Positions 1 through 64,000 of a stretch of 64,000 nucleotides of DNA are shown here, in pieces. The stretch's first letter is position 1, and every line of letters starts with the position of its first letter. The notes beneath the pieces were generated by a model. It saw only the letters and a list, made by a program, of their open reading frames with translations. It was not told the DNA's origin and did not search any database. The position numbers were made by a program, and so were the translations under genes. The stretch spans positions 124,001 through 188,000 of the forward strand of contig NZ_JABEQK010000007.1 in the NCBI RefSeq assembly GCF_014174275.1, in the 5' to 3' direction. The stretch is from Gluconacetobacter takamatsuzukensis (GTDB taxonomy: Bacteria; Pseudomonadota; Alphaproteobacteria; Acetobacterales; Acetobacteraceae).

Positions 1-245
1 GTGACATGGATATCGGGCCGATCCGACAGGCCGTCCCCCACACCCTCCTCGTTTCCATAGATCGCAGCAGTATCCACGGCCAGATACCCCGCCGCGACCG
101 CATGGCGCACGATGTCCGCCGTCTCCCCGGCCGGCGTCCGCCACACGCCCAGACCCAGTTGCGGCATGATGGTACCGTCATCCAGCCGAATACGCGGCTG
201 GAGAACCTCCCCAGGCCGGGACGCAGGCGCATCGGTGCCGCTCAT
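1..245 (-). CDS. Aldo/keto reductase, N-terminal fragment
   Basis: Only the first 81 residues are present; the gene runs off the left edge of the window. The translation has the entry strand of the AKR barrel (IMPQLGLGVWRTP) and then DTAAIYGNEEGVGDG. In this family the Asp of DTA and the Tyr of IYGNE are catalytic tetrad residues. The protein is therefore probably an NADPH-dependent carbonyl or diketogluconate-type reductase acting in the cytoplasm; the substrate cannot be told from this fragment. The start at 245 is chosen because a purine-rich GAGAGGGAAG lies just upstream on the minus strand. It is divergent from the PRC-barrel gene. Confidence 0.82.
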   Translation of the reverse strand, partial: MSGTDAPASRPGEVLQPRIRLDDGTIMPQLGLGVWRTPAGETADIVRHAVAAGYLAVDTAAIYGNEEGVGDGLSDRPDIHV

Positions 246-593
246 CTTCCCTCTCTCTTCATGCCGAACCCACAAGGAAAACAATATCCTTCCTTGGCAA
301 GGCAGAAAATATCGCAAAACAGCCAGAAGGGCCCGGTCGCCGCCTCACGGCGCTCCCGCAGGCCCACCGCCGACTCAACGCCGCCCGGGGAACCGGGTTC
401 CACCACCCCCCAAACCCGCCGGAACGCCCCGCCTGCGTTGCCACATTTCACGGCGAAAGCAGCATTTTTCCGTTTTCAACCCACCCGTCCGCGCCGCCTC
501 AAGAGATCGTGTGCAAAAAAATCCATCCCCCCCTTGCCCGGCGGCCGATCGTGCCGACCTAACCCATCGTGGTCCAAGCAACAGGAGGCCATC

Positions 594-971
594 ATGGCGG
601 ACACCACAATCGAGAGACTCGACGAGACGCACGAACTCATCGCCTCCGACAAGGTCGAAGGCACGGCGGTCTATTCCCCGGCCGATGAAAAGCTGGGAAC
701 GATCAGCCATTTCATGGTCGATAAACAGACCGGCCACGTCGCCTATGCGGTCATGAGCTTCGGCGGCTTTCTCGGCATGGGCAACAGCTACCACCCGCTC
801 CCGTGGCGGGCCCTGACCTACGACGTCAATCGTCAGGGCTATGTCGTCGACCTGACCCCGGACCAGCTGAAGGGGGCGCCCAGCTACACGTCGGACACCA
901 TGCCGAACTGGAGCGACCAGCTCTACGGTCATCGGATCGACGAATATTACGAAGGGACCCTCGGGCGTTAA
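594..971 (+). CDS. PRC-barrel domain protein
   Basis: A 125-residue soluble protein. Residues about 15-85 match the PRC-barrel fold (KVEGTAVYSPADEKLGTISH, then a hydrophobic strand and GNSYHPLPWRALTYD), followed by a short acidic/aromatic tail ending HRIDEYYEGTLGR. PRC-barrel proteins of this kind are common in alphaproteobacteria and often stress-induced; their biochemical role is poorly defined. The start is set by AGGAGG seven bases before ATG 594, not by the longer open frame that begins at base 6. It is monocistronic, convergent with the GH92 gene, with a perfect hairpin between the two. Confidence 0.85.
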   Translation: MADTTIERLDETHELIASDKVEGTAVYSPADEKLGTISHFMVDKQTGHVAYAVMSFGGFLGMGNSYHPLPWRALTYDVNRQGYVVDLTPDQLKGAPSYTSDTMPNWSDQLYGHRIDEYYEGTLGR

Positions 972-991
972 AACCCTCCCGGGCCTCAGAC

Positions 992-1028
992 GCATCGCGG
1001 CGTGGCACCCCCTGCCACGCCGCGATGC
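992..1028. terminator. Perfect 16-bp hairpin between convergent genes
   Basis: GCATCGCGGCGTGGCA at 992-1007 and its exact reverse complement at 1013-1028 are separated by a five-C loop. It lies 20 bp after the PRC-barrel stop and 66 bp past the GH92 stop. There is no clean U-tract immediately after the stem on either strand (AAAAAAA lies 12 bp further on the plus strand), so bidirectional termination or transcript-end protection is an inference. Confidence 0.6.
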
Positions 1029-1093
1029 TGTTCCTGCGTCAAAAAAACCGCAGGACCAGACAGCACGCACGAACCGGCGCCCCACCGGGCCCA

Positions 1094-4000
1094 TCACCCG
1101 GAACGCCCCAGCAGCTCCAACTCGCCCACAATCGCCGGCCGCGCCCCCACGGGCCGCCAGCGATAGAAACGATGCGGGCGCGGCGCGGCGATCAGGAACG
1201 GCCGCGTCTGCCGCTTCCACGCGAAATGCTGCCCATCCCGCCGGTCGATCACCCCCCAGTTCACACCATCGTCCGACGCGGCCAGCTCCCATCCCTGCGC
1301 GGCTTCCCCCGCGTCGGCGCCCGACGTCACCGTATAGGCCAGCACGGTCGCGGCCGCCGGCAGCGTCACCTTCACTCCGTCGCTCGGCACCGGCGCACCG
1401 GTCATCGCATCATTGTCGAACAGCGCGGCCGGCCCCTCCGTCCGCACCTTCGCCCCGTCGATCAGGTCCCTGGCCGGCTCGGGCATGGCATCCCCACGGG
1501 TCAGCGAGGGCAGGGCGGCCTCCACCCCCGTCCCCCAGGCAGAGGGGCGGGCGCCCATCGTGAAATGCAGCGTCCCGCCGGCCGTAATCTCGTCATGGGT
1601 CAGCCACCACCGCGTCAGCGGCCTGCCGTTCAGCGTGACGGACTGGATAAACCGCATCCGGTCGCTCACCCCCGGCGCCTCGATGGCCAGGGTATGCCCA
1701 TTGTCGAATGCCAGCCGCATGGTCTCGAAACGCGGCGCCCCGATCGCATAGGTCGGCGTGCCGACCCGCAAAGGATAAAACCCGGCGGCACTGAAAATCC
1801 ACCAGGCCGACATCTCGCCATTATCCTCGTCGCCGGGATACCCCTGCCCGATGGCGCTCCCGCGATACAGCCGGTCCATTGCGTCGCGGATCTTGTCCTG
1901 CGCCTTCCACGGCTGCCCGGCGACATCGTACAGATAGAGGATATGATGGGCAGGCTGGTTGCTGTGGCTGTATTGCCCCATGCGCACATCGTGCATCTCG
2001 CGCATCTCATGGATCACGCCGTCATACGCGCCGACATGGTACACGCCCGGCGTCGCGAAATAGGCGTCCAGCTTGCGCGCCAGCCCCGCCCGCCCGCCAT
2101 ACAGATTGCCCAGCCCCTGGCCGTCCTGCACCGGGTCGAACGCCATCGTCCACGCATTCGTCTCCGTATAATCGCCGCCCCAGGCCAGCGGGTCGAACCC
2201 TTCCGCCCCGACCCGCCACGCCCCGTCCGGCCGCCGCCCGACAAAGAACCCCACCGACCGGTCGAACAGATCGACATAGTTCAGCGCCCGATTCTTCAGG
2301 TACCAGGCCTCGGCCTCCAGGTCCGCCCGCTCCGGCGACCCCGCCCGGGCCGCCCCCGCCAGCTTGTCCGCCATCACCCCGATCGCGAAATCATTCAGCG
2401 TGGAGGCACTGGACCACGAAAGCGCCTCTTCCGTATCGGTGTCGGTGTAGCCACGGAAGATGGCACGCGCCAATCCCTTGCGCCCCACCCCGGGGTCGTC
2501 CGGCACCACGGTCGCATCCTTCAATGCCGCCCGATAAAAACCGGAGACATCGAAATTGCGCACACCCTTGCCCCAGGCATCGGCAAACGCGACATCGGCG
2601 CTCGTCCCCGTCATCAGGTCCGCATAGCCCGGCGAAGACCAGCGCGCGATCCACCCGCCCTCGCGATATTGCTGCACGAACCCGTCGATCAGCGTCCCCG
2701 CCTCGCCACCGGTCAGCAGCGCATAGGCCGGCCACGCCGTACGATACGTGTCCCAGAACCCGTTATTCACATACAGCGTCCCCGGCACGATCCGCGCACC
2801 GGTCTGCGTGTCGCTGTCTGGCCCGGCCGCCGGCACGAACGGGCTGGCATGCACCAGGGACGGCTCCCGCACGCTCCCCGCATTTTCATGCGCTTCGTTC
2901 GGATAGAGATACAGGCGGTAAAGATTCCCGTACAGCGTCTTTCGCTCGTCCAGGGGCGCACCGGGAATCGCCACCCGTCCCAGCCGGTCGTTCCACTGGG
3001 CCTTCGCCGCCTGCGCCACGGCGTCGAAATCCATCGTCGCCGGCAATTCCATCGCCATGTTGCGTCGCGCCTGCGCGATGCCGATCAGCGACGTCGCAAT
3101 CCGCACCGTCACCGGCCGACCACCGGCGGTATCGAACGCCGCCCACGCCTGCACATCGTCGCGCTTCTGCCCGCTCATGCGCCCCTGCGCCCGGGCAGGC
3201 CGGTCGAAGACGATATGCACGAACATGCGCGTCGCCCCGGTCGACAGGCCACTGGCCACATCCGTATAGCCATCGGCACTCAGCCCGTCCGGCGCGATCG
3301 CGACGTGGCCATGGTCATTGAGATTGTCGAACGCGATCTGCCCCCCATCGCCCGGATAGGCAAAACGCATGATCGCCGCATGGTCCGTCGGCGCCACCTC
3401 CGCGACAATCCCGTTATCCAGCGCGACACGATAGCGATAGGGCAGGGCCTGCTCATGCGCATGATCGAACGATGCCGACCGCGCCGCCCGGTCGGCGGCC
3501 GGCGGCGCGCCCCCCGGCACGGGCATGACCTGGAAGGTCTGCCGGTCCCCCATCCACGGGCTGGGCTCATGACTCAGCGAGATCGCCTCAAGCCGCGGCC
3601 TGTTCTCCGCGTCGTTCCGCTCCTGGTACTGATAAAGCCAGTTGGAATCCCCGCGCGTCACCGGCGTCCAGAAATTGAATCCATGCGGCACCGCAACGGC
3701 AGGGAAATTATTGCCGCGCGAATAGCGCCCGTTCGCATTGCTCCCCCGCCGCGTATCCACCAGGTCCGCCGGCGTGGCTCCCGCCATGCCGGCCGCATCC
3801 CCGATGGAAATATCGTCGAAATACACATGATACGCCGCCCCACCGGGCCGCCCCGCCTGCACTTCGATCGCCGCAACCCGCTTGTGCGGCGCAATGGCCC
3901 CCAGCGGCACTTCGACGTCGTTCCACTGGTTCGGATACAGCCCCCGCGCCTGTCCCTGCGGGGTCAGGGGCGCCCCCGCGCTATCGCGCGCCCCCAGCAC

Positions 4001-4420
4001 CGACGCCCGCGTCCCATCCGCGAAGACCACATCCAGCGCCGTCCCCGTCGCCGGGTCCTCCAGCGACAGCGGATCGTCGACGGGAAAGATCATGTAGCGC
4101 AGCACGCTCTCCGGCCCGACCGTCACCGGCCCGGCAGCCGGCACGGTCTCCACCACCGCCCGCACCGCCTCCCCATGCGCATCGAACCGCATCGCATGCA
4201 GGCCCGTAAAACCGCTCCCGGCCCGTGCGGTCACCACCTCGTCCCGCCCCGGCCCGGGCACCAGCGCAGCCGTCCATCCCGCGCCCGACCGGGCAGGGAA
4301 ACCATCCGCACCATCGAACCGCTCGGAAAACCCCGGCGCCCCCCACGCGGCCGAAACCCCGCCGAACGCGGAAGAAAGAGCGATCAGCGCGGCACACCCC
4401 GCCCCAAAATGGCGTTTCAT
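1094..4420 (-). CDS. Secreted GH92 family alpha-mannosidase with F5/8-type C-terminal domain
   Basis: A 1108-residue protein with a Sec signal peptide (MKRHFGAGCAALIALSSAFG, cleavage near residue 28). An N-terminal carbohydrate-binding-like sandwich precedes the GH92 entry motif GSNANGRYSRGNNFPA near residue 227. The family hallmark EDNGEMSAWWIFSAAGFYP lies near residue 860. The last ~130 residues resemble an F5/8-type discoidin domain (GWELAASDDGVNWGVIDRRD). Known GH92 enzymes are calcium-dependent exo-acting alpha-mannosidases, often acting on yeast mannan or N-glycans. Export suggests scavenging of mannose polymers outside the cell or in the periplasm. The gene stands alone and is longer than typical ~750-residue members because of its added domains. 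Confidence 0.88.
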   Translation of the reverse strand: MKRHFGAGCAALIALSSAFGGVSAAWGAPGFSERFDGADGFPARSGAGWTAALVPGPGRDEVVTARAGSGFTGLHAMRFDAHGEAVRAVVETVPAAGPVTVGPESVLRYMIFPVDDPLSLEDPATGTALDVVFADGTRASVLGARDSAGAPLTPQGQARGLYPNQWNDVEVPLGAIAPHKRVAAIEVQAGRPGGAAYHVYFDDISIGDAAGMAGATPADLVDTRRGSNANGRYSRGNNFPAVAVPHGFNFWTPVTRGDSNWLYQYQERNDAENRPRLEAISLSHEPSPWMGDRQTFQVMPVPGGAPPAADRAARSASFDHAHEQALPYRYRVALDNGIVAEVAPTDHAAIMRFAYPGDGGQIAFDNLNDHGHVAIAPDGLSADGYTDVASGLSTGATRMFVHIVFDRPARAQGRMSGQKRDDVQAWAAFDTAGGRPVTVRIATSLIGIAQARRNMAMELPATMDFDAVAQAAKAQWNDRLGRVAIPGAPLDERKTLYGNLYRLYLYPNEAHENAGSVREPSLVHASPFVPAAGPDSDTQTGARIVPGTLYVNNGFWDTYRTAWPAYALLTGGEAGTLIDGFVQQYREGGWIARWSSPGYADLMTGTSADVAFADAWGKGVRNFDVSGFYRAALKDATVVPDDPGVGRKGLARAIFRGYTDTDTEEALSWSSASTLNDFAIGVMADKLAGAARAGSPERADLEAEAWYLKNRALNYVDLFDRSVGFFVGRRPDGAWRVGAEGFDPLAWGGDYTETNAWTMAFDPVQDGQGLGNLYGGRAGLARKLDAYFATPGVYHVGAYDGVIHEMREMHDVRMGQYSHSNQPAHHILYLYDVAGQPWKAQDKIRDAMDRLYRGSAIGQGYPGDEDNGEMSAWWIFSAAGFYPLRVGTPTYAIGAPRFETMRLAFDNGHTLAIEAPGVSDRMRFIQSVTLNGRPLTRWWLTHDEITAGGTLHFTMGARPSAWGTGVEAALPSLTRGDAMPEPARDLIDGAKVRTEGPAALFDNDAMTGAPVPSDGVKVTLPAAATVLAYTVTSGADAGEAAQGWELAASDDGVNWGVIDRRDGQHFAWKRQTRPFLIAAPRPHRFYRWRPVGARPAIVGELELLGRSG

Positions 4421-4530
4421 TCTCGACTATCCTGCGAATGGGATCGCACGAGCACTAATCAGGCCATACCGGTTTGGCAACCAGCGCCATGCGCGCGCGC
4501 CGGAGGCATTGCCCCTCGGCACGGCTTCGC

Positions 4531-4670
4531 GTGTTTTTTTCAAACAGTCGGCAGGAATCCGGGCTCTGCCCGGACCCGGCAGGGCTTGAAGCCCTGCACC
4601 CCAATCATTTGATAACGAACGGGTTTCCAAAGGGCGACTGCCCTTTGGCGGGTCCAGGGCAGCGCCCTGG
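4531..4670. repeat. Gene-end module G1: T-run plus cluster of GC-rich hairpins
   Basis: Fills most of the gap between the DUF523 stop and the GH92 start. It has a T-run (4534-4540) and then four small palindromes: GGGCtctGCCC (4561-4571), GCAGGGCttgaaGCCCTGC (4579-4597), CCAAAGGGCgactGCCCTTTGG (4627-4648) and CCAGGGCagcGCCCTGG (4654-4670). The last one recurs at 49758-49778, and the CCAAAGG-type one at 6947-6965. Confidence 0.6.
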
Positions 4671-4677
4671 CCTTCCT

Positions 4678-5169
4678 TCACGCCCCAAGGCGCACCACCA
4701 GCGCGTCGATCCCGCTTTCCGCAAAAACCTCCACGCCATGGGCCCGCAGCAGCGCCGCCGTCACGCCCATGCCCGCATGCCGCCGCCCCCCGAAACTGCC
4801 ATCGTAAATGAAGGCGCTGCCACAGGAGGGGCTGCCATCGGTCAGGATCGCGAACGCGCACCCATGCGCCCGCGCCAGGGCCAGCGCGGCCTCGGCCCCG
4901 GCGACATAGGGGGCGGACACATCGCCACCCCCGGCCTCGATCACCCGGGCCGTCCCCGCCAGCACCGCCGGGCCGGACTGGCCTTCGGCGATTTCCGCCG
5001 GCGGACGCGGCACCCCGAAACCGGCGGCAAGCTCGGGGCAGACCACGACCAGCCGGCCTTGCTCCCGCCACCGGTCCAGGGCCGGGTGCAGGGCAGGGCG
5101 GGCACCCCCGTCATAGCGCACGGGCTGGCCCAGCAGGCAGGCACTGATCAGGATCTTCGCGTTTTCCAT
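4678..5169 (-). CDS. DUF523 family protein
   Basis: A 163-residue cytoplasmic protein. It starts with the DUF523 signature ILISACLLGQPVRYDGG, contains VVCPELAAGFGVPRPPAEI, and has the conserved DGSPSCGSAFIYDGSF. Two conserved Cys (in SACLLG and SPSCGS) are intact. Function is not established for the family; a Cys-dependent enzymatic or metal role is often suspected. Start 5169 is preferred to the upstream ATGs because the homologous region begins at MENAKILISA and a G-run (GGGGGG) sits upstream. It lies 96 bp downstream of the flavin oxidoreductase gene, on the same strand. Confidence 0.8.
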   Translation of the reverse strand: MENAKILISACLLGQPVRYDGGARPALHPALDRWREQGRLVVVCPELAAGFGVPRPPAEIAEGQSGPAVLAGTARVIEAGGGDVSAPYVAGAEAALALARAHGCAFAILTDGSPSCGSAFIYDGSFGGRRHAGMGVTAALLRAHGVEVFAESGIDALVVRLGA

Positions 5170-5265
5170 GGCCCCCCATACCATGGAAGCCGCCCGATCC
5201 CGCCCGTTCCCGATCGCGCCCCGCGCGCCGGCATGTTTCCACGCCGCCGCGCGCAGCACAGGGCG

Positions 5266-6387
5266 TCAGACCAGCTCGGCCAGCGCCGCGCGGTCGAAGC
5301 CCTTCAGCGTGTCCTGCCTGCCCGCCTTCACCTTCACCACCCAGTCGGCATCGCTCAGCAGCGCGCGCCCGACCGCGATCAGGTCGAACTCGCCGCGCTC
5401 CATCCGCGCGATCAGCGGCTCGATCCCGGTCGCCTCCGCGCCTTCCCCCCGCTGGAAGGCCGAGACGAAATCGCTCGACAGCCCCACCGAGCCCACGCTG
5501 ATGGTCGCGGCCCCGGTCAGCTTCTTCGCCCACCCGGCGAAATTCAGCCCGTTCTCGCCATCGATCTCCGGAAATTCCGGCTCCCAGAACCGCCGCTGCG
5601 AACAATGCAGAATGTCCACCCCGGCCTCGACCAGCGGCACCAGCCAGTCTTCCATCAGCGCGGGCGTCTCCGCCAGCCGCACCGCGAAATCCTGCTGCTT
5701 CCACTGGCTGACGCGCAGGATGATGGGAAAATCGTCCCCCACCGCCCGCCGCACCGCCGCGACCACCTCGCCGGCAAAGCGCGCGCGCTCGCGGATGCTG
5801 GCCCCGCCATAGCGATCGGTCCGCCCATTGGTGCCGGACCAGAAGAACTGGTCGATCAGATACCCATGCGCCCCATGCAACTCCAGCGTATCGAAGCCCA
5901 GCGCCCGGGCCGCCACGGCGGCCTTCGCGAACGCCGCCACCGTGTCGGCAATCGCCTCCTCGCTCATCGCCTCGCCACGCGGCGCACCGGGGGCCACCAG
6001 GCCCGATGGGCTTTCGACCGGGGTCTCGGGCTGCCAGCCGGTCATGCCGGGCAGGGACCCGGTGTGCCAGATCTGCGGCCCCATGCGCCCCCCGGCGGCA
6101 TGCACGGAATCGATCACCTGCTTCCACCCCGCAAGCGCCGCCTCGCCGTGAAAGAACGGGATCGTGGCCTCGTTGCGCGCGGTCGGCCGGTCGATCACCG
6201 TCCCTTCCGACAGGATCAGCCCCACCTCGGCCGCCGCGCGGCGGCGATAATAGGCGGCATTGGCCTCCCCGGGCACGCCATCGGGCGCGAACATCCGGGT
6301 CATGGGCGCCATGACGATCCGGTTCCGGAGGTCGAGCCCCTTGAGCTGGAAGGGGCGAAAAAGCACGCTGTTTGCGATATCGGACAT
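5266..6387 (-). CDS. Old Yellow Enzyme family NADH:flavin oxidoreductase
   Basis: 373 residues with the full OYE TIM barrel: FQLKGLDLRNRIVMAPMTRM at the N-terminus, QIWHTG for flavin contacts, the signature LHGAHGYLIDQFFWSGTN followed by GRTDRYGG, and C-terminal FDLIAVGRALLSDADWV. Enzymes of this type use FMN and NAD(P)H to reduce activated C=C bonds or other electrophiles. Start 6387 is set by CGGAG eight bases upstream. It is divergent from an HxlR regulator, a common arrangement for electrophile-responsive reductases, so induction by a reactive carbonyl or quinone is a reasonable inference. Confidence 0.9.
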   Translation of the reverse strand: MSDIANSVLFRPFQLKGLDLRNRIVMAPMTRMFAPDGVPGEANAAYYRRRAAAEVGLILSEGTVIDRPTARNEATIPFFHGEAALAGWKQVIDSVHAAGGRMGPQIWHTGSLPGMTGWQPETPVESPSGLVAPGAPRGEAMSEEAIADTVAAFAKAAVAARALGFDTLELHGAHGYLIDQFFWSGTNGRTDRYGGASIRERARFAGEVVAAVRRAVGDDFPIILRVSQWKQQDFAVRLAETPALMEDWLVPLVEAGVDILHCSQRRFWEPEFPEIDGENGLNFAGWAKKLTGAATISVGSVGLSSDFVSAFQRGEGAEATGIEPLIARMERGEFDLIAVGRALLSDADWVVKVKAGRQDTLKGFDRAALAELV

Positions 6388-6419
6388 CGACAGGCTCCGT
6401 TGTGAACTGGCGCCGGACG

Positions 6420-6472
6420 GTATACACCGTAGACCTGGCGTCAATAAGGCACCTGAAGTCGCCCAGGTATAC
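6420..6472. promoter_or_regulatory. Divergent promoter with paired GTATAC sites
   Basis: The 100-bp gap between the OYE and HxlR genes holds two GTATAC hexamers (6420-6425 and 6467-6472). Partly mirrored CCTGG/CCAGG flanks are present as TAGACCTGG and CCCAGGTATAC. This looks like the operator used by the HxlR protein for both directions, but no binding data exist here. Confidence 0.5.
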
Positions 6473-6487
6473 GCAGGGAAACCACCC

Positions 6488-6859
6488 ATGACGCAATGCG
6501 ACCCCCAACGCTTCGCCGGCGACTGCCCCAGCCGCGTGCTGTTCGACCAGATCGCGGACAAATGGTCGATGATGGTGCTGGCGGTCCTCCACCCCGCCCC
6601 CCTGCGCTTCAACGCCATCCGCCGCCTGCTGGAGGGCGTGACCCAGAAGGCCCTGACCCAGTGCCTGCGCCGGCTGGAACGCAACGGCCTGGTCGCCCGC
6701 CGCGTCATCACAACCTCCCCCGTGGCCGTAGAATACGAAATCACGCCCCTGGGCCGCACGCTCCAGCAACCGCTGAAAGCCCTGTACGGCTGGACATACA
6801 TCAACCTGCCGGAAGTGGAGCGGGCACGGGAAGCCTTCGACCGGCGAAACGGGAAATGA
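6488..6859 (+). CDS. HxlR family transcriptional regulator
   Basis: A 123-residue winged-helix protein. It shows the HxlR pattern: CPSRVLFDQIADKWSMMVL (with an N-terminal Cys often used for redox or electrophile sensing), LRFNAIRRLLEGVTQKALTQ as recognition helix, and the wing VARRVITTSPVAVEYEITPLG. Cys4 and Cys13 are both near the N-terminus. The ATG at 6488 gives a standard-length protein; an upstream extension of the frame overlaps the promoter and is rejected. It probably controls the divergent OYE gene and itself. Confidence 0.88.
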   Translation: MTQCDPQRFAGDCPSRVLFDQIADKWSMMVLAVLHPAPLRFNAIRRLLEGVTQKALTQCLRRLERNGLVARRVITTSPVAVEYEITPLGRTLQQPLKALYGWTYINLPEVERAREAFDRRNGK

Positions 6860-6860
6860 A

Positions 6861-6970
6861 GAACCTTCTTTTGTCTTCCGAAAAGAAGCAAAAAGACTTC
6901 CGGTCTGTTGTCCTTCGCGTGCTGCGGGGCTCTGCCCCGCGCCCCGCCAAAGGCGGCGCCTTTGGAAACC
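6861..6970. repeat. Gene-end module G2 between convergent genes
   Basis: Starts directly after the HxlR stop with CTTCTTTTGTCTTCCGAAAAGAAGCAAAAAG. Hairpins GCGGGGCtctGCCCCGC (6924-6940) and CCAAAGGCggcGCCTTTGG (6947-6965) follow. The first part is nearly identical to 13450-13480. It probably serves as a bidirectional terminator for the HxlR and MFS genes. Confidence 0.6.
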
Positions 6971-6979
6971 GCTCGGTTG

Positions 6980-8224
6980 TCAGCGGCGTGTGGCGAAGCC
7001 CCGGTGATAGATCGCGGTGCTCAGCAGCCCGATCCCCCCGGCCAGCAGAAAGGCGGGGGCGAACGACCCGGACCGCGTGGCCAGGATTCCGGTCAGGATG
7101 GGCGCCAGCGCACCCCCCAGCGAGGCCCCGGTATTCTGGATCGCCTCCAGCGTCGCCACCCGGTCCTCGGTGGTGATCAGCGTGCCCAGCGTCCAGCCGC
7201 AGCTCACCGCCACCCCGTTGGCAAACAGCGCCAGCGCCAGCAGCGTCAGCGCCGCCGCCCGCCCCGGCTGCACGGCCAGCAGGGCGGTCAGCACCGCACA
7301 GGCCAGCATGGACAGCACGACGGTCCGCCGGCATGCCGCCAGCGGCGCCACCCCGCGCCGGCTGACCATGTCGACCAGCTTTCCCCCGCCCAGGCACCCG
7401 GCAAAACTGAAGATCTGCGGAAAAGCCGAAAGCAGCCCGGCCTGGATCTCCGACAGGCTCTCCGTTTTCTCCAGCCAGGCCGGCAGCCAGGTGATATAAA
7501 GCGAGCTCAGATAGACGACCCCGGTAAACCCCGCCGTCGCCGCCCACGTATCGCGCCGCCCCAGCAGATACCCCAGATCGTCCCGCAAAGCGGAGCGGAC
7601 AGGCGCCTTGTCATGATGCACCCGCGCCGGCTCGGCCGCGGACTCGCCCGGCAGCGGATCGCGGTAATACACGATCCACCCAACGGCCAGCAGCAGGTTG
7701 ACCAACCCGCCCACCACCGACATGTCGCGCCAGCCCCACCACGCCATCACCGCCAGCAGCAGCGGCGGCCCCAGCGCCGGCCCCAGCGAGGCCGAGCCGT
7801 TGAACAGCCCGATCGCCCCACCCCGTTCTTCCGCCGAATACCAGTGCACCAGCACCCGCGTCCCGGCCAGGAACAGCGGCGCCTCCCCCATCCCCAGCAG
7901 CGCCCGGGTCCAGAAAATGCTCGTCGCGCCGCCGACAAGTCCAAAACCGATTTCGGCGCAGGCACACAGCAGCAGCGCGCCGCCCAGAAACGCCCGTCCC
8001 CCCAGCCGGTCCGCCAGCAGGCCCATCGGCACCTGGCTGATCATGTAGCTCCAGTCCAGCGCGGACAGCAGCCAGCCCATGGTGGCATAGGACAGGTGCA
8101 TCTCCGCCATGATCGCGGTATTGCCCACGGCCAGCGTCGCCCGATCGACATAATTGATGCAGCCGGCACCAACCAGCAGAAGAAGCGTGATGCGCTGCCG
8201 TGCGCGCCGGTCGGAAGACTGCAT
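6980..8224 (-). CDS. MFS transporter, anion:cation symporter (ACS)-like
   Basis: A 414-residue inner-membrane protein with 12 predicted hydrophobic segments. The N-terminal INYVDRATLAVGNTAIMAEM and LLADRLGGRAFLGG loops are typical of the ACS branch, whose known members carry organic anions such as tartrate, phthalate or sugar acids. Start 8224 (MQSSDRR) is used because upstream codons in the frame enter the preceding gene. It lies 26 bp after the XRE regulator gene on the same strand, so the two are probably co-transcribed and the regulator may sense the transported compound or a product. Substrate unknown. Confidence 0.83.
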   Translation of the reverse strand: MQSSDRRARQRITLLLLVGAGCINYVDRATLAVGNTAIMAEMHLSYATMGWLLSALDWSYMISQVPMGLLADRLGGRAFLGGALLLCACAEIGFGLVGGATSIFWTRALLGMGEAPLFLAGTRVLVHWYSAEERGGAIGLFNGSASLGPALGPPLLLAVMAWWGWRDMSVVGGLVNLLLAVGWIVYYRDPLPGESAAEPARVHHDKAPVRSALRDDLGYLLGRRDTWAATAGFTGVVYLSSLYITWLPAWLEKTESLSEIQAGLLSAFPQIFSFAGCLGGGKLVDMVSRRGVAPLAACRRTVVLSMLACAVLTALLAVQPGRAAALTLLALALFANGVAVSCGWTLGTLITTEDRVATLEAIQNTGASLGGALAPILTGILATRSGSFAPAFLLAGGIGLLSTAIYHRGFATRR

Positions 8225-8250
8225 GCGGGGTATAAGATCCTCGATAAACC

Positions 8251-9090
8251 CTAACGGTTTCCTATCGCCGTGGCCGCCTGCCGCAACCAGCGGGAAACAT
8301 CGTGGGGCTGGGTGACGGACTGGCGGATCAGACTGTCGAAATGGCGCTGCATCCGCAGGATGGTCGCCTGGTCGTTGAAGACGATATACTGGCTCCCGGC
8401 ATAGATCGCCGCCCGCTGCGTGCCGAAGATCGTATAGGGCACCGTATGGTGCCGGCGCCCGTCGAACAGGAAGATGCGCAACGACGGATACAGCGCCTCC
8501 ACCCGCTCCGCCATATGTTCGATCTGGGCCCGGCGCACCGAAACCGGCAGCCCGTCCCACGGAAAGACCCCGTCGATCAGGCTCGTGACCGTCTGGGTCG
8601 CCAGGCAGATCTCCATGTCCGTGCCCGGCCCCCGGTTGTAGTTCAGGTTGCCGACGATGGTCTCGATCGCCTCGGGGTCGTCATGGTCCGGCCCCAGCTC
8701 CCACGCCACGATCTCGGACATACGCAGGATATCCGGCAGGCGATAGGGCACATAGCGGATCTTCATCCCCTCCGCCTCGGTATGCCACCGGGTCAGAAGC
8801 GGAATATTGTAGTAATCCGGGTTGTCCGCCACTTCCGTCGTCCGCCCCCCGGTCGCGTCGGCCCGCTCCGCCAGCCCCAGCAGCCAGTCCACCGACACGT
8901 TGTAGCGCCGGGCGATCCGCACCAGCGTGTCGGCCCGCGGCAGGCGCACCGCATCCTCGGCCAGCAACTGGCTCAGCGCCGACCGGTCGATCCCGATCTC
9001 CTCGGCAAAGGCCGAGCGGCTGCGCGACGACGCCTGGATCAGCGCGAGCACGCGCTGCTGAAAGATCTGCGATATCAGGCGCTTGCTCAT
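8251..9090 (-). CDS. XRE family transcriptional regulator with long C-terminal domain
   Basis: 279 residues. An N-terminal helix-turn-helix of Xre type spans about residues 8-75 (SAFAEEIGIDRSALSQLLAE, then VRIARRYNVSVDWLLGLAER). A ~190-residue C-terminal part is rich in aromatic residues and has no domain I can name; it contains YNIPLLTRWHTEAEGMKIRY and PYTIFGTQRAAIYAGSQYIV. The C-terminal half may bind a ligand or mediate oligomerisation. It is divergent from the desaturase gene across an AT-rich 94-bp promoter region and leads the downstream MFS gene. Confidence 0.82.
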   Translation of the reverse strand: MSKRLISQIFQQRVLALIQASSRSRSAFAEEIGIDRSALSQLLAEDAVRLPRADTLVRIARRYNVSVDWLLGLAERADATGGRTTEVADNPDYYNIPLLTRWHTEAEGMKIRYVPYRLPDILRMSEIVAWELGPDHDDPEAIETIVGNLNYNRGPGTDMEICLATQTVTSLIDGVFPWDGLPVSVRRAQIEHMAERVEALYPSLRIFLFDGRRHHTVPYTIFGTQRAAIYAGSQYIVFNDQATILRMQRHFDSLIRQSVTQPHDVSRWLRQAATAIGNR

Positions 9091-9104
9091 GGCGGATTAT
9101 TCAC

Positions 9105-9179
9105 ATCGTCAATAGTGATATGCGTGACAAAAGTGAACATATTTTACAACATACACATTGAAAAGGTCGTTTTGACGAT
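9105..9179. promoter_or_regulatory. AT-rich divergent promoter with ATCGTCAA/TTGACGAT inverted repeat
   Basis: The gap between the XRE regulator and the desaturase is far more AT-rich than its surroundings. It carries an exact 8-bp inverted repeat, ATCGTCAA (9105-9112) and TTGACGAT (9172-9179). This is a candidate operator bringing both promoters under the XRE protein; inferred only. Confidence 0.45.
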
Positions 9180-9184
9180 TACTA

Positions 9185-10132
9185 ATGATATTTATGAGTG
9201 ACGTTTCATATAAAACGACAAGAAATAGTGGTTTTATCGCACAGGCAGCGGCGGAATGGCCCACATGGGCGGCCATCCTGCTCTGCTACGCGGCCTGGTT
9301 CCTGCTCGGTGGCCTGCTCTATCCCGCCCACCCGCTGCCGGCGCTGGCGGGCATGGCCGTGGCGGTGGCCTTCCATTCCTCCCTTCAGCACGAGGCCATT
9401 CACGGCCACCCCACCCCGTCCGCCCTGTGCAACGAACTGCTGGTCGGCCTGCCGCTGGGCCTGGCCTACCCCTATCGCCGCTACCGCACGACCCATCTGC
9501 GCCATCACCGCGACGAAACGCTGACCGACCCCCACGGCGACCCGGAAAGCTATTACTGGGACCGCGAAGCCTGGTCCCGCCTGGGCCGCGCCCGCCGCCT
9601 GCTGCTCACCGCGAACAACACGGTGCTGGGCCGCCTGCTGCTGGGCCCGCTGGTGGGCAGCCTGCGCTTCTTCGTTCACGATCTGCGCCGCATCGGGGCA
9701 GGGGACGGTACGATCGGCGCGGCCTGGGCCATCCACGCCCTGTCGGTCCTCGCCGTCGCCGCCATCGTCACGCGCGGCTTCCACATGCCCTTCTGGCTGT
9801 ACGCGCTGGGCCCCGCCTATGCCGGCAACGCGCTGATCGGCCTGCGCTCGTATTGCGAGCACCAGTGGCACGACGCGCCCGACGGCCGCACCATCATCGT
9901 GGAAGGCTCATGGCTGTCCCTGCTGTTCCTCTACAACAACCTGCACGTCGTCCATCACGCCCGCCCCGCCGAACCCTGGTTCCGCATGCCCCGCCTCTAC
10001 GCGCAGGACCGCGAAACCTGGCAGGCCCGCAATCGCGGCTACGTCTATCGCGGCTACCGCACGATTATCCGCCGCCATTTCCTCCGCCCCAAGGAACCCC
10101 TGCTGCACCCTCCGGCCGGCTCCCGGCCATGA
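9185..10132 (+). CDS. Membrane fatty acid desaturase family protein
   Basis: 315 residues with the three histidine clusters of the membrane di-iron desaturase/hydroxylase superfamily: HEAIHGH (H69-H75), HLRHH (H104-H108) and HVVHH (H254-H258), plus CEHQWHD. Hydrophobic stretches flank the clusters. Such enzymes use O2 and a di-iron centre to desaturate or hydroxylate acyl chains or related lipids. Start choice is uncertain: ATG 9185 and ATG 9194 are in frame and neither has a clear ribosome binding site. Its stop overlaps the next start by four bases (ATGA), so it is translationally coupled to the PhnD-like gene, which suggests a role other than ordinary membrane-lipid desaturation. Confidence 0.88.
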   Translation: MIFMSDVSYKTTRNSGFIAQAAAEWPTWAAILLCYAAWFLLGGLLYPAHPLPALAGMAVAVAFHSSLQHEAIHGHPTPSALCNELLVGLPLGLAYPYRRYRTTHLRHHRDETLTDPHGDPESYYWDREAWSRLGRARRLLLTANNTVLGRLLLGPLVGSLRFFVHDLRRIGAGDGTIGAAWAIHALSVLAVAAIVTRGFHMPFWLYALGPAYAGNALIGLRSYCEHQWHDAPDGRTIIVEGSWLSLLFLYNNLHVVHHARPAEPWFRMPRLYAQDRETWQARNRGYVYRGYRTIIRRHFLRPKEPLLHPPAGSRP

Positions 10133-10941
10133 ACTTCATCGCCGCCATGCCGATGTACGACCCGCCGGAGGAACGCACCGCCGTCGACGCCACCTGGCGC
10201 CAATTGCGCGACGCGCTGCGCCAACGCGGCATTCCCGCGCCGCAAACACTGGCCCGCCGCAACGCCGACCTCCCGCCCATCCCCGGCGGAATCCGCGACA
10301 CGGCCGGCACCCTCATCGCGCCCGACCCGGCAACATTGCCGCCCGACGCGCTCGACCTGCACACCCTCTGGCGCCACCCGGCCCTGCTGTGGGGCGAAAC
10401 CTGCTGGGGCCCGCTCGACCGGGGCCTGAAACCCTTCGTCCACGTCGTCGGCCAGAACAGCTATGACGGGCTGACCGGCGGCAACGGCCCCCTCTACCGC
10501 AGCGCACTCGTCGCCCCCCGCCACAGGGGCGAGGAACCCGACGTCCCGCCCGACCCCAGCGGCGTCCCCCGCCTGCCACCGCTGGCCGGCCGACGCTTCG
10601 CCTTCAACGCACCGGACTCCCGCTCCGGCTACCTGGCGCTGGAGCGCGACCTGCGGGCGAGGGGGGATTCCATGGCCCTCTTCTCCAGCACGATCCAGAC
10701 CGGCAGCCACCTGGCCTCCCTGCACCGGCTGGCGGCAGGCGAGGCCGACCTGGCGGCAATCGACTGCCGAAGCTGGGCCCTGGCCCGCCGCCATCACCCG
10801 TCCCTGACGGCCCGGCTGCGCGTCACCGGCTGGACCAGCCCCGCCACCGGCCTGCCCTTCATCTGCTCGGCGCACCTGCCCCAGGGCATGCGGCACGCCA
10901 TCGCCGACGCCGCGCGATGTCGGCAACCCTCCACCTCCTGA
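10129..10941 (+). CDS. PhnD/SsuA-like substrate-binding-fold protein, apparently cytosolic
   Basis: 270 residues resembling the phosphonate/phosphate periplasmic-binding fold: MNFIAAMPMYDPPEE at the N-terminus, then GRRFAFNAPDSRSGYLALER, TGSHLASLHRLAAGEADLAAIDCRSWAL and GLPFICSAHLP. These are the lobe-defining motifs of PhnD-type proteins. There is no signal peptide or lipobox, and no ABC permease or ATPase nearby. It overlaps the desaturase gene by 4 bp. A ligand-binding or sensing role connected with the desaturase is more likely than import. The ligand is unknown. Confidence 0.75.
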   Translation: MNFIAAMPMYDPPEERTAVDATWRQLRDALRQRGIPAPQTLARRNADLPPIPGGIRDTAGTLIAPDPATLPPDALDLHTLWRHPALLWGETCWGPLDRGLKPFVHVVGQNSYDGLTGGNGPLYRSALVAPRHRGEEPDVPPDPSGVPRLPPLAGRRFAFNAPDSRSGYLALERDLRARGDSMALFSSTIQTGSHLASLHRLAAGEADLAAIDCRSWALARRHHPSLTARLRVTGWTSPATGLPFICSAHLPQGMRHAIADAARCRQPSTS

Positions 10942-11092
10942 CCGTTTCCACGCGACCGAAGCTGTGCTGTTTGCGTGACACTTCCGGGGCACGATGGGCT
11001 TTCGACCGGCCACGCCCGCATCGCCGCCCCGCCGTCGCGCGTTCCACCGCCCAAGCGGACCTCACGATCTTCCTCCAAAGAGACACAGACTC

Positions 11093-13447
11093 ATGACGAC
11101 ACGACAGACTCTTGCACGTTCGACGGTCCTGGGCGGCGCCATCCTGTTCCCGGTCCTCCTGCCGAACCATGCCGCGCGCGCTGCCGACACGCCCACCCAG
11201 GCCGCGACCCACCACCCGGCGCACGCGCGGAAGCCCGCCGCCAAAACGTCTCCCCCGCCGGTCAAAAACGAGGAAATCGCCGTCTTCGGCCACGGTTCCA
11301 CCCGGCAGATGACCAGCATCACCCGCGCCATGATGCAGCAGAGCGTCCCCGGCACCTCGCCGCTGAAGGTCCTCAGCCAGCTTCCCGGCGTGGTGTACCA
11401 GTCGGCCGACCCGTTCGGCGCCTATGAATATTCCAGCCAGATCTTCATGCGCGGCTTCAGCCAGTCGCAGCTCGGCTTCACGCTCGACGACATTCCGCTG
11501 GGCGACCAGCAGTTCAACAATTACAACGGCCTCAGCGTGACCCGCTCGATCATCTCCGACAATGTCGGCGGCGTGGACGTCTCGCAGGGCGCGGGGGCGA
11601 TCGACGTCGCCTCCACCAGCAATCTCGGCGGCGCGATCCAGATCCATTCCATCGACCCGTCCCACACGCGCGGCGGCACGGTCGGCCAGACCTTCGGCAG
11701 CAATTCCGCCAAGCGCACCTATGTCCGGCTGGAAAGCGGCGACCTCAACAGGACCGGCACCCGCTTCTACATCGCCTACGCCCGCACCGACATGAACCTG
11801 TGGAAAGGCGGCGGCTACGATTATTCCGACCAGGTCAACGCCAAGCTCGTCCAGCCGCTGGCCCGCCACTCCTCGCTCAAACTCTTCTTCGACTGGAGCT
11901 CGACGCAGCAATTCGACTACCAGGACATGACGACCAACTACCTGCACACGGTCGGGCCGAAGCTGGCAAACTACTATCCGGACTACACGGCCGCCTACAG
12001 GGCCGCGCAAGGTACCTATCCCGCGTCCTTCCTGGCCACCAACGACCCGTTCGACGCCGCCTATTACGCCGGCACCGCCAACCGCGTCGATTACCTGGGC
12101 GGCCTGACGCTGGACGAAAACCTGACCGACCGCCTCAACTGGAAGACCACGCTCTACGGCCACGCCGATACCGGCTACAGCACCTGGACCACCCCCTACA
12201 TGCCGTCACCCAACGGCGCGCCGTTCTCGCAGCGCGTCCAGACCCCCCAGGTCGCCCGGGGCGGCTTCCAGACGGCGCTGAGCTACACGATCGCCCGCAA
12301 CACCATCAATGCCGGCGTCTGGTACGAATACGGAAATTTCAACGAAGGCCGCTATTTTACCGAAGCTCCCCTGCTCGGCCAGGGCACGCTGGGCAACCCC
12401 ACCAACGGCTTCCCCGGCGACAAGATCTTCGCCCACCCCTGGCAGGAAGCCTTCTCGTCGAACACTTTCGTCTTCCACCTGCAGGATACCTATCGCATCA
12501 CCGACACGCTCACGGTCAATGCCGGCTTCAAATCCATGATCGTGAACGCAGGCAACAATGTCTCCACGCAGGACCCGTCCATCAATGGCGGCCCGGTCGC
12601 GCAGGGCCGGCTGGAGGCCTCGAACGCCTTCCTGCCGCAGGTCTCGGCCAACTGGCGTTTCTTGCCGCATAACGAACTGTTCTTCGACGTGTCGCACAAC
12701 ATGCGCGCCTTCCCCGAAGACGGGTACGGCACCAACGTCTCCGCAACCCCCTGGACCGCCTCGCAGAGCGCATTCCAGAACACCAAGAACACGCTCCGCC
12801 CCGAAACCGACTGGGTGTACGAGGGCGGCTATCGCTTCACCTCGCCCTTCATCAGCGCCCTGGCCTCGCTCTACCGGATCAATTTCTCCAACCGCCTGCA
12901 ACTCATCACCAGCCAGGCCGGCATCAACCCCATCACGGCGGTACAGAATGTCGGCGGCGTCACCACCAACGGCGCCGAAGCCAGCGTGACCATTCGCCCG
13001 CTCGACGGGCTGTCGATCTACAATTCCTTTTCCTACGCCCATTCCACCTACGACCAGAACGTCACCAGCGGCGGCATCGTACAGCCCATCCGCGGCAAGC
13101 TGGTGCCCAATTATCCGCAGTTCATGTACAAGGGAAACATCACCTACAGCATCGGCCGCTTCGCCGTGCATGTCGACGGCAGCTACCTCTCCAGCCGCCA
13201 GCTGACCTACACCAACGATTTGCACGTCCCCGGCTATTTCCTGGCCAATTTCGGCGCCCGCTACGATTTCGGACCGGTGGGATTCCTCAAGGGCGTCACA
13301 GCCAGTTTCAATATCTACAATCTGGCAAACAAGACATACGTCGCCACCACCAACGAACTGGGAAACAATTTCGTCGACACCGGCTACAATTATTTCCTGA
13401 TGGGCGCCCCGCGCCAGTTCTTCGGCACCATCAGCGCGAACTTTTAG
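11093..13447 (+). CDS. TonB-dependent outer-membrane receptor
   Basis: 784 residues with a signal peptide (MTTRQTLARSTVLGGAILFP, cleavage after AARA near residue 30). A plug domain spans about 70-190 (KVLSQLPGVVYQSADPFG, then IFMRGFSQSQLGFTLDDIPLG). The remainder is a 22-strand-type barrel ending in the outer-membrane C-terminal pattern FFGTISANF. There is a low-complexity linker of Pro/Ala/His/Lys after the signal peptide and no classical TonB box that I can name. Substrate unknown; members of this group carry siderophores, sugars or other large nutrients. It follows the desaturase/PhnD pair by 151 bp on the same strand and may belong with them. Confidence 0.88.
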   Translation: MTTRQTLARSTVLGGAILFPVLLPNHAARAADTPTQAATHHPAHARKPAAKTSPPPVKNEEIAVFGHGSTRQMTSITRAMMQQSVPGTSPLKVLSQLPGVVYQSADPFGAYEYSSQIFMRGFSQSQLGFTLDDIPLGDQQFNNYNGLSVTRSIISDNVGGVDVSQGAGAIDVASTSNLGGAIQIHSIDPSHTRGGTVGQTFGSNSAKRTYVRLESGDLNRTGTRFYIAYARTDMNLWKGGGYDYSDQVNAKLVQPLARHSSLKLFFDWSSTQQFDYQDMTTNYLHTVGPKLANYYPDYTAAYRAAQGTYPASFLATNDPFDAAYYAGTANRVDYLGGLTLDENLTDRLNWKTTLYGHADTGYSTWTTPYMPSPNGAPFSQRVQTPQVARGGFQTALSYTIARNTINAGVWYEYGNFNEGRYFTEAPLLGQGTLGNPTNGFPGDKIFAHPWQEAFSSNTFVFHLQDTYRITDTLTVNAGFKSMIVNAGNNVSTQDPSINGGPVAQGRLEASNAFLPQVSANWRFLPHNELFFDVSHNMRAFPEDGYGTNVSATPWTASQSAFQNTKNTLRPETDWVYEGGYRFTSPFISALASLYRINFSNRLQLITSQAGINPITAVQNVGGVTTNGAEASVTIRPLDGLSIYNSFSYAHSTYDQNVTSGGIVQPIRGKLVPNYPQFMYKGNITYSIGRFAVHVDGSYLSSRQLTYTNDLHVPGYFLANFGARYDFGPVGFLKGVTASFNIYNLANKTYVATTNELGNNFVDTGYNYFLMGAPRQFFGTISANF

Positions 13448-13449
13448 GA

Positions 13450-13573
13450 ACCTTCTTTTGTCTTCCGAAGAAGAAGCAAAAAGACTTTGATCCGTTCAGG
13501 AGCCTCGCCTGTCCCGGCAAAAAACTCCCGAACGAATCAAAGTTTTTTGGTTCTTTTTTTCAAAAAAGAACAG
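13450..13573. repeat. Gene-end module G3 between convergent genes
   Basis: CTTCTTTTGTCTTCCGAAG followed by AAGCAAAAAGAC just after the receptor stop, and a second A/T hairpin GTTCTTTTTTcAAAAAAGAAC near 13551-13571. It joins the convergent receptor and CBS-BON genes. The first half matches module G2 almost exactly. Probable bidirectional terminator. Confidence 0.65.
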
Positions 13574-13576
13574 AAA

Positions 13577-14287
13577 CTAGAACGGCGGCGCCGGCACGCT
13601 GGCCCCCACGAACGGCCCCACGACGATCAGCTGGTTGGTCACGGAAACCACGCCCGGCGTGTTCTCCGCCGCCACCTGCGCGGCCGGTATCAGCCGCTCG
13701 TCGGTCACGGCCCCGCTCAGGATGACGGCCCCGCGATAGGTCTCCACGGTCATCGTCTCCCGCATCCCGGTCCCCAGCGCCCGGTCCAGCGCGGCCTCGA
13801 CCGCCTCGCGGATCGCCCCGTCATCGCTGGCGTCGGGCGGCTCCGATGCCAGGGGCAGCAGGGCCCGCAGCACATCGGCCCGGGCGAGGATGCCGATCAC
13901 CCGCCCATTCTCGATCACGGGCAGCCGCCGTACATGATGCACGGTCATCATGTCGATGGCGTCCGACAGCCGCGCATCGGGCTCGATCGTGACCGGCTGG
14001 TCGGTCATGACGTTGGCGACCTTGCGGCCATGGGTATGCACATATTCCTCGGCCCGCCGCCCAGGCGAGAGAAACAGATCCTTCAGCCAGGAATGCGCCC
14101 CCACCGACCCCAGCTCGTGCCGGCGCAACAGGTCGCCCTCGGTCACGATGCCGATCAGTTCGCCCTGCGGGGTGGTAACGGGCAATCCACTGATTCTGCG
14201 CTCCAGCATCAGCTGGATCGCCTCGGAGATGCCCTGCGCCGGTTCGACGCAGACCACCGGTGATGTCATGATGTCCCGGACTTTCAT
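13577..14287 (-). CDS. CBS-CBS-BON domain protein
   Basis: 236 residues. Two CBS domains (about 1-65: MKVRDIMTSPVVCVEPAQG and LIGIVTEGDLLRR; about 88-145: VANVMTDQPVTIEPDARLS and VIGILARADVLRALL) are followed by a BON domain (about 155-225: IREAVEAALDRALGTGM and GVVSVTNQLIV). CBS pairs bind adenine nucleotides, and BON domains are thought to contact membranes or phospholipids. There is no signal peptide, so it is probably cytosolic and possibly membrane-associated. Similar proteins are common in acetic acid bacteria and other stress-tolerant alphaproteobacteria; partner unknown. Start 14287 has AAAGGCGA upstream. It is divergent from the copper cluster. Confidence 0.88.
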   Translation of the reverse strand: MKVRDIMTSPVVCVEPAQGISEAIQLMLERRISGLPVTTPQGELIGIVTEGDLLRRHELGSVGAHSWLKDLFLSPGRRAEEYVHTHGRKVANVMTDQPVTIEPDARLSDAIDMMTVHHVRRLPVIENGRVIGILARADVLRALLPLASEPPDASDDGAIREAVEAALDRALGTGMRETMTVETYRGAVILSGAVTDERLIPAAQVAAENTPGVVSVTNQLIVVGPFVGASVPAPPF

Positions 14288-14454
14288 GGCGTATCGCCTT
14301 TGCTAGAGACATACCGATGGTGGGCACGCCCCCCCGGCGCCGCAATCGCGGTCCTGATTTTGTGAACACCACCCCGCATGCGGGGAAAGGGCTGGACGAG
14401 GCCCCGCGTTCCGTGGATGGTGCGGCCATGCACGCCGGTAACGGGACGGAGACA

Positions 14455-14844
14455 ATGCAGCGGTTCGTGTCGACAGCGATGGGACGGATGCTGGCCAGCC
14501 TGCTGCTGCTGGCCGGGCTGATCCTGCCCCCGTCCCTGTCCCACGCGGCCCCGGTCCGTGCCGCCATGACCACCATGGCCGCGATGCCGGGCATGACCAT
14601 GGGCTGCGACGCCACCGCACCCCAAAGCCAGGTCTCCTGCCACCCGCCCGGCCACCACCACACTGGCCATGCGGGCGAATCCTGCTGCACGCAGACCGAC
14701 TGTACCGCCGCGTGGCTTCCCGCCCCGACGGCCCAGGCCCCACCCGCCCTGCGCCGCACGGCCGCGATGCCACCCCTGCGCGCCACCCCGCTGGCCGGCC
14801 GCACCTTCGCCCCCGGACCAAGGCCCCCCAGATTAACCACCTGA
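14455..14844 (+). CDS. Secreted Cys/His/Met-rich protein of copper cluster
   Basis: 129 residues with a signal peptide (MQRFVSTAMGRMLASLLLLA, cleavage near LSHAAP). A short mature region holds many metal ligands: MTTMAAMPGMTMGCD, then VSCHPPGHHHTGHAGESCC and TDCTAAW. The C-terminal 45 residues are Pro/Arg-rich. Four Cys and a His cluster suggest Cu(I)/Cu(II) binding in the periplasm. The start at 14455 has GGAG six bases upstream; ATG 14317 and 14428 would give unlikely N-terminal extensions. It lies upstream of copA with a palindromic repeat in between. It resembles small DUF2946-like accessory proteins of copper operons, but I am not sure of the family. Confidence 0.68.
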   Translation: MQRFVSTAMGRMLASLLLLAGLILPPSLSHAAPVRAAMTTMAAMPGMTMGCDATAPQSQVSCHPPGHHHTGHAGESCCTQTDCTAAWLPAPTAQAPPALRRTAAMPPLRATPLAGRTFAPGPRPPRLTT

Positions 14845-14848
14845 CAGA

Positions 14849-15003
14849 GCCCGGCTGGACAGGCGCGCTGGCAGCGACCCGACGCGCGTTTCCCGCTCCG
14901 TGACGACCGGCCATCAGGGCCGCTCCGCTCCGGCGCCCGGAAACACACGGCACACGCGGCCCTGTGGCCGCTACCGCTCACCAGCGCCATGTCCGCCAGC
15001 CCG
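14849..15003. repeat. Palindromic repeat family, copy R1
   Basis: An imperfect ~155-bp fold-back element. It carries the family core (GACGCGCGTTTCC, GGCCATCAGGGCCGCTCCGC, CGGAAACACAC, CTCACCAG) and weakly matching ends around GGCTGG and CCAGCC. It sits inside the copper cluster between the secreted protein and copA. This is the most diverged full-length copy. Confidence 0.6.
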
Positions 15004-15122
15004 GCTCGCCGGCCCCCGTTCCACGCCACAGGCGGGGCAGGGGACCGAAAGACATCCGACCCCTGGAGACCGCGCGCCCCGCGCCGGTTTTCGAATCGTT
15101 CTTTCCGGCGGACGACCAGACC

Positions 15123-16934
15123 ATGATTCCCCATCCCCCCGCGCGACAGCGGGCGCTGACGCGCCGCCGCTTCGTCATCGGCACCGCCCTGGCGGGCACG
15201 GCACCCTGGCGCGCGACCGCGCAGGCGGCATCTTCCATGTCCTCGCCACCCGCCTCGGGCATCCCCCCGGCACGCCCCGACACGCGGTTCGACCTCGCGA
15301 TCGGCCCGGTCGGGGTCAACGTCACCGGCCGCCCGGCGCGGGGCATCGGCATCAACGGCACCACCCCGGCCCCGATCCTGCGCTGGCGACAGGGCGACAC
15401 GGTCGAACTCAGGGTAACGAACCAGTTGGCCGAGCCCAGCTCGATCCACTGGCACGGCATCCGCCTGCCGTCCGACATGGACGGCGTGCCGGGCCTCAGC
15501 TTCGCCGGCATCCCGCCAGGCGGCCATTTCACCTACCAGTTCCGCCTGCATCAAAGCGGCACCTACTGGTACCACAGCCATTCCGGCTTCCAGGAACAGA
15601 TCGGCCTTTACGGCGCCCTGATCGTCGACCCCAGGGCCGGCTACGCCCAGCCCTTCGACCGCGAATACGTGATCGTCCTGTCCGACTGGACGGACGTGGA
15701 CCCGGCCGAGATCGTCTCGAACCTCAAGTTCCAGAGCGACTATTACAATTTCCGCCAGCGCACGGTGGGCACCTTCGTGCACGACGCGGCCCGGCAGGGG
15801 CTGGGCCCGGCCATCGCCGACCGGCTGCGCTGGGGGGCGATGAACATGGCGCCCACCGATATTTCCGATGTCTCGGGCATCATCTACACCTACCTGCTCA
15901 ACGGCCAGGCCCCCGCCGCCAACTGGACCGGCCTGTTCCGGCCCGGCGAGCGCGTGCGCCTGCGCGTCGTCAACGCCGCCTCCATGACATTGTTCGACGT
16001 GCGGATTCCCGGCCTGACGATGCAGGTGGTGCAGGCCGACGGCAACGATGTCGAACCGGTCCCGGTCGACGAATTCCGCATTGCCCCCGCCGAAACCTAC
16101 GACGTCATCGTCACCCCGACCGGCCCCGGCCCCTACACCATCTTCGCCCAGTCCGAAGACCGCACCGGCTACGCGCGCGGCACCCTGGCCACCAGCCCGG
16201 GCCAGGCCGGCCCGATCCCGCCGATGGACCCGCGCCCCCTGCGCACGATGGCGGACATGGGCATGGCCATGCCGGCAATGGGAAACATGCCCGCACCCGC
16301 CGCGAAGAAAGACGATATGCCCGGCATGAACATGCCCGACATGGACATGGGCAACATGGACATGGGCAACATGAAAATGGACGCCCCGCCCACCCCCAAG
16401 CCCGCGCCCACCCCCTCGACACTTCCACCCGCCCCCCCGCTGGGCGTGGAAATGCAGAACATCGCGAAAATGCCTGCCAACAGGCTGGCGGAACCCGGCG
16501 CGGGGCTGGAGGGCAACGGCCGGCGCGTCCTCACCTATGCCGATCTGCGCGCCACCATCCCCGGCGCCGACCCGCGCCCGCCGACGCGCGAGATCACGCT
16601 GCGCCTCACCGGCAACATGCAGCGCTTCATCTGGGGGTTCGACGGCCGCAAATTCTCCGAAGCCCCGCCGATCCGCCTGCGCGTGGGCGAACGCGTGCGC
16701 TTCGTGCTGGTCAACGACACGATGATGGAACACCCGATCCATTTGCACGGACTCTGGAGCGAGCTGGAAAACGGCCAGGGCACGTTCCAGCCTTACAAAC
16801 ACACGATCATCGTCAAACCGGGCGAAAGACTCAGCTACCTGGTCACGGCCGACGAGCCCGGATTATGGGCCTATCACTGTCATCTGCTCTATCACATGGA
16901 GGTCGGCATGTTCCGCACCGTGGTGGTGGCATGA
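15123..16934 (+). CDS. copA: CopA-type periplasmic multicopper oxidase
   Basis: 603 residues. A Tat signal (RRRFVIGTALAG) is followed by three cupredoxin domains. Copper ligands are visible: HWHG (H109, H111), HSH (H151, H153), HPIHLHG near residue 540 and YHCHLLYHMEVGM (H585, C586, H587, H591, M596), giving complete T1, T2 and T3 sites. A Met/Asp-rich insert around 380-420 (GMNMPDMDMGNMDMGNMKMD) is typical of CopA and binds Cu(I). The protein should oxidise Cu(I) in the periplasm and protect against copper. It overlaps copB by 4 bp (ATGA). No copper regulator is seen in the window. Confidence 0.93.
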   Translation: MIPHPPARQRALTRRRFVIGTALAGTAPWRATAQAASSMSSPPASGIPPARPDTRFDLAIGPVGVNVTGRPARGIGINGTTPAPILRWRQGDTVELRVTNQLAEPSSIHWHGIRLPSDMDGVPGLSFAGIPPGGHFTYQFRLHQSGTYWYHSHSGFQEQIGLYGALIVDPRAGYAQPFDREYVIVLSDWTDVDPAEIVSNLKFQSDYYNFRQRTVGTFVHDAARQGLGPAIADRLRWGAMNMAPTDISDVSGIIYTYLLNGQAPAANWTGLFRPGERVRLRVVNAASMTLFDVRIPGLTMQVVQADGNDVEPVPVDEFRIAPAETYDVIVTPTGPGPYTIFAQSEDRTGYARGTLATSPGQAGPIPPMDPRPLRTMADMGMAMPAMGNMPAPAAKKDDMPGMNMPDMDMGNMDMGNMKMDAPPTPKPAPTPSTLPPAPPLGVEMQNIAKMPANRLAEPGAGLEGNGRRVLTYADLRATIPGADPRPPTREITLRLTGNMQRFIWGFDGRKFSEAPPIRLRVGERVRFVLVNDTMMEHPIHLHGLWSELENGQGTFQPYKHTIIVKPGERLSYLVTADEPGLWAYHCHLLYHMEVGMFRTVVVA

Positions 16935-17773
16935 GGCCCCGGATCCCCCGCACGCTGGCCCTGATCCTGTGCATGGGCACCGCCCAGGCAGCCCAGGCAG
17001 CTCAAACAACGCAAACAGCCCAGACAGCTCAAGCCGCCCAAACAACCCAATCAGCCCAGGCCCCCCAAACGGCCAACGCGGCCGATCCCGGCATGGAACA
17101 GGCTCCGATCGCCTATGTCGGCGGCATGCCGCCGGTCATGGACCACATGATCTACAGCCACGCGCTGCTGGACGAATTCGAGGCCCGCGCCGACGGCCAT
17201 GGCGGCCAGTTCCGCTATGACGGCCAGGCCTGGTTCGGCACCGACTACGACAAGCTGTGGCTGAAATCCGAAGGCACGGTCGGCACCGACGGCCGCTTCG
17301 GCGACGGCGACCACGAGGCCCTGTACGACCACGCCATCTCGCGCTATTTCGACGTGCAATCCGGCGTGCGGGTCGACCTCGATAACGGCCCCACCCGCGC
17401 CTGGGGCGCGGTGGGGGTGGAAGGCCTGGCGCTCTATTTCTTCCAGCTGGAGGCCACGACCTATTTCAGCGATCGCGGCGCGGCGGCCCGGTTGCAGGGA
17501 TCGTACGACCTGCTGCTGACCAACCGGCTGATCCTCCAGCCCCAGGTGGAGATGAATGTCTACTCCACCAACGACCGCGCCCGCGGCAACGGGCGCGGCC
17601 TGTCGGACATCGATACCGGCCTGCGCCTGCGCTACGAATGGCACCGCAAGATCGCCCCCTACCTGGGCGTCACCTACACCAGCAGCTTCGACCAGGCCGC
17701 CAGCATGGCCCGCACACGCGGCCGGCAGGTCCACGCGCTGACCGTCACGGCCGGACTCCGGCTATGGTTCTGA
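16931..17773 (+). CDS. copB: CopB copper resistance outer-membrane protein
   Basis: 280 residues with a signal peptide (MRPRIPRTLALILCMGTAQA). A low-complexity run of Ala/Gln/Thr covers about residues 18-48. The CopB beta-barrel domain (about 70-280) includes DEFEARADGHGGQFRYDGQA, WFGTDYDKLWLKSEG, YYFDVQ-like strands and a final aromatic LRLWF suited to barrel assembly. CopB proteins sit in the outer membrane and work with CopA in copper tolerance. The Met-rich N-terminal segment of classical CopB is reduced here to MGGMPPVMDHM-like residues. Translationally coupled to copA through ATGA. Confidence 0.88.
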   Translation: MRPRIPRTLALILCMGTAQAAQAAQTTQTAQTAQAAQTTQSAQAPQTANAADPGMEQAPIAYVGGMPPVMDHMIYSHALLDEFEARADGHGGQFRYDGQAWFGTDYDKLWLKSEGTVGTDGRFGDGDHEALYDHAISRYFDVQSGVRVDLDNGPTRAWGAVGVEGLALYFFQLEATTYFSDRGAAARLQGSYDLLLTNRLILQPQVEMNVYSTNDRARGNGRGLSDIDTGLRLRYEWHRKIAPYLGVTYTSSFDQAASMARTRGRQVHALTVTAGLRLWF

Positions 17774-17887
17774 TCCCGAACAAATCCGTTGACGATGGAC
17801 CGACCGTCCAGAAACATGAAACCCGGCGCGGGCGATGTACATCCCGGCACGGGTCAAGGGAAATAACCATCCTCATGGAGGGCAATC

Positions 17888-18079
17888 ATGCGACCGGCAA
17901 AAAAACCGGAGACGATCCTCATCGTCACAGGCACGTCTTTTCTCCTCTCGCTCGCCACCTTCTCCCGGCTGCATGACGGAGATACGATGGAGGTCCTCTT
18001 CTCGTCCCTCATGCTGGCCGGCTCCCTGACAGCCCTCCTGGGCGGCTACCTGAACTACAGGGCGTCGAAAAAGAAATAG
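17888..18079 (+). CDS. Small two-helix membrane protein of copper cluster
   Basis: 63 residues, two predicted transmembrane helices (ILIVTGTSFLLSLATFS and VLFSSLMLAGSLTALLGGYL) with basic ends (MRPAKKPE and ASKKK), consistent with a hairpin whose termini face the cytoplasm. A strong ribosome binding site (GGAGGG) precedes ATG 17888. It has no recognised family. It lies 114 bp after copB and 63 bp before a Met-rich secreted protein, so a part in copper handling or envelope stress is inferred from position only. Confidence 0.65.
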   Translation: MRPAKKPETILIVTGTSFLLSLATFSRLHDGDTMEVLFSSLMLAGSLTALLGGYLNYRASKKK

Positions 18080-18142
18080 AACACGCGTTCCGATCCCCTG
18101 CCCACCCCGCCGGAAAACAGCAGAAAAGCAAGAACAACCTCG

Positions 18143-18490
18143 ATGATCCCGAACCTTTTCAGAACAACGCTCCCGCTCGCCGCCCTGCTGGCCACGCTTC
18201 CCATCCTCCCCGCCGCCGCGCAGAAAAGCGGCACGGCGCAGGGCATGTCCGGCATGGCGGGCATGGACATGTCGGGCATGGACCATGCCTCCATGAGCAT
18301 GCAGGGCCCGATGGAAACCATGCCCGGCATGCAGCCGCCCGGCCATGCCCGCCAACCCGGCCGAAAGCCGGCCAAGACCCCGCAGGCCGATTGCCGCGCC
18401 ACCACGGGCGGGTCCGCCGCCGCCTCGGGCTGCATCGCCCCGGGCACCGCGATCCCCGAAACCATGCCCGAGGCCGTGCGCGAACGGTGA
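18143..18490 (+). CDS. Small secreted Met-rich protein, probably copper-binding
   Basis: 115 residues with a signal peptide ending near PAAAQ (residue 27). A Met/His block follows (MSGMAGMDMSGMDHASMSM, then MQGPMETMPGMQPPGH) of the kind that binds Cu(I) in the periplasm. The C-terminal half is basic and then Ser/Ala/Gly-rich with two Cys. There is no recognisable fold. The position behind copAB and the Met spacing support a copper role. The ribosome binding site is weak. The stop lies immediately before palindromic repeat R2. Confidence 0.68.
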   Translation: MIPNLFRTTLPLAALLATLPILPAAAQKSGTAQGMSGMAGMDMSGMDHASMSMQGPMETMPGMQPPGHARQPGRKPAKTPQADCRATTGGSAAASGCIAPGTAIPETMPEAVRER

Positions 18491-18655
18491 GAGCCTGACC
18501 GTAAATGCGCGCTGGTGGCGATCCGACGCGTGTCCGCTGTGCGCCGAGGCTCACAGCCATCAAGGCCGCTCCGCTCCGGTGCTCGCGGACACACGACGGG
18601 CGTGGCCCGGCGGCCCGCTCTCGCTCACCAGTCCACATGTACGCCCGGGCTCCCG
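18491..18655. repeat. Palindromic repeat family, copy R2
   Basis: ~165-bp imperfect palindrome. The left arm GAGCCTGACCGTAAATGCGC and right arm CATGTACGCCCGGGCTC form outer ends. The conserved core has GGCGATCCGACGCGTG, GGCCATCAAGGCCGCTCCGC-type and CGGACACACGACGGGCGTG sequence. It fills the gap between the Met-rich protein and the SDR gene. Confidence 0.7.
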
Positions 18656-18716
18656 AGAGGCGCGGAGGCAAACCCGCGCCCGGACGACCCGGCGCCTGTC
18701 CGTGCGCCGGCCGCGA

Positions 18717-19697
18717 TCAGCCGAACCGTTCGCCGACCATCTCCTCGCTCTCCGCCCACAGCGCCTCGGCGCGCGCGGGATCGACGGCATAGGCCCTTAC
18801 CCCGCCATCGATCAGGCTGATCGGCCGGTCGTCGGGCACCACGGGGGCGACATGGCAATCCTCGCAATAATGCCCGCCCACGGCATCGGCCTTCGCCACC
18901 ACCCCGGCCCAGACCGAGGTCGCGGCCCCCTGCGGAACGGTCTTGAACCGGAAAGGCGGCTTGCCCTCGGCGGCGGCGCGTTCGTTGATCTGCGCCACCA
19001 TGGCCTCGATCTGCCCGGGCCCCATATGCCGGGCCAGCTCGGTCACGATCCCGCCGGGATGCACCGCCGTCGCCCGCACCCCCCGCGCCCGGTGCTGCGC
19101 ATCGAAGGCGACGGCAAACAGGATGTTGGCGGTCTTGGACCGCCCATAGGCCTGGAACGGATCGTACGGCGTCCGTTCGAAATTCGGATCGTCGAGGTCG
19201 ATATCGGAAAAACGATGACCGGACGAGGCCAGGCTGACCAGCCGCGCCCCGGCACCCATCAGCCCGGCAATCCGGTTGACCAGCACGAAATGCCCCAGAT
19301 GATTGGTGCCGAACTGCGTCTCGAACCCATCCTTCGTGTGGCCCAGCGGCGTGGCCATCACGCCGGCATTGGCAATCACCAGGTCGAAGGGCAGGGCGGC
19401 CGCATTCAGCGCATCGGCGCAGGCCCGCACGCTGGCCAGGTCGGCCAGGTCCAGCGCGACCAGCTCCAGCGCACCCCCGCCGCGCTGCGCATCGGCCCGC
19501 ACCTGCGCCGTCGCCCGCTCCGCCTTGTCCAGGTCGCGCGCGGCCCCCACCACATGCGCGCCATGCGCCGCGAGAGCCCGCGCCGTCTCGACCCCAAGCC
19601 CGGCCGAAACCCCGGTCACCAGCACGCGCCGCCCCGCAAGCGAAACACCGGAAAGAACATCGTCAGTCGTGGATGTCGCACCAAAAACCTGTGCCAT
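18717..19697 (-). CDS. Short-chain dehydrogenase/reductase
   Basis: 326 residues. Cofactor motif VTGVSAGLGVETARALAAHG (TGxxxGxG near residue 28), the NAG motif (LVIANAGVMATPLG), a Ser (SLASSGH) and catalytic YGRSK (Tyr-x-x-x-Lys) place it in the classical SDRs, close to the long retinol-dehydrogenase/WW-oxidoreductase-like branch. NADP(H) is likely. The C-terminal extension has CEDCHVAP. The start is ambiguous: two ATGs (19700, 19697) follow GGAGG, and the second has better spacing. It is divergent from a TetR gene with a perfect palindrome in between, which suggests direct repression. Confidence 0.86.
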   Translation of the reverse strand: MAQVFGATSTTDDVLSGVSLAGRRVLVTGVSAGLGVETARALAAHGAHVVGAARDLDKAERATAQVRADAQRGGGALELVALDLADLASVRACADALNAAALPFDLVIANAGVMATPLGHTKDGFETQFGTNHLGHFVLVNRIAGLMGAGARLVSLASSGHRFSDIDLDDPNFERTPYDPFQAYGRSKTANILFAVAFDAQHRARGVRATAVHPGGIVTELARHMGPGQIEAMVAQINERAAAEGKPPFRFKTVPQGAATSVWAGVVAKADAVGGHYCEDCHVAPVVPDDRPISLIDGGVRAYAVDPARAEALWAESEEMVGERFG

Positions 19698-19754
19698 CAT
19701 TGGCCTCCAGCCGAAAAGGGAGTTATGTGGAAGCATGCTCCGCTTACAGATATG

Positions 19755-19769
19755 CGGAGGATTCCTCCG
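19755..19769. promoter_or_regulatory. Perfect 15-bp palindrome, probable TetR operator
   Basis: CGGAGGA-T-TCCTCCG lies between the divergent SDR and TetR genes, 20 bp before the GTG start of the regulator and 57 bp before the SDR start. The position fits a TetR operator shared by both promoters. Confidence 0.6.
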
Positions 19770-19789
19770 TTTAACAAGAGGGCAAGAGG

Positions 19790-20365
19790 GTGGACGGGGA
19801 AAAATTATCGCGCCGCAAGCCGCGCAGCGACGGCCAGCGCAACCGGCAGCGCCTGCTGGAAGTCGCAAAGGCCGCGTTCCAGGCAGGGGAAACCGACATC
19901 CCGCTGGACGAGGTCGCCCGCCGCGCCGATGTCGGGATCGGCACGCTCTACCGCCATTTCGCCAACCGCGATGCGCTGATCGAGGCCATCTACCGCAACG
20001 AGCTGGACCGCCTCGCCGCCGCCGCCACCGACCTGGCAAGCGCCCACCCGCCGGTCGAGGCCCTGCGCGCATGGATGCTGCTGTTCGTGGACTATATCGC
20101 CGCCAAGCAGGTGATCGCCCCGGCGCTGAACAGCCTGATGTGCGAAACTGGCGCCCTCTACGCGGCCTCCGCCGACATCATCAAGGGCACGATCGACACG
20201 CTGGTGGCCCGCGCGGTCGCAACCGGCGACATCCGCCCGGACCTCGACCCGCTCGATTTCCTGCGCGCCCTGGTCGGCGTCTCCAACGTCGCCGCCGCCC
20301 CAGGCTGGTCCGCCAGCGCCCGCCGCCTGGTCGACATCCTCATCGCCGGCTCACGCCCGGTCTAG
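19790..20365 (+). CDS. TetR family regulator
   Basis: 191 residues, GTG start with AAGAGG upstream. The N-terminal helix-turn-helix is PLDEVARRADVGIGTLYRHF, preceded by RQRLLEVAKAAFQAGE. The C-terminal ligand domain (about 75-190) is of the TetR_C-type found next to SDR genes, with a single Cys (LMCETGA). It probably represses the divergent SDR through the palindrome at 19755-19769. Ligand unknown. Confidence 0.87.
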   Translation: MDGEKLSRRKPRSDGQRNRQRLLEVAKAAFQAGETDIPLDEVARRADVGIGTLYRHFANRDALIEAIYRNELDRLAAAATDLASAHPPVEALRAWMLLFVDYIAAKQVIAPALNSLMCETGALYAASADIIKGTIDTLVARAVATGDIRPDLDPLDFLRALVGVSNVAAAPGWSASARRLVDILIAGSRPV

Positions 20366-20397
20366 CCTATCCGATCGGCGGGGGAGGGACGACGCCC

Positions 20398-20745
20398 TCA
20401 GCGCACCGGCAGGCTCGCCCTGGCCGCATCGTCCAGGGCACGCTCCGCCCACTGGTTCAGGCTCACGCCCGACAGTTCGGCCGCCAGCGCCGCCCGCGCA
20501 TGCACTTCCGGCGCGACGCGGAACATGATCTTGCCGCTATAGGGTTTCTCGGGGCTCTTCCCCACCTCTGCGCAGGTGGCGAGGTAATCGTCCACGGCAT
20601 CTTCGAAAGCGGCCCGCAATTCGCCGACGCTTTCACCCTCGAACGTCACCACGTCGTTGATGCCGGCGATCCGTCCCGCGAACACGCAATCCTCGGCCTC
20701 GAAGGCGACGCGGGCATGATAGCCCTTGTAGGTCATCGTGCTCAT
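20398..20745 (-). CDS. hicB: HicB family antitoxin
   Basis: 115 residues. A HicB-like RNase H-type fold spans about 1-60 (YKGYHARVAFEAEDCVFAGR, then VTFEGESVGELRAAFEDAVD). A C-terminal ribbon-helix-helix follows (FRVAPEVHARAALAAELSGV and SLNQWAERALDDAA) that should bind the operon promoter. Overlaps hicA by 4 bp, with the toxin gene first, as usual for hicAB. Neutralises HicA and autorepresses. Confidence 0.88.
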   Translation of the reverse strand: MSTMTYKGYHARVAFEAEDCVFAGRIAGINDVVTFEGESVGELRAAFEDAVDDYLATCAEVGKSPEKPYSGKIMFRVAPEVHARAALAAELSGVSLNQWAERALDDAARASLPVR

Positions 20746-20996
20746 GGCGTGATTCCCATTCCTTCCAGATAATCCCGCACGGCCCGCACCTGATACTGCC
20801 TTGCTTCCTTGCGGGGATGCGGCCGGTGGATCGCAAGGATGCGCCCATTGCGGACAAACTTGACGCGAGACCCGCTTCCCTCGATCGCCACGCACCCCAG
20901 CGCCGTCAGCAACGCCTCGATCTCCATCCACGCCAGCGTGGCGCCCGCAGGTCGGGCGAAGATCGCGGCGAGGACAGCGCGTTGCTTGCGGTTCAT
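20742..20996 (-). CDS. hicA: HicA family toxin
   Basis: 84 residues. It matches the HicA branch that starts MNRKQRAVLAAIFARP and has GSGSRVKFVRNGR followed by IHRPHPRKEARQYQVRAVRD. HicA toxins are small dsRBD-like ribonucleases that cut mRNA. The catalytic His of the classical GSHH motif is replaced here by a GSGSR turn, as in this subfamily, with HRPHP further on. Start 20996 is used; an ATG 24 bases upstream is in frame, but its extension is not seen in the family. Toxin precedes antitoxin. Confidence 0.8.
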   Translation of the reverse strand: MNRKQRAVLAAIFARPAGATLAWMEIEALLTALGCVAIEGSGSRVKFVRNGRILAIHRPHPRKEARQYQVRAVRDYLEGMGITP

Positions 20997-21092
20997 GCAA
21001 GCATACGCAAGCAACGACACAATGCAAGCAAAAAACGATAGCTATATCACCGAATTGACAGACACTCCCGCAATCCCTAACCCAAACGAATA

Positions 21093-21128
21093 AAAGTCTT
21101 TTTGCTTCTTTTTCTTCAGAAAAAGAAG
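21093..21128. terminator. Gene-end module G4, A/T-rich hairpin
   Basis: CTTCTTTTT (21105-21113) pairs with AAAAAGAAG (21120-21128) beside AAGTCTTTTTG. It lies 8 bp past the NmrA-type gene stop on the minus strand. It shares the AGTCTTTTTGCTTCTT core, in reverse orientation, with modules G2 and G3. Probable terminator of the minus-strand gene. Confidence 0.6.
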
Positions 21129-21135
21129 CCCGTCC

Positions 21136-22005
21136 TCACCCCCCGGCCACCACCTCCCGGGCCAGATCCCGATAAGACCGCAAAGGCCGCCCCAGCATCC
21201 CCGTCAGTCGTTCCACATCCCCCGCCTCCGGCACCATCCCGTCGCTCTGGAACCGGTCGGCCATCTTGCGCATGTCGTAGGCCATCCAGGCCGGGGCAAA
21301 GCGCCGCAGCGTCTGTTCGAAGGCGGCGGTATCATTGCCCGCATGCACGACCGGCCGCCCCAGCACATCGCTCCAGATCCCGGCGATGGCCCCGCCGGTC
21401 AGCAGGTCGGGCCCGACCAGGTTGAACCGCTCGAACGGCAGCGGCGCCGGCGCCCGCGCACGCTTCAGCAGCGCGAGGGCGGCGATCTCCCCGATATCGC
21501 GCACATCCACCATGGCCAGCCCCCTGTCGCCCACCGGCATCGGATAGACCCCATGGCCGAACACCGCATCCTTCACGCCGACATCGTTGTTCATGAAATA
21601 GGCCGGCCGCAGCACGGTCGCATGCAGCCCCGTCTGCTCGATCATCCGCTCCACCGCATGCTTGCCGGCAAAATGCGGAACATCGGCATAAACATCGCTA
21701 TGGATCACCGACAGGTAGACGATCCGCCCGATCCCAGCTTCCCGCGCCAGGTTCAGCGTCACCAGCGCCTGCGTGAATTCGTCGGGCACGACGGCATTCA
21801 GCAGAAACAGCGTGTCCACGCCCGCCAGCGCCGCGCGCATGGAATCGACGTCCAGCATCTCCCCCTGCGCCACGGCCACGCCGGCGGGCAGCTTCGCCTT
21901 GGCGGGGTCGCGCACCAGGGCGCGGATATCGGCCCCGCGCCGGGCCAGCTGGGCCACGACCTGCGTACCGACGGTGCCGGTCGCACCGGTAACGAGAATG
22001 GTCAT
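21136..22005 (-). CDS. NmrA-type NAD(P)H-binding atypical SDR
   Basis: 289 residues. It starts with the Rossmann motif ILVTGATGTVGTQVVAQL (TGxTGxxG) and continues with ALVRDPAKAKLP, VDTLFLLNAVVPDE and IVYLSVIHSD. It has the architecture of NmrA-like/QOR2-type proteins that bind NADP and act as quinone reductases or redox sensors. The classical YxxxK pair is not evident. Start 22005 has GGAGC upstream. It is divergent from a LysR gene that probably controls it. Confidence 0.86.
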   Translation of the reverse strand: MTILVTGATGTVGTQVVAQLARRGADIRALVRDPAKAKLPAGVAVAQGEMLDVDSMRAALAGVDTLFLLNAVVPDEFTQALVTLNLAREAGIGRIVYLSVIHSDVYADVPHFAGKHAVERMIEQTGLHATVLRPAYFMNNDVGVKDAVFGHGVYPMPVGDRGLAMVDVRDIGEIAALALLKRARAPAPLPFERFNLVGPDLLTGGAIAGIWSDVLGRPVVHAGNDTAAFEQTLRRFAPAWMAYDMRKMADRFQSDGMVPEAGDVERLTGMLGRPLRSYRDLAREVVAGG

Positions 22006-22107
22006 GAGAATGCTCCATGGTTCAAGGACACGCCCATCACGTTACCGATCCACATACGGCCCGGTAGGCGCTATATCTGAACAGTCAGTCTCACGGGTGG
22101 AACGGTC

Positions 22108-22998
22108 ATGGATCTTCTGGCGCTCGCGGATTTCAACCTGGTCGCCCGCCATGGCGGCGTCGGCCGCGCCGCCCGCGCGACCGCCCGCCCCAAGGCCACC
22201 CTGTCGCGCCGTGTGGCGGAACTGGAGGAAAGCCTGGGCTGCCGCCTGTTCGAACGCGGCGCGCGCACCCTGAAACTGACCGAGGAAGGCCGCGCCCTCC
22301 ACGAACGCACCGCCATCCTGCTGGGCGAAATCGACGATGTGGCGGCCGCCATCGGCGCCGGCGCGGCCCGCCCGCGCGGCCGGCTGCGCATCAGCGCGCC
22401 GCAGGTCTTCGCACACGTGGCAATGGGCCGGCTGAGCGCGCATTTCGCCCTCCGTCATCCGGACGTGCAGCTGGAGGTCACGGCTGAAGACCGCACCGTC
22501 GACCTGGTCGAGGACGCCTACGACCTCGTCATCCGCGTCAACCCGCGCCCCGACGACGACCTGACCGGCCGCTGCTTCCTGCATGATCGCCTGGTACTGG
22601 TCGCGGTTCCCACCCGCCCGCGCCCGGCGGCGGGCGAACCCGTCCCGGCCATCCTGCGCGCCGGCGCCGCCCCCACCCGCCCATGGCGCATCCAGGGCGC
22701 GGAGGGCCTCGCCGAGATCACGCCGAAGCCGATCCTGAAACTGTCGTCGCTGATCATGGTGCGCGACGCCGTCCACACCGGCATCGGCGCCGCCGTGCTG
22801 CCGCTGTCGATGGTCGCGCACGACATCGCGTCCGGCCGCCTGGCCCGCTGGGGCGACCTGGCGGGCGGCGAGGTGGAAATCTGGGCCCTCTACACCGCCC
22901 GCCGCCTGCTCAACGCCCGCGTCGCAGCCTTCCTCGACTGCCTGCGCGACGCCTTCCCGACCGGCACCTCCGACGAACTGTCACGCTTCCTCGCGTAA
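22108..22998 (+). CDS. LysR family regulator
   Basis: 296 residues. The N-terminal winged helix (DFNLVARHGGVGRAARATAR, then ATLSRRVAELEESLGCRLFE) is followed by the LysR effector-binding domain (about 90-290). The helix-turn-helix carries a Pro-Lys (ARPKATLSRR) in place of the usual Pro-Ser/Gln. ATG 22108 has GGGTGGA upstream. It is divergent from the NmrA-type gene, the usual arrangement for a LysR activator and its target. Confidence 0.88.
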   Translation: MDLLALADFNLVARHGGVGRAARATARPKATLSRRVAELEESLGCRLFERGARTLKLTEEGRALHERTAILLGEIDDVAAAIGAGAARPRGRLRISAPQVFAHVAMGRLSAHFALRHPDVQLEVTAEDRTVDLVEDAYDLVIRVNPRPDDDLTGRCFLHDRLVLVAVPTRPRPAAGEPVPAILRAGAAPTRPWRIQGAEGLAEITPKPILKLSSLIMVRDAVHTGIGAAVLPLSMVAHDIASGRLARWGDLAGGEVEIWALYTARRLLNARVAAFLDCLRDAFPTGTSDELSRFLA

Positions 22999-23014
22999 CC
23001 CGTCGCACCGGGCC

Positions 23015-23227
23015 CTACGACCCGGCCTTCTCGCCCGCGCCGTCGTCGAAAATCTCCTCGATCGGCAGCGCGAAGAAGCGGGCCAGCCTGAAGGCCAGCG
23101 GCAGGCTGGGGTCATAGCGCCCGGCCTCGATGGCATTGATGGTCTGGCGCGACACGTCCAGCGCGGTGCCGAGCGCTTCCTGCGACAGGCCCCGTGCCGT
23201 GCGCAGGGCGCGAATATCGTTTTTCAC
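23015..23227 (-). CDS. Small XRE-type regulator
   Basis: 70 residues, almost only a helix-turn-helix: IRALRTARGLSQEALGTALD, then VSRQTINAIEAGRYDPSLPL and ARFFALPIEEIFDDGA. The start is GTG 23227, overlapping the TGA of the upstream membrane-protein gene by 4 bp (GTGA). A longer in-frame ATG lies inside that gene and is rejected. It probably binds the twin palindromes upstream of the pair and represses both genes. Confidence 0.85.
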   Translation of the reverse strand: MKNDIRALRTARGLSQEALGTALDVSRQTINAIEAGRYDPSLPLAFRLARFFALPIEEIFDDGAGEKAGS

Positions 23228-23601
23228 CGGTAGCGCCGCGTGGCCACGGCCATCCCCAGCGACCACAGCACGGCCATGACGGGCCACACCGAAAACATCG
23301 AGATCTTTTCAAAACCGGCGGTTTCCAGAAACCCGTAGGAAAAGGTCACGATCGCGGTGCCGGCAAAGGCAAAGCCCAGCGCCTCGAACTGGATGCGGCG
23401 CTGCAATTCATCCATCCGGCCGAACTGGCGCATCATCACCCAGCAGACCCCCATCCCCGGCACCATCGGAAACAGCGCCACGACCGGCTTGCCGATGCCG
23501 GTCACAATCCCACGGTTCAGCAACGGCATCGCAACCAGCACGGCCAGCCCATACAGCACCAGGCACACGCCAAGCTCGATCAGATAACGCTTTTTCGACA
23601 T
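23224..23601 (-). CDS. Four-helix integral membrane protein paired with XRE regulator
   Basis: 125 residues with four predicted membrane helices (IELGVCLVLYGLAVLVAMPL; ALFPMVPGMGVCWVMM; ALGFAFAGTAIVTFSYGFL; MFSVWPVMAVLWSLGMAVA). An amphipathic loop FGRMDELQRRIQFEALG separates helices two and three and ends are basic. Small membrane proteins followed by a short XRE regulator occur widely in proteobacteria; the function is unknown to me. Start 23601 has GAGGGG upstream. Two copies of TGTAAAG-type palindrome precede it. Confidence 0.8.
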   Translation of the reverse strand: MSKKRYLIELGVCLVLYGLAVLVAMPLLNRGIVTGIGKPVVALFPMVPGMGVCWVMMRQFGRMDELQRRIQFEALGFAFAGTAIVTFSYGFLETAGFEKISMFSVWPVMAVLWSLGMAVATRRYR

Positions 23602-23614
23602 CGACCCCTCCCTA

Positions 23615-23674
23615 TGTAAAGCACGCTTTACACATATATCGGCCGGCAACCGGATATGTCAAACACGCTTTACA
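23615..23674. promoter_or_regulatory. Twin TGTAAAG-N4-CTTTACA operators
   Basis: The first site is TGTAAAGCACGCTTTACA at 23615-23632, a perfect inverted repeat with a 4-bp centre. The second at 23657-23674 keeps the centre and right half (CACGCTTTACA) and has two changes in the left half. Spacing is 42 bp, four helical turns, so both sites face the same side. They lie in the promoter of the membrane protein/XRE pair. Confidence 0.72.
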
Positions 23675-23730
23675 TCCGAAGCGATCCCCGTTTCGTGACC
23701 ACGCGCCCTGCCACACGCGCTGGGATTTAA

Positions 23731-23745
23731 TAGACGATCGGTCTA
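23731..23745. promoter_or_regulatory. TAGAC-N5-GTCTA operator upstream of acuR
   Basis: TAGACGATCGGTCTA ends 10 bp before the TetR/AcuR start. A second TAGAC-N5-GTCTA site occurs at 51652-51666 in front of another TetR gene. The position over the start region fits autorepression. Confidence 0.62.
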
Positions 23746-23755
23746 AAAACACCCC

Positions 23756-24370
23756 ATGGAAGCCACCGCACTCCCTCGTCGGCGCGGCCGCCCCCCACGC
23801 GCGCCCGACAGCCACGCGCAGACGCGCGAGCAACTGATCCGCGCGGGCGTCGCGGCCCTGACGGAGCAGGGGTTCACCGCCACCGGTCTCGACGGCCTGC
23901 TGCGCGGCGCCGGCATCCCCAAAGGCTCGTTCTATTATTATTTCGACAGCAAGGAGGCATTCGGCCTGGAACTGATCGACCGCTACGCCGCCTATTTCGC
24001 GGCCAGGCTCGATCGCAGCTTCGGGCAGGCGCAGGTCCCCCCGCTGGAGCGGCTGCGGCATTTCGTGGCCGACGCGGCGGCCGGCATGGCCCGGCACGAT
24101 TTCCGGCGCGGCTGCCTTATCGGCAATCTGGGGCAGGAACTGGCGGTGCTGCCCCAGACTTATCGCCAGGCGCTGTCGGCGGTGCTGGCGTCATGGGAGG
24201 CAAGGCTCGCCACCTGCCTGGCCGACCAGTACGGGCAGGTCACCGCCCGCCGGTACGCTGCCTTCTTCTGGACCGGCTGGGAGGGCGCGGTACTGCGCGC
24301 CCGGCTGGAGCGGTCGGCCCGCCCGCTCCACCTGTTCATGGATGGATTCGCGGCCATGGCCGGGCGCTGA
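23756..24370 (+). CDS. acuR: TetR family regulator, AcuR-like
   Basis: 204 residues. A basic N-terminus ([12 protein letters not shown]) precedes the HTH ([20 protein letters not shown], then [20 protein letters not shown]). The C-terminal domain has [20 protein letters not shown], typical of the AcuR/TetR_C_16 group. AcuR of Rhodobacter represses genes for acrylate and DMSP breakdown and is released by acrylate. The downstream gene here is the acrylyl-CoA reductase AcuI, supporting the name. The start has no Shine-Dalgarno and sits 10 bp from the operator, so a leaderless transcript or a later start is possible. Confidence 0.78.
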
Positions 24371-24399
24371 AGCCCCGCCTGCCGAAAGGAGATCAGACG

Positions 24400-25383
24400 A
24401 TGTTCGATGCGGTGATGATCGAAAAATCCGCCGACGGCGCCCAGACGGTCCATGTCGGCCCGGTGGACGATTCCCGCCTGCCCGACGGCGACGTCACGGT
24501 GCGCGTCGCATGGTCGACGCTGAATTACAAGGATGCGCTGGCCATCACCGGGCGCGGCCCCATCGTGCGGCAATTCCCGATGATCCCGGGCGTCGATTTC
24601 GCCGGCACGGTCGAACGCTCGGCCCGCGCCGACCTGCCCCCCGGCACGCGGGTGGTGCTGAACGGCTGGGGCGTGGGCGAGCGCTGGTGGGGCGGCCTGG
24701 CCGGCCGGGCACGGGTCAGGGGCGAGTGGCTGGTGCAACTGCCCGACACGTTCACCACGCGGCAGGCGATGGCCATCGGCACCGCCGGCTACACCGCCAT
24801 GCTGTGCGTGATGGCGCTGGAACGGCAGGGGCTCAGCCCCGCGCAGGGCCCGGTGCTGGTCACGGGGGCTGCGGGCGGGGTGGGCAGCGTCGCGGTCATG
24901 CTGCTGTCCCGCCTGGGCTACCACGTCGCCGCCGTCACCGGCCGGCCGCAGGAAGAGGAGTACCTGCGCGCCCTGGGCGCCGCCGAAATCCTGCCGCGCG
25001 CGGGATTCTCCACCCCGGGCCGCCCGCTGGAAAAAGCCCGCTGGGCCGGCGCGGTCGATGTCGCGGGCGGCGCGGTGCTGGCCAATGTCTGCGCGGCGAT
25101 GCTGCCCGAAGGCGTGGTGACGGCCTGCGGCCTGGCGGCCGGCATGGATTTCCCCGCCACCGTCGCCCCCTTCATCCTGCGCGGCGTCACGCTGGTCGGC
25201 ATCGACAGCGTCATGTGCCCCCACGCCCGCCGCGTGGAAGCCTGGCGCCGCCTGGCCGAACTGACCGACCCGCAGCGCCTGGATTCAATGGTCACCGAAA
25301 TCCCCCTGACCGACGTCCCCCAGACAGCCGCAGCATTACTGGACGGCGAGGTAAGAGGACGCGTCGTCGTCAGCATCCCCTGA
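24400..25383 (+). CDS. acuI: Acrylyl-CoA reductase (AcuI/YhdH), MDR family
   Basis: 327 residues. A zinc-free medium-chain reductase of the YhdH/AcuI type: [20 protein letters not shown], then [20 protein letters not shown], the NADPH motif [20 protein letters not shown] and C-terminal [20 protein letters not shown]. AcuI reduces acrylyl-CoA to propionyl-CoA with NADPH and detoxifies acrylate. AAAGGAG precedes the ATG. It lies 29 bp after acuR on the same strand, an operon as in other alphaproteobacteria. The palindromic repeat R3 begins at its stop. Confidence 0.88.
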
Positions 25384-25545
25384 GAGGCTGTTCAAAAGCC
25401 CCGCTAGCGGCGGCCTGACGGCGGTTTCCTGCGCTTCGGTGCTCACGGCCATCAAGGCCGCTCCGCTCCGATGCTCGGAAACCACCGCCAGACGCGTGGC
25501 TGGCGCCACGCTTCCGCTCACTATCAGGGCTTTTGAAACAGCCTC
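25384..25545. repeat. Palindromic repeat family, copy R3 with distinct terminal arms
   Basis: Starts GAGGCTGTTCAAAAGCCCC at 25384 and ends GGGCTTTTGAAACAGCCTC at 25545, a near-perfect terminal inverted repeat. The centre carries the family core (CGGTGCTCACGGCCATCAAG and GCCGCTCCGCTCC). The outer arms differ from R2, R4 and R5, and the left arm is repeated in inverse orientation at 61889-61925. It begins at the acuI stop codon. No coding capacity. Confidence 0.72.
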
Positions 25546-25620
25546 TAACCGCCCAGGCTCAAGGCAAGAACGCGCTGGCGGCCACCCGCCGCGCGCGCCC
25601 GCTCACCCAAAGCCGCGCCA

Positions 25621-26877
25621 TCACTCCGGCGCCCCATCCAGATGCGAGCGAAAGCGTGGCCCGGCGAACGTGGACAGCAGGGCGATCGCACACCCCGCGC
25701 CCCCCACCACGATCATCAGCGCCGGCGCCAGGTCGCCGCCCAGGCCCAGCGCGATCCGGTTCTGGATCAGCCCGGTGCTGGCAGCGATCAGGTTGCCGCA
25801 CTGATAGGCCACACCGGGAAAGGTCGCGCGCACATCGGCCGGCGACAGCTCGTTCAGATAGGCCGGCACCACCCCCCACGCCCCCTGGATGCAGAACTGG
25901 ATCAGCACCGCCCCCACGGCAATCCACAGCGGCGTGGTGGACAGCGCCCATAGCGGCAGCAGCGGCAGCGCCAGCGCGGCGGCCAGCGCAATGGCCCGCG
26001 CCCGCCCGATCCGCTCCGACAGCGCGCCGAAGCACAGGCCGCCGACAATGGCGGCGATGTTGTACAGCACCACGATCACGGTAATGGTCGGGTGCGGCAG
26101 ATGCCGCTGCAACGCCAGGAAGATCTTCGGAAACAGGTCCTGCGACCCGTGGCTGAAGAAATTGAACGCCGCCATCAGGCACACCGCATACACCACCAGC
26201 CCGCGATAGCGCCGCAGGACCGACAGCATGGGCGGCCGGGCGGCACGGGGCCCCGCCGCCTGCTGCTGCCGGGCCAGCCAAACCGGGCTTTCCTTGACGT
26301 ACAGCGCGACATAAATGACCGAAAGCCCCGTCGAGGCCCCCAGCACGAACAGCCCCTGCCAGCCCAGCGCCGGCAGCAGCAGGAACATCAGCGACGCCAG
26401 CAGGTACCCCGCCGGATACCCGGCCTGGAGCAGCCCCGACGCCGTACCCCGCCAGTGCGGCGGCACGGTCTCCATGGTCAGCGAGGTCCCGACCCCCCAT
26501 TCCCCGCCCAGCGCCACGCCGAACAGCAGCCGCAGCGCCAGGAACACCGTCAGGTTGGGCGAAAAGGCCGACAGCAGCTCGATGGTCGAATAGGTCACGA
26601 TGGTGGCCATCAGGATCGGGCGCCGCCCGTACCGGTCGGCGGCCCGGCCGAACAGATAGGCCCCGACCGGCCGGCTGATCAGCGTCAGCGTGGGCGCCAG
26701 CAGGATCGCCTCCAGCGAGGTCGAGAAACTGCGGGCCACATTGTCCAGCGTGAACAGGACGATGAAGAAATCGCAGGCATCCAGCGTCCAGCCCAGGAAG
26801 CACGCGGCAATGATATGCCGGGCATCGCTCAGGCTGCGGACGGGAGGGACAGCGCCGGTCGGGGGCAGGGGGGTCAT
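25621..26877 (-). CDS. MFS transporter, sialate/carboxylate:H+ symporter-like
   Basis: 418 residues, 12 membrane segments. Motifs: GWTLDACDFFIVLFTLDNVA in helix 1, FGRAADRYGRRPILM as the MFS loop 2-3 signature, and GVALGGEWGVGTSLTMETVP in helix 4, which is characteristic of the SHS/MHS-like carriers of mono- and dicarboxylates or sialate. RBS AGGAAC precedes the ATG. It is divergent from glgA, with a 290-bp region in between. The substrate is probably an organic acid; not provable here. Confidence 0.85.
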   Translation of the reverse strand: MTPLPPTGAVPPVRSLSDARHIIAACFLGWTLDACDFFIVLFTLDNVARSFSTSLEAILLAPTLTLISRPVGAYLFGRAADRYGRRPILMATIVTYSTIELLSAFSPNLTVFLALRLLFGVALGGEWGVGTSLTMETVPPHWRGTASGLLQAGYPAGYLLASLMFLLLPALGWQGLFVLGASTGLSVIYVALYVKESPVWLARQQQAAGPRAARPPMLSVLRRYRGLVVYAVCLMAAFNFFSHGSQDLFPKIFLALQRHLPHPTITVIVVLYNIAAIVGGLCFGALSERIGRARAIALAAALALPLLPLWALSTTPLWIAVGAVLIQFCIQGAWGVVPAYLNELSPADVRATFPGVAYQCGNLIAASTGLIQNRIALGLGGDLAPALMIVVGGAGCAIALLSTFAGPRFRSHLDGAPE

Positions 26878-27003
26878 GGTCGGGGCGGTTCCTTGTTGCT
26901 TTCCTCCGTTCTAGCCGCAACTGGCGCCGATGGCATGGGGGCCCCGCCACGGGCGGCCACACAGCCCCGCCGCCCGCCCCGTCAGGTTCGGCGCGCAGGG
27001 CAA

Positions 27004-27107
27004 AAGTTCGAATCACAAGTTCGAATTTCTTCCCGAAATGGCAGGATTCTTTCGAATCTATCACTTTCCTGTGATAGTTGTTCCCAAGCCCTTCGGCGTC
27101 GTTAGAT
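27004..27107 (+). promoter_or_regulatory. Promoter region of the glycogen/trehalose genes
   Basis: An AT-richer island in the 290-bp gap before glgA. Two exact AAGTTCGAAT repeats (27004-27013, 27017-27026; 13-bp period) and a third TTCGAAT (27051-27057) are followed by the inverted repeat TATCACtttcctGTGATA (27059-27076). A plausible sigma70 promoter is TTGTTC (27078-27083), 18 bp, TTAGAT (27102-27107). This looks like a regulated promoter; the regulator is unknown. Confidence 0.5.
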
Positions 27108-27167
27108 TTTTTCAGGGCCCCCCAGCCCGGCATCTTCCTTTCCTCCTGATCATGAAGGGTACGTGGC

Positions 27168-28799
27168 ATGCACCGTCACCAGCAGGAACAGGAGCCGTCG
27201 GGCCCGATCCGGGTCCTCTCGGTGGCGTCGGAGATGTTCCCCTTCGTCAAGACGGGGGGATTGGGCGACGTGGTCGGCTCGCTGCCGGCGGCGCTGCGCA
27301 CCGAGGGCGTGCTGGTCACGACGCTGCTGCCCGGCTACCCGTCGGTACTCGACGCGCTGGAAGGCGCGGTGCGCGTGGCCGCGATGTCCCCCCTGCCGGG
27401 GGTCGAGATCTCGCTGCTGGAAGGCCATGCGGCCGGCCACCACCTGCTGGTGGTCGATTGCCCGCATCTGTTCCGGCGCAAGGGCAACCCCTACCTGGCG
27501 CCCGACGGCACCGACTGGCCCGATAACGGGGTCCGCTTCGCCTGCCTGTCGCGCGTGGCGGCCAGCCTCGCACAGGGCCAGGTGCCGGGCAGGTGCCCCG
27601 ACCTGGTGATGGCGCATGACTGGCAGGCCGGCCTCACGGCGGCCTACCTGCATTACGACGGCCGGCCGGCCGCGCCGGTGGTGCAGACCATCCACAATCT
27701 CGCCTTCCAGGGCCGCTTCCCGGTGGCCGATCTCGAACGGTTCGGCCTCCCGCACCATGCTTTCGCGGTCGAGGGCGTGGAATGCTACGGCACGGTCGGC
27801 TTCCTCAAGGCCGGCCTGCTCTTCGCGGCGCGCATCGTCACCGTCTCGCCGACCTATGCGCGCGAAATCCAGTCCCCCGAATGGGGCATGGGGCTCGACG
27901 GGCTGCTGCGCGGCCGCGCCGACCGCCTGCGCGGAATCCTCAACGGTATCGACACCAACGACTGGAATCCCGAAACCGACCCGGCGGTGCTGTTCCCCTA
28001 CCAGGTGGGCGACGTGGTCGGCCGCAAGCCCAACAAGCGGGCCTTCCAGGCCGAATTCGGCCTGCGGCAGGATCCGGACGTCTTCCTGCTGGGGCTGGTC
28101 AGCCGCCTGACGGGGCAGAAGGGCGTGGATATCCTGGCCGACATCGTCCCCCGCATCCTCGACGACCGCACGCAGCTGGTGGTGGTCGGCAGCGGCGATG
28201 TCGCGATGGAACGCGCGCTGGCCCGCCTGGCCCGCCAGTATCCCGACCGGCTGGCCTGCCATATCGGCTATAGCGAGCAGCTGGGCCACCGGATCCAGGC
28301 CTCGGCCGACGCCCTGCTGGTGCCGTCGCGCTTCGAACCCTGCGGCCTGACCCAGCTCTGCGCCGTGCGCTATGGCTGCGTGCCCATCGCCTCGCGCGTC
28401 GGCGGCCTGGCCGATACCATCATCGACGCCAACGAGGCCGCGATGACCAGCGACGTGGCGACCGGCTTCCTGTTCTCCCCGGTCGACGGCGACACGCTGG
28501 CGGGCGCGATCCGCCGCGCGGCCACCCTGTTCCGCCAGCCGGCGCGCTGGGCGGGGCTGCAACGCAACGGCGCGCGCTACGATGTCTCGTGGGGGCGCAA
28601 GGCGCAGGAATATGCCCGGCTTTTCCGCCGCGTCCTCGGCCGGGCCGAAATCGGCATGGCCGAATTCGACCAGTCCTCGGTGCGCCGCCGCCCGCCGCTG
28701 GCCGGCCTGTCCCAGTCCACGCGCGGCGCGCGGGCGGCCTACCAGGCGGCCCGGCGCGGGCGGGTCCGCGCCAACGACCCGTTCGGCCGGCCGGGCTGA
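27168..28799 (+). CDS. glgA: Glycogen synthase
   Basis: 543 residues, GT5 family. The ADP-glucose-binding KTGGL motif is at 28-32 (K28), HDWQAGL lies near 147 and the C-terminal SRFEPCGLTQ holds the conserved acidic residue E390. It transfers glucose from ADP-glucose to the non-reducing end of alpha-1,4-glucan in the cytoplasm. It is about 60 residues longer than E. coli GlgA because of an Arg/Ala-rich C-terminal tail (RRPPLAGLSQSTRGARAAYQ) that may be disordered. It is the first of six co-directional glucan genes; an AAGGG lies upstream of the ATG. No glgC is in the window, so the ADP-glucose source must be elsewhere. Confidence 0.95.
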   Translation: MHRHQQEQEPSGPIRVLSVASEMFPFVKTGGLGDVVGSLPAALRTEGVLVTTLLPGYPSVLDALEGAVRVAAMSPLPGVEISLLEGHAAGHHLLVVDCPHLFRRKGNPYLAPDGTDWPDNGVRFACLSRVAASLAQGQVPGRCPDLVMAHDWQAGLTAAYLHYDGRPAAPVVQTIHNLAFQGRFPVADLERFGLPHHAFAVEGVECYGTVGFLKAGLLFAARIVTVSPTYAREIQSPEWGMGLDGLLRGRADRLRGILNGIDTNDWNPETDPAVLFPYQVGDVVGRKPNKRAFQAEFGLRQDPDVFLLGLVSRLTGQKGVDILADIVPRILDDRTQLVVVGSGDVAMERALARLARQYPDRLACHIGYSEQLGHRIQASADALLVPSRFEPCGLTQLCAVRYGCVPIASRVGGLADTIIDANEAAMTSDVATGFLFSPVDGDTLAGAIRRAATLFRQPARWAGLQRNGARYDVSWGRKAQEYARLFRRVLGRAEIGMAEFDQSSVRRRPPLAGLSQSTRGARAAYQAARRGRVRANDPFGRPG

Positions 28800-28901
28800 C
28801 GGCCCGCCGCCGCCTGCCGTCCCGCCGCGCCCGGCCGCCTCCGGCCGTCCGGCCCGCCCGCGCTCCCCGTCCAAGCTCCATGCCCGCCGGAATCCCGCCT
28901 C

Positions 28902-31124
28902 ATGAACGTTGCTTCGCACGACAGCGCCTATATCCTTCCGCCGGAGACCGAAGACCTGCTGCGGGGCACCTGCCCCGACCCGTTCGCCATACTGGGGCGC
29001 CAGGCCCACGGGCGCTCGGACATCGTGCGCGCCTTCTGCCCCGATGCGCGGGCGGTGCGGCTGGTGGTGCAGCGCCCCCGCTCGGCCCCGGTCGAGCGCC
29101 CGATGCGCCGGGTGGACGAACGCGGCCTGTATGTCGGCACCGTCCCCGCCGGCGCGCGCTACCGGTTCAAGATCGGCTGGGCCGACGGGTGGGAGGAAAC
29201 CGAGGACCCGTATTCCTTCGGCCTGCTGCTGGGCGATCTCGACCTGCACCTGTTCGCGCGCGGCGAACATCGCGACCTCGACCGCGTGATGGGCGCCCAG
29301 CCGATGGTGATCGACGGCGTGGCCGGCGTGCGCTTCGCGGTATGGGCCCCCAACGCGTTCCGGGTCTCGGTCATCGGCGATTTCAATGTCTGGGACGGCC
29401 GCCGCCACCCGATGCGCCTGCGCCACGCCGCCGGAATCTGGGAATTGTTCATCCCCCGCATCGGCCCGGGCGAGCGCTATAAATACGAGATCATCGACGC
29501 CGAGCGCCGCCTCCTCCCCCCCAAGGCCGACCCCTACGCGCTGGCGGCCGAACAGCCCCCCGCCACCGCCTCGGTGGTCGCCGACACCTCCCCCTTCCAC
29601 TGGACCGACGAGGACTGGACACGCGGCCGCGCCGCCCGGCAGGACAGCACCGCGCCGCTGTCGATCTACGAGGTCCATCTGGCCTCCTGGCGCCGCCCGG
29701 CGGGCGACCCCCACGGCATCCTGCGGTGGGAGGAGCTGGAACGGACGCTGATCCCCTACGTCGTCGACATGGGCTTCACCCATATCGAGCTGATGCCGGT
29801 GATGGAACATCCGTTCGACGGCTCATGGGGGTACCAGACGCTGGGGTTATACGCGCCCTCCGCCCGCTTCGGGGCGCCGAAACAGTTCGCGGCCTTCGTC
29901 GATGCCTGCCACCGCGCCGGGGTGGGCGTGATCCTGGACTGGGTGCCCGCCCATTTCCCCGCCGACGCCCACGGCCTGGCCCATTTCGACGGCTCGTGCC
30001 TGTACGAGCACGCGGACCGGCGCGAGGGCTACCACCCCGACTGGCACACGCTGATCTACAATTTCGGCCGCAACGAGATCCGGGGATTCCTGATCGGCAG
30101 CGCCCTGACCTGGCTGCGGCGCTACCATGTCGACGGGCTGCGCGTCGATGCGGTGGCCTCGATGCTCTACCGCGACTACAGCCGGCGCGAGGGCGAATGG
30201 GTGGCCAACATCCATGGCGGGCGCGAGAATCTCGAGGCCGTGGCCTTCGTGCGCGACCTCAACGCGACCATAGCCGAACTCTGTCCCCACACGCTGATGA
30301 TCGCCGAGGAATCGACCGCCTGGCCGGGCGTCAGCTGGCCGGTGGCCGATGGCGGGCTGGGCTTTGCCTACAAATGGAACATGGGCTGGATGCACGACAC
30401 GCTGGCCTATATGGGCCGCGACCCGGTCTGGCGCCGCTACCATCATTCCGAAATCATGTTCGGCCTGCACTACGCTTTTTCAGAACGCTTCATCCTGCCC
30501 CTGTCGCATGACGAGGTCGTGCACGGCAAGGGCTCGCTGCTGGAGCGCATGCCGGGCGATAGCTGGCGCAAACATGCCGGCCTGCGCGCCTATTTCGCCT
30601 TCATGTGGGCCCATCCGGGCAAGAAACTCCTGTTCATGGGCGGCGAACTCGCCCAGCCGCACGAATGGCGGGCGGATGGCGAGGTCGCGTGGTACCGGCT
30701 GGACCAGCCGGAAGGGCGCGGCATGCAGGCCCTGGTCCGCGACCTCAACCGCCTGCACCGCGCCGTCCCCGCCCTGCACCGCGCCGACTGCACGCCCGAC
30801 GGGTTCGACTGGCTGATCGGCGACGATATCGACAACGCGGTCTTCGTGTGGCTGCGCCGGGCGCCCGACGCCGCCCCGGTGCTGGTGGTGTGCAACATGA
30901 CGCCGGTGCCCCGCCCGGCCTACCGCGTGGGCGTGCCGTGCGGGGGCTACTGGCGCGAACTGCTCAATTCCGACGGGGCCGAATATGCGGGGTCGGGCAT
31001 GGGCAATGGCGGCGGCGCGCAGGCCGAACCCGAGCCCGCGCACGGCTGCGACCATTCGTGCGTGCTGCTCCTGCCGCCGCTCGCGGTGCTCTACCTCACG
31101 CCGGAGTGGGCCTATGGGGGCTGA
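28902..31124 (+). CDS. glgB: 1,4-alpha-glucan branching enzyme
   Basis: 740 residues, GH13 subfamily 9. An N-terminal GlgB-specific domain and a CBM48 (about 130-230, [20 protein letters not shown]) precede the catalytic barrel. The catalytic triad is intact and spaced as in E. coli: nucleophile D416 ([11 protein letters not shown]), acid/base E469 (IAEES) and D537 (SHDEVVHGK). It introduces alpha-1,6 branches into glycogen. The C-terminal domain holds a small Gly/Ala/Glu insert ([19 protein letters not shown]). It follows glgA by 102 bp and is 3-6 bp from glgX. Confidence 0.95.
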
Positions 31125-31127
31125 ATC

Positions 31128-33257
31128 GTGATGCGCTTTCCCGCCCGGCTGATGCGCGGCACCGCAGCCCCGCTGGGGGCGACATGGGACGGTCTGGGCG
31201 TCAATTTCGCGGTCTTCTCGGCCAATGCGCACCGGATCGACCTGTGCGTGTTCGACCCCTCCGGCCGGCGCGAGGTCGCACGGTTCGAACTGCCCGAACG
31301 CACCGACGAGGTCTGGCACGGCTACCTGCCCGACGCCCGGCCCGGCCTGCTGTACGGCTACCGCGCCTACGGCCCCTACGAACCGCTGCGCGGCCACCGC
31401 TTCAACCCGCACAAGCTGCTGGTCGATCCCTACGCCCGCGCGCTGCACGGGGCGCTCAGCTGGTCGGACTCGCTGTTCGGCTACCGCGTCAACTCGCCGC
31501 GCGGCGACCTGTCGATCGACCGGCGCGACAGCGCGCCCGCCATGCCCAAGAGCGTCGTCACCAACGACGCCTTCAACTGGGGCGACGACCGGCTCCCCCG
31601 CGTGCCGTGGGACCGCACGGTGATCATGGAGGCCCATGTGCGCGGCCTGTCGATGCGCCGCAACGACCTGATGCCGGTCGAACGCGGCACCTTCCGCGCC
31701 CTGTCCGACCCGCGGCTGATCGATCACCTGCTGCGCCTGGGCGTCACGGCGCTGGAACTCATGCCGGTCCATTCCTTCCTCAAGGACCGGTTCCTGCTGG
31801 AACGCGGATTGACCAACTACTGGGGCTACAACACGCTGTCCTTCTTCGCCCCCCAGGCCGGCTACCTGGCCGAGGGCTCGCCGCACGAAATCCGCACCGC
31901 CATCCGCCGCCTGCACGCGGCGGGCATCGAGGTGATCCTGGACGTGGTCTACAACCATACGTGCGAGGGCAGCGAGCTCGGCCCCACCCTGTGCTATCGC
32001 GGGCTGGACAACGCCGTCTATTACCGGCTGGTGCCGGAGGACGAACGCCACCTCATCAACGACACGGGCTGCGGCAACACGCTCAACCTGTCGCACCCGC
32101 GCGTGTTGCAGATGGTCATGGATTCCCTGCGCCACTGGGCGGTCGATTTCCGCATCGACGGCTTCCGCTTCGACCTGTGCTCCGCCCTGGGGCGCGAAAG
32201 CTACGGGTTCGACCCGTTCTGCGGCTTCTTCGACGTGCTGCGCCAGGACCCGGTCCTGTCCACCCGCAAGCTGATCGCCGAACCGTGGGACCCGGGGCCC
32301 GGCGGCTACCAGCTCGGCAACCACCCGCCGGGCTTCGCGGAATGGAACGACCGCTACCGCGACACGGTGCGCCGCTTCTGGCGCGGCGACGCGCTCACGC
32401 GCGGCGACATGGCGGCCCGCCTCAGCGGCTCGGCCGACGTGTTCGACCGGCGCGGGCGCAGGCCCTGGGCCTCGGTCAATTTCGTGACCTCGCATGACGG
32501 TTTCACGCTCATGGACCTGGTCAGCTACACCCACAAGCACAACCTGGCGAATGGCGAGGACGGGCAGGACGGCCATTCCGAAAACCTCGCCACCGGCTGG
32601 GGGGCGGAAGGCCCGACCGACGACCCGGCGATCCTGGCGGTGCGCGACCGGGTGCGCCGCGCCATGCTGGCCACCCTGTTCTTCTCGCAGGGCACGCCGA
32701 TGCTGCTGGCGGGCGACGAATTCGGCCAGACCCAGGGCGGCAACAACAACGCCTATTGCCAGGACAATTCCACGACCTGGCTGGACTGGCCGCTGGCGGC
32801 CTCCCCGGCGGGCCAGGCCATGATCGCCTATGTCGCCCGCCTGGCCGCCCTGCGCGCCGCCCACCCGTCGCTGCGCGGCCGCACCTACCTGTACGGCAAG
32901 CGCGAAACCGTACCCGGCGTGCTCGACATCGCCTGGTACGACGCCGAGGGCCACCCGATGACATCCGATGCGTGGAACGACGAACATGGAAGAATATTGG
33001 GGCTCCTGCGCTCCTGCGCCGATGACGGCGCCGCCGCCGATACCACCTATCTGCTCATGAACGCGGGCGATACCGACACGGACTGCATCCTGCCGCCGAT
33101 TCCCGGCGCATGGACGCTGCTGCTCGACAGTGTCGACCCCGCCCGGACCGGCGCGCTGTCCGACAGGCTGGCCCGCTGGACGGTCGGCGCCCACGGCGTC
33201 GTCCTGCTGGGGTTCACCCCCGACGCACGGCATGCAAAGGGAACGGTCGATGCGTAA
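31128..33257 (+). CDS. glgX: Glycogen debranching enzyme
   Basis: 709 residues if GTG 31128 is used; the adjacent ATG 31131 is equally possible (GGGGG lies upstream). GH13 subfamily 11: CBM48 (LGVNFAVFSANAHRIDLCVF), then the catalytic barrel with D349 (IDGFRFDLCSAL), E385 (LIAEPWD) and D457 (TSHDGFT). The isoamylase-type motif NNNAYCQDNSTTWLDW is present. It cleaves alpha-1,6 branches of limit glycogen and releases linear maltodextrins that TreY and MalQ can use. It overlaps treZ by 8 bp. Confidence 0.94.
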   Translation: MMRFPARLMRGTAAPLGATWDGLGVNFAVFSANAHRIDLCVFDPSGRREVARFELPERTDEVWHGYLPDARPGLLYGYRAYGPYEPLRGHRFNPHKLLVDPYARALHGALSWSDSLFGYRVNSPRGDLSIDRRDSAPAMPKSVVTNDAFNWGDDRLPRVPWDRTVIMEAHVRGLSMRRNDLMPVERGTFRALSDPRLIDHLLRLGVTALELMPVHSFLKDRFLLERGLTNYWGYNTLSFFAPQAGYLAEGSPHEIRTAIRRLHAAGIEVILDVVYNHTCEGSELGPTLCYRGLDNAVYYRLVPEDERHLINDTGCGNTLNLSHPRVLQMVMDSLRHWAVDFRIDGFRFDLCSALGRESYGFDPFCGFFDVLRQDPVLSTRKLIAEPWDPGPGGYQLGNHPPGFAEWNDRYRDTVRRFWRGDALTRGDMAARLSGSADVFDRRGRRPWASVNFVTSHDGFTLMDLVSYTHKHNLANGEDGQDGHSENLATGWGAEGPTDDPAILAVRDRVRRAMLATLFFSQGTPMLLAGDEFGQTQGGNNNAYCQDNSTTWLDWPLAASPAGQAMIAYVARLAALRAAHPSLRGRTYLYGKRETVPGVLDIAWYDAEGHPMTSDAWNDEHGRILGLLRSCADDGAAADTTYLLMNAGDTDTDCILPPIPGAWTLLLDSVDPARTGALSDRLARWTVGAHGVVLLGFTPDARHAKGTVDA

Positions 33258-35028
33258 GACCCATGCGTTCGCCGGCAGTTTCGGCGCCACCCTGGTCGCG
33301 CCGCACCAGACACGCTTCCGCTTCTGGGCGCCTTCCGTGTCCTCGGTCGCAGTGGAAATCGAGGGCCAGCCCCCGGTACCGATGGACCGCCACCCCGACG
33401 GCTGGTTCCAGGCCACGGCCCCCTGCGGCGCGGGCGCGCTCTACCGCTACCGGCTCAACCCCCACCTGGCGGTGCCCGACCCGGCCTCCCGCGCCCAGCC
33501 GCACGACGTGTCCGGCCCCAGCCAGGTGGTCGACCCCCGCGCGTACGACTGGCAGGCCAATGACTGGCGCGGCCTGCCGTGGGAACAGGCGGTCATCTAC
33601 GAAATCCATGTCGGCGCCGCCGGCGGGTTTCGCGGCGTGCGCGACCAGCTGGCCCGGCTGGCGGCAATGGGCATCACGGCGGTCGAGCTGATGCCGCTGT
33701 CCGAATTCCCCGGCGGCCGCAACTGGGGCTATGACGGCGTGCTGCCCTACGCGCCCGAATCCGCCTACGGCACGCCCGACGAGCTGAAGGCGCTGGTCGA
33801 CCACGCCCACGCGCTGGGCATGATGATCTTTCTCGATGTCGTCTACAATCATTTCGGGCCGGAGGGCAATTTCCTCGCCGCCTACGCCGCCCCGTTCTTC
33901 CATGCCGGCCGCCCGACCCCATGGGGCGACGCCATCGATTTCCGCCAGCCGGCGGTGCAGGCCTATTTCACCGAAAATGCCCTGTACTGGCTCATGGAAT
34001 ACCGTTTCGACGGGCTGAGGCTGGACGCGGTGCAGGCCATCGGCGAGCGCGACTGGCTGGTCGACCTCGCCGCCCATGTCCGCGCGCGCATCGAACCCGG
34101 CCGCCACATCCATTTGATCCTGGAAAACGAGAACAACGATGCCGGCCTGCTCCGCGCGGGCTTCGACGCGCAATGGAACGATGACGGCCACAACGCCCTG
34201 CACGTCCTGCTGACGGGCGAGAGCGAGGGCTATTACGCGAATTTCGCCCCCGACCCCACCACGCAACTGGCCCGCGTGCTGGCCGAAGGCTTCGCCTTCC
34301 AGGGCGAAGAGTTTCCCACCCTGGGCCGCCCGCGCGGCATGCCGACGGCCGGCCTGCCGCCCAGCGCCTTCGTCCTGTTCCTGCAAAATCACGACCAGAT
34401 CGGCAACCGCGCGATGGGCGAGCGTCTCGGCGTCCTGGCCCCCCGGCAGGCCCTGCGCGCGGCCTACGCGCTCCTGCTGCTGTCGCCGCAGATCCCGATG
34501 CTGTTCATGGGCGAGGACTGGGGCTCCCGCCGCCCGTTCCTCTATTTCACCAGCCACCCGCCGATCCTGGGCGACATCGTGCGCGACGGCCGCAGGCGCG
34601 AATTCGCGGCCTTCGCCCATTTCAGCGACCCGGCCCGGCGCGAGACGATCCCCGACCCCAACCACCCCGACACGTTCGCCGCCTCGATCCCCGATGCGCA
34701 GGAGGCCACATCGACCGAAGGCCGCGCCTGGCTGGCCTACACCGCCACCCTGCTGCACCTGCGCCATGCCCGCATCACCCCCCGCCTGCGCGGCGCCCGG
34801 TCGCTGGGGGCACTGGTCGCGGGCCCCGGTGCCGTGGCCGCGCGCTGGCGCATGGGCGACGGCGCCATCCTGTCGCTCGCCCTCAACCTGGGGGCGGAAA
34901 CGGTCGCCCTGCCGGACTGGGTCGCCGGCCCGGTCCTGTTCCAGGACCCGCCGGCAGCCGGCACGGGCGGCCTCCTGGCGCCCCATTCGGTCACGATCCA
35001 CCTGGCGGAGCCCGCCCATGGTGGATGA
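33250..35028 (+). CDS. treZ: Malto-oligosyltrehalose trehalohydrolase
   Basis: 592 residues, GH13 subfamily 10. An N-terminal beta-sandwich (TRFRFWAPSVSSVAVEIEGQ) precedes the barrel with D259 (FDGLRLDAVQAI), E292 (ILENEND-type) and D382 (LQNHDQIGN). The TreZ-typical NWGYDGVLPYAPESAYGTPD and LFMGEDWGS are present. It releases trehalose from maltooligosyl-trehalose made by TreY. It overlaps glgX by 8 bp and malQ by 11 bp, which implies translational coupling. Confidence 0.94.
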   Translation: MRKTHAFAGSFGATLVAPHQTRFRFWAPSVSSVAVEIEGQPPVPMDRHPDGWFQATAPCGAGALYRYRLNPHLAVPDPASRAQPHDVSGPSQVVDPRAYDWQANDWRGLPWEQAVIYEIHVGAAGGFRGVRDQLARLAAMGITAVELMPLSEFPGGRNWGYDGVLPYAPESAYGTPDELKALVDHAHALGMMIFLDVVYNHFGPEGNFLAAYAAPFFHAGRPTPWGDAIDFRQPAVQAYFTENALYWLMEYRFDGLRLDAVQAIGERDWLVDLAAHVRARIEPGRHIHLILENENNDAGLLRAGFDAQWNDDGHNALHVLLTGESEGYYANFAPDPTTQLARVLAEGFAFQGEEFPTLGRPRGMPTAGLPPSAFVLFLQNHDQIGNRAMGERLGVLAPRQALRAAYALLLLSPQIPMLFMGEDWGSRRPFLYFTSHPPILGDIVRDGRRREFAAFAHFSDPARRETIPDPNHPDTFAASIPDAQEATSTEGRAWLAYTATLLHLRHARITPRLRGARSLGALVAGPGAVAARWRMGDGAILSLALNLGAETVALPDWVAGPVLFQDPPAAGTGGLLAPHSVTIHLAEPAHGG

Positions 35029-37057
35029 CCGCACCCTGCGCGCGCGGGCGCGCCAGGCGGGGCTGTCCACCGCATGGCGCGACGCCGCCGGGGTCTCGCA
35101 CCGCGTCGGGGTCGATACGCTGCGCAGCCTGCTGCGGGTGCTGGAAGGCGGCCCGGGCGTGGGGGAGGGTGCATTGCCGCCGATGGTGGTGGGGCAGGCG
35201 GGCCAGGCCACGCTGCTGCCCCTGCGCGCCCCCTCCGACCGGTTGGCCTTCCGGCTGGAATACGAGGATGGCGGCACGCTCTCCGGCCACGCCACCCGCG
35301 CGCGCGACGGCTCCGTCCGCCTGCCCGCCATCGCGCAGCCGGGCTATCACCGGCTGGACATCGCGGGCCGGCGCACGGTGCTGGCCATCGCACCGCCCCG
35401 CTGCCGCACGGTGGCCGACGCCACGGGCGGCGCGCGCGCCTGGGGCCTGGCGGTCCAGATCCCGGGCCTGCGCGCCCGGCACGATGGCGGCATCGGCCAT
35501 TTCGGCGCGCTGGCCGACCTGGCGCGCCAGGCGGCGGGGGCAGGGGCCGACGCGCTGGCCATCAGCCCGGTCCACGCCATGTTCAGCGCCCGTACCGCCC
35601 AGTTCAGCCCCTATTCCCCCTCCAGTCGCCTGTTCCTCAACGTGCTGCTGGCCGACATGCGCAGCTGGTTTTCCACCCAGGATATCGGGGCCGCGATGCG
35701 CCGCCTGCGCATCCAGCCCCAGGCCACCCATGCGCTGGAGGACGCGCCGCTGATCGACTGGCCCCAGGCCGCCGCCCTGCGCCTGCGCATGCTGCGCGGC
35801 CTGTACGACGAGCATATCCGCGCCACCCCCCCGGCCGAGCTGACGGCCTTCGTCGCCGCGCACGGCCGCGCCCTGCATTGCCACGCGGTGTTCGAGGCCT
35901 TGCAGGCGCACCAGCTCGCCCGCGGCCCGCGCGGCGGCAACTGGCGCGCCTGGCCCGCCCCCCTGCGCAACCCCGCCAGCCCCGAGGTCGCCCGCTTCGC
36001 CGCCGAACGCCATCACGAGGTCGGCTTCCACCTGTTCCTGCAATGGCTGGCGGCCCGCGGCCTGCACGGCGCGGGCCAGGCCGCGCGCGACGCCGGCATG
36101 CGCATCGGCCTGATCGCGGACCTCGCCGTGGGCACCGACCCGGCGGGCAGCCAGTGCTGGACCAGCCAGGACGATTTCCTGATCGGCGGCTCGGTCGGCG
36201 CCCCGCCCGACCCGCTGGGCCCGCTGGGGCAGAACTGGGGGCTGACCACCTTCTCCCCCTCGGCCCTGCGCGCCCACGGCTACCGCGCCTTCCTCGACAC
36301 GCTGCGCGCCACGCTCACGCGGCAGGGCGGCATCCGCATCGACCATGTGATGGGGCTGGAACGGCTGTGGGTGATCCCCGAGGGCGCCTCGGCCGCCGAC
36401 GGCGCCTATCTCTCCTTCCCGGGGCAGGAGCTGATGCGCCTGGTGGCGCTGGAATCGCATCGTCATCAGGCGGTGGTGATCGGCGAGGACCTGGGCACGG
36501 TCCCCACCGGCTTCCGCGCCCGCGCGGCCCGGCGCGCGATCATGGGCATGAACGTGCTGTGGTTCCAGCGCGACGCCCAGGGCGCGTTCCTGCCACCCGA
36601 AAAATGGGGGACCAACGACGTGGCCATGACGACGACCCACGACCTGCCCACGGTCGCCGGCTGGTGGCAGGCCACCGACATCGCATGGCGCAGGAGCCTG
36701 CGCCAGTTCGCCCGCGGCACCCGCGCCGAAGACGCGCTGGCCGCCCGCGCGCGCGACCGCGACGCCCTGTGGGCGGCGGTCCACCCGCCCCGGGAACCCG
36801 ACCCACCCCCCGTCACGCCGGAGGGCGCGGCCAGGGTGGTCGACGCGGCCACCGGCTTCGTCGCCGCCGCCGCATCCCCGCTGGCGATCCTGCCGCTGGA
36901 AGACGTGCTGGGCCTGGCCGAACAGCCCAACCTGCCGGGCACGACCTCCGGCCACCCCAACTGGCAGCAGCGCTATCCGGCCGGCCCGCCGCTGCTCTCG
37001 CGGCCCGACGCCGCCCGCAGGCTCGACCTGCTGCGCACCGCGCGGGGCCCGGCATGA
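35018..37057 (+). CDS. malQ: 4-alpha-glucanotransferase (amylomaltase)
   Basis: 679 residues, GH77. The N-terminal extension (about 1-130, QAGLSTAWRDAAGVSHRVGV) is the long-form MalQ domain. Catalytic residues are D442 (RIDHVMGLERLW), E490 (VIGEDLGTV) and D542 (TTHDLPTVAGWW). It moves maltodextrin units between chains and frees glucose. In this operon it can rebuild chains long enough for TreY. The ATG lies 11 bp inside treZ, and the TGA overlaps the treY ATG (ATGA). Confidence 0.93.
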   Translation: MVDDRTLRARARQAGLSTAWRDAAGVSHRVGVDTLRSLLRVLEGGPGVGEGALPPMVVGQAGQATLLPLRAPSDRLAFRLEYEDGGTLSGHATRARDGSVRLPAIAQPGYHRLDIAGRRTVLAIAPPRCRTVADATGGARAWGLAVQIPGLRARHDGGIGHFGALADLARQAAGAGADALAISPVHAMFSARTAQFSPYSPSSRLFLNVLLADMRSWFSTQDIGAAMRRLRIQPQATHALEDAPLIDWPQAAALRLRMLRGLYDEHIRATPPAELTAFVAAHGRALHCHAVFEALQAHQLARGPRGGNWRAWPAPLRNPASPEVARFAAERHHEVGFHLFLQWLAARGLHGAGQAARDAGMRIGLIADLAVGTDPAGSQCWTSQDDFLIGGSVGAPPDPLGPLGQNWGLTTFSPSALRAHGYRAFLDTLRATLTRQGGIRIDHVMGLERLWVIPEGASAADGAYLSFPGQELMRLVALESHRHQAVVIGEDLGTVPTGFRARAARRAIMGMNVLWFQRDAQGAFLPPEKWGTNDVAMTTTHDLPTVAGWWQATDIAWRRSLRQFARGTRAEDALAARARDRDALWAAVHPPREPDPPPVTPEGAARVVDAATGFVAAAASPLAILPLEDVLGLAEQPNLPGTTSGHPNWQQRYPAGPPLLSRPDAARRLDLLRTARGPA

Positions 37058-39753
37058 CCGGCCCGCGCGCCACCGTCCGCCTGCAATTCCACGCCGGCTT
37101 CACGCTGGACGACGCAGTGCCGCTGGTCGATTATTTCGCGTCGCTGGGGGTCAGCCACCTCTACGCCTCGCCGCTGCTGGCCGCCCGCCCGGGCTCGACC
37201 CACGGCTACGACACGCTGGACTACAGCCGCATCAACCCCGAACTCGGCGGCCACGCGGCCCTGGCCCGGCTGGTGGCGCGCCTGCGCGCACGCGGCATGG
37301 GGCTGATCCTCGATATCGTCCCCAACCACATGGCGGTCGGCGGCAGCGGCAATGCGTGGTGGGAGGACGTGCTGGCCTGGGGCCGCACCAGCCCGTGCGC
37401 CCATATGTTCGACATCGACTGGTCCCCGCCCGACGACAGCCTGCGCGACCGCGTGCTGCTGCCCTTCCTGGCCGAACCCTATGGCGACTGCCTGGACGGC
37501 GGGACGCTGGAACTGCGGCACGCGCCCGACGGCACCTTCGCCTGCTGGCATTACGAACACCGCTTCCCGATCTGCCCCCGCCACTATGCCGACCTCTTCG
37601 ACCCCGACGACACCCCCGCCCCGATCGCGGACCTGCTGGAGGCACTGCGCACCGCCACCCCCGATACGGCGGCCCCCGCCCTGGCCCGGCTGGCCGGCTG
37701 GGCCCGCACGCCCGACGGCACCGACGCCATCGCCCGCGCCCTGGCCTGGATGGCCCCGGCCCACCCCGCCGGCCGCGCCCGCCTGCACGCGCTGCTGGAA
37801 CGCCAGCATTACCGGCTGGCCTGGTGGCGCACGGCCTCGGACCTGATCAACTGGCGCCGCTTCTTCGACATCACCGGCCTGGCCGGCCTCGCCGTCGAAC
37901 ATCCGGACGTGTTCGACGCCGTGCACCGCACCGTCATCGCCCTCTATGCCGAGGGCCTGATCGACGGCGTGCGCGTCGACCATGTCGACGGGCTGACCAA
38001 TCCCCACGCCTACTGCACCCGCCTGCACCGCGCGCTGGCCGACGCGGCCCCGCGCCGTCCTCCCCACGCCCCCCCGGGCGCGCCCCTCTATGTCGAGAAG
38101 ATCCTGGCGGCGGACGAAACCCTGCCCGCCGACTGGCCCGTCGACGGCACCACCGGCTACGATTTCCTCGAACAGGTCGACGTGCTGCTCCACGACCAGC
38201 GCGGCGCCGACGCGCTGGACGATCTGTGGGTCTGGGGCGCGGGCGGCGCCACCAGCTTCCATGCCGAGGAACAGGCCACCCGCGCGGCCATGCTCGACGG
38301 CACGCTGGCCGCCGACCTCGCCCGCCTGGTCCACGTCCTGTCCGGCGTGGCCCGGCGCGACCCGCACGCCCGCGATTTCACGCCCGCCGCGCTGGACCGC
38401 GTACTGCGCCGCATCCTGATCCAGTTTCCCGTCTACCGGACCTACGACCATGACGGCGGCAAGCTGCTGCACGAGGTCTGCCAGTCCGTCCGCCCCGCGC
38501 TGGTGGCCGCCCAGCAGCCGGTGCTGGACTGGCTGGCGCGCCAGCTCGGCCCCGGCGGCCCGGCCCAGGCCATCGCCTGCCTCGTGCACCTCACCGCCCC
38601 GCTGGCCGCAAAGGCGGTGGAAGATACGGGCTTCTACCGCTATGGCCGCCTGCTCTCGCGCAACGATGTCGGCACCCATCCCGGCCGGTTCGGCGGCACG
38701 GTCGCCGCCTTCCACGCCGCCAATGCCGCGCGCCGGCGCGACTGGCCCCGCGCCATGCTCGCCACCGCCACCCACGACCACAAGCGCGGCGAGGACGCCC
38801 GCGCCCGCCTGGCCGTCCTGTCCGAACTGGCGCAGGAATGGGTGCGCGTCGCCACCCGCTGGCGCGATTTCAACGCCCCGCTCCGCCACCGCGCCAGCCC
38901 CGACCGCGCCGACGAGCTGATCCTCTACCAGACCCTGCTCGGCGCCTGGCCGGTCGGGGACCGCCCGCTGGAACAGCGTATGACGCCGGACTTCCACGAT
39001 CGCGTGGCCGCCTGGCAGCTCAAGGCGCTGCGCGAGGCCAAGCGCCACACAAGCTGGATCGACCCCAACCCGGCCTACGAGCAAGCCTGCGCCGCCTTCC
39101 TCGCCGGCCTGCTCTCCCCGGACCCCGAAAACCGCTTCCCCCGGATGATGGACGCCTTCGCCGGCCGGATCGCCCCCCCCGGCGCGCTCAACGGCCTGGC
39201 GCAAACGCTGCTGCGCCTGACCAGCCCCGGCATGCCCGACCTCTACCAGGGCTGCGAATTCTGGGATTTCAGCCTGGTCGACCCCGACAATCGCCGCCCG
39301 GTCGATTTCCCGGCCCGCATCGCGGCCCTGGCCCAGGGCGCGGATATCGGCACGCTGCTCCCGCACTGGCGCGACGGCCGCGTGAAACAGGCCCTCATCG
39401 CCGCAATCCTGCGCTTTCGCGCCACCCACCCCGACCTGTTCGCGACGGGCGCCTACCGCCCCGTCCGGGTCCTGGGCACACGGCGCCAACACCTGCTCGC
39501 CTTCGCCCGCGTCATGCCCGGCATCACGATGCTGGTCATCGCCCCGCGCCTCCCCGCCGCCCTGATGCCCGACCCGACCGACCTGTCCTGCCCCGCCATG
39601 CTCTGGCGCAGCACGACCCTGGACTGGCCCGACGCCCCCCCCGGCCCCTGGCGCTCGCTCCTCCACCCCGGCCGCACGCTCGACCGCGCGGCAGTACTGG
39701 ACCTCGCCATGCTCGCCGGCAGCGCCCCGCTCGATGTTCTCGTCACGGCCTGA
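37054..39753 (+). CDS. treY: Malto-oligosyltrehalose synthase
   Basis: 899 residues, GH13 subfamily 26, at the long end of the family. It opens with TVRLQFHAGFTLDDAVPLVD and YFASLGVSHLYASPLLAARP, which is diagnostic. Catalytic residues are D309 (DGVRVDHVDGL), E348 (YVEKIL) and D575 (TATHDHKRGED). It rearranges the reducing-end alpha-1,4 bond to alpha,alpha-1,1 to give maltooligosyl-trehalose for TreZ. It overlaps malQ by 4 bp and ends the operon 13 bp before the convergent GNAT gene; I see no hairpin terminator there. Confidence 0.94.
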   Translation: MTGPRATVRLQFHAGFTLDDAVPLVDYFASLGVSHLYASPLLAARPGSTHGYDTLDYSRINPELGGHAALARLVARLRARGMGLILDIVPNHMAVGGSGNAWWEDVLAWGRTSPCAHMFDIDWSPPDDSLRDRVLLPFLAEPYGDCLDGGTLELRHAPDGTFACWHYEHRFPICPRHYADLFDPDDTPAPIADLLEALRTATPDTAAPALARLAGWARTPDGTDAIARALAWMAPAHPAGRARLHALLERQHYRLAWWRTASDLINWRRFFDITGLAGLAVEHPDVFDAVHRTVIALYAEGLIDGVRVDHVDGLTNPHAYCTRLHRALADAAPRRPPHAPPGAPLYVEKILAADETLPADWPVDGTTGYDFLEQVDVLLHDQRGADALDDLWVWGAGGATSFHAEEQATRAAMLDGTLAADLARLVHVLSGVARRDPHARDFTPAALDRVLRRILIQFPVYRTYDHDGGKLLHEVCQSVRPALVAAQQPVLDWLARQLGPGGPAQAIACLVHLTAPLAAKAVEDTGFYRYGRLLSRNDVGTHPGRFGGTVAAFHAANAARRRDWPRAMLATATHDHKRGEDARARLAVLSELAQEWVRVATRWRDFNAPLRHRASPDRADELILYQTLLGAWPVGDRPLEQRMTPDFHDRVAAWQLKALREAKRHTSWIDPNPAYEQACAAFLAGLLSPDPENRFPRMMDAFAGRIAPPGALNGLAQTLLRLTSPGMPDLYQGCEFWDFSLVDPDNRRPVDFPARIAALAQGADIGTLLPHWRDGRVKQALIAAILRFRATHPDLFATGAYRPVRVLGTRRQHLLAFARVMPGITMLVIAPRLPAALMPDPTDLSCPAMLWRSTTLDWPDAPPGPWRSLLHPGRTLDRAAVLDLAMLAGSAPLDVLVTA

Positions 39754-39766
39754 CCTGTCGGGGGCC

Positions 39767-40297
39767 TCACCACCGGCGTTCCAGCAGCAGCGCCTGCTCC
39801 GCCCCCACGCGGATCGGCCCGGCCGGCAGAAACCCCGTCTTCTCCGCCACGCGGAGCGAGGGCCCGTTCTCCGGGTCCACCAGGCACACCGCCCGCCGAT
39901 GCGGCGTCATGCGGTCCAGCCAGTCCAGCGCGCCGCGCAGGGCCTCGGTCGCATAGCCCCGGCCATGGGCCCACGGCGCCAGCACCCAGCCGGCCTCGGG
40001 CACGCCGCCCAGCACCGGGTCGGTATCGCGCCTGAAATCGGCAAACCCCACATCGCCCACATACCGGTCCCCGTCGCGGGTACGCACGCACCAGTAGCCA
40101 AACCCCAGCACCGCCCACAGGCCGCGATAGCGCAGCAGCCGCGCCCAGCTTTCCTGCGCGGTGGCCGGCTTGCCGCTGATATGGCGCACCACGGCCGGGT
40201 CGGCCCACATCTCGGCCAGCGGCCCGAAATCGGCGCTTTCGTGCAGCGCTAGGCGCAGCCGGTCGGTCTCGACCATGGGGCGGGAGGGCTCGGGCAT
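39767..40297 (-). CDS. GNAT family N-acetyltransferase (RimJ/RimL-like)
   Basis: 176 residues. It starts with the RimJ/L pattern METDRLRL (MVETDRLRLALHESADFGPL), has the acetyl-CoA-binding loop WAHGRGYATEALRGALDWLD and the final strand NGPSLRVAEKTGFLPAG. It acetylates an amino group, of either a ribosomal protein N-terminus or a small molecule; the substrate is unknown. Start 40297 has GGAAGG six bases before; the next ATG upstream abuts the site itself. It is divergent from the phosphate transporter gene and convergent with treY. Confidence 0.85.
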   Translation of the reverse strand: MPEPSRPMVETDRLRLALHESADFGPLAEMWADPAVVRHISGKPATAQESWARLLRYRGLWAVLGFGYWCVRTRDGDRYVGDVGFADFRRDTDPVLGGVPEAGWVLAPWAHGRGYATEALRGALDWLDRMTPHRRAVCLVDPENGPSLRVAEKTGFLPAGPIRVGAEQALLLERRW

Positions 40298-40467
40298 CGT
40301 CATCCTTCCATGCGGCACGCGGCGATCATCCCGCGGATATTGCACGGAAAGGCCGCACCGGGCACGGGCAGGGGGTTCCCCTTTCAAAATAACTTCACTG
40401 TTTCTGCCCCCGATTTTCCGCCGAATGTCGCGCAATCACGGCGCTTTCGGCCAAAAAGGGGATCACC

Positions 40468-42078
40468 TTGTCCGACACAACCGCACCGCGCAGTCATTTT
40501 CTGCGCCCCAGAATGGACAGTGGGGGAACCCCCGCGTTCAGGATCTTCTTCCTGGCCGTGCTGGCCTGCGCGCTGGGCTTCGTCGGCTACAGCGTCCTGG
40601 CCGACCTGCGGGCGGCGGGCGGGCACGGGCTGGCCGTCGGGGCGTTCGCCCTGCTGGCGCTGGCGCTGCTGATCGCGCTGGGCTTCGAATTCGTCAACGG
40701 CTTCCACGACACGGCCAACGCCGTCGCGACCGTGATCTACACCAACAGCATGCCGCCCATGGTGGCGGTGGTGTGGTCGGGCCTGTGGAACCTGCTGGGC
40801 GTCCTGGTCTCGTCCGGCGCCGTCGCCTACAGCGTGGTCACGCTGCTGCCGGTCGAACTCATCCTCCAGGTCGGCAGCGGCGCGGGCTACGCCATGATCT
40901 TCGCGCTGCTGGTCGCCGCCATCGTCTGGAACCTCGCAACCTGGGCCATGGGCGTGCCCAACAGCTCCTCGCACGCCCTGATCGGCTCGATCATGGGGGT
41001 GGGCATCGCCAACCAGCTCATGGCCCCCGCCGGCGCCGCGACCTACGGCGTCGACTGGTCGCAGGTATCCAAGGTCTTCAGCGCCCTGCTGTTCAGCCCG
41101 CTCTGCGGCTTCGTGCTGTCCATGGCCCTGTTCTGGCTGTTCCGCGTCCTGGTGCGCAACCGGACCCTGTTCGAAACGCCCGAGGGCCACACCCCCCCGC
41201 CGCTATGGATTCGCGGCCTGCTGATCGGCACCTGCACCGGCGTCTCCTATTTCCACGGCGGCAATGACGGGCAGAAGGGCATGGGCCTGATCATGCTCAT
41301 CCTCATCGGCGCGGCCCCCACCGCCTACGCGCTCAACCGCGCGATGCCGGAATCCGCCATGCCGGCCTTCGTCCAGTCGGCCGGCGACGCGGCGGGCATC
41401 TTCCGCCATCACATGACGGGCCCCGGCACCGACGATGTCGCGGCAGCCCGCGCGCGCGTGACGGCGGCCCTGCGCGACCGCAAGGTGGCCGACGGCCAAG
41501 TCTACGCCGCGCTGGCCGTGCTGTCCGACGACATCGCGGGCGCGGTCAAGGGCTATCGCAGCCTCGACGCCATCCCCGCCGCCCAGGTGCCCAACGTCCG
41601 CACCGACATGTACCTGGTGTCCGACGCAATCCGCGTGCTGGGCAAGACCAGCGCCTTCGAAGGCACCGAGGCCGCCGGCCTCACGCATTTCATGGCGCAG
41701 CTGAACGCCGGCACGCGCTTCATCCCCACCTGGGTCAAGGTCGCCGTCGCGGTGGCACTGGGGCTGGGCACGATGGTGGGCTGGAAGCGCATCGTCGTCA
41801 CGGTGGGCGAGAAAATCGGCAAGACGCACCTCAACTACGCCCAGGGCGCCTCGGCCGAACTGGTGGCAATGGGCACGATCGGCCTGGCCGAGGGCTACGG
41901 CCTGCCGGTCTCCACCACCCATATCCTCTCCAGCGGCGTGGCCGGCACCATGGCGGCGGCGGGCTCGGGCCTGCAATGGCGCACGCTGCGCACCATGGCC
42001 ATGGCCTGGGTCATCACCCTGCCGGCCGCGATGTTGATCAGCGGCGTGCTGTTCTTTATCCTGAGGCATGTCTTCTGA
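40468..42078 (+). CDS. pit: PiT family inorganic phosphate transporter
   Basis: 536 residues, about 10-11 membrane helices. Both PiT signature repeats are present: GFEFVNGFHDTANAVATVIY with GVPNSSSHALIGSIMG in the first half, and TGVSYFHGGNDGQKGMGLIM with GLPVSTTHILSSGVAGTMAA in the second. It imports phosphate, or metal-phosphate, with H+. A long cytoplasmic loop (about 300-400) separates the halves. The start is TTG 40468 with AAGGGG upstream; the first in-frame ATG (residue 16) has no binding site. It is followed 9 bp later by oprB and soon after by ppk2, a phosphate-linked context. Confidence 0.9.
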   Translation: MSDTTAPRSHFLRPRMDSGGTPAFRIFFLAVLACALGFVGYSVLADLRAAGGHGLAVGAFALLALALLIALGFEFVNGFHDTANAVATVIYTNSMPPMVAVVWSGLWNLLGVLVSSGAVAYSVVTLLPVELILQVGSGAGYAMIFALLVAAIVWNLATWAMGVPNSSSHALIGSIMGVGIANQLMAPAGAATYGVDWSQVSKVFSALLFSPLCGFVLSMALFWLFRVLVRNRTLFETPEGHTPPPLWIRGLLIGTCTGVSYFHGGNDGQKGMGLIMLILIGAAPTAYALNRAMPESAMPAFVQSAGDAAGIFRHHMTGPGTDDVAAARARVTAALRDRKVADGQVYAALAVLSDDIAGAVKGYRSLDAIPAAQVPNVRTDMYLVSDAIRVLGKTSAFEGTEAAGLTHFMAQLNAGTRFIPTWVKVAVAVALGLGTMVGWKRIVVTVGEKIGKTHLNYAQGASAELVAMGTIGLAEGYGLPVSTTHILSSGVAGTMAAAGSGLQWRTLRTMAMAWVITLPAAMLISGVLFFILRHVF

Positions 42079-42087
42079 TCCGAGGCC

Positions 42088-43623
42088 ATGACGGCGAAAA
42101 GCCGTGCGCAACGCCGCTCCGCCGGCGACCCGGGGCATGTCCTCCATGCCCCGGCCCCCACGGCCCGCAATGCCGCCCGGGCCCTGTGCCGGGCGGCGGC
42201 CCTCCTGGCCATGCTCTCCCCCCTGGCACCCGGCGCCGCCCGGTCCGCCACCACGCCGCAGGTCACCGACATCCTGCCCTCCGGCGTGCCGCTCCCCCCG
42301 CCGACCCCGGTGGAAGTCCAGCCCTCCGACGACCCCACCACCGAACTGCTGGGCAATGCCGGCGGCGTCCGGCCGTGGCTCGCGCGCCACGGCATCCGCA
42401 TCAACGTGCAGGATGTCGAGGAACTCTGGGGCCTCGCCGCCGGCGGCCTGCATCCCGGCCCCACCTATGACGGCATGACGGCCGTCACCCTGATGGTCGA
42501 TACCGAGCGCAGCCTGGGCTGGCGCGACGGGCTGCTCAACATCAGCGCGCTCCAGATCCGCGGCCGCTCCCTGACGGGCGAGCGCCTCGGCGCCCTCAAC
42601 ACCGCCAGCGGCTACGATGCCGGCCGCTCGACCCGCCTGTTCGAACTCTGGTACGGCCAGGGCTTCTTCAACGACCGGCTGGATATCCGCGTGGGGTCGA
42701 TCGACCTCGATACCGAATTCCTGGTCAGCCAGAACGCCTCGTTCTTCCTCAATGCCAGTTTCGGCTGGCCGCTCTCCACCTCCAGCAACCTCTATTCCGG
42801 CGGCCCGTCCTGGCCCTTCTCGGCCCTGGGGGCCCGGGCGAAATGGATGCCCATCGACCAGCTGGTGCTGATGGGCGCCATCACCGACGACAACCCGACG
42901 CGCGGCCCGTTCTACAGCACCATCGCCCCCACCCAGCGCGACCCCTCGGGCACCGCCTTCTCCACCAGCGGCGGCACCCTCTTCATCGGCGAGGCCCAGT
43001 TCTCCGGCGACGTCGCCCGCTGGACCGCCGGCAAGGACGCCCCCAGCCTGCCCGGCACATGGAAGGTCGGCGGCCTCTACGACACCGGCCGCTTCCCCGA
43101 CCAGCGCTACGACAGCCGCGGCGGCCTGCTGGCCTCCCCCGACAGCACGGGCCAGCCCCTCTACCATCACGACAACTGGATGCTGTACGTGGTGGCCGAC
43201 CAGATGATCTGGCGCGCCGCGAAAGGGTCGAACGAGACCATCAATGTCTTCATGCGCGCCACCACCAACGACGGCTCGCGCAACCGCTTCGCGACCGAAA
43301 TCCAGGGCGGCGTGACCTTCGACGGGCTGGTCCCCGGCCGCGGCGACGACACGATCGGCGTCGCCTGGGGCACCGGCTTCTACGGCAGCCGCGCCATCGG
43401 AAACGCGCGCGACGCCATGCGCCTCGGCACCAGCCTGGCCGGCGCGCTCAAGCCCGAACAGCATGTCGAAGTCACCTACCAGGCCGCCGTCACCCCCTAC
43501 CTCATCCTCCAGCCCGATTTTCAGTATTTCTGGCATGTCGGCGGCACCAGTTTCGACCCCCAGACCGGCCACCCCATCGCCAACGGTGTCGTGCTAGGCC
43601 TAAACCTGACCACCACCTTCTGA
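42088..43623 (+). CDS. oprB: OprB family carbohydrate-selective porin
   Basis: 511 residues with a long N-terminal segment ending in a signal peptide (ALCRAAALLAMLSPLAPGAA). The mature protein starts with a Pro-rich stretch. It carries the OprB domain (WLARHGIRINVQDVEELWGL, later SLGWRDGLLNISALQIRGRS and GVGTGFYGSRAIG-like strands) and ends LGLNLTTTF, with terminal Phe as in outer-membrane porins. OprB porins let sugars and polyols cross the outer membrane and are abundant in acetic acid bacteria. It lies 9 bp after pit, so it is probably co-transcribed, which is unusual for a sugar porin. Confidence 0.88.
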   Translation: MTAKSRAQRRSAGDPGHVLHAPAPTARNAARALCRAAALLAMLSPLAPGAARSATTPQVTDILPSGVPLPPPTPVEVQPSDDPTTELLGNAGGVRPWLARHGIRINVQDVEELWGLAAGGLHPGPTYDGMTAVTLMVDTERSLGWRDGLLNISALQIRGRSLTGERLGALNTASGYDAGRSTRLFELWYGQGFFNDRLDIRVGSIDLDTEFLVSQNASFFLNASFGWPLSTSSNLYSGGPSWPFSALGARAKWMPIDQLVLMGAITDDNPTRGPFYSTIAPTQRDPSGTAFSTSGGTLFIGEAQFSGDVARWTAGKDAPSLPGTWKVGGLYDTGRFPDQRYDSRGGLLASPDSTGQPLYHHDNWMLYVVADQMIWRAAKGSNETINVFMRATTNDGSRNRFATEIQGGVTFDGLVPGRGDDTIGVAWGTGFYGSRAIGNARDAMRLGTSLAGALKPEQHVEVTYQAAVTPYLILQPDFQYFWHVGGTSFDPQTGHPIANGVVLGLNLTTTF

Positions 43624-43783
43624 GCCTGCCTGTAAATGGGCGTTGGTGGCGATCCGACGCGCGTTCCCTGTGCTCCGGTGCTCACGGCCATATAGGCCGC
43701 TCCGCTCCGGTGCTCGGGAACACACGACGGGCGCAGCCCTTCGGGCTACTCTCGCTTACCAACCCCCATTTCCAGGCAGGCTC
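43622..43783. repeat. Palindromic repeat family, copy R4 (first of tandem pair)
   Basis: Begins GAGCCTGCCTGTAAATGGGC inside the oprB stop and ends CATTTCCAGGCAGGCTC. The arms pair over about 20 bp. The core shows GGCGATCCGACGCGCGTTCC, GGTGCTCACGGCCATATAGG and GGGAACACACGACGGGCG. It is followed after 5 bp by R5. Confidence 0.78.
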
Positions 43784-43788
43784 ATCTC

Positions 43789-43946
43789 GCCTGTCCGTAA
43801 ATGGGCGCTGGCGGCGATCCGACGCGCGTTCCCTGTGCTCCGGTGCTCACGGCCATTCAGGCCGCTCCGCTCCGGTGCTCGGGAACACACGACGGGCGCG
43901 GCCCGTTGGGCCGCTCTCGCTCACCAGCCCCCATTTCCGGACAGGC
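43789..43946. repeat. Palindromic repeat family, copy R5 (second of tandem pair)
   Basis: GCCTGTCCGTAAATGGGCGCTGG at the left end pairs with the complement of CCAGCCCCCATTTCCGGACAGGC at the right (20 of 23 positions). It is the copy closest to a consensus. The internal GCTCCGGTGCTC occurs twice as a direct repeat, as in R4. About 85-90% identical to R4 by eye. Together R4 and R5 fill the 434-bp gap between oprB and ppk2, apart from ~110 bp of leader. Confidence 0.78.
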
Positions 43947-44057
43947 TCATCGCGGCACGGGCTGGGATTTCATGAAAATTTCAAGGCGCGGGGCTTTGGA
44001 AAACCCTATTCCGGGCGGTGGGCGCATGGGCGCGGGCGGAAGAGAGAGAGTGCGACG

Positions 44058-44975
44058 ATGGATGACGAGGATCTGGGCAGCCTGTCGGCGGAAGAGCGCG
44101 AGCGCGTGCAGATGCGCCGCGAACTGATCGACGACCTGGACGAGGAATTCGAACTCTCCCTGGAGGAAGAAGCAATCGGCGGCAGGCTCGATGCCGCCGA
44201 CCGCGCATTCCGCCGCGTCTATTTCCGCGAACTGGTCCGCCTCCAGGGCGAACTGATCAAGTTGCAGGACTGGGTCAAGGCAACCGGCCACCGCCTGGTC
44301 GTGATCTTCGAAGGCCGCGACGCCGCCGGCAAGGGCGGCGCGATCAAGCGCATCACCCAGCGGCTGAACCCGCGCATCTGCCGCGTCGCCGCCCTCCCGG
44401 CCCCCAACGACCGCGAGCGCACGCAATGGTATTTCCAGCGCTACGTGGCCCACCTGCCGGCAGCCGGCGAAATCGTCCTGTTCGACCGCAGCTGGTACAA
44501 CCGCGCCGGCGTCGAACGCGTCATGGGCTTCTGCACCGAAGCGGAATACGAGGAATTCTTCCGCTCGGTGCCCGAATTCGAACGCATGCTCGCCCGCAGC
44601 GGCATCCAGATCGTCAAGTTCTGGTTCTCCATCACCGATGACGAGCAGGAGGCCCGCTTCCGCGCGCGGATCGAAGACCCGCTGAAACAGTGGAAGCTCA
44701 GCCCGATGGACCTGGAAAGCCGCCGCAGGTGGGAGGACTATACCCGCGCCAAGGAAACGATGCTCGAACGCTCCAGCATCGACGAGGCCCCCTGGTGGGT
44801 GGTGCAGGCCGTCGACAAGAAGCGCGCGCGCCTCAACTGCATCGCCCACCTGCTCTCGCTGGTGCCCTACGGCCCGGTCCCCAGGCCCGAGGTCGTACTG
44901 CCCGACCGCGTCCACCACCCCGACTACGAACGGCAGCCGACCCCGGATGCCATGATCGTCCCCGCGCGCTATTAG
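44058..44975 (+). CDS. ppk2: Polyphosphate kinase 2
   Basis: 305 residues. A Glu/Asp-rich N-terminus (about 1-40) precedes the PPK2 domain with Walker A GRDAAGKGG (86-94), Walker B/lid FDRSWYNRAGVERVMG (from F142) and PWWVVQAVDKKRARLN near 270. Class I PPK2 enzymes phosphorylate ADP or GDP with polyphosphate. The position near a PiT transporter fits phosphate storage metabolism. The start at 44058 is preceded by GAGAGAGAG. It follows tandem repeats R4 and R5, so it probably has its own promoter. Confidence 0.93.
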   Translation: MDDEDLGSLSAEERERVQMRRELIDDLDEEFELSLEEEAIGGRLDAADRAFRRVYFRELVRLQGELIKLQDWVKATGHRLVVIFEGRDAAGKGGAIKRITQRLNPRICRVAALPAPNDRERTQWYFQRYVAHLPAAGEIVLFDRSWYNRAGVERVMGFCTEAEYEEFFRSVPEFERMLARSGIQIVKFWFSITDDEQEARFRARIEDPLKQWKLSPMDLESRRRWEDYTRAKETMLERSSIDEAPWWVVQAVDKKRARLNCIAHLLSLVPYGPVPRPEVVLPDRVHHPDYERQPTPDAMIVPARY

Positions 44976-45415
44976 CCGCGCCGCACGCGGCCCCCCGGCG
45001 CCCCCGCGCCCACGGGGCCGCCACCCCGGCCCCGACACTCCGGCACCCCACGCCCGCCTTCCGCCCGGCACCGGGCGAACCACCCGCGCCCCTCCGGCGT
45101 TGGGGGCAGGGGCTGCTGCCTTCAGGATGCAGAACAGGGTCCTGAGACGAACGGGTTTTGAAGAAAGCCATTAATCAATAACATGGCGGGTCCTCGATGA
45201 ACGGGGGAGGGAAGGGTGCCTTCCAGCCGGCAGAAAGATCAACCCGCCATAATCGGATGCCGGCCAGGGCACAGTTCCTGCGAACGGTTCTTGTTTACTA
45301 TCCGGCCGACAGGCCATCGAAGCAATTTTCATTATCCGAATATTAAATTTATGGTAGCCAAAATAAAAATGCTCCCCCATCGGCACCTCTCAGTCAGGTA
45401 TAAGAGAGATTCACT
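44976..45415. other. Intergenic region before chemoreceptor gene
   Basis: 440 bp without a supportable gene. The first half is GC-rich and continues the codon texture of ppk2. The last ~130 bp are much more AT-rich (AATATTAAATTTATGG, AAAATAAAAATG) and should contain the promoter of the chemoreceptor. I could not place a convincing sigma28 or sigma70 site. A 71-residue reverse frame at 45171-45386 has no coding character. Confidence 0.5.
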
Positions 45416-46948
45416 ATGAACAATCACGATCTGTCTGACCTCAAATCCAGGCAAGATTTTATCGGAATGGGCGAACGCGACTGTAGCGCCCTCCGATCTG
45501 TTCAGGCTCTCATCGACCGGGAAATGCCCGCGGCGCTGGATAAATTCTACGCCCAGATCCGCCGCAGCCCGCGGACACGCGGCTTCTTTTCCTCCGAAAC
45601 CCAGATCGACCACGCGAAACACGCGCAGGAGACGCACTGGAAGCGCATCTCCAGCGCCCGTTTCGATAACGAATACGTCAACAAGGTCCGCGGGATCGGC
45701 TCCGTCCACGCCCGCATCGGGCTGGAACCCAGCCCCTATATCGGCGGCTACGGAATCATCCTCGACCATCTGCTGCATTCCGTCATCGGCGACCTCCTGT
45801 CCGGCGGCTTCCTGTCGCGCACCTCGTCGCGCACGGCGCGCAACGTGGCCGACGTGGTCGGCAGCCTGTGCAAGGCGGTGCTGGTCGAAATCGACCTCAC
45901 GGTGTCCTCCTACATGGACGACATCAACAAGGCCCGCCTGGCGATGCAGGCGGAACAGGACCGCCGCGCCGAGGAAGACCGCGCGGTGATCGAAACCATC
46001 GGCAACGCCCTGACGGCGCTGGCCAAGGGCGACCTCACCCATCGCATCGAGGGCGACGGCATCCCCGAGCGCCTGCACGCGCTCAAGCAGCATTTCAACC
46101 AGACGGCCGAAACGCTGGAACACAGCCTGGGCAATATCGCGGTCAACGCGGGCGATATCGTCGTCAACGCCGACGGCATCCGCCAGGGCGCCGAAAACCT
46201 CTCCCGCCGCAGCGAGCAGCAGGCCGCAACGCAGGAGGAAATGTCCGCCGCCCTGGGCCAGATCACGCAGCGCGTCACCAGGACGGCCGAGGAAACGCGC
46301 AAGGCCGACCAGATGGCCAACATGGCCCGCAGCGATGCCGAGCACGCGGGCAGCGTCGTCCACGGCACGATCGCGGCCATCGCGGAAATCGAGAAATCCT
46401 CCCGCGAAATGGCGGGCATCATCGGCATCATCAACGAGATCTCGTTCCAGACCAACATCCTGGCCCTCAATGCCAGTGTCGAGGCCGCGCGGGCCGGCAG
46501 CGTCGGCCGCGGCTTCGCCGTGGTGGCCAGCGAGGTCCGCGCCCTGGCGCAGCGCTCCGCCGATGCGGGGCGGGAAATCTCGGCGCTGATCAACCTCTCG
46601 GGCGGCCAGGTCAAGTCCGGCGTGGCACTGGTGCACGAGGCCGGCGAGGCCCTGCAACGCATCATGTCGCAGGTCATGCAGATCAACGACGTGGTGACGA
46701 CCATCTCGGCCTCGACGCAGGAACAGTCGGCCAGCATCAGCCAGCTGAACATCGCCATGGGCGGCCTGGAACAGACGACCCAGAAAAACGCCATCGTGGC
46801 CGAGCAGAGCGCCTCGGCGGTGCGCAACCTGGTCGCAACCTCCGACGAGCTGACGCGCATGGTCGCGGGCTTCACCCTCTCGGGCCGGGACAGCCGGGCC
46901 ACACCGGCACGCAAGAAGCCCAAACTGGCCCTGATCCACACCGATTGA
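45416..46948 (+). CDS. Soluble globin-coupled methyl-accepting chemotaxis protein
   Basis: 510 residues without membrane segments. Residues about 20-165 form a protoglobin/globin-coupled sensor domain with the proximal haem His H98 ([20 protein letters not shown]). A linker with HAMP-like sequence ([20 protein letters not shown]) and a long signalling coiled coil follow. The tip [20 protein letters not shown] is the MCP hairpin that contacts CheA/CheW. It should sense O2 or another haem ligand and signal to chemotaxis proteins encoded elsewhere. No che gene is nearby. Resembles HemAT. Confidence 0.9.
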
Positions 46949-46978
46949 ACGCCCCCCGGCGCGGCACCCCCGCGCCCC

Positions 46979-47893
46979 TCACGCGGGGCCGGCCATCGTC
47001 CGGTGCAGAAAGGCGCCGATCTCCTCGGCCATGACGGGCTGGAAGGCGGCGCGGTCGAAGCCCGGCGGGTCCTGCGACGGCGCAAAATCCGGGCGCACCA
47101 TGTTCGCGGGGAAGGGGCTGAGAAACGAGAAATGCCCCGCCCCCGGCACGCACCGGTTATCGACCAGCGCCGGGTCGGGCACCCCCCGCATCACGATATC
47201 GGCCAGCGCCGGCGGCGTCACATCGTCCTCGGCCGCCGTGCGCATCAGAATCGGGCAGCGCACCGCCGACAGCGCGCCGGCCGGGCGAAACCATCCGGTC
47301 GCCGGCGCCAGCAGCACCAGCGCGCGCACGTGCCGGTCATGCGTCACGGCAATGCGGCGCGGCGGGTCGTCCGCGCCGCGCCCCCCGCTCCAGGGCTGCC
47401 CGCCCGCCGCCGCCAGCACCGTATAGGTGCCCAGCGAATGGCCGATCAGCGCCACCCGCCCGGGCCGCAGGGCAGGGCCCACCACCGGGTCGGCAAAGGC
47501 GGCGGCAATGCTCAGGCACACATGCCGGGGGCGGTTTTCCAGATTGGCCTGCGTGCGGGCCAGCCCGTCATCGTTCAGGCTGTTGCCGGGATGTTTCGGC
47601 ATGGCGATCACGAAGCCGCGCGCCGCCAGCGCCATCGCCAGGTCGCGATAAACCCAGGGCGACCCCCCATTGCCGTGCGACAGCACGACCAGCGGCCGGT
47701 CGCCCCCCGCCACCGGGCCGTCGCTCAGGGGCAGGAAATAGGGGCCGAACCGGCGCCGCTGGGGCGTCCCGGCGGCGGGGTACAAAATCGCCAGCGCAAT
47801 CGCCGCATCCTGCACCGCATCGTGGACCGTCAGGCCGCGATAGCCCACCGTGTGCGCAGCACGCCCCGCCGCGTCCGCGTGGCTCTGTTCCAT
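46979..47893 (-). CDS. Alpha/beta hydrolase, dienelactone hydrolase/PAF-acetylhydrolase-like
   Basis: 304 residues. The nucleophile elbow is GHSLGTY, the oxyanion region LVVLSHGNGGSPWVYRDLA, and a late Asp (AEDDVTPP) and His (GAGHFSFL) complete the triad. It is close to the predicted dienelactone-hydrolase group that has HPGNSLND. No signal peptide is seen with start 47893 (GGAGCAGGG upstream); a longer frame reaching 48178 lacks support. Substrate unknown, probably a small ester or lipid. It is divergent from the peptide transporter. Confidence 0.82.
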   Translation of the reverse strand: MEQSHADAAGRAAHTVGYRGLTVHDAVQDAAIALAILYPAAGTPQRRRFGPYFLPLSDGPVAGGDRPLVVLSHGNGGSPWVYRDLAMALAARGFVIAMPKHPGNSLNDDGLARTQANLENRPRHVCLSIAAAFADPVVGPALRPGRVALIGHSLGTYTVLAAAGGQPWSGGRGADDPPRRIAVTHDRHVRALVLLAPATGWFRPAGALSAVRCPILMRTAAEDDVTPPALADIVMRGVPDPALVDNRCVPGAGHFSFLSPFPANMVRPDFAPSQDPPGFDRAAFQPVMAEEIGAFLHRTMAGPA

Positions 47894-48192
47894 CCCTGCT
47901 CCTTTCCGCGCCCGCCATGGGGCCATCCGCGCACCATGCCGATATCGGGCAGGCCGGGCCAGCGGCGGCGCCGCATTGCCCGCGTGCCGGCGCCGAATGG
48001 GTGCGCCCCGCTTCCGTTCGGCGTCGAAACGGTTAAAACGGTCTCGTGAAGCCGCCCGGCCCCGCACCCGCTTGCCCGCCCGGGCAGATCGTCTATTCGC
48101 AACGGGAACCCACCACCCTCTCGCGCCCGGGCGCGACCGGGGCGGTCCCGCAACCCCATTGCCCCATGCGCCGATCACCTGTCAGGACCCTC

Positions 48193-49683
48193 ATGCCCTC
48201 TGCCCCTTCTTCCGTTTCCTCGCGGCCCACGCGGTCTTCCTCCTTCGCCGTCGTGGTCGCGATCGAATTGTGGGAGCGGTTCGGCTATTACGGCATGCAG
48301 GCCGTGCTGCTGCTGTTCATGGTGCGCCAGCTCGGCATGGCCGATGCCCGGGCCAACCTGCTGATGGGCGCCTTCGCGGCCATGGCCTATGCCCTGCCGG
48401 TGGTCGGCGGCTGGGTGGGCGACCGGGTGCTGGGGTCGCGCCGGGCCATGCTGCTGGGCGCCACCTGCATGATGGGCGGCTATGCCGCGCTGGCGGTGGC
48501 CACGGTCCATGTGGGGCTCATGACGCTGGCCATGGCGCTGATCGCGACCGGCAACGGGTTCTTCAAGCCCAACGCCGCCAACCTGGTCCGCCGCATCTAC
48601 GAAGGCGACGACACGGCGCTCGATTCCGCCTTCACTCTCTACTACATGGCCGTCAATGTCGGCTCCACGGCATCGATCCTGCTGACCCCCGTGTTGCAGG
48701 ACCATTTCGGCCCGGCCGCCTCCTTCGCCACCTGCTCCGGCGGGCTGCTGTTCGGCCTGTGCGTCTATACGGTCCTGCGCAGCCGGCTGCGCCATGTCGG
48801 CTCGGCGCCCGATTTCCTGCCATTGGCGGCGGGCCCGGTGGCCTGCCTGCTGCTGGGCATGGCGGCCACGATCACGGGCCTGCACCTGGTCCTCGACCGC
48901 CCCTCCGTGGCGCGGGCCTGCGTGTGGCTGGCCGCGCTGGCGGTGCTGGCCATGTGGGCGGTCATCTACCGCCGCGCGGCCCCGGCCCAGCGCCCGGGCC
49001 TGCGCATGGCCTACATGCTGTCGATCCAGGGCATGATCTATTTCGTGTTCTACCAGCAGATCGCAACGTCGCTGACCCTGTTCGCCCTGCGCGCGGTGCG
49101 CGGCGACGTCACGCTGGGCGGGTTCACGCTGTTTCACATGTCGGCCGGCCAGTTCCAGGCCCTCAACCCGATCTGGATCATGGTGGCCAGCCCCATCCTG
49201 GCCTTCCTCTACCGCCGCCTGGCCCGGCAGGGGCGCGACCTGCCGATCGCGCGCAAATTCGTCCTCGGCTACAGCCTGGTCACGCTGGCCTTCGTCATCT
49301 GGTGGCTGGGCGCGCTGTCGGGCGGCACCGGGCTGGTCTCGCCCTGGTTCATGGTCGCGGCCTATTGCGCGCTGGCGGTGGGCGAACTGCTGGTCGGCGG
49401 GCTGGGCCTGGCCGTGATCGCCCGCTACGTCCCCGCCGCCATGGGCGGGTTCATGATGGGCTCGTACCTGCTGGCCATGGGCGTTGCCATGTATGTCGGC
49501 AGCATGGTCGCCAACCTCGCCGCCGGCGCCCCCACCCACCCGGCGGCAGGGGCCCAGGCCTATGCCGGCCTGTTCCTCACCCTTGCCATCGCCGCCGGCC
49601 TGATCGTGGTCCTGTTCGCGGCCCTGCTGCCGCTGGCACGGCGGTGGGATCGCCAGCATGTCGCGGCTTCCGTTCCTTTTTGA
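48193..49683 (+). CDS. POT/PTR2 family proton-dependent peptide transporter
   Basis: 496 residues, 12-14 membrane helices. The POT signature ExxERFxYYG is present (ELWERFGYYGMQAVLLLFMV), as is GNGFFKPNAANLVRRIYEGD in helices 4-5 and MIYFVFYQQIATSLTLFALR near helix 7. It imports di- and tripeptides with H+. Start 48193 has AGGA upstream; earlier ATGs in frame (48046, 48166) would add an improbable Pro/Arg-rich leader. The stop codon lies inside the A/T hairpin of module G5. Confidence 0.9.
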   Translation: MPSAPSSVSSRPTRSSSFAVVVAIELWERFGYYGMQAVLLLFMVRQLGMADARANLLMGAFAAMAYALPVVGGWVGDRVLGSRRAMLLGATCMMGGYAALAVATVHVGLMTLAMALIATGNGFFKPNAANLVRRIYEGDDTALDSAFTLYYMAVNVGSTASILLTPVLQDHFGPAASFATCSGGLLFGLCVYTVLRSRLRHVGSAPDFLPLAAGPVACLLLGMAATITGLHLVLDRPSVARACVWLAALAVLAMWAVIYRRAAPAQRPGLRMAYMLSIQGMIYFVFYQQIATSLTLFALRAVRGDVTLGGFTLFHMSAGQFQALNPIWIMVASPILAFLYRRLARQGRDLPIARKFVLGYSLVTLAFVIWWLGALSGGTGLVSPWFMVAAYCALAVGELLVGGLGLAVIARYVPAAMGGFMMGSYLLAMGVAMYVGSMVANLAAGAPTHPAAGAQAYAGLFLTLAIAAGLIVVLFAALLPLARRWDRQHVAASVPF

Positions 49684-49778
49684 AAAAAAGAACCAAAAAA
49701 CGTCCGATCCGTTCGGCAGCCTTGGGCCTGCACCCTCAGCGGCTGCCAAACGACCGGGGCCAGGGCAGCGCCCTGGCC
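49672..49778. repeat. Gene-end module G5 between convergent genes
   Basis: The A/T hairpin GTTCCTTTTT/AAAAAAAGAAC (49672-49693) overlaps the POT stop. Then come GGCAGCC/GGCTGCC (49715-49721, 49741-49747) and GGCCAGGGCagcGCCCTGGCC (49758-49778), just 10 bp before the end of yqhD. It resembles module G1 (same CCAGGGCagcGCCCTGG) and G3 (same A/T hairpin). Probable bidirectional terminator. Confidence 0.65.
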
Positions 49779-49788
49779 TGACCCGGTC

Positions 49789-50946
49789 TCAGAGGCTGGC
49801 TTCCAGCACGCGCCGGCTGACATCCAGCGTCACATCCTGGTGTTCGCCCAGCGCCGTCATGCCATGCTGTTCCAGTTGCCCGATCACCCCGTCGATGGTC
49901 TCGGTGCCCAGCCCGTAGGCCGACAGGCGGGTCGGAATGTCCAGGCTTTCGAAGAAGGCCCGCGTCCGCGCGATCGCGGCATCGATCCGCTCGTCCTCGG
50001 TGCCCTCGCGCAGGTTCCACACCCGCTCGGCATATTGCAGCAGCTTGCCGCGCTTGGCCTCGCGGCGCACGCGCAGCATGGCGGGCAGCACGATGGCCAG
50101 CGTGCGGGCATGGTCGATATCGTGGCGCGCCGTCAGCTCGTGGCCGATCATGTGCGTCGCCCAGTCCTGCGGCACACCGGCACCGATCAGCCCGTTCAGC
50201 GCCAGGGTCGCAATCCACATCAGGTTCGCGCGCAGATCGTAATCGTGCGGGTCGGCCAGCACCTTGGGCCCGATCTCGATCAGGCTCAGCAGCAGCCCTT
50301 CGGCAAAACGGTCCTGCGCCATGCCCCCGGCCGGATAGGTCAGATATTGCTCCATGATGTGCGTAAAGGCATCGGCCACCCCGTTGGCCACTTGCCGCAC
50401 CGGCAGCGTATAGGTCTTCTCCGGGTCCAGAACCGAGAAGCGCGGAAAGACGTACGGGCTGCCGAAGGCCAGCTTCTCCTTCGTCTCCGCGCGGGAAATG
50501 ACGCTGAAACTGTTCATCTCCGACCCGGTGGCCGGCAGCGTCAGCACACTGCCGAACGGCAGCGCCCCGGTCACGTCGGCCCCATGGGTGCGCAGGATGT
50601 CCCATGCGTCGCCCTCATGGTTCACGGCGGCGGCGACGAACTTCGTGCCGTCGATCACCGATCCACCGCCGACCGCCAGCAGAAAATCCAGCCCCTCGGC
50701 ACGAATGGCCGCAACCGCCCGCATCAGCGTCTCATAGGTCGGGTTGGCCTCGATCCCGCCGAATTCGCGCACCGTGCGCGCACCCAGCGCGGCACGCACC
50801 TCGGCCAGCGTGCCGTTCTTCTCGGCGCTGGCACCGCCATACAGCACCAGCACCCGCGCCTCGGCCGGCACATGGTCGGCAAGCTGCGCGATCGTACCCT
50901 TGCCGAACAGGATCCGGGTCGGATTGTAGAATTCGAAATTCTGCAT
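49789..50946 (-). CDS. yqhD: YqhD-type iron-containing alcohol dehydrogenase / aldehyde reductase
   Basis: 385 residues, group III alcohol dehydrogenase. The NADP-binding GGGSVIDGTK and LTLPATGSEMN motifs are clear. The metal ligands match E. coli YqhD with a constant shift of two residues: D192, H196 (ADAFTHIMEQY), H265 (DWATHMIGHE) and H279 (HDIDHARTLA). It reduces short or peroxidation-derived aldehydes with NADPH. Start 50946 has GGAGAC upstream. It lies 84 bp downstream of a TetR gene on the same strand, probably its regulator. Confidence 0.9.
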   Translation of the reverse strand: MQNFEFYNPTRILFGKGTIAQLADHVPAEARVLVLYGGASAEKNGTLAEVRAALGARTVREFGGIEANPTYETLMRAVAAIRAEGLDFLLAVGGGSVIDGTKFVAAAVNHEGDAWDILRTHGADVTGALPFGSVLTLPATGSEMNSFSVISRAETKEKLAFGSPYVFPRFSVLDPEKTYTLPVRQVANGVADAFTHIMEQYLTYPAGGMAQDRFAEGLLLSLIEIGPKVLADPHDYDLRANLMWIATLALNGLIGAGVPQDWATHMIGHELTARHDIDHARTLAIVLPAMLRVRREAKRGKLLQYAERVWNLREGTEDERIDAAIARTRAFFESLDIPTRLSAYGLGTETIDGVIGQLEQHGMTALGEHQDVTLDVSRRVLEASL

Positions 50947-51030
50947 GGTGTCTCCTCGCCGCCGGGCAACCCGGCGCAATCGTGCGCAAGCGGGGCCCGG
51001 CCCCGACCTCCGCTCCGGTAAAAATTCAGG

Positions 51031-51630
51031 TCAGGCCGGCAGGCCCAGCATCCGGCGGGTGGCCGCCATGGCATCGTCGAACGGCTGCCGGTCGCGGGTA
51101 AATTTCGCCAGCAGCGTCGCCCCCAGCCATAGCTGGTACACGGCAGCCGCCAGCGGCCGCGCCTCCTCCGCCACGGGCAGCGATCCATCCTGCCGCCCGG
51201 CGACGATAAAACGGGCCAGCCGGTCCACCACGGCGGTCGCCCCGTCCTGCAGGATCAGCCGCATCCGCTCCGACAGGTCGCAGACCTCGGCACCCAGCTT
51301 CACGGCCAGGCAATGGTCGTGCACCGTCCCGGCGACATGCGCATCGCGCCACTGGCCCAGATAGGTCATGAACCGCGTGCCGGCGGTGCCCTCCCGCTGC
51401 TCCAGCAACCCGTCGATCCGCGCCAGATAGGCCGTGAAATACTGCTCCAGCAACGCCTCGCCGAACGCCTCCTTCGAGGCGAAGTAATGATAGAACGACC
51501 CTTTGGGAATCTCCGCGGCACACAGGATCTCATTCAGCCCGACCGCCGAAAATCCCTTGCTGCCGATGATCGGCCGCGCCGTATCCAGGATATGGCGGCG
51601 CACATCGTGATGGACGGAAGCTGCGTTCAT
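51031..51630 (-). CDS. TetR family regulator
   Basis: 199 residues with start 51630; ATG 51651 would abut the operator and is less likely. The HTH GFSAVGLNEILCAAEIPKGS is followed by FYHYFASKEAFGEALLEQYF. The C-terminal domain has HDHCLAVKLGAEVCDLSERM with two Cys, a feature of NemR-like regulators that respond to electrophiles or aldehydes through cysteine. Together with the downstream YqhD-type aldehyde reductase this suggests an aldehyde-stress switch; inferred, not shown. Confidence 0.85.
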   Translation of the reverse strand: MNAASVHHDVRRHILDTARPIIGSKGFSAVGLNEILCAAEIPKGSFYHYFASKEAFGEALLEQYFTAYLARIDGLLEQREGTAGTRFMTYLGQWRDAHVAGTVHDHCLAVKLGAEVCDLSERMRLILQDGATAVVDRLARFIVAGRQDGSLPVAEEARPLAAAVYQLWLGATLLAKFTRDRQPFDDAMAATRRMLGLPA

Positions 51631-51651
51631 GCCCGGCAGACTATCCCGCAT

Positions 51652-51666
51652 TAGACCAGTCGTCTA
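51652..51666. promoter_or_regulatory. TAGAC-N5-GTCTA operator upstream of TetR/yqhD
   Basis: TAGACCAGTCGTCTA, the same arm sequence and spacing as the site at 23731-23745 before acuR. It lies 21 bp upstream of the chosen TetR start, where it would cover the promoter. Confidence 0.62.
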
Positions 51667-51783
51667 GTGCACCCATGCTCCGAAATACCCTCGGAGACCC
51701 CACCAGAAACACCCGACCGGAAACACCGGGCCGAAACGCCCGGCGCCCAGCCGCGCCGCAGCGGCCCCCCGGCCGCCCTTACC

Positions 51784-52503
51784 CTACCGCCACAGCGCCG
51801 CCAGCAGCGGAACCAGCAGCGCCGTCAGCAGCCCGTTCAGCCCGATCCCCAGCGCGGCGAAGGCCGCCCCCACCTCGTCCAGCGCGGCCACCTGCGCGGC
51901 GGCGATCCCGCTGCCGGCCACCCCGGCGGCCAGCCCATGCGCCCGCCAGTCGTCGATCTGGAAGCGCGCCAGCATATGCCGCCCGATGATGGCGGCCAGG
52001 ATACCACCCAGGATCGCCAGCGACGCGGTCAGCGCCGGCACCCCGCCGATCTGGTCCGACACCGCCATGGCAATCGGCGTCGTCACCGCCTTGGGCGCCA
52101 TCGACAGCGCCACGCTGCGCGACCCCCCCAGCAGCCAGACCAGCCCCACCCCGCTGATCACCGAGGTCAGGGACCCGGCCAGCAGCGCAAGGCCGATGCT
52201 CGACAGATGGCGCCGCACCAGCGCGAAATTCTCCGCCAGCGGCACCGCCAGCGCCACCGTCACCGGTCCCAGCAGGAAATGGATGAACTGCGCACCGGCA
52301 AAATAGGTGTCGTAGGTGGTCCCGGTCCCCAGCAGCGTCGCGCCCACGATCAGGATCGCGATCAGCACCGGGCTGGCAAAGGGCGACCCGCCGCAGGCCC
52401 GCTGCACCTGCCGGCCGACGACATAGGCCGCCAGCGTCACCACCAGCCACAGCAGCGGCGTGGCCGAAAGCGGCGTCCACAGATGATGCAGGGCCGCGTT
52501 CAC
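51784..52503 (-). CDS. lrgB: LrgB family membrane protein
   Basis: 239 residues with six to eight membrane segments. Family motifs: PLLWLVVTLAAYVVGRQVQR, FIHFLLGPVTVALAVPLAEN and LAPKAVTTPIAMAVSDQIGG-type (here SMAPKAVTTPIAMAVSDQIG). LrgB partners LrgA; the pair is linked to control of murein hydrolases or to export of small metabolites such as pyruvate in other bacteria. GTG start overlapping the lrgA TGA by 4 bp. Confidence 0.88.
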   Translation of the reverse strand: MNAALHHLWTPLSATPLLWLVVTLAAYVVGRQVQRACGGSPFASPVLIAILIVGATLLGTGTTYDTYFAGAQFIHFLLGPVTVALAVPLAENFALVRRHLSSIGLALLAGSLTSVISGVGLVWLLGGSRSVALSMAPKAVTTPIAMAVSDQIGGVPALTASLAILGGILAAIIGRHMLARFQIDDWRAHGLAAGVAGSGIAAAQVAALDEVGAAFAALGIGLNGLLTALLVPLLAALWR

Positions 52504-52892
52504 GACACGCCCCCCTCATGGTCGGCGCCGTCGGCATGGGCGGGCCGCAGCGTCCAGTGCATGACCAGCGCGGTCACGATCAGGCTCAGGATCGTCGACC
52601 CCGCAACCGCCACCACGATCGGCAGCCATTCCTTGCGGATCACCCCGGCCTCGGCAATGATTCCCACCCCGGCGGGCACGAACAGCAGGCCCATATTGGC
52701 GATCAGCCCCTCCGCCACGGGCTTCAGCGGCGCGGGCGTCCGCCCGGTGCCGGTCCGCTTCGCGCGGATGCCCAGCACCAGCGCCAGCAGGAACATGCCG
52801 ATGACCGGGCCGGGAATCGGCACCTGAAACGTGGCGCGCAGCAATTCGCCCACAAGCTGGCATCCGACAAGAACGAGCATCGCCGACGGCAT
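52500..52892 (-). CDS. lrgA: LrgA/CidA family holin-like protein
   Basis: 130 residues, four membrane helices. LVGCQLVGELLRATFQVPIP, then GPVIGMFLLALVLGIRAKRT and NMGLLFVPAGVGIIAEAGVI are diagnostic for LrgA/CidA. A histidine- and aspartate-rich short tail (HADGADHEGG) faces the cytoplasm. The start at 52892 has GGGGAGG. It forms a translationally coupled pair with lrgB. Confidence 0.88.
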   Translation of the reverse strand: MPSAMLVLVGCQLVGELLRATFQVPIPGPVIGMFLLALVLGIRAKRTGTGRTPAPLKPVAEGLIANMGLLFVPAGVGIIAEAGVIRKEWLPIVVAVAGSTILSLIVTALVMHWTLRPAHADGADHEGGVS

Positions 52893-53028
52893 CGCGGCCT
52901 CCCCTGGTGCAGGTCCCCTCGCCGGAGGACCGGTTCGCACGGGATAACAACATGATCGCGAAAATGCGACAGCCGAGACCGCCCGAACCCGCCCGAACGC
53001 TCTCGATCCGCCCCCCGCGCGCCTCGCC

Positions 53029-53586
53029 CTACGGCGCCGCCACCACCATGATCTCGATTTCCGGCGTCCCGCTGCCGCTCAGCTGGATGATCGCGCGCCC
53101 GGCCGGCAGCGCAAAATCGACCATCTTGCCGATGCTGCTGCATGCCGGCCCGTGCTCGTGGTGGGTCGAGGCAACGGCACTCCCCCCGCGCACCACATCC
53201 AGCCACGCGCGGGCGTTCAGCATCACCCGGTAGGTCCCGGCCACAGGCGCGTCGAAGGCCACCATGCCGCCCGAACTCACCGTCCCGCCCGGCTCGTCCG
53301 GCTGCAGGGCATAGCTCACATCCGGCGTCGCCCGCAGCGCCAGCATCACCGCCTGCCCGGGTGCCAGCACGGCGTGATCCAGCGCCGACACGGTGCCGGC
53401 CGCCGCCATGTGCGCGGGCACCGCCCATCCGCGCAGCGCCTCGGGCAGTGGCGGCGCCCCCGCCGCGCAATCCGGCGGCAGCGGCGCGGCCGCAGGCGGC
53501 GCGTCCGCCAGCGCGGGGGCCGACAGGGCAAGCCCGACCAGCAGCGCGGCCAGAGAGGGGATGACGAAGGGTCTCGCGCTTGCCAT
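53029..53586 (-). CDS. Secreted protein of unknown function
   Basis: 185 residues with a clear signal peptide (IPSLAALLVGLALSAPALA, cleavage near residue 28). The mature region has an Ala/Pro start, two Cys (PDCAAG and GPACSS) that could form a disulphide, and beta-rich segments (GTYRVMLNARAWLDVVRGGS, then GRAIIQLSGSGTPEIEIMVV). The fold looks like a small beta-sandwich, perhaps a carbohydrate- or metal-binding domain; I do not recognise the family. It is monocistronic and borders the DnaA-box region. Confidence 0.68.
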   Translation of the reverse strand: MASARPFVIPSLAALLVGLALSAPALADAPPAAAPLPPDCAAGAPPLPEALRGWAVPAHMAAAGTVSALDHAVLAPGQAVMLALRATPDVSYALQPDEPGGTVSSGGMVAFDAPVAGTYRVMLNARAWLDVVRGGSAVASTHHEHGPACSSIGKMVDFALPAGRAIIQLSGSGTPEIEIMVVAAP

Positions 53587-53891
53587 GATGCCGTCAGCCT
53601 TCCTGTATCGCTTTGGATGCGTGCCCGATTCTATACCCGGCGGCGCCGAAACCCGAAATCAAAGGCCGCCCCCGTCGCGGCCCGGCCGGATTCGCAAAGA
53701 ATCCGCCGCCAATCGGCCCCCTTGGGGAGTCAAGCGTGAATCGTCGTCAAGCTGTGAATTGTTTCGCCCGACGGCGGCACCAAAAAGCGTACCGGAATCG
53801 CCGATATTCGGCGCTTCCTCTCTTGACTGCGCAAAAACGGCAGAAAACAGCCATTTTCGGAATCGCCCCCCTCGGCCCCCTCCCGACGATT

Positions 53892-53934
53892 ATCCACAGA
53901 TTCCGGGGGTACCCTTCTGGATAACTCTGTGGAT
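53892..53934. promoter_or_regulatory. Inverted pair ATCCACAGA/TCTGTGGAT in core 1
   Basis: A perfect 9-bp inverted repeat (53892-53900 and 53926-53934) joins the two outer DnaA-like boxes of the first core. In core 2 the left arm is exact and the right arm is TCTGTGGGC. DnaA or another box-binding protein could bind cooperatively here. Confidence 0.5.
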
Positions 53935-54342
53935 GGCTTGTCCCGGAACAGGCCGCAACGCGCCGAACCCCGCCTTTCTTGGTTTGTTCCGCCGCCGCGC
54001 CCCTCCGGCATCGCATCGGCGGGCAGGGCGAAAAGACGCCCCGTCACCACGATACCCGCACCCACATCCCCCTCCGGCTGTGAATGGTTTTCCACCCGGG
54101 GCAGTCATAAAATTGACACGGAATCAAGGGCCTTTCGGCAGACGGATGAAATCAATCCAAGAATGGCGGAAAACCGCCATTTCTCCACTCGCCCCCCTCG
54201 GCCCCCTCCCGACGATTATCCACAGATTCCGGGGATACCCCTCTGGATAACTCTGTGGGCAGACGCCACTGGCGCTTGAATCGGACCAAGCTTGCCCTGT
54301 TCTTCCCGGTTTGTTCTCGCAACCCCGGCAAAAGGCCCGCAC

Positions 54343-54375
54343 AAAAAAAAGAGGCCGGGCCCGAAGGCCCGGCCA
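54343..54375 (-). terminator. Strong rho-independent terminator of the MFS gene
   Basis: GGCCGGGCC (54354-54362) and GGCCCGGCC (54367-54375) form a perfect 9-bp stem with a TTCG loop on the minus strand. It is followed by TC and a run of eight or nine T (complement of A54343-54351). It lies 111 bp past the stop of the minus-strand MFS gene and inside unit 2 of the DnaA-box region, thus shielding the region from transcription. Confidence 0.82.
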
Positions 54376-54485
54376 AGGGGGGTTTTGCACAGCGGGTCGC
54401 TCTTATCCGATCGACGACACCCCGGCCATGAAATAATTGTGACATCGTGACGAACCGCTTCCCGCACCGGCCCGCTCACACCGCC

Positions 54486-55682
54486 TCACTCATCATGCCC
54501 GGCAGGCGGCAGGCTGTGCGGAAACGCGGCGGGATTGCAGAAGCCCAGCAGAATCCCCCCCAGCGCCACGGCAACGGCCAGCGGCGTCAGCACGCCGAAC
54601 CCGGCATGGGTCAGCACCTGCCCGCCGGCGGCCGACCCCAGCAGAATACCTACGTTGCTGGCGGCATTGATCGCGGCGCCGGCCACGTCCGGGCGCGTCG
54701 CCCGGGCCCGGATCGCACCGGACATCACGAAGGGGATGATGGCCGAATAGCCGATGCACCACAGCCCCACGGCCCCCACCGCCGCCCAGCCGGACAGGAT
54801 ATGCCCGTACATCAGCCCCATGCCGATCAGCATGGCCAGCCCGCCGCCCAGCAGCCCGGCCCCCGGGTTGCGGTCCACGAACTGCCCGGCCCCCCACAGG
54901 CCGAGAATGCTCAGCGCCCCCGTCAGCAGCAGGGCGATGCTCAGCGTGCCGCTCGTCAGCCCATGGTCCAGCAGCAGCGGCGCCACATAGGTGTACAGCA
55001 GGTTGTGCGCGAAGAAGAACACGGCATCCACCGCCACCACGACCAGGAAGATCCGCATGACCTTCCGCGACGCAACCCCCGGCAGGCTGTTGCGCACATG
55101 CGCGGCGGCCGAAACCGGCGGCAGGAAAAACGCAATGCACAGCGTCAGCACGGCGGCCAGCGCGGTCATGACGAACATGGCGGTCCGCCACCCCGCCAGA
55201 TGCCCCACCGCCGCCGCCCCCGGCACGCCCAGGATGGCCCCCAGCGAGGTCCCGCCATAGACGAACGAAATGGCCCGCCCCGTCATGCTCTGCGGCACCA
55301 GCCGCGCGGCATAGGCCGAAACGATCGACATCAGCAGCGCATGCGCCAGCCCCCCGATCAGCCGCCCGGCGCACAGCAGCGCAAAGGTCGGCGCCACCGC
55401 CATCACCAGGTTCGACAGCACATAGCCGGACAGCGAAACCAGCATCAGCCGCTTGCGGTCGATATGCGCGGTCATGATCGTCAGCGGCACGGCGCCCAGC
55501 GCCACCATCAGCGCAAAGGCGCTGACGGCCAGCCCCGCCTCGCCCTCGGGAATGCGGAAACCCTGCGCCATCTCGATCAGGATGCCGACAGGCGCCACTT
55601 CGCTGGTCAGCGCCGTGAAGGTACAGGCAAACAACGCCCACAGGCCGATGACGGCACTGGTCGGCAGGGTCTTGAAAAGCAT
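54486..55682 (-). CDS. MFS transporter, DHA1/AraJ-like exporter
   Basis: 398 residues, 12 membrane helices. FTALTSEVAPVGILIEMAQG in helix 1, the loop TAHIDRKRLMLVSLSGYVLS and the helix 5 antiporter motif YGGTSLGAILGVPGAAAVGH mark the DHA1 drug/sugar efflux branch (AraJ, chloramphenicol-resistance-like). Start 55682 (MLFKTLPT) has AGG upstream; the in-frame ATG 55754 gives an implausible basic leader. It ends at a strong terminator. It may belong with the LysR gene upstream on the same strand. Confidence 0.85.
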   Translation of the reverse strand: MLFKTLPTSAVIGLWALFACTFTALTSEVAPVGILIEMAQGFRIPEGEAGLAVSAFALMVALGAVPLTIMTAHIDRKRLMLVSLSGYVLSNLVMAVAPTFALLCAGRLIGGLAHALLMSIVSAYAARLVPQSMTGRAISFVYGGTSLGAILGVPGAAAVGHLAGWRTAMFVMTALAAVLTLCIAFFLPPVSAAAHVRNSLPGVASRKVMRIFLVVVAVDAVFFFAHNLLYTYVAPLLLDHGLTSGTLSIALLLTGALSILGLWGAGQFVDRNPGAGLLGGGLAMLIGMGLMYGHILSGWAAVGAVGLWCIGYSAIIPFVMSGAIRARATRPDVAGAAINAASNVGILLGSAAGGQVLTHAGFGVLTPLAVAVALGGILLGFCNPAAFPHSLPPAGHDE

Positions 55683-55827
55683 GGGGGGACCTGTCGCGAA
55701 TACAGAAACGGAAAATACGGTCTGACGCCGATTCTTCGAAAACCCTTCTGGCATCCCCGCCGCCGGAACGAAATAGCCAGTTTGCGAAAGGCTGAACCCC
55801 GCCCGGCACCCGGGGCCCCGGCCCCCT

Positions 55828-56736
55828 TTACCCCGCTTCCCCCCCTGCCGCCCCGGCAGCCTTCAGCAGCCAGTCGCGAAAGGTCCGAAAGGGTCCGTAG
55901 CTGCCATGGTTCGGCGGATAGGCCAGGTAATAGGCCCCCTCGCTGCGCAGCATCCCGCCCGGCAGCTCCACCAGCCGCCCGCTCTCCAGCAGGTCCGCGA
56001 CCAGAAAGCGCGGCAGCAGCGCAACCCCCGCCCCGGCGGCGGCGGCCTGCGCGATGAAGGCGAACTGGTCGCACAACATGCCGTGCACCTTCAGCGCCTC
56101 CACCCCCTGCGCGGCAAACCACCTCTCCCACGCGTCGGGGCGTGAGACCAGATGCAGCAGCGGCGCCCCCAGCAGGTCGGCGGGGGTGCGAAAGGCATGG
56201 CGGGCCAGCAGCGCCGGGCTGCACGTCGCCACCACCTCTTCCGCCATCAGGAAATCCACCTCCGCCCCCGTCCACTCGGCCGCGCCGAAATGGATGGCGG
56301 CATGCAGTGTATCGCCCGAAAAATCGAAGGGCAGGGGCCGGGACATCAGGTTGATCGTAATGTCCGGGTGCGCACGCATGAAATCCGGCAGCCGGGGGGC
56401 CAGCCACTGGGCACCGAAGGTCGGCAGCACGCCCAGGTTGACGGCCCCCCCGGTCGGGTTGGCACGAAAGCCCAGCGTGGCGGTGGCGATATGGCGCAGC
56501 GCATCGCGAACCTCGCGGGCATAGGCCTCGCCCGCCAGCGTCAGGCGCACCGTCTGCCGGTCGCGGACAAACAGCCCGGCCCCCAATTGCTGCTCCAGCG
56601 CGCGGATATGCCGGCTGATCGCGCTCTGCGTCAGGTGCAGCTCCCGCGCGGCGGCGGTAAAGCTCTCCAGCCGCGCCGCCGCCTCGAAGGAATGCAGCAG
56701 CAGGGTAGGGGGCAGGAAACGTCGTGGAGTCGCCAT
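55828..56736 (-). CDS. LysR family regulator, GcvA-like
   Basis: 302 residues. It opens with the GcvA-type RRFLPPTLLLHSFEAAARLE and HTH FTAAARELHLTQSAISRHIR, then the effector domain with LGVLPTFGAQWLAPRLPDFM and GVALLPRFLVADLLESGRLV. It is divergent from hglS across a 157-bp promoter region. It probably activates the lysine/pipecolate catabolic genes in response to a pathway intermediate. Confidence 0.88.
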   Translation of the reverse strand: MATPRRFLPPTLLLHSFEAAARLESFTAAARELHLTQSAISRHIRALEQQLGAGLFVRDRQTVRLTLAGEAYAREVRDALRHIATATLGFRANPTGGAVNLGVLPTFGAQWLAPRLPDFMRAHPDITINLMSRPLPFDFSGDTLHAAIHFGAAEWTGAEVDFLMAEEVVATCSPALLARHAFRTPADLLGAPLLHLVSRPDAWERWFAAQGVEALKVHGMLCDQFAFIAQAAAAGAGVALLPRFLVADLLESGRLVELPGGMLRSEGAYYLAYPPNHGSYGPFRTFRDWLLKAAGAAGGEAG

Positions 56737-56893
56737 GTCGGCCCGGGACCAGGTTGCGCGTGGGGCGGGTCATTCCAGATCCGCATGATGTCAGCTTCCT
56801 TTATCGTTTGAAAGGCGACGCGCCCTCGCGAATGATGTGGAATCGGAATAAGAGGCATGCCGCGCAGCGGTACCCCGACGGGGCGGGGATGGT

Positions 56894-58273
56894 GTGAACA
56901 AGACCGGGATGATCAGCGCGGACGAAATCCGGGCCCGCTTCGCGCGGGCCATGTCGGACATGTACCGTCAGGAAGTACCGCAATACGGCACGCTGACCGA
57001 CCTGGTGGCGCGCATCAACGCACAGGTCCTGCAAGCCGACCCGGCCCTCAGGGCTCGGCTGGCGGCCACCGGCGCGCTGGACCGGCTGGATGTGGAACGC
57101 CACGGCGCCATCCGGCTGGGCACGGCGGCCGAACTGGCCACCATGCGCCGCCTGTTCGCCGTCATGGGCATGGCCCCGGTGGGCTATTACGACCTGTCGG
57201 CGGCGGGCATCCCGGTCCATTCCACCGCCTTCCGGCCGGTGGACGACGCGGCCCTGGCCCGCAATCCGTTCCGTGTCTTCACCTCCCTGCTGCGGCTGGA
57301 CCTGATCGCGGACACCGCCCTGCGGGCCGAGGCCGAACGCATCCTCGCGGCCCGGCACATCTTCACCCCCGGCGCGCTGGCCCTGATCGCGCAAGCCGAG
57401 GCCGAAGGCGGCCTTGCCGACGCGCAGGCCGACCTGTTCGTGCGCGAGGCGCTGGAAACCTTCCGCTGGCACCGCGAGGCCACGGTCAGCGCCGCCACCT
57501 ACCGCCGCCTGCACGACGCACATCGCCTGATCGCGGACGTGGTGTGCTTCAAGGGCCCGCATATCAACCACCTCACGCCCCGCACGCTGGATATCGACGC
57601 GGCCCAGGCCGAAATGCCCGCCTGCGGCATGCGGGCCAAGGACGTGGTCGAGGGCCCGCCCCGCCGCGCCTGCCCGATCCTGCTGCGCCAGACCAGCTTC
57701 GCGGCGCTGGAGGAACCGATCCTGTTCCGCGACGACGCCGGCACGGGCCAGGGTGGCTGCCACACCGCCCGCTTCGGCGAGATCGAACAGCGCGGCATGG
57801 CCCTGACCCCGAAGGGCCGGGCCCTGTACGACCGCCTGCTGCGCACGGCGCGCGACGACGGGCCGGCCGACCAGCCCTATGCCACGCGGCTGCAACGCGC
57901 CTTCACCCGGTTTCCGGATTCCGAGGACGAACTGCGCACGCAGGGCCTCGCCTATTTCCGCTACGCCCCGGCCGGCGCCTCCCTGCCGCCGGGCCTGTCG
58001 GCCGACGCCCCGATCGACGACCTGGTGCGCGCCGGCGCGGCCGTGGCCACGCCCATCACCTACGAGGACTTCTTGCCCGTCAGCGCGGCCGGCATCTTCC
58101 GCTCCAACCTGGGCGGCGGCGGCGGGGCGGACTACGCGGCCAACGCCGACCGCGCGGGCTTCGAGGCCGCGCTGGGCGCCGCGGTGCAGGACGAATGCAC
58201 CCTCTACGCGGCGATCCAGGACCAATCCATCGCCGCCACCCGCCACGCCCTGCACGGCGCGGCCTCCGCGTGA
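56894..58273 (+). CDS. hglS: 2-oxoadipate dioxygenase/decarboxylase (DUF1338)
   Basis: 459 residues, GTG start (an ATG at residue 6 is the alternative). This is the DUF1338/YdcJ family, a vicinal oxygen chelate fold. The residues known in Pseudomonas putida HglS are at the same positions: H70 and R74 (VERHGAIRLGT) and H226 (FKGPHINHLTPRTLD); the acidic iron ligand is E296 or E298 (RFGEIEQRG). The enzyme converts 2-oxoadipate with O2 to D-2-hydroxyglutarate, the last committed step of D-lysine/pipecolate breakdown. It leads the gene group with amaA and amaB. Confidence 0.88.
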   Translation: MNKTGMISADEIRARFARAMSDMYRQEVPQYGTLTDLVARINAQVLQADPALRARLAATGALDRLDVERHGAIRLGTAAELATMRRLFAVMGMAPVGYYDLSAAGIPVHSTAFRPVDDAALARNPFRVFTSLLRLDLIADTALRAEAERILAARHIFTPGALALIAQAEAEGGLADAQADLFVREALETFRWHREATVSAATYRRLHDAHRLIADVVCFKGPHINHLTPRTLDIDAAQAEMPACGMRAKDVVEGPPRRACPILLRQTSFAALEEPILFRDDAGTGQGGCHTARFGEIEQRGMALTPKGRALYDRLLRTARDDGPADQPYATRLQRAFTRFPDSEDELRTQGLAYFRYAPAGASLPPGLSADAPIDDLVRAGAAVATPITYEDFLPVSAAGIFRSNLGGGGGADYAANADRAGFEAALGAAVQDECTLYAAIQDQSIAATRHALHGAASA

Positions 58274-58321
58274 TCCGGGGCCATCGCGGCCCCCGATGAA
58301 AAGAACCCCAAGAAGCCACCG

Positions 58322-59617
58322 ATGAAAAACGACCCCCGCAGCCATGGATTGTGGGAGCACTCTGCTCCCCCTCCGCCCGCCACCATGCCCCTGGCCGGGG
58401 ATATCGAGGCCGACATCGCCATCGTCGGCGCGGGCTATACCGGCCTGTCGGCCGCCCTCCACCTGGCCTCGGCCGGCGTGTCGGTGGTGGTGCTGGAGGC
58501 CGAGGAGGTCGGGTTCGGCGGCTCCGGCCGCAATGTCGGGCTGGTCAATGCCGGCCTGTGGGTCATGCCCAGCAACGTCATCGCCGGCCTGGGGCCGGTC
58601 CACGGCCCGCGCATCCTCCGCCTGCTGGGCGACGCGCCCTCCGTGGTGTTCGACCTGGTGGCGCAGCACGGCATGGCGTGCGAGGCCGAACATACCGGCA
58701 CGCTGCATTGCGGGGTGGGCAATATGGGCCTGGTCAGCCTCAAGGAACGCACGCGCCAGTGGCAGCGCCTGGGCGCCCCCGTCCGCCTGCTGGACCGCGA
58801 CGAAACGCGCGAGAAGGTCGGCAGCCGCGCCTATGCCGGCGCGCTGCTGGACGCCCGGGCCGGCACCATCCAGCCGCTGGCCTACGCGCGCGGCCTGGCG
58901 GCGGCGGCCCTGGGGGCAGGGGCACGGATTCACACCGCCAGCCCCGTCCTCTCCGCGGCGCAGGAAGCCGGACGCTGGCGCCTGCGGACCGGCTCCGGCA
59001 GCGTGCGCGTCGAAAAGATCATCGTGGCCACCAACGCGTATACGAAGGCCGATACCGCTACGCTGTGGCCCGAAATCCGGACCGAGCTGATCCATCTGCC
59101 CTATTTCAACATCGCCACGGTACCGCTGGACGCCGCCCAACTGGCCACGGTCCTGCCGAAGAAGCAGGGCGCGTGGGATACGAAGAACATCCTGACCTCC
59201 TTCCGGCTCGACCGCGCCGGCCGCCTGGTCATCGGCAGCGTGGGCGCGCTGCGCGGGGCAGGGCAGGCCGTGCACCGGCACTGGGCGGCCCGCGCCCTGG
59301 CGCGGATCTACCCCCAGCTCGCGGGGATAGGGTTCGAGAGCGAATGGTTCGGCAGCATCGGCATGACGGTCGACGACCTGCCCCGCCTGCATCGCCCGGC
59401 GGAAAACGTGGTGTCCATCAGCGGCTATAACGGGCGCGGCATCGCCCCCGGCACGGTCTTCGGCCGCGTGCTGGCCGATTTCACGCGCGGCGTGGTATCC
59501 GAGTCCGAACTGCCCCTGCCGGTCACGAACGCCGTCCCGGCACGCGCAAGATGGGCGCGAGAGGCATTGTACGAATATGGCTCGGCCGCCGCGCATCTGG
59601 TCGCGGCGCGATTTTAG
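58322..59617 (+). CDS. amaA: L-pipecolate oxidase-like FAD-dependent oxidoreductase
   Basis: 431 residues of the DAO/GlyD family. WEHSAPPPPA is followed by the dinucleotide motif DIAIVGAGYTGLSAALHLAS (GxGxxG at 36-41), EAEEVGFGGSGRNVGLVNAG and C-terminal VVSISGYNGRGIAPGTVFGR for FAD. The Trp-Glu N-terminus and the neighbours hglS and amaB fit AmaA, which oxidises L-pipecolate to piperideine-6-carboxylate, the precursor of 2-aminoadipate semialdehyde. A gamma-glutamylputrescine oxidase-like role is the main alternative. It follows hglS by 48 bp. Confidence 0.78.
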   Translation: MKNDPRSHGLWEHSAPPPPATMPLAGDIEADIAIVGAGYTGLSAALHLASAGVSVVVLEAEEVGFGGSGRNVGLVNAGLWVMPSNVIAGLGPVHGPRILRLLGDAPSVVFDLVAQHGMACEAEHTGTLHCGVGNMGLVSLKERTRQWQRLGAPVRLLDRDETREKVGSRAYAGALLDARAGTIQPLAYARGLAAAALGAGARIHTASPVLSAAQEAGRWRLRTGSGSVRVEKIIVATNAYTKADTATLWPEIRTELIHLPYFNIATVPLDAAQLATVLPKKQGAWDTKNILTSFRLDRAGRLVIGSVGALRGAGQAVHRHWAARALARIYPQLAGIGFESEWFGSIGMTVDDLPRLHRPAENVVSISGYNGRGIAPGTVFGRVLADFTRGVVSESELPLPVTNAVPARARWAREALYEYGSAAAHLVAARF

Positions 59618-59631
59618 GAAGGAAAGGGCTC

Positions 59632-59653
59632 TTCTTTTTCTGAAGAAAAAGAA
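59632..59653. repeat. Gene-end module G6, A/T-rich hairpin
   Basis: TTCTTTTT pairs with AAAAAGAA around CTGA/AG 14 bp after the amaA stop. It has the same sequence type as modules G3-G5. It lies inside the catabolic gene group between amaA and amaB, so it may act as partial terminator or processing site. Confidence 0.55.
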
Positions 59654-59694
59654 CAAAGAACCCAGCACGCATGAAGCAAGAAAGCGAAGAGACG

Positions 59695-61215
59695 ATGACA
59701 AACCTGATAGCTTCCGAGGTGCACGACCTGCTGGTACGCCTGGGCGTCCCGGCCGCGCGGTTCACGGGCGGCACGCTGGCCGTGCGCTCCCCCGTGACGG
59801 GCGAGGAAATCGCGCGGGTGGTCGAAAGCAGCGCGGACGACGCGCGCCGCACGATCGGCGCGGCGGCCGAGGCCTTCAAGGCATGGCGCCGCGTCCCCGC
59901 GCCGCGCCGTGGCGAGCTGGTGCGCCTGCTGGGCGAGGAACTGCGCGCCAGCAAGGCCGCGCTGGGCCGCCTGGTCACGCTCGAGGTCGGCAAGGTAGTG
60001 TCCGAGGGCCTGGGCGAGGTCCAGGAAATGATCGATATCTGCGACTTCGCGGTCGGCCTGTCGCGCCAGCTCTACGGCCTGACGATCCAGTCGGAACGCC
60101 CGGATCACCGCCTGACCGAGCAATGGCACCCGGCGGGCGTGGTCGGCGTGATCTCGGCCTTCAATTTCCCGGTGGCGGTCTGGTCGTGGAACGCGGCGCT
60201 GGCCTTCGTCTGCGGCGACCCGGTGGTGTGGAAACCTTCGGAAAAGACCCCGCTGACCGCGCTGGCGGTGCAGGCCCTGTTCGACCGCGCGGTGTCCCGC
60301 TTCGGCGACGACGCGCCGGCGGGTCTCGGCACGCTGCTGATCGGCGGGCGCGAGATCGGCGAACTGCTGGTGGACGACCCGCGCGTGCCGGTCGTCTCGG
60401 CCACCGGCTCCACCCGCATGGGCCGCGTCGTGGGCGAGCGCGTGGCGCGCCGCTTCGGCAAGTCGATCCTGGAACTGGGCGGCAACAACGCCTCCATCGT
60501 CACGCCGTCGGCCGACCTGGAACTGACGCTGCGCGCGGTGGCCTTCGGCGCCATGGGCACGGCCGGTCAGCGCTGCACCACCCTGCGCCGCCTGATCGTG
60601 CACGAAAGCGTCTATGACGCGCTGGTGCCCCGCCTGACGCAGGTCTACCAGCGCATCTCGGTCGGCAGCCCGATCGACAGCGACGCGCTGGTGGGCCCGC
60701 TGATCGACGGCGCGTCGTTCGAGGCCATGCAGGCCACCCTGCGCGACGCCACGGCCCATGGCGGCATCGTGCATGGCGGCGGCCGGGTCGACGTCAACGG
60801 CCCCGGCTCGTTCTACGCCCGCCCCGCCCTGGTGGAAATGCCCGCCCAGACCGGCCCGGTCCGTCAGGAAACCTTCGCCCCGATCCTGTATGTTCTCAAA
60901 TACACCGATCTGGAAGACGCCATCGCGTTGCAGAACGACGTGCCCCAGGGCCTGTCCTCCTCCATCTTCGGCAACGATCTGCGCGAGATCGAGCAGTTCC
61001 TGTCCGGTTCGGGCTCCGATTGCGGCATCGCCAACGTCAACATGGGCCCCTCCGGCGCCGAAATCGGCGGCGCCTTCGGCGGCGAGAAGGAAACCGGCGG
61101 CGGCCGCGAATCCGGCTCCGACGCCTGGCGCGCCTATATGCGCCGCCAGACCAACGCCATCAATTACGGCCGCACCCTCCCGCTGGCCCAGGGCGTCACC
61201 TTCGACATCGGCTGA
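59695..61215 (+). CDS. amaB: L-2-aminoadipate-6-semialdehyde dehydrogenase (ALDH7 type)
   Basis: 506 residues. The ALDH domain has the catalytic N157 (ISAFNFPVAVW), general base E260 (ILELGGNNASIV) and nucleophile C294 (GTAGQRCTTLRR). The C-terminal GPSGAEIGGAFGGEKETGGG followed by RESGSDAWRAYMRR is diagnostic for antiquitin/ALDH7A1, which oxidises 2-aminoadipate semialdehyde to 2-aminoadipate with NAD+. Start 59695 has GAAGAG; ATG 59671 lacks a binding site. Works between AmaA and HglS in lysine catabolism; the transaminase to 2-oxoadipate is not in the group. Confidence 0.92.
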   Translation: MTNLIASEVHDLLVRLGVPAARFTGGTLAVRSPVTGEEIARVVESSADDARRTIGAAAEAFKAWRRVPAPRRGELVRLLGEELRASKAALGRLVTLEVGKVVSEGLGEVQEMIDICDFAVGLSRQLYGLTIQSERPDHRLTEQWHPAGVVGVISAFNFPVAVWSWNAALAFVCGDPVVWKPSEKTPLTALAVQALFDRAVSRFGDDAPAGLGTLLIGGREIGELLVDDPRVPVVSATGSTRMGRVVGERVARRFGKSILELGGNNASIVTPSADLELTLRAVAFGAMGTAGQRCTTLRRLIVHESVYDALVPRLTQVYQRISVGSPIDSDALVGPLIDGASFEAMQATLRDATAHGGIVHGGGRVDVNGPGSFYARPALVEMPAQTGPVRQETFAPILYVLKYTDLEDAIALQNDVPQGLSSSIFGNDLREIEQFLSGSGSDCGIANVNMGPSGAEIGGAFGGEKETGGGRESGSDAWRAYMRRQTNAINYGRTLPLAQGVTFDIG

Positions 61216-61441
61216 CACGGCAGGTCGGGGCGAAATGCCCCGACCGCCGCCATAAGTGAAGACAGCAGGGGCGACCAAACGCCTCCCACCCCGCAGGCCG
61301 CGTTTGCAAACGCCTTCGAAGCCCAATGCGGGCAAAACGTGCATGCTAGGCCCGCTTGTGGTCGATCTGCTTGTCACCTGCCTGCAAATGACAGAACCGC
61401 CACGCGGCGAGCCCGTTCACCCACCAGATCCCGAAACGTCC

Positions 61442-61858
61442 ATGACAAGAGACGTGCCCGGCGCCGAAGCCTGTCTCCTGTTATATCGTGCGATCGGCGA
61501 CGACGTGCAGTGGGATCACCGCCTCCATATGTCTCATGGCGCACTGGTCCGGTTTCTCGATGCCGCCTCGACCCATGTTTACGTTCTCAGACGGAATGAC
61601 GAAGCCGTTGGCCTGTGCGAATTCGAAGGCGTGGGCCCGCCCGATGTCGAACTCGTTCACTTTGGAATTGTCCCGGCCCTGCAAAGGCGCGGACTCGGCC
61701 GATATCTCCTGGACCGGGCACTGCGCGCGATATGGTCATATGGGCCTCGCCGCATATGGCTCCATACCGACACCAACGATCACCGCAATGCCCTGGCAAC
61801 CTACATGCGCGCAGATTTCAGGATATACCAACGGCAGGTAGAGACCTTTCCGGATTAG
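61442..61858 (+). CDS. GNAT family N-acetyltransferase
   Basis: 138 residues from ATG 61442. The acetyl-CoA motif is HFGIVPALQRRGLGRYLLDR, followed by RIWLHTDTNDHRNALATYMR and a closing strand FRIYQRQVETF. It resembles small GNATs with WLHT-type motif B. The start is uncertain: ATG 61388 and ATG 61256 are also in frame, none with a good binding site. Base and codon use is less GC-biased than the neighbours (many ATA and TAT codons), and a repeat fragment (61889-61925) follows, so recent transfer is possible. Confidence 0.72.
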   Translation: MTRDVPGAEACLLLYRAIGDDVQWDHRLHMSHGALVRFLDAASTHVYVLRRNDEAVGLCEFEGVGPPDVELVHFGIVPALQRRGLGRYLLDRALRAIWSYGPRRIWLHTDTNDHRNALATYMRADFRIYQRQVETFPD

Positions 61859-61888
61859 ATAATACGGAACACGCCCGGCAAATCCGTC

Positions 61889-61925
61889 GTCAGGCCGCCG
61901 CTACCGGGGCTTTTGAAACAGCCTC
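61889..61925. repeat. Palindromic repeat fragment R6, inverted copy of the R3 left arm
   Basis: GTCAGGCCGCCGCTACCGGGG followed by CTTTTGAAACAGCCTC. The 37 bases match the reverse complement of 25384-25419 with one substitution and one inserted A. Only the outer arm remains; the core of the family is missing. Confidence 0.7.
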
Positions 61926-61950
61926 GATAGCGGAATAAAGCAGACCTGCT

Positions 61951-62358
61951 CTAGATAAGCGACTTCGCCCGCGCCACGGCCGCCGTGCAGATCTTGCCCT
62001 GGTCGGGCAGGCTCAGCTTCGTGATCGTCGAAACCGCACCGGCAACGACAAACTCTCCGCTCGACCCGACCGCATAATCCACATTGCCCGCCTGGCCCGG
62101 CGGCACGGCATTCGTCTTCGCGTTCAGCGACGTCTGAAGGGCATCCCCATCGGCATGCGAGACAAGGCTGGTCTCGATACAGTAATTCACGATACCGGCA
62201 AGATTGACCGGCGAGATCGCGGCAACCGCCGCAGGAACGACGGGCGCCTCGGCACTCATGATGGGCGCCTTCTCATCGGCACGCGCCGCGAGAGACATCA
62301 TCGAGAACCCGGCCACGGCGGCAAATGCCGCGACGGCGCGCGGAGAAAAACGGACCAT
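61951..62358 (-). CDS. DUF2501 family secreted protein
   Basis: 135 residues from ATG 62358, chosen because AAGGAG lies nine bases upstream; an ATG five codons earlier overlaps that site. Signal peptide: VAAFAAVAGFSMMSLAARAD. The mature part carries the DUF2501 pattern NLAGIVNYCIETSLVSHADG and C-terminal QGKICTAAVARAKSLI, with one Cys in each. Function unknown; small periplasmic proteins of this family are frequent in Acetobacteraceae and enterobacteria (YjjA). Confidence 0.78.
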   Translation of the reverse strand: MVRFSPRAVAAFAAVAGFSMMSLAARADEKAPIMSAEAPVVPAAVAAISPVNLAGIVNYCIETSLVSHADGDALQTSLNAKTNAVPPGQAGNVDYAVGSSGEFVVAGAVSTITKLSLPDQGKICTAAVARAKSLI

Positions 62359-62547
62359 GCGAAGCTCCTTCATTCTCCGGGCAGGGTGCGGGAACCTCCC
62401 CCAGCGCGCAACGCATCATGACGGCAAACAGTTATACATGATTTTGGCAAAACGATCTTTCCCAAGTCATGCGCTATTTCACGACGTGCCATGCAGATTT
62501 CACGACCGCAAATCCGCCATGCCACCCGCCGCGTCCGACCGCCGGCA

Positions 62548-62946
62548 TCACATGGATTCGCGCTCGCTCAGCCGCGCCATGGCCCGGATTTCGGCCAGCG
62601 TCGCGCGATCCTGCGTATCCGCGCCCGTGACCAGATAGGTCTCGGGCGGCAGCAGTTCCGAATAGAAGTTGCGCAACGTGCCGACGATCGGCGCCACACG
62701 CGGGTCGGCCACCCGGTAGAAGACATGTTTCGCCTCCCGCCGCGAGGCAATCAGGCCGGCCTCCCGCAACGTCGTCAATTGCTGCGAGAGCGTGGGCTGA
62801 TGAATGTCGAGCATCGTCTCGATCTGCATCACCGACAGTTCCCCCTCCAGCAGCAGGCACAAGATCGCGAGCCGATACGGGTTGCCGAGCACGCGCATGA
62901 AGGCGCTGGCAGCCCCGATATCCCGACAGATGACTGATGCCTTCAT
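62548..62946 (-). CDS. ArsR family repressor, BigR/SqrR-like
   Basis: 132 residues, winged helix: AFMRVLGNPYRLAILCLLLE, then GELSVMQIETMLDIHQPTLS and QQLTTLREAGLIASRREAKH with wing VFYRVADPRV. The sequence is nearest the BigR/SqrR group that senses sulfide or persulfide with two Cys. Here C30 (in AILCLLLEGELSV) matches the first, but the second conserved Cys is absent; C7 is the only other Cys. It is divergent from a SsuA-like gene across an AT-rich operator-like sequence. Confidence 0.83.
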   Translation of the reverse strand: MKASVICRDIGAASAFMRVLGNPYRLAILCLLLEGELSVMQIETMLDIHQPTLSQQLTTLREAGLIASRREAKHVFYRVADPRVAPIVGTLRNFYSELLPPETYLVTGADTQDRATLAEIRAMARLSERESM

Positions 62947-63007
62947 GCCAACCCCACCCCGCGATCACGCCGCACCGCCCCGCTTGACGCTGCGTCACGG
63001 GGAACGT

Positions 63008-63023
63008 TATATAAAATTATATA
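63008..63023. promoter_or_regulatory. AT-rich inverted repeat TATATA-AAAT-TATATA
   Basis: A striking AT island in GC-rich DNA between the divergent ArsR and SsuA-like genes, 62 bp from the ArsR start. Arms TATATA are symmetric around AAAT. ArsR proteins of the BigR type bind AT-rich palindromes, so this is a likely operator. Confidence 0.6.
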
Positions 63024-63126
63024 TTAACCACGATGCCATTGAGAGATGCCTCCGAGAATAGCCCCGGAGCTTTCTCGCTGTCGAGCAACGCAGCCATCGC
63101 GGAAACGAGGGGGAGGGGGCCAGTCC

Positions 63127-63978
63127 ATGACCATGCGTATCGGAAACCATCCCAATAACCTGCATCTGTTCCTCGCCGCCCAGTGGCCCGGTTTTCTCGA
63201 CGGTCTGGACGCCGCCTTCGTTCCCTATGCCGAGGGCCGGGCCAGCGCCGCCCTGCTGGCCACGGGCGAAATCGATATCTGCGGCACGGGATCGACCCCA
63301 CCCATCCTGGCACAGGCCGAGGGCGCCGACATCGCCTACCTCGCCGCCTCGGCCCCCCGGCCGGCCAACGGGGCGCTCGTCGTCGGGGCCGATGCCGCGC
63401 CGATGCGGGCGGCAGACCTGCGCGGCAGGCGGATCGCGCTGCTCGACGGCTCGTTCCATACCTATCTCCTGGCCCGCGTCCTCGAAGATGCCGGCCTGGC
63501 CCTGTCCGACGTCGTCCGGGTGGAACTCTCGCCGGCCGCCTCCATGCGGGCGCTGAATCGCGGCGAGGTCGATGCCTGGATCGCAATGGCCCCGCATCTC
63601 GACCGCGCACTCGCCGACGGCACCATCCGCCTGCTGGCCCGATGCGGCGATTTCATCCCCAACCGCTCGGTCTTCTGGACCCTGCGCGGCCGCCTCCCCG
63701 ACGCCGCGCTCGACCGGTTTGTCGAACGGCTGGCGCTGCTTGGGCAGCAGATCGCGGCCGACCCCGACCGCGCGGCAAGGCTGCTGGCCGAAACCGACGA
63801 CCCCGACGATATCGGGGCATGGCGCCGCATCGTGTCCGCCCGCGACTGGCGCATGACGCCCGCCGACGCCCCCATCCTGGCCGAACAGCAGCAGGAGGCG
63901 GATATCCTGTACCGCCACGGCGCGCTCCCGGCCCCGGTCAGCGTCGCGGCCGCCGCACGCCGGCCCCATCGCCCCTGA
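63127..63978 (+). CDS. SsuA/NMT1-type substrate-binding-fold protein without signal peptide
   Basis: 283 residues. MTMRIGNHPNNLHLFLAAQW, then ASAALLATGEIDICGTGSTP (the SsuA/TauA lobe-1 motif), LRGRRIALLDGSFHTYLLAR and MRALNRGEVDAWIAMAPHLD match sulfonate/nitrate/taurine binding proteins. There is no signal peptide: the fold begins within five residues of ATG 63127, which has GGGGGAGGGGG upstream. No permease or ATPase follows before the window ends at 64000, so an ABC partner may lie just outside, or the protein is cytosolic. Divergent from a sulfide-sensor-like ArsR gene. Confidence 0.78.
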   Translation: MTMRIGNHPNNLHLFLAAQWPGFLDGLDAAFVPYAEGRASAALLATGEIDICGTGSTPPILAQAEGADIAYLAASAPRPANGALVVGADAAPMRAADLRGRRIALLDGSFHTYLLARVLEDAGLALSDVVRVELSPAASMRALNRGEVDAWIAMAPHLDRALADGTIRLLARCGDFIPNRSVFWTLRGRLPDAALDRFVERLALLGQQIAADPDRAARLLAETDDPDDIGAWRRIVSARDWRMTPADAPILAEQQQEADILYRHGALPAPVSVAAAARRPHRP

Positions 63979-64000
63979 CGCGGGGCGCCCCAAAGTCGGA

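Follow-up and report, generated by a model that had tools for sequence, protein, structure and literature searches.

A conserved tandem DnaA-box element in acetic-acid bacteria, a probable DnaA assembly site outside the replication origin

The conversion of ADP-DnaA into ATP-DnaA has been worked out in E. coli. In its chromosome (NC_000913) the DnaA boxes of both DARS1 and DARS2 were located at spacings of 0/+14/+26, with no good box at +38, and DARS1 lies upstream of uvrB; the boxes of datA lie at 0/+67/+229 on one strand, with one facing box at +241. Excerpts of published work describe the facing (head-to-head) boxes I and II as characteristic of, and essential to, DARS, with box III helping through box II (PMC10380432), and the DARS2 core as a conserved feature specific to gammaproteobacterial relatives of E. 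coli (PMC4245941), and mention DARS-like sequences in Vibrio cholerae (PMC6090056). In the excerpts of the literature found on DARS, datA and DnaA with Caulobacter, no alphaproteobacterial DARS is named. In this study, we report a tandem DnaA-box element from Gluconacetobacter takamatsuzukensis, contained in a 64-kb stretch of DNA (positions 124001-188000 of contig C7, hereafter the window) of a genome (G000) of 3.78 Mb in 35 contigs. Judged from its sequence, the element is very probably a conserved site of DnaA assembly away from the origin. In view of its geometry, DARS-like recharging of ADP-DnaA would be the most economical mechanism, and it is put forward tentatively. To our knowledge, no such DARS-type sites have been known outside Gammaproteobacteria, and these would be the first.

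Structure of the tandem element

Both units of the element lie in a gene-free gap between two minus-strand frames, 53029-53586(-), which encodes 185 aa without a Pfam or NCBIfam match, and 54486-55754(-), an MFS gene. The features of the gap are the following.

53740..54065, plus strand: unit 1 of the tandem element, a 326-bp direct repeat; the 'a' copy, present in the window genome and six relatives
53753..53761, minus strand: distal weak DnaA box of unit 1, CAATTCACA, 6/9, ~137-138 bp upstream of box I
53839..53852, no strand: dyad of unit 1, GGCAGAAAACAGCC, degenerate (from sequence and genus alignment)
53890..53898, plus strand: box I of unit 1, TTATCCACA, a perfect DnaA box
53899..53903, no strand: GANTC word abutting box I of unit 1, in 18/18 aligned genus copies
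53904..53912, minus strand: degenerate box at +14 of unit 1, GTACCCCCG, 5/9
53916..53924, minus strand: box at +26 of unit 1, TTATCCAGA, 8/9
53928..53936, minus strand: box at +38 of unit 1, CCATCCACA, 7/9
53981..53989, plus strand: conserved downstream block of unit 1, GGTTTGTTC, invariant in 18 aligned copies
54066..54391, plus strand: unit 2 of the tandem element, clearly similar to unit 1 as far as ~54320; the 'b' copy, in the same seven genomes as 'a'
54079..54087, minus strand: distal weak DnaA box of unit 2, CCATTCACA, 6/9 by box scoring
54165..54178, no strand: dyad of unit 2, GGCGGAAAACCGCC; GGCGGTTTTCCGCC in G011 and G013
54216..54224, plus strand: box I of unit 2, TTATCCACA, a perfect DnaA box
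54225..54229, no strand: GANTC word abutting box I of unit 2 (genus alignment)
54230..54238, minus strand: degenerate box at +14 of unit 2, GTATCCCCG, 6/9; box I and this box together match the DARS I-II pattern apart from 3 mismatches
54242..54250, minus strand: box at +26 of unit 2, TTATCCAGA, 8/9
54254..54262, minus strand: weak box at +38 of unit 2, CTGCCCACA, 6/9
54308..54316, plus strand: conserved downstream block of unit 2, GGTTTGTTC, invariant in 18 aligned copies
54345..54374, minus strand: intrinsic terminator of the MFS gene, stem 54374-54353 with 9 G-C pairs, followed by a T-run

The first-pass annotation, made from the letters of the window, had described two adjacent copies in a gene-free stretch sharing a 69-bp core that is 67/69 identical, the rest having drifted. 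This description is borne out: the units follow each other at 326 bp, the best-matching 69 bp (53863-53931) agree with their copy at +326 at 67 of 69 positions, and the flanks outside it are far more diverged between units 1 and 2. The claim that the landmarks recur at exactly 326 bp is correct for the boxes and the core; the block GGTTTGTTC recurs at 327 bp. As also stated there, each core holds one perfect box (53890(+) and 54216(+)) and one opposite-strand box with a single mismatch (53916(-) and 54242(-)), and core 1 has a third; this box, at 53928(-), has two mismatches. The strong terminator was likewise found; it would end minus-strand MFS transcripts and is by far the strongest of three terminator-like sites, against 2.1 expected by shuffling.

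Perfect DnaA boxes occur 16 times in the window genome and the reversed word 14 times, so single perfect boxes mean little. Sixteen random sites would be expected to give 0.025 pairs within 400 bp, and within the 64-kb window the two element copies alone combine a box at 0(+) with one at +26(-), each scoring 8/9 or better. The density of GANTC in the window is 1.27 per kb. In connection with IHF, which like Fis has sites in DARS2, AATCAAG words were noted by eye near -100 in many genus copies.

The repeated hairpin-like GGCGGAAAACCGCC could suggest that the units are tandem small RNA genes. The feature that is conserved, however, is the spacing of the boxes, and Rfam gave two sub-threshold matches, both on the terminator; small RNA genes were accordingly set aside as extremely unlikely.

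Position relative to the replication origin

A chromosomal replication origin was the reading preferred by the first-pass annotation, and consensus DnaA boxes in a gene-free gap speak for it. They are also what the element has in common with the hemE-linked oriC of Caulobacter and other Alphaproteobacteria; unlike that origin, the element is not beside hemE or parS, and its contig shows no strand switch. Origins of Alphaproteobacteria are usually marked by hemE and parS. The Caulobacter origin adjoins hemE according to an excerpt of PMC1914354, and in the window genome hemE and parS are located on C2, the site on C7. An exact parS was found within ~26 kb of hemE in 6/6 genus genomes searched. 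Where site and hemE share a contig they are 545 kb (G005), 559 kb (G004), 644 kb (G003) and 222 kb (G011) apart, and in G012 the shorter route between them measures 1.4 Mb.

The strand bias of GGGNAGGG agrees with this placement. On C7, counts in the sampled DNA were 48/12 to the left of the site and 16/3 to the right, with no switch at the site. On C2, they were 13/42 in seven counting windows to 310 kb and 32/15 in seven from 320 kb, the switch lying 45-78 kb from hemE. In G003, counts of 4/37 (ten counting windows, 389 kb-2.159 Mb), 54/22 (fifteen, 2.17-2.74 Mb) and 51/9 (nine, 2.742-2.936 Mb) put the sign change at ~2.16 Mb, beside hemE/parS and not at the site (2.78 Mb). GC skew, the check proposed by the first-pass annotation, was -0.084 to the left of the site on C7 and -0.065 to the right, again with no switch; it is of little help, being noisy in G011 and in conflict with the sign of GGGNAGGG on C7. 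Two skew observations nevertheless favour an origin near the site. In G003, both the GGGNAGGG bias and the GC skew are stronger near the site, the skew being near zero over 2.17-2.70 Mb and clearly positive from 2.74 Mb, and the GC-skew minimum of G012 lies near 3.65 Mb, ~70 kb from the site. G003 and G012, which we take to be two assemblies of one G. diazotrophicus strain, differ in the placement of hemE/parS, dnaA and the skew minimum, and since their lay-outs disagree G012 was not used for origin placement.

An excerpt of PMC3751514 places the oriC of Acetobacter pasteurianus near dnaA, not hemE, using octamers similar to GGGNAGGG. Because dnaA of the window genome is on C4 and not on the site contig, this gives no help to the window site; the earlier remark that dnaA is absent from the window was thus right. 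A literature search on oriC DnaA boxes in Acetobacteraceae returned no paper. In a 2.0-Mb genome of the family (G094), a cluster of thirteen perfect TTATCCACA boxes immediately precedes hemE on its upstream side (L181:1409-1665); it is probably oriC and also counts against an origin at the element. The origin reading therefore fails, and it is considered extremely improbable.

A separate observation concerns the gap upstream of hemE in the window genome (L142, C2, ~387.8-388.4 kb), where GTAC words and weak DnaA boxes abound. By eye, it contains a GGGTACC near TCATCCACA, echoing the GGGTACC of the window element.

Conservation in the genus and the family

Searching related genomes for the core, as the first-pass annotation had advised, returned element matches in 11/13 same-genus relatives at E<=0.001; at this threshold G001 and G009 gave none, G001 showing a weak match in the family model search. 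The tandem pair is present in the window genome and six relatives (G002, G004, G005, G006, G007 and G010), and a single copy in five (G003, G008, G011, G012 and G013). An exact-pattern scan of named genomes found the core in eight Gluconacetobacter species and in Nguyenibacter vanlangensis (9 records). Across species the core likeness is 95% among a copies and 96% among b copies and only 88% between a and b; the duplication therefore predates the seven species, and both copies have been kept.

The gene neighbours bear on the possibility that the element is a DnaA-controlled promoter region of the neighbour gene 53029-53586(-). Unit 1 lies upstream of this gene in the window genome, and also in the six tandem-bearing relatives, all of which (6/6) have the same two flanking genes as the window. 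The single-copy relatives, however, keep the element beside unrelated genes. None of the window's neighbour genes is found at the element in these five genomes, except for a distant LysR match of 32% identity in G011. The element adjoins an Hsp20 gene in G011, genes for T2SS protein K/hexapeptide transferase in G008 and GGDEF/GNAT genes in G012, where it sits between the converging ends of two genes. A scan of the gap for promoters of the sigma-70 type found none. We regard a promoter role as unlikely.

A sequence model built from 18 genus copies was searched against 299 family genomes, of which 81 gave matches at E<=0.01, the weak ones being partly chance. Near full-length matches were found in five other genera (g47, g76, g89, g95 and g64), those in g76 and g64 with weak scores, and the twelve near full-length copies from these genera were compared base by base. 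Box I is unrecognisable in 5/12 of them (two in g89 and three in g76), and the 12-bp phasing is kept while single boxes change.

In a model-free search, used against circularity, TTATCCACA facing TGTGGRTAR with 0-30 bp between was sought, each palindromic site being counted once and own-family rows being removed from the outside-family set. This gave 55 distinct sites in 43/299 family genomes, and the reversed-word control gave 6 matches in 4 genomes. The start-to-start spacing was 38 bp at 19/55 sites (7 genera), 37 bp at 3/55 and 14 bp at 12/55; among the 41 sites found in the 380 genomes searched outside the family, it was 38 bp at 1/41 and 14 bp at 3/41. A distance of 38 bp is the one dominant facing-box spacing in the family. 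The offsets +14 and +26 were not selected for in this search, and at the 17 non-genus sites (of the 19 with 38 bp) their minus-strand box-likeness averaged 5.59/9 and 5.65/9, respectively, compared with a median of 2.29 over all offsets. Averaged over six genera the values were 5.56 (+14) and 5.31 (+26), and 0/2000 shuffles reached either, a result that overstates significance and is not to be read as a probability, since rows within one genus are related. For g76 and g89, the analyst chose which way round the rows were read; with the opposite choice both means become 5.12. An earlier run of the offset test had used 15 of the 19 sites and included four genus rows.

The weak upstream box on the minus strand (~-138), which is outside the model, scores 6-8/9 in 12/12 full-length copies of other genera, whereas the best-of-four background reaches 6/9 at 2.8% of positions. 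Of the 18 genus copies 11 were scored, and all of these keep it. At nine further other-genus loci it is absent in eight and reaches 6/9 in the ninth. Box scoring covered 11/18 genus copies and, in other genera, 12/24 loci base by base and 21/24 in the upstream-box test (L174, L181 and L186 being left out). Among 38-bp sites, the upstream box is present in G196 (one of two), G296, G059, G267, G107, G076 and the genus. The 0/14/26/38 ladder sites L183, L184, L187, L189 and L190 of other genera are without it. The ladder therefore occurs in at least two contexts and is not one uniform element, and the sites without the upstream box are possibly a second kind of site.

A decayed plasmid-type origin, which the first-pass annotation had offered as an alternative, or one derived from a phage, would find some support in facing DnaA boxes 14 bp apart beside one conserved Rep-like frame in the family (Rep by eye), and in facing boxes near Rep- and ParA-like frames on C16 of the window genome (by eye). 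The element itself, however, was matched by none of 72,556 plasmid and 50,697 phage records, and no plasmid relative with the 0/26/38 core turned up among them. No Rep family was detected among the ten neighbouring proteins scanned, and the split between the a and b copies predates the seven species. A plasmid or phage origin was set aside as very unlikely.

Comparison with DARS and datA, and possible mode of action

With DARS1 and DARS2 the element shares an intergenic position outside the origin and one box facing opposite-strand boxes in 12-bp steps. In DARS, box I faces box II, and box III lies beyond in the same sense as II; a corresponding arrangement, 0(+), +26(-) and +38(-), was found in both units. 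The differences lie in the rungs. The +14 word, at the position of the strongest box of DARS, reaches 5/9 (unit 1) or 6/9 (unit 2), against 9/9 in E. coli, where box III of DARS2 is itself 5/9; the good ladder boxes of the element are those at +26 and +38. The rung at +38, the conserved weak box ~138 bp upstream, the tandem duplication and the alphaproteobacterial host are further differences from DARS. Because of the degenerate +14 box, the element is not filed as a member of DARS.

A companion site with exactly the E. coli DARS spacing was found in the window genome (C4:277907-277941; L004:1489-1523), with a box triad at 0/+14/+26 and 9/9 at +14. It ends 16 bp before the start codon taken for uvrC, a position just before uvrC that compares with that of DARS1 upstream of uvrB. 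The uvrC gene was identified by TIGR00194 with 426.9 bits against a cut-off of 285.45, a profile test of the window genome only. The TCATCCAC[CG]/TGTGGATAA pair at 14 bp is present in 13/13 genus genomes and in the three genomes of other genera searched, and a third box (6-7/9) at +26 accompanies it in 14/14 of the aligned sites (of 16, G004 and G007 being left out).

The proposed role as an assembly site draws on the sequence syntax, the conservation, the differing gene neighbours in relatives and the distance from hemE and parS. Each unit would act in cis as a place of DnaA assembly away from the origin. One box (I) faces the opposite-strand ladder, whose rungs lie at +14 (degenerate), +26 and +38, and a weak box lies ~138 bp upstream. 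If DnaA binds here, as the boxes suggest, DnaA on box I would meet the ladder DnaA in the head-to-head manner of E. coli DARS. Such contact could loosen ADP, so that apo-DnaA would leave and take up ATP, and more active initiator would be available by the time the next round begins. A tandem pair would provide twice the dose, and, more speculatively, methylation at the GANTC adjoining box I may set the timing of the site once the fork has passed. Conservation and DARS-like box geometry support this DARS-like reading, tempered by a +14 box of only 5-6/9 and a ladder that is not one uniform element. Thus, of the interpretations in the first-pass annotation, a datA/DARS-like DnaA site has gained support, and the chromosomal and plasmid origins have not stood.

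The main rival, next after DARS-like action, is titration or datA-like inactivation, in which the boxes, shortly after their own replication, would sequester DnaA or stimulate ATP hydrolysis on it, preventing re-initiation; we consider it possible but doubtful. Like the element, datA is a cluster of DnaA boxes in non-coding DNA, some hundred kb away from the origin, and the hemE distances of 222-644 kb (G011, G005, G004 and G003) are in the range of datA in E. coli. Several boxes per unit, doubled in seven genomes, would also suit titration, and a section title of PMC12371093 credits DARS1, DARS2 and datA with a large fraction of the titration power of the E. coli chromosome. The box order and spacing of the element, however, differ from those of the datA region of NC_000913; datA has five boxes, the second and third of which flank an IHF site. 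Pure titration, moreover, needs no fixed 12-bp phasing, yet the phasing persists where single boxes have changed.

Returning to the DARS-like reading, it is conceivable, though we offer it with reserve, that acetic-acid bacteria own a DnaA-recharging system with two components. One would be a canonical DARS of three boxes ahead of uvrC, the other a DARS-like element that is extended to four boxes and in some genomes doubled; GANTC methylation, in place of Dam/SeqA/Fis, could possibly time them. If such an element works in an alphaproteobacterial family, recharging sites would be older, or would have arisen twice. It would also supply naturally varied box geometries for testing the head-to-head model.

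Other DnaA-box loci were observed along with the element. The facing 14-bp pairs L215-L218, L220, L221 and L224 adjoin one Rep-like frame (by eye) and are set apart from the uvrC site. On C16 of the window genome, facing DnaA boxes lie between Rep-like and ParA-like frames (by eye) at 33387-33609 (L244), probably a plasmid origin. On C1, two same-strand perfect DnaA boxes ~250 bp apart (374042 and 374290; L001) adjoin a plsC-like gene near ftsE/ftsX-like genes (by eye), with aligned counterparts in G003, G012 and G006.
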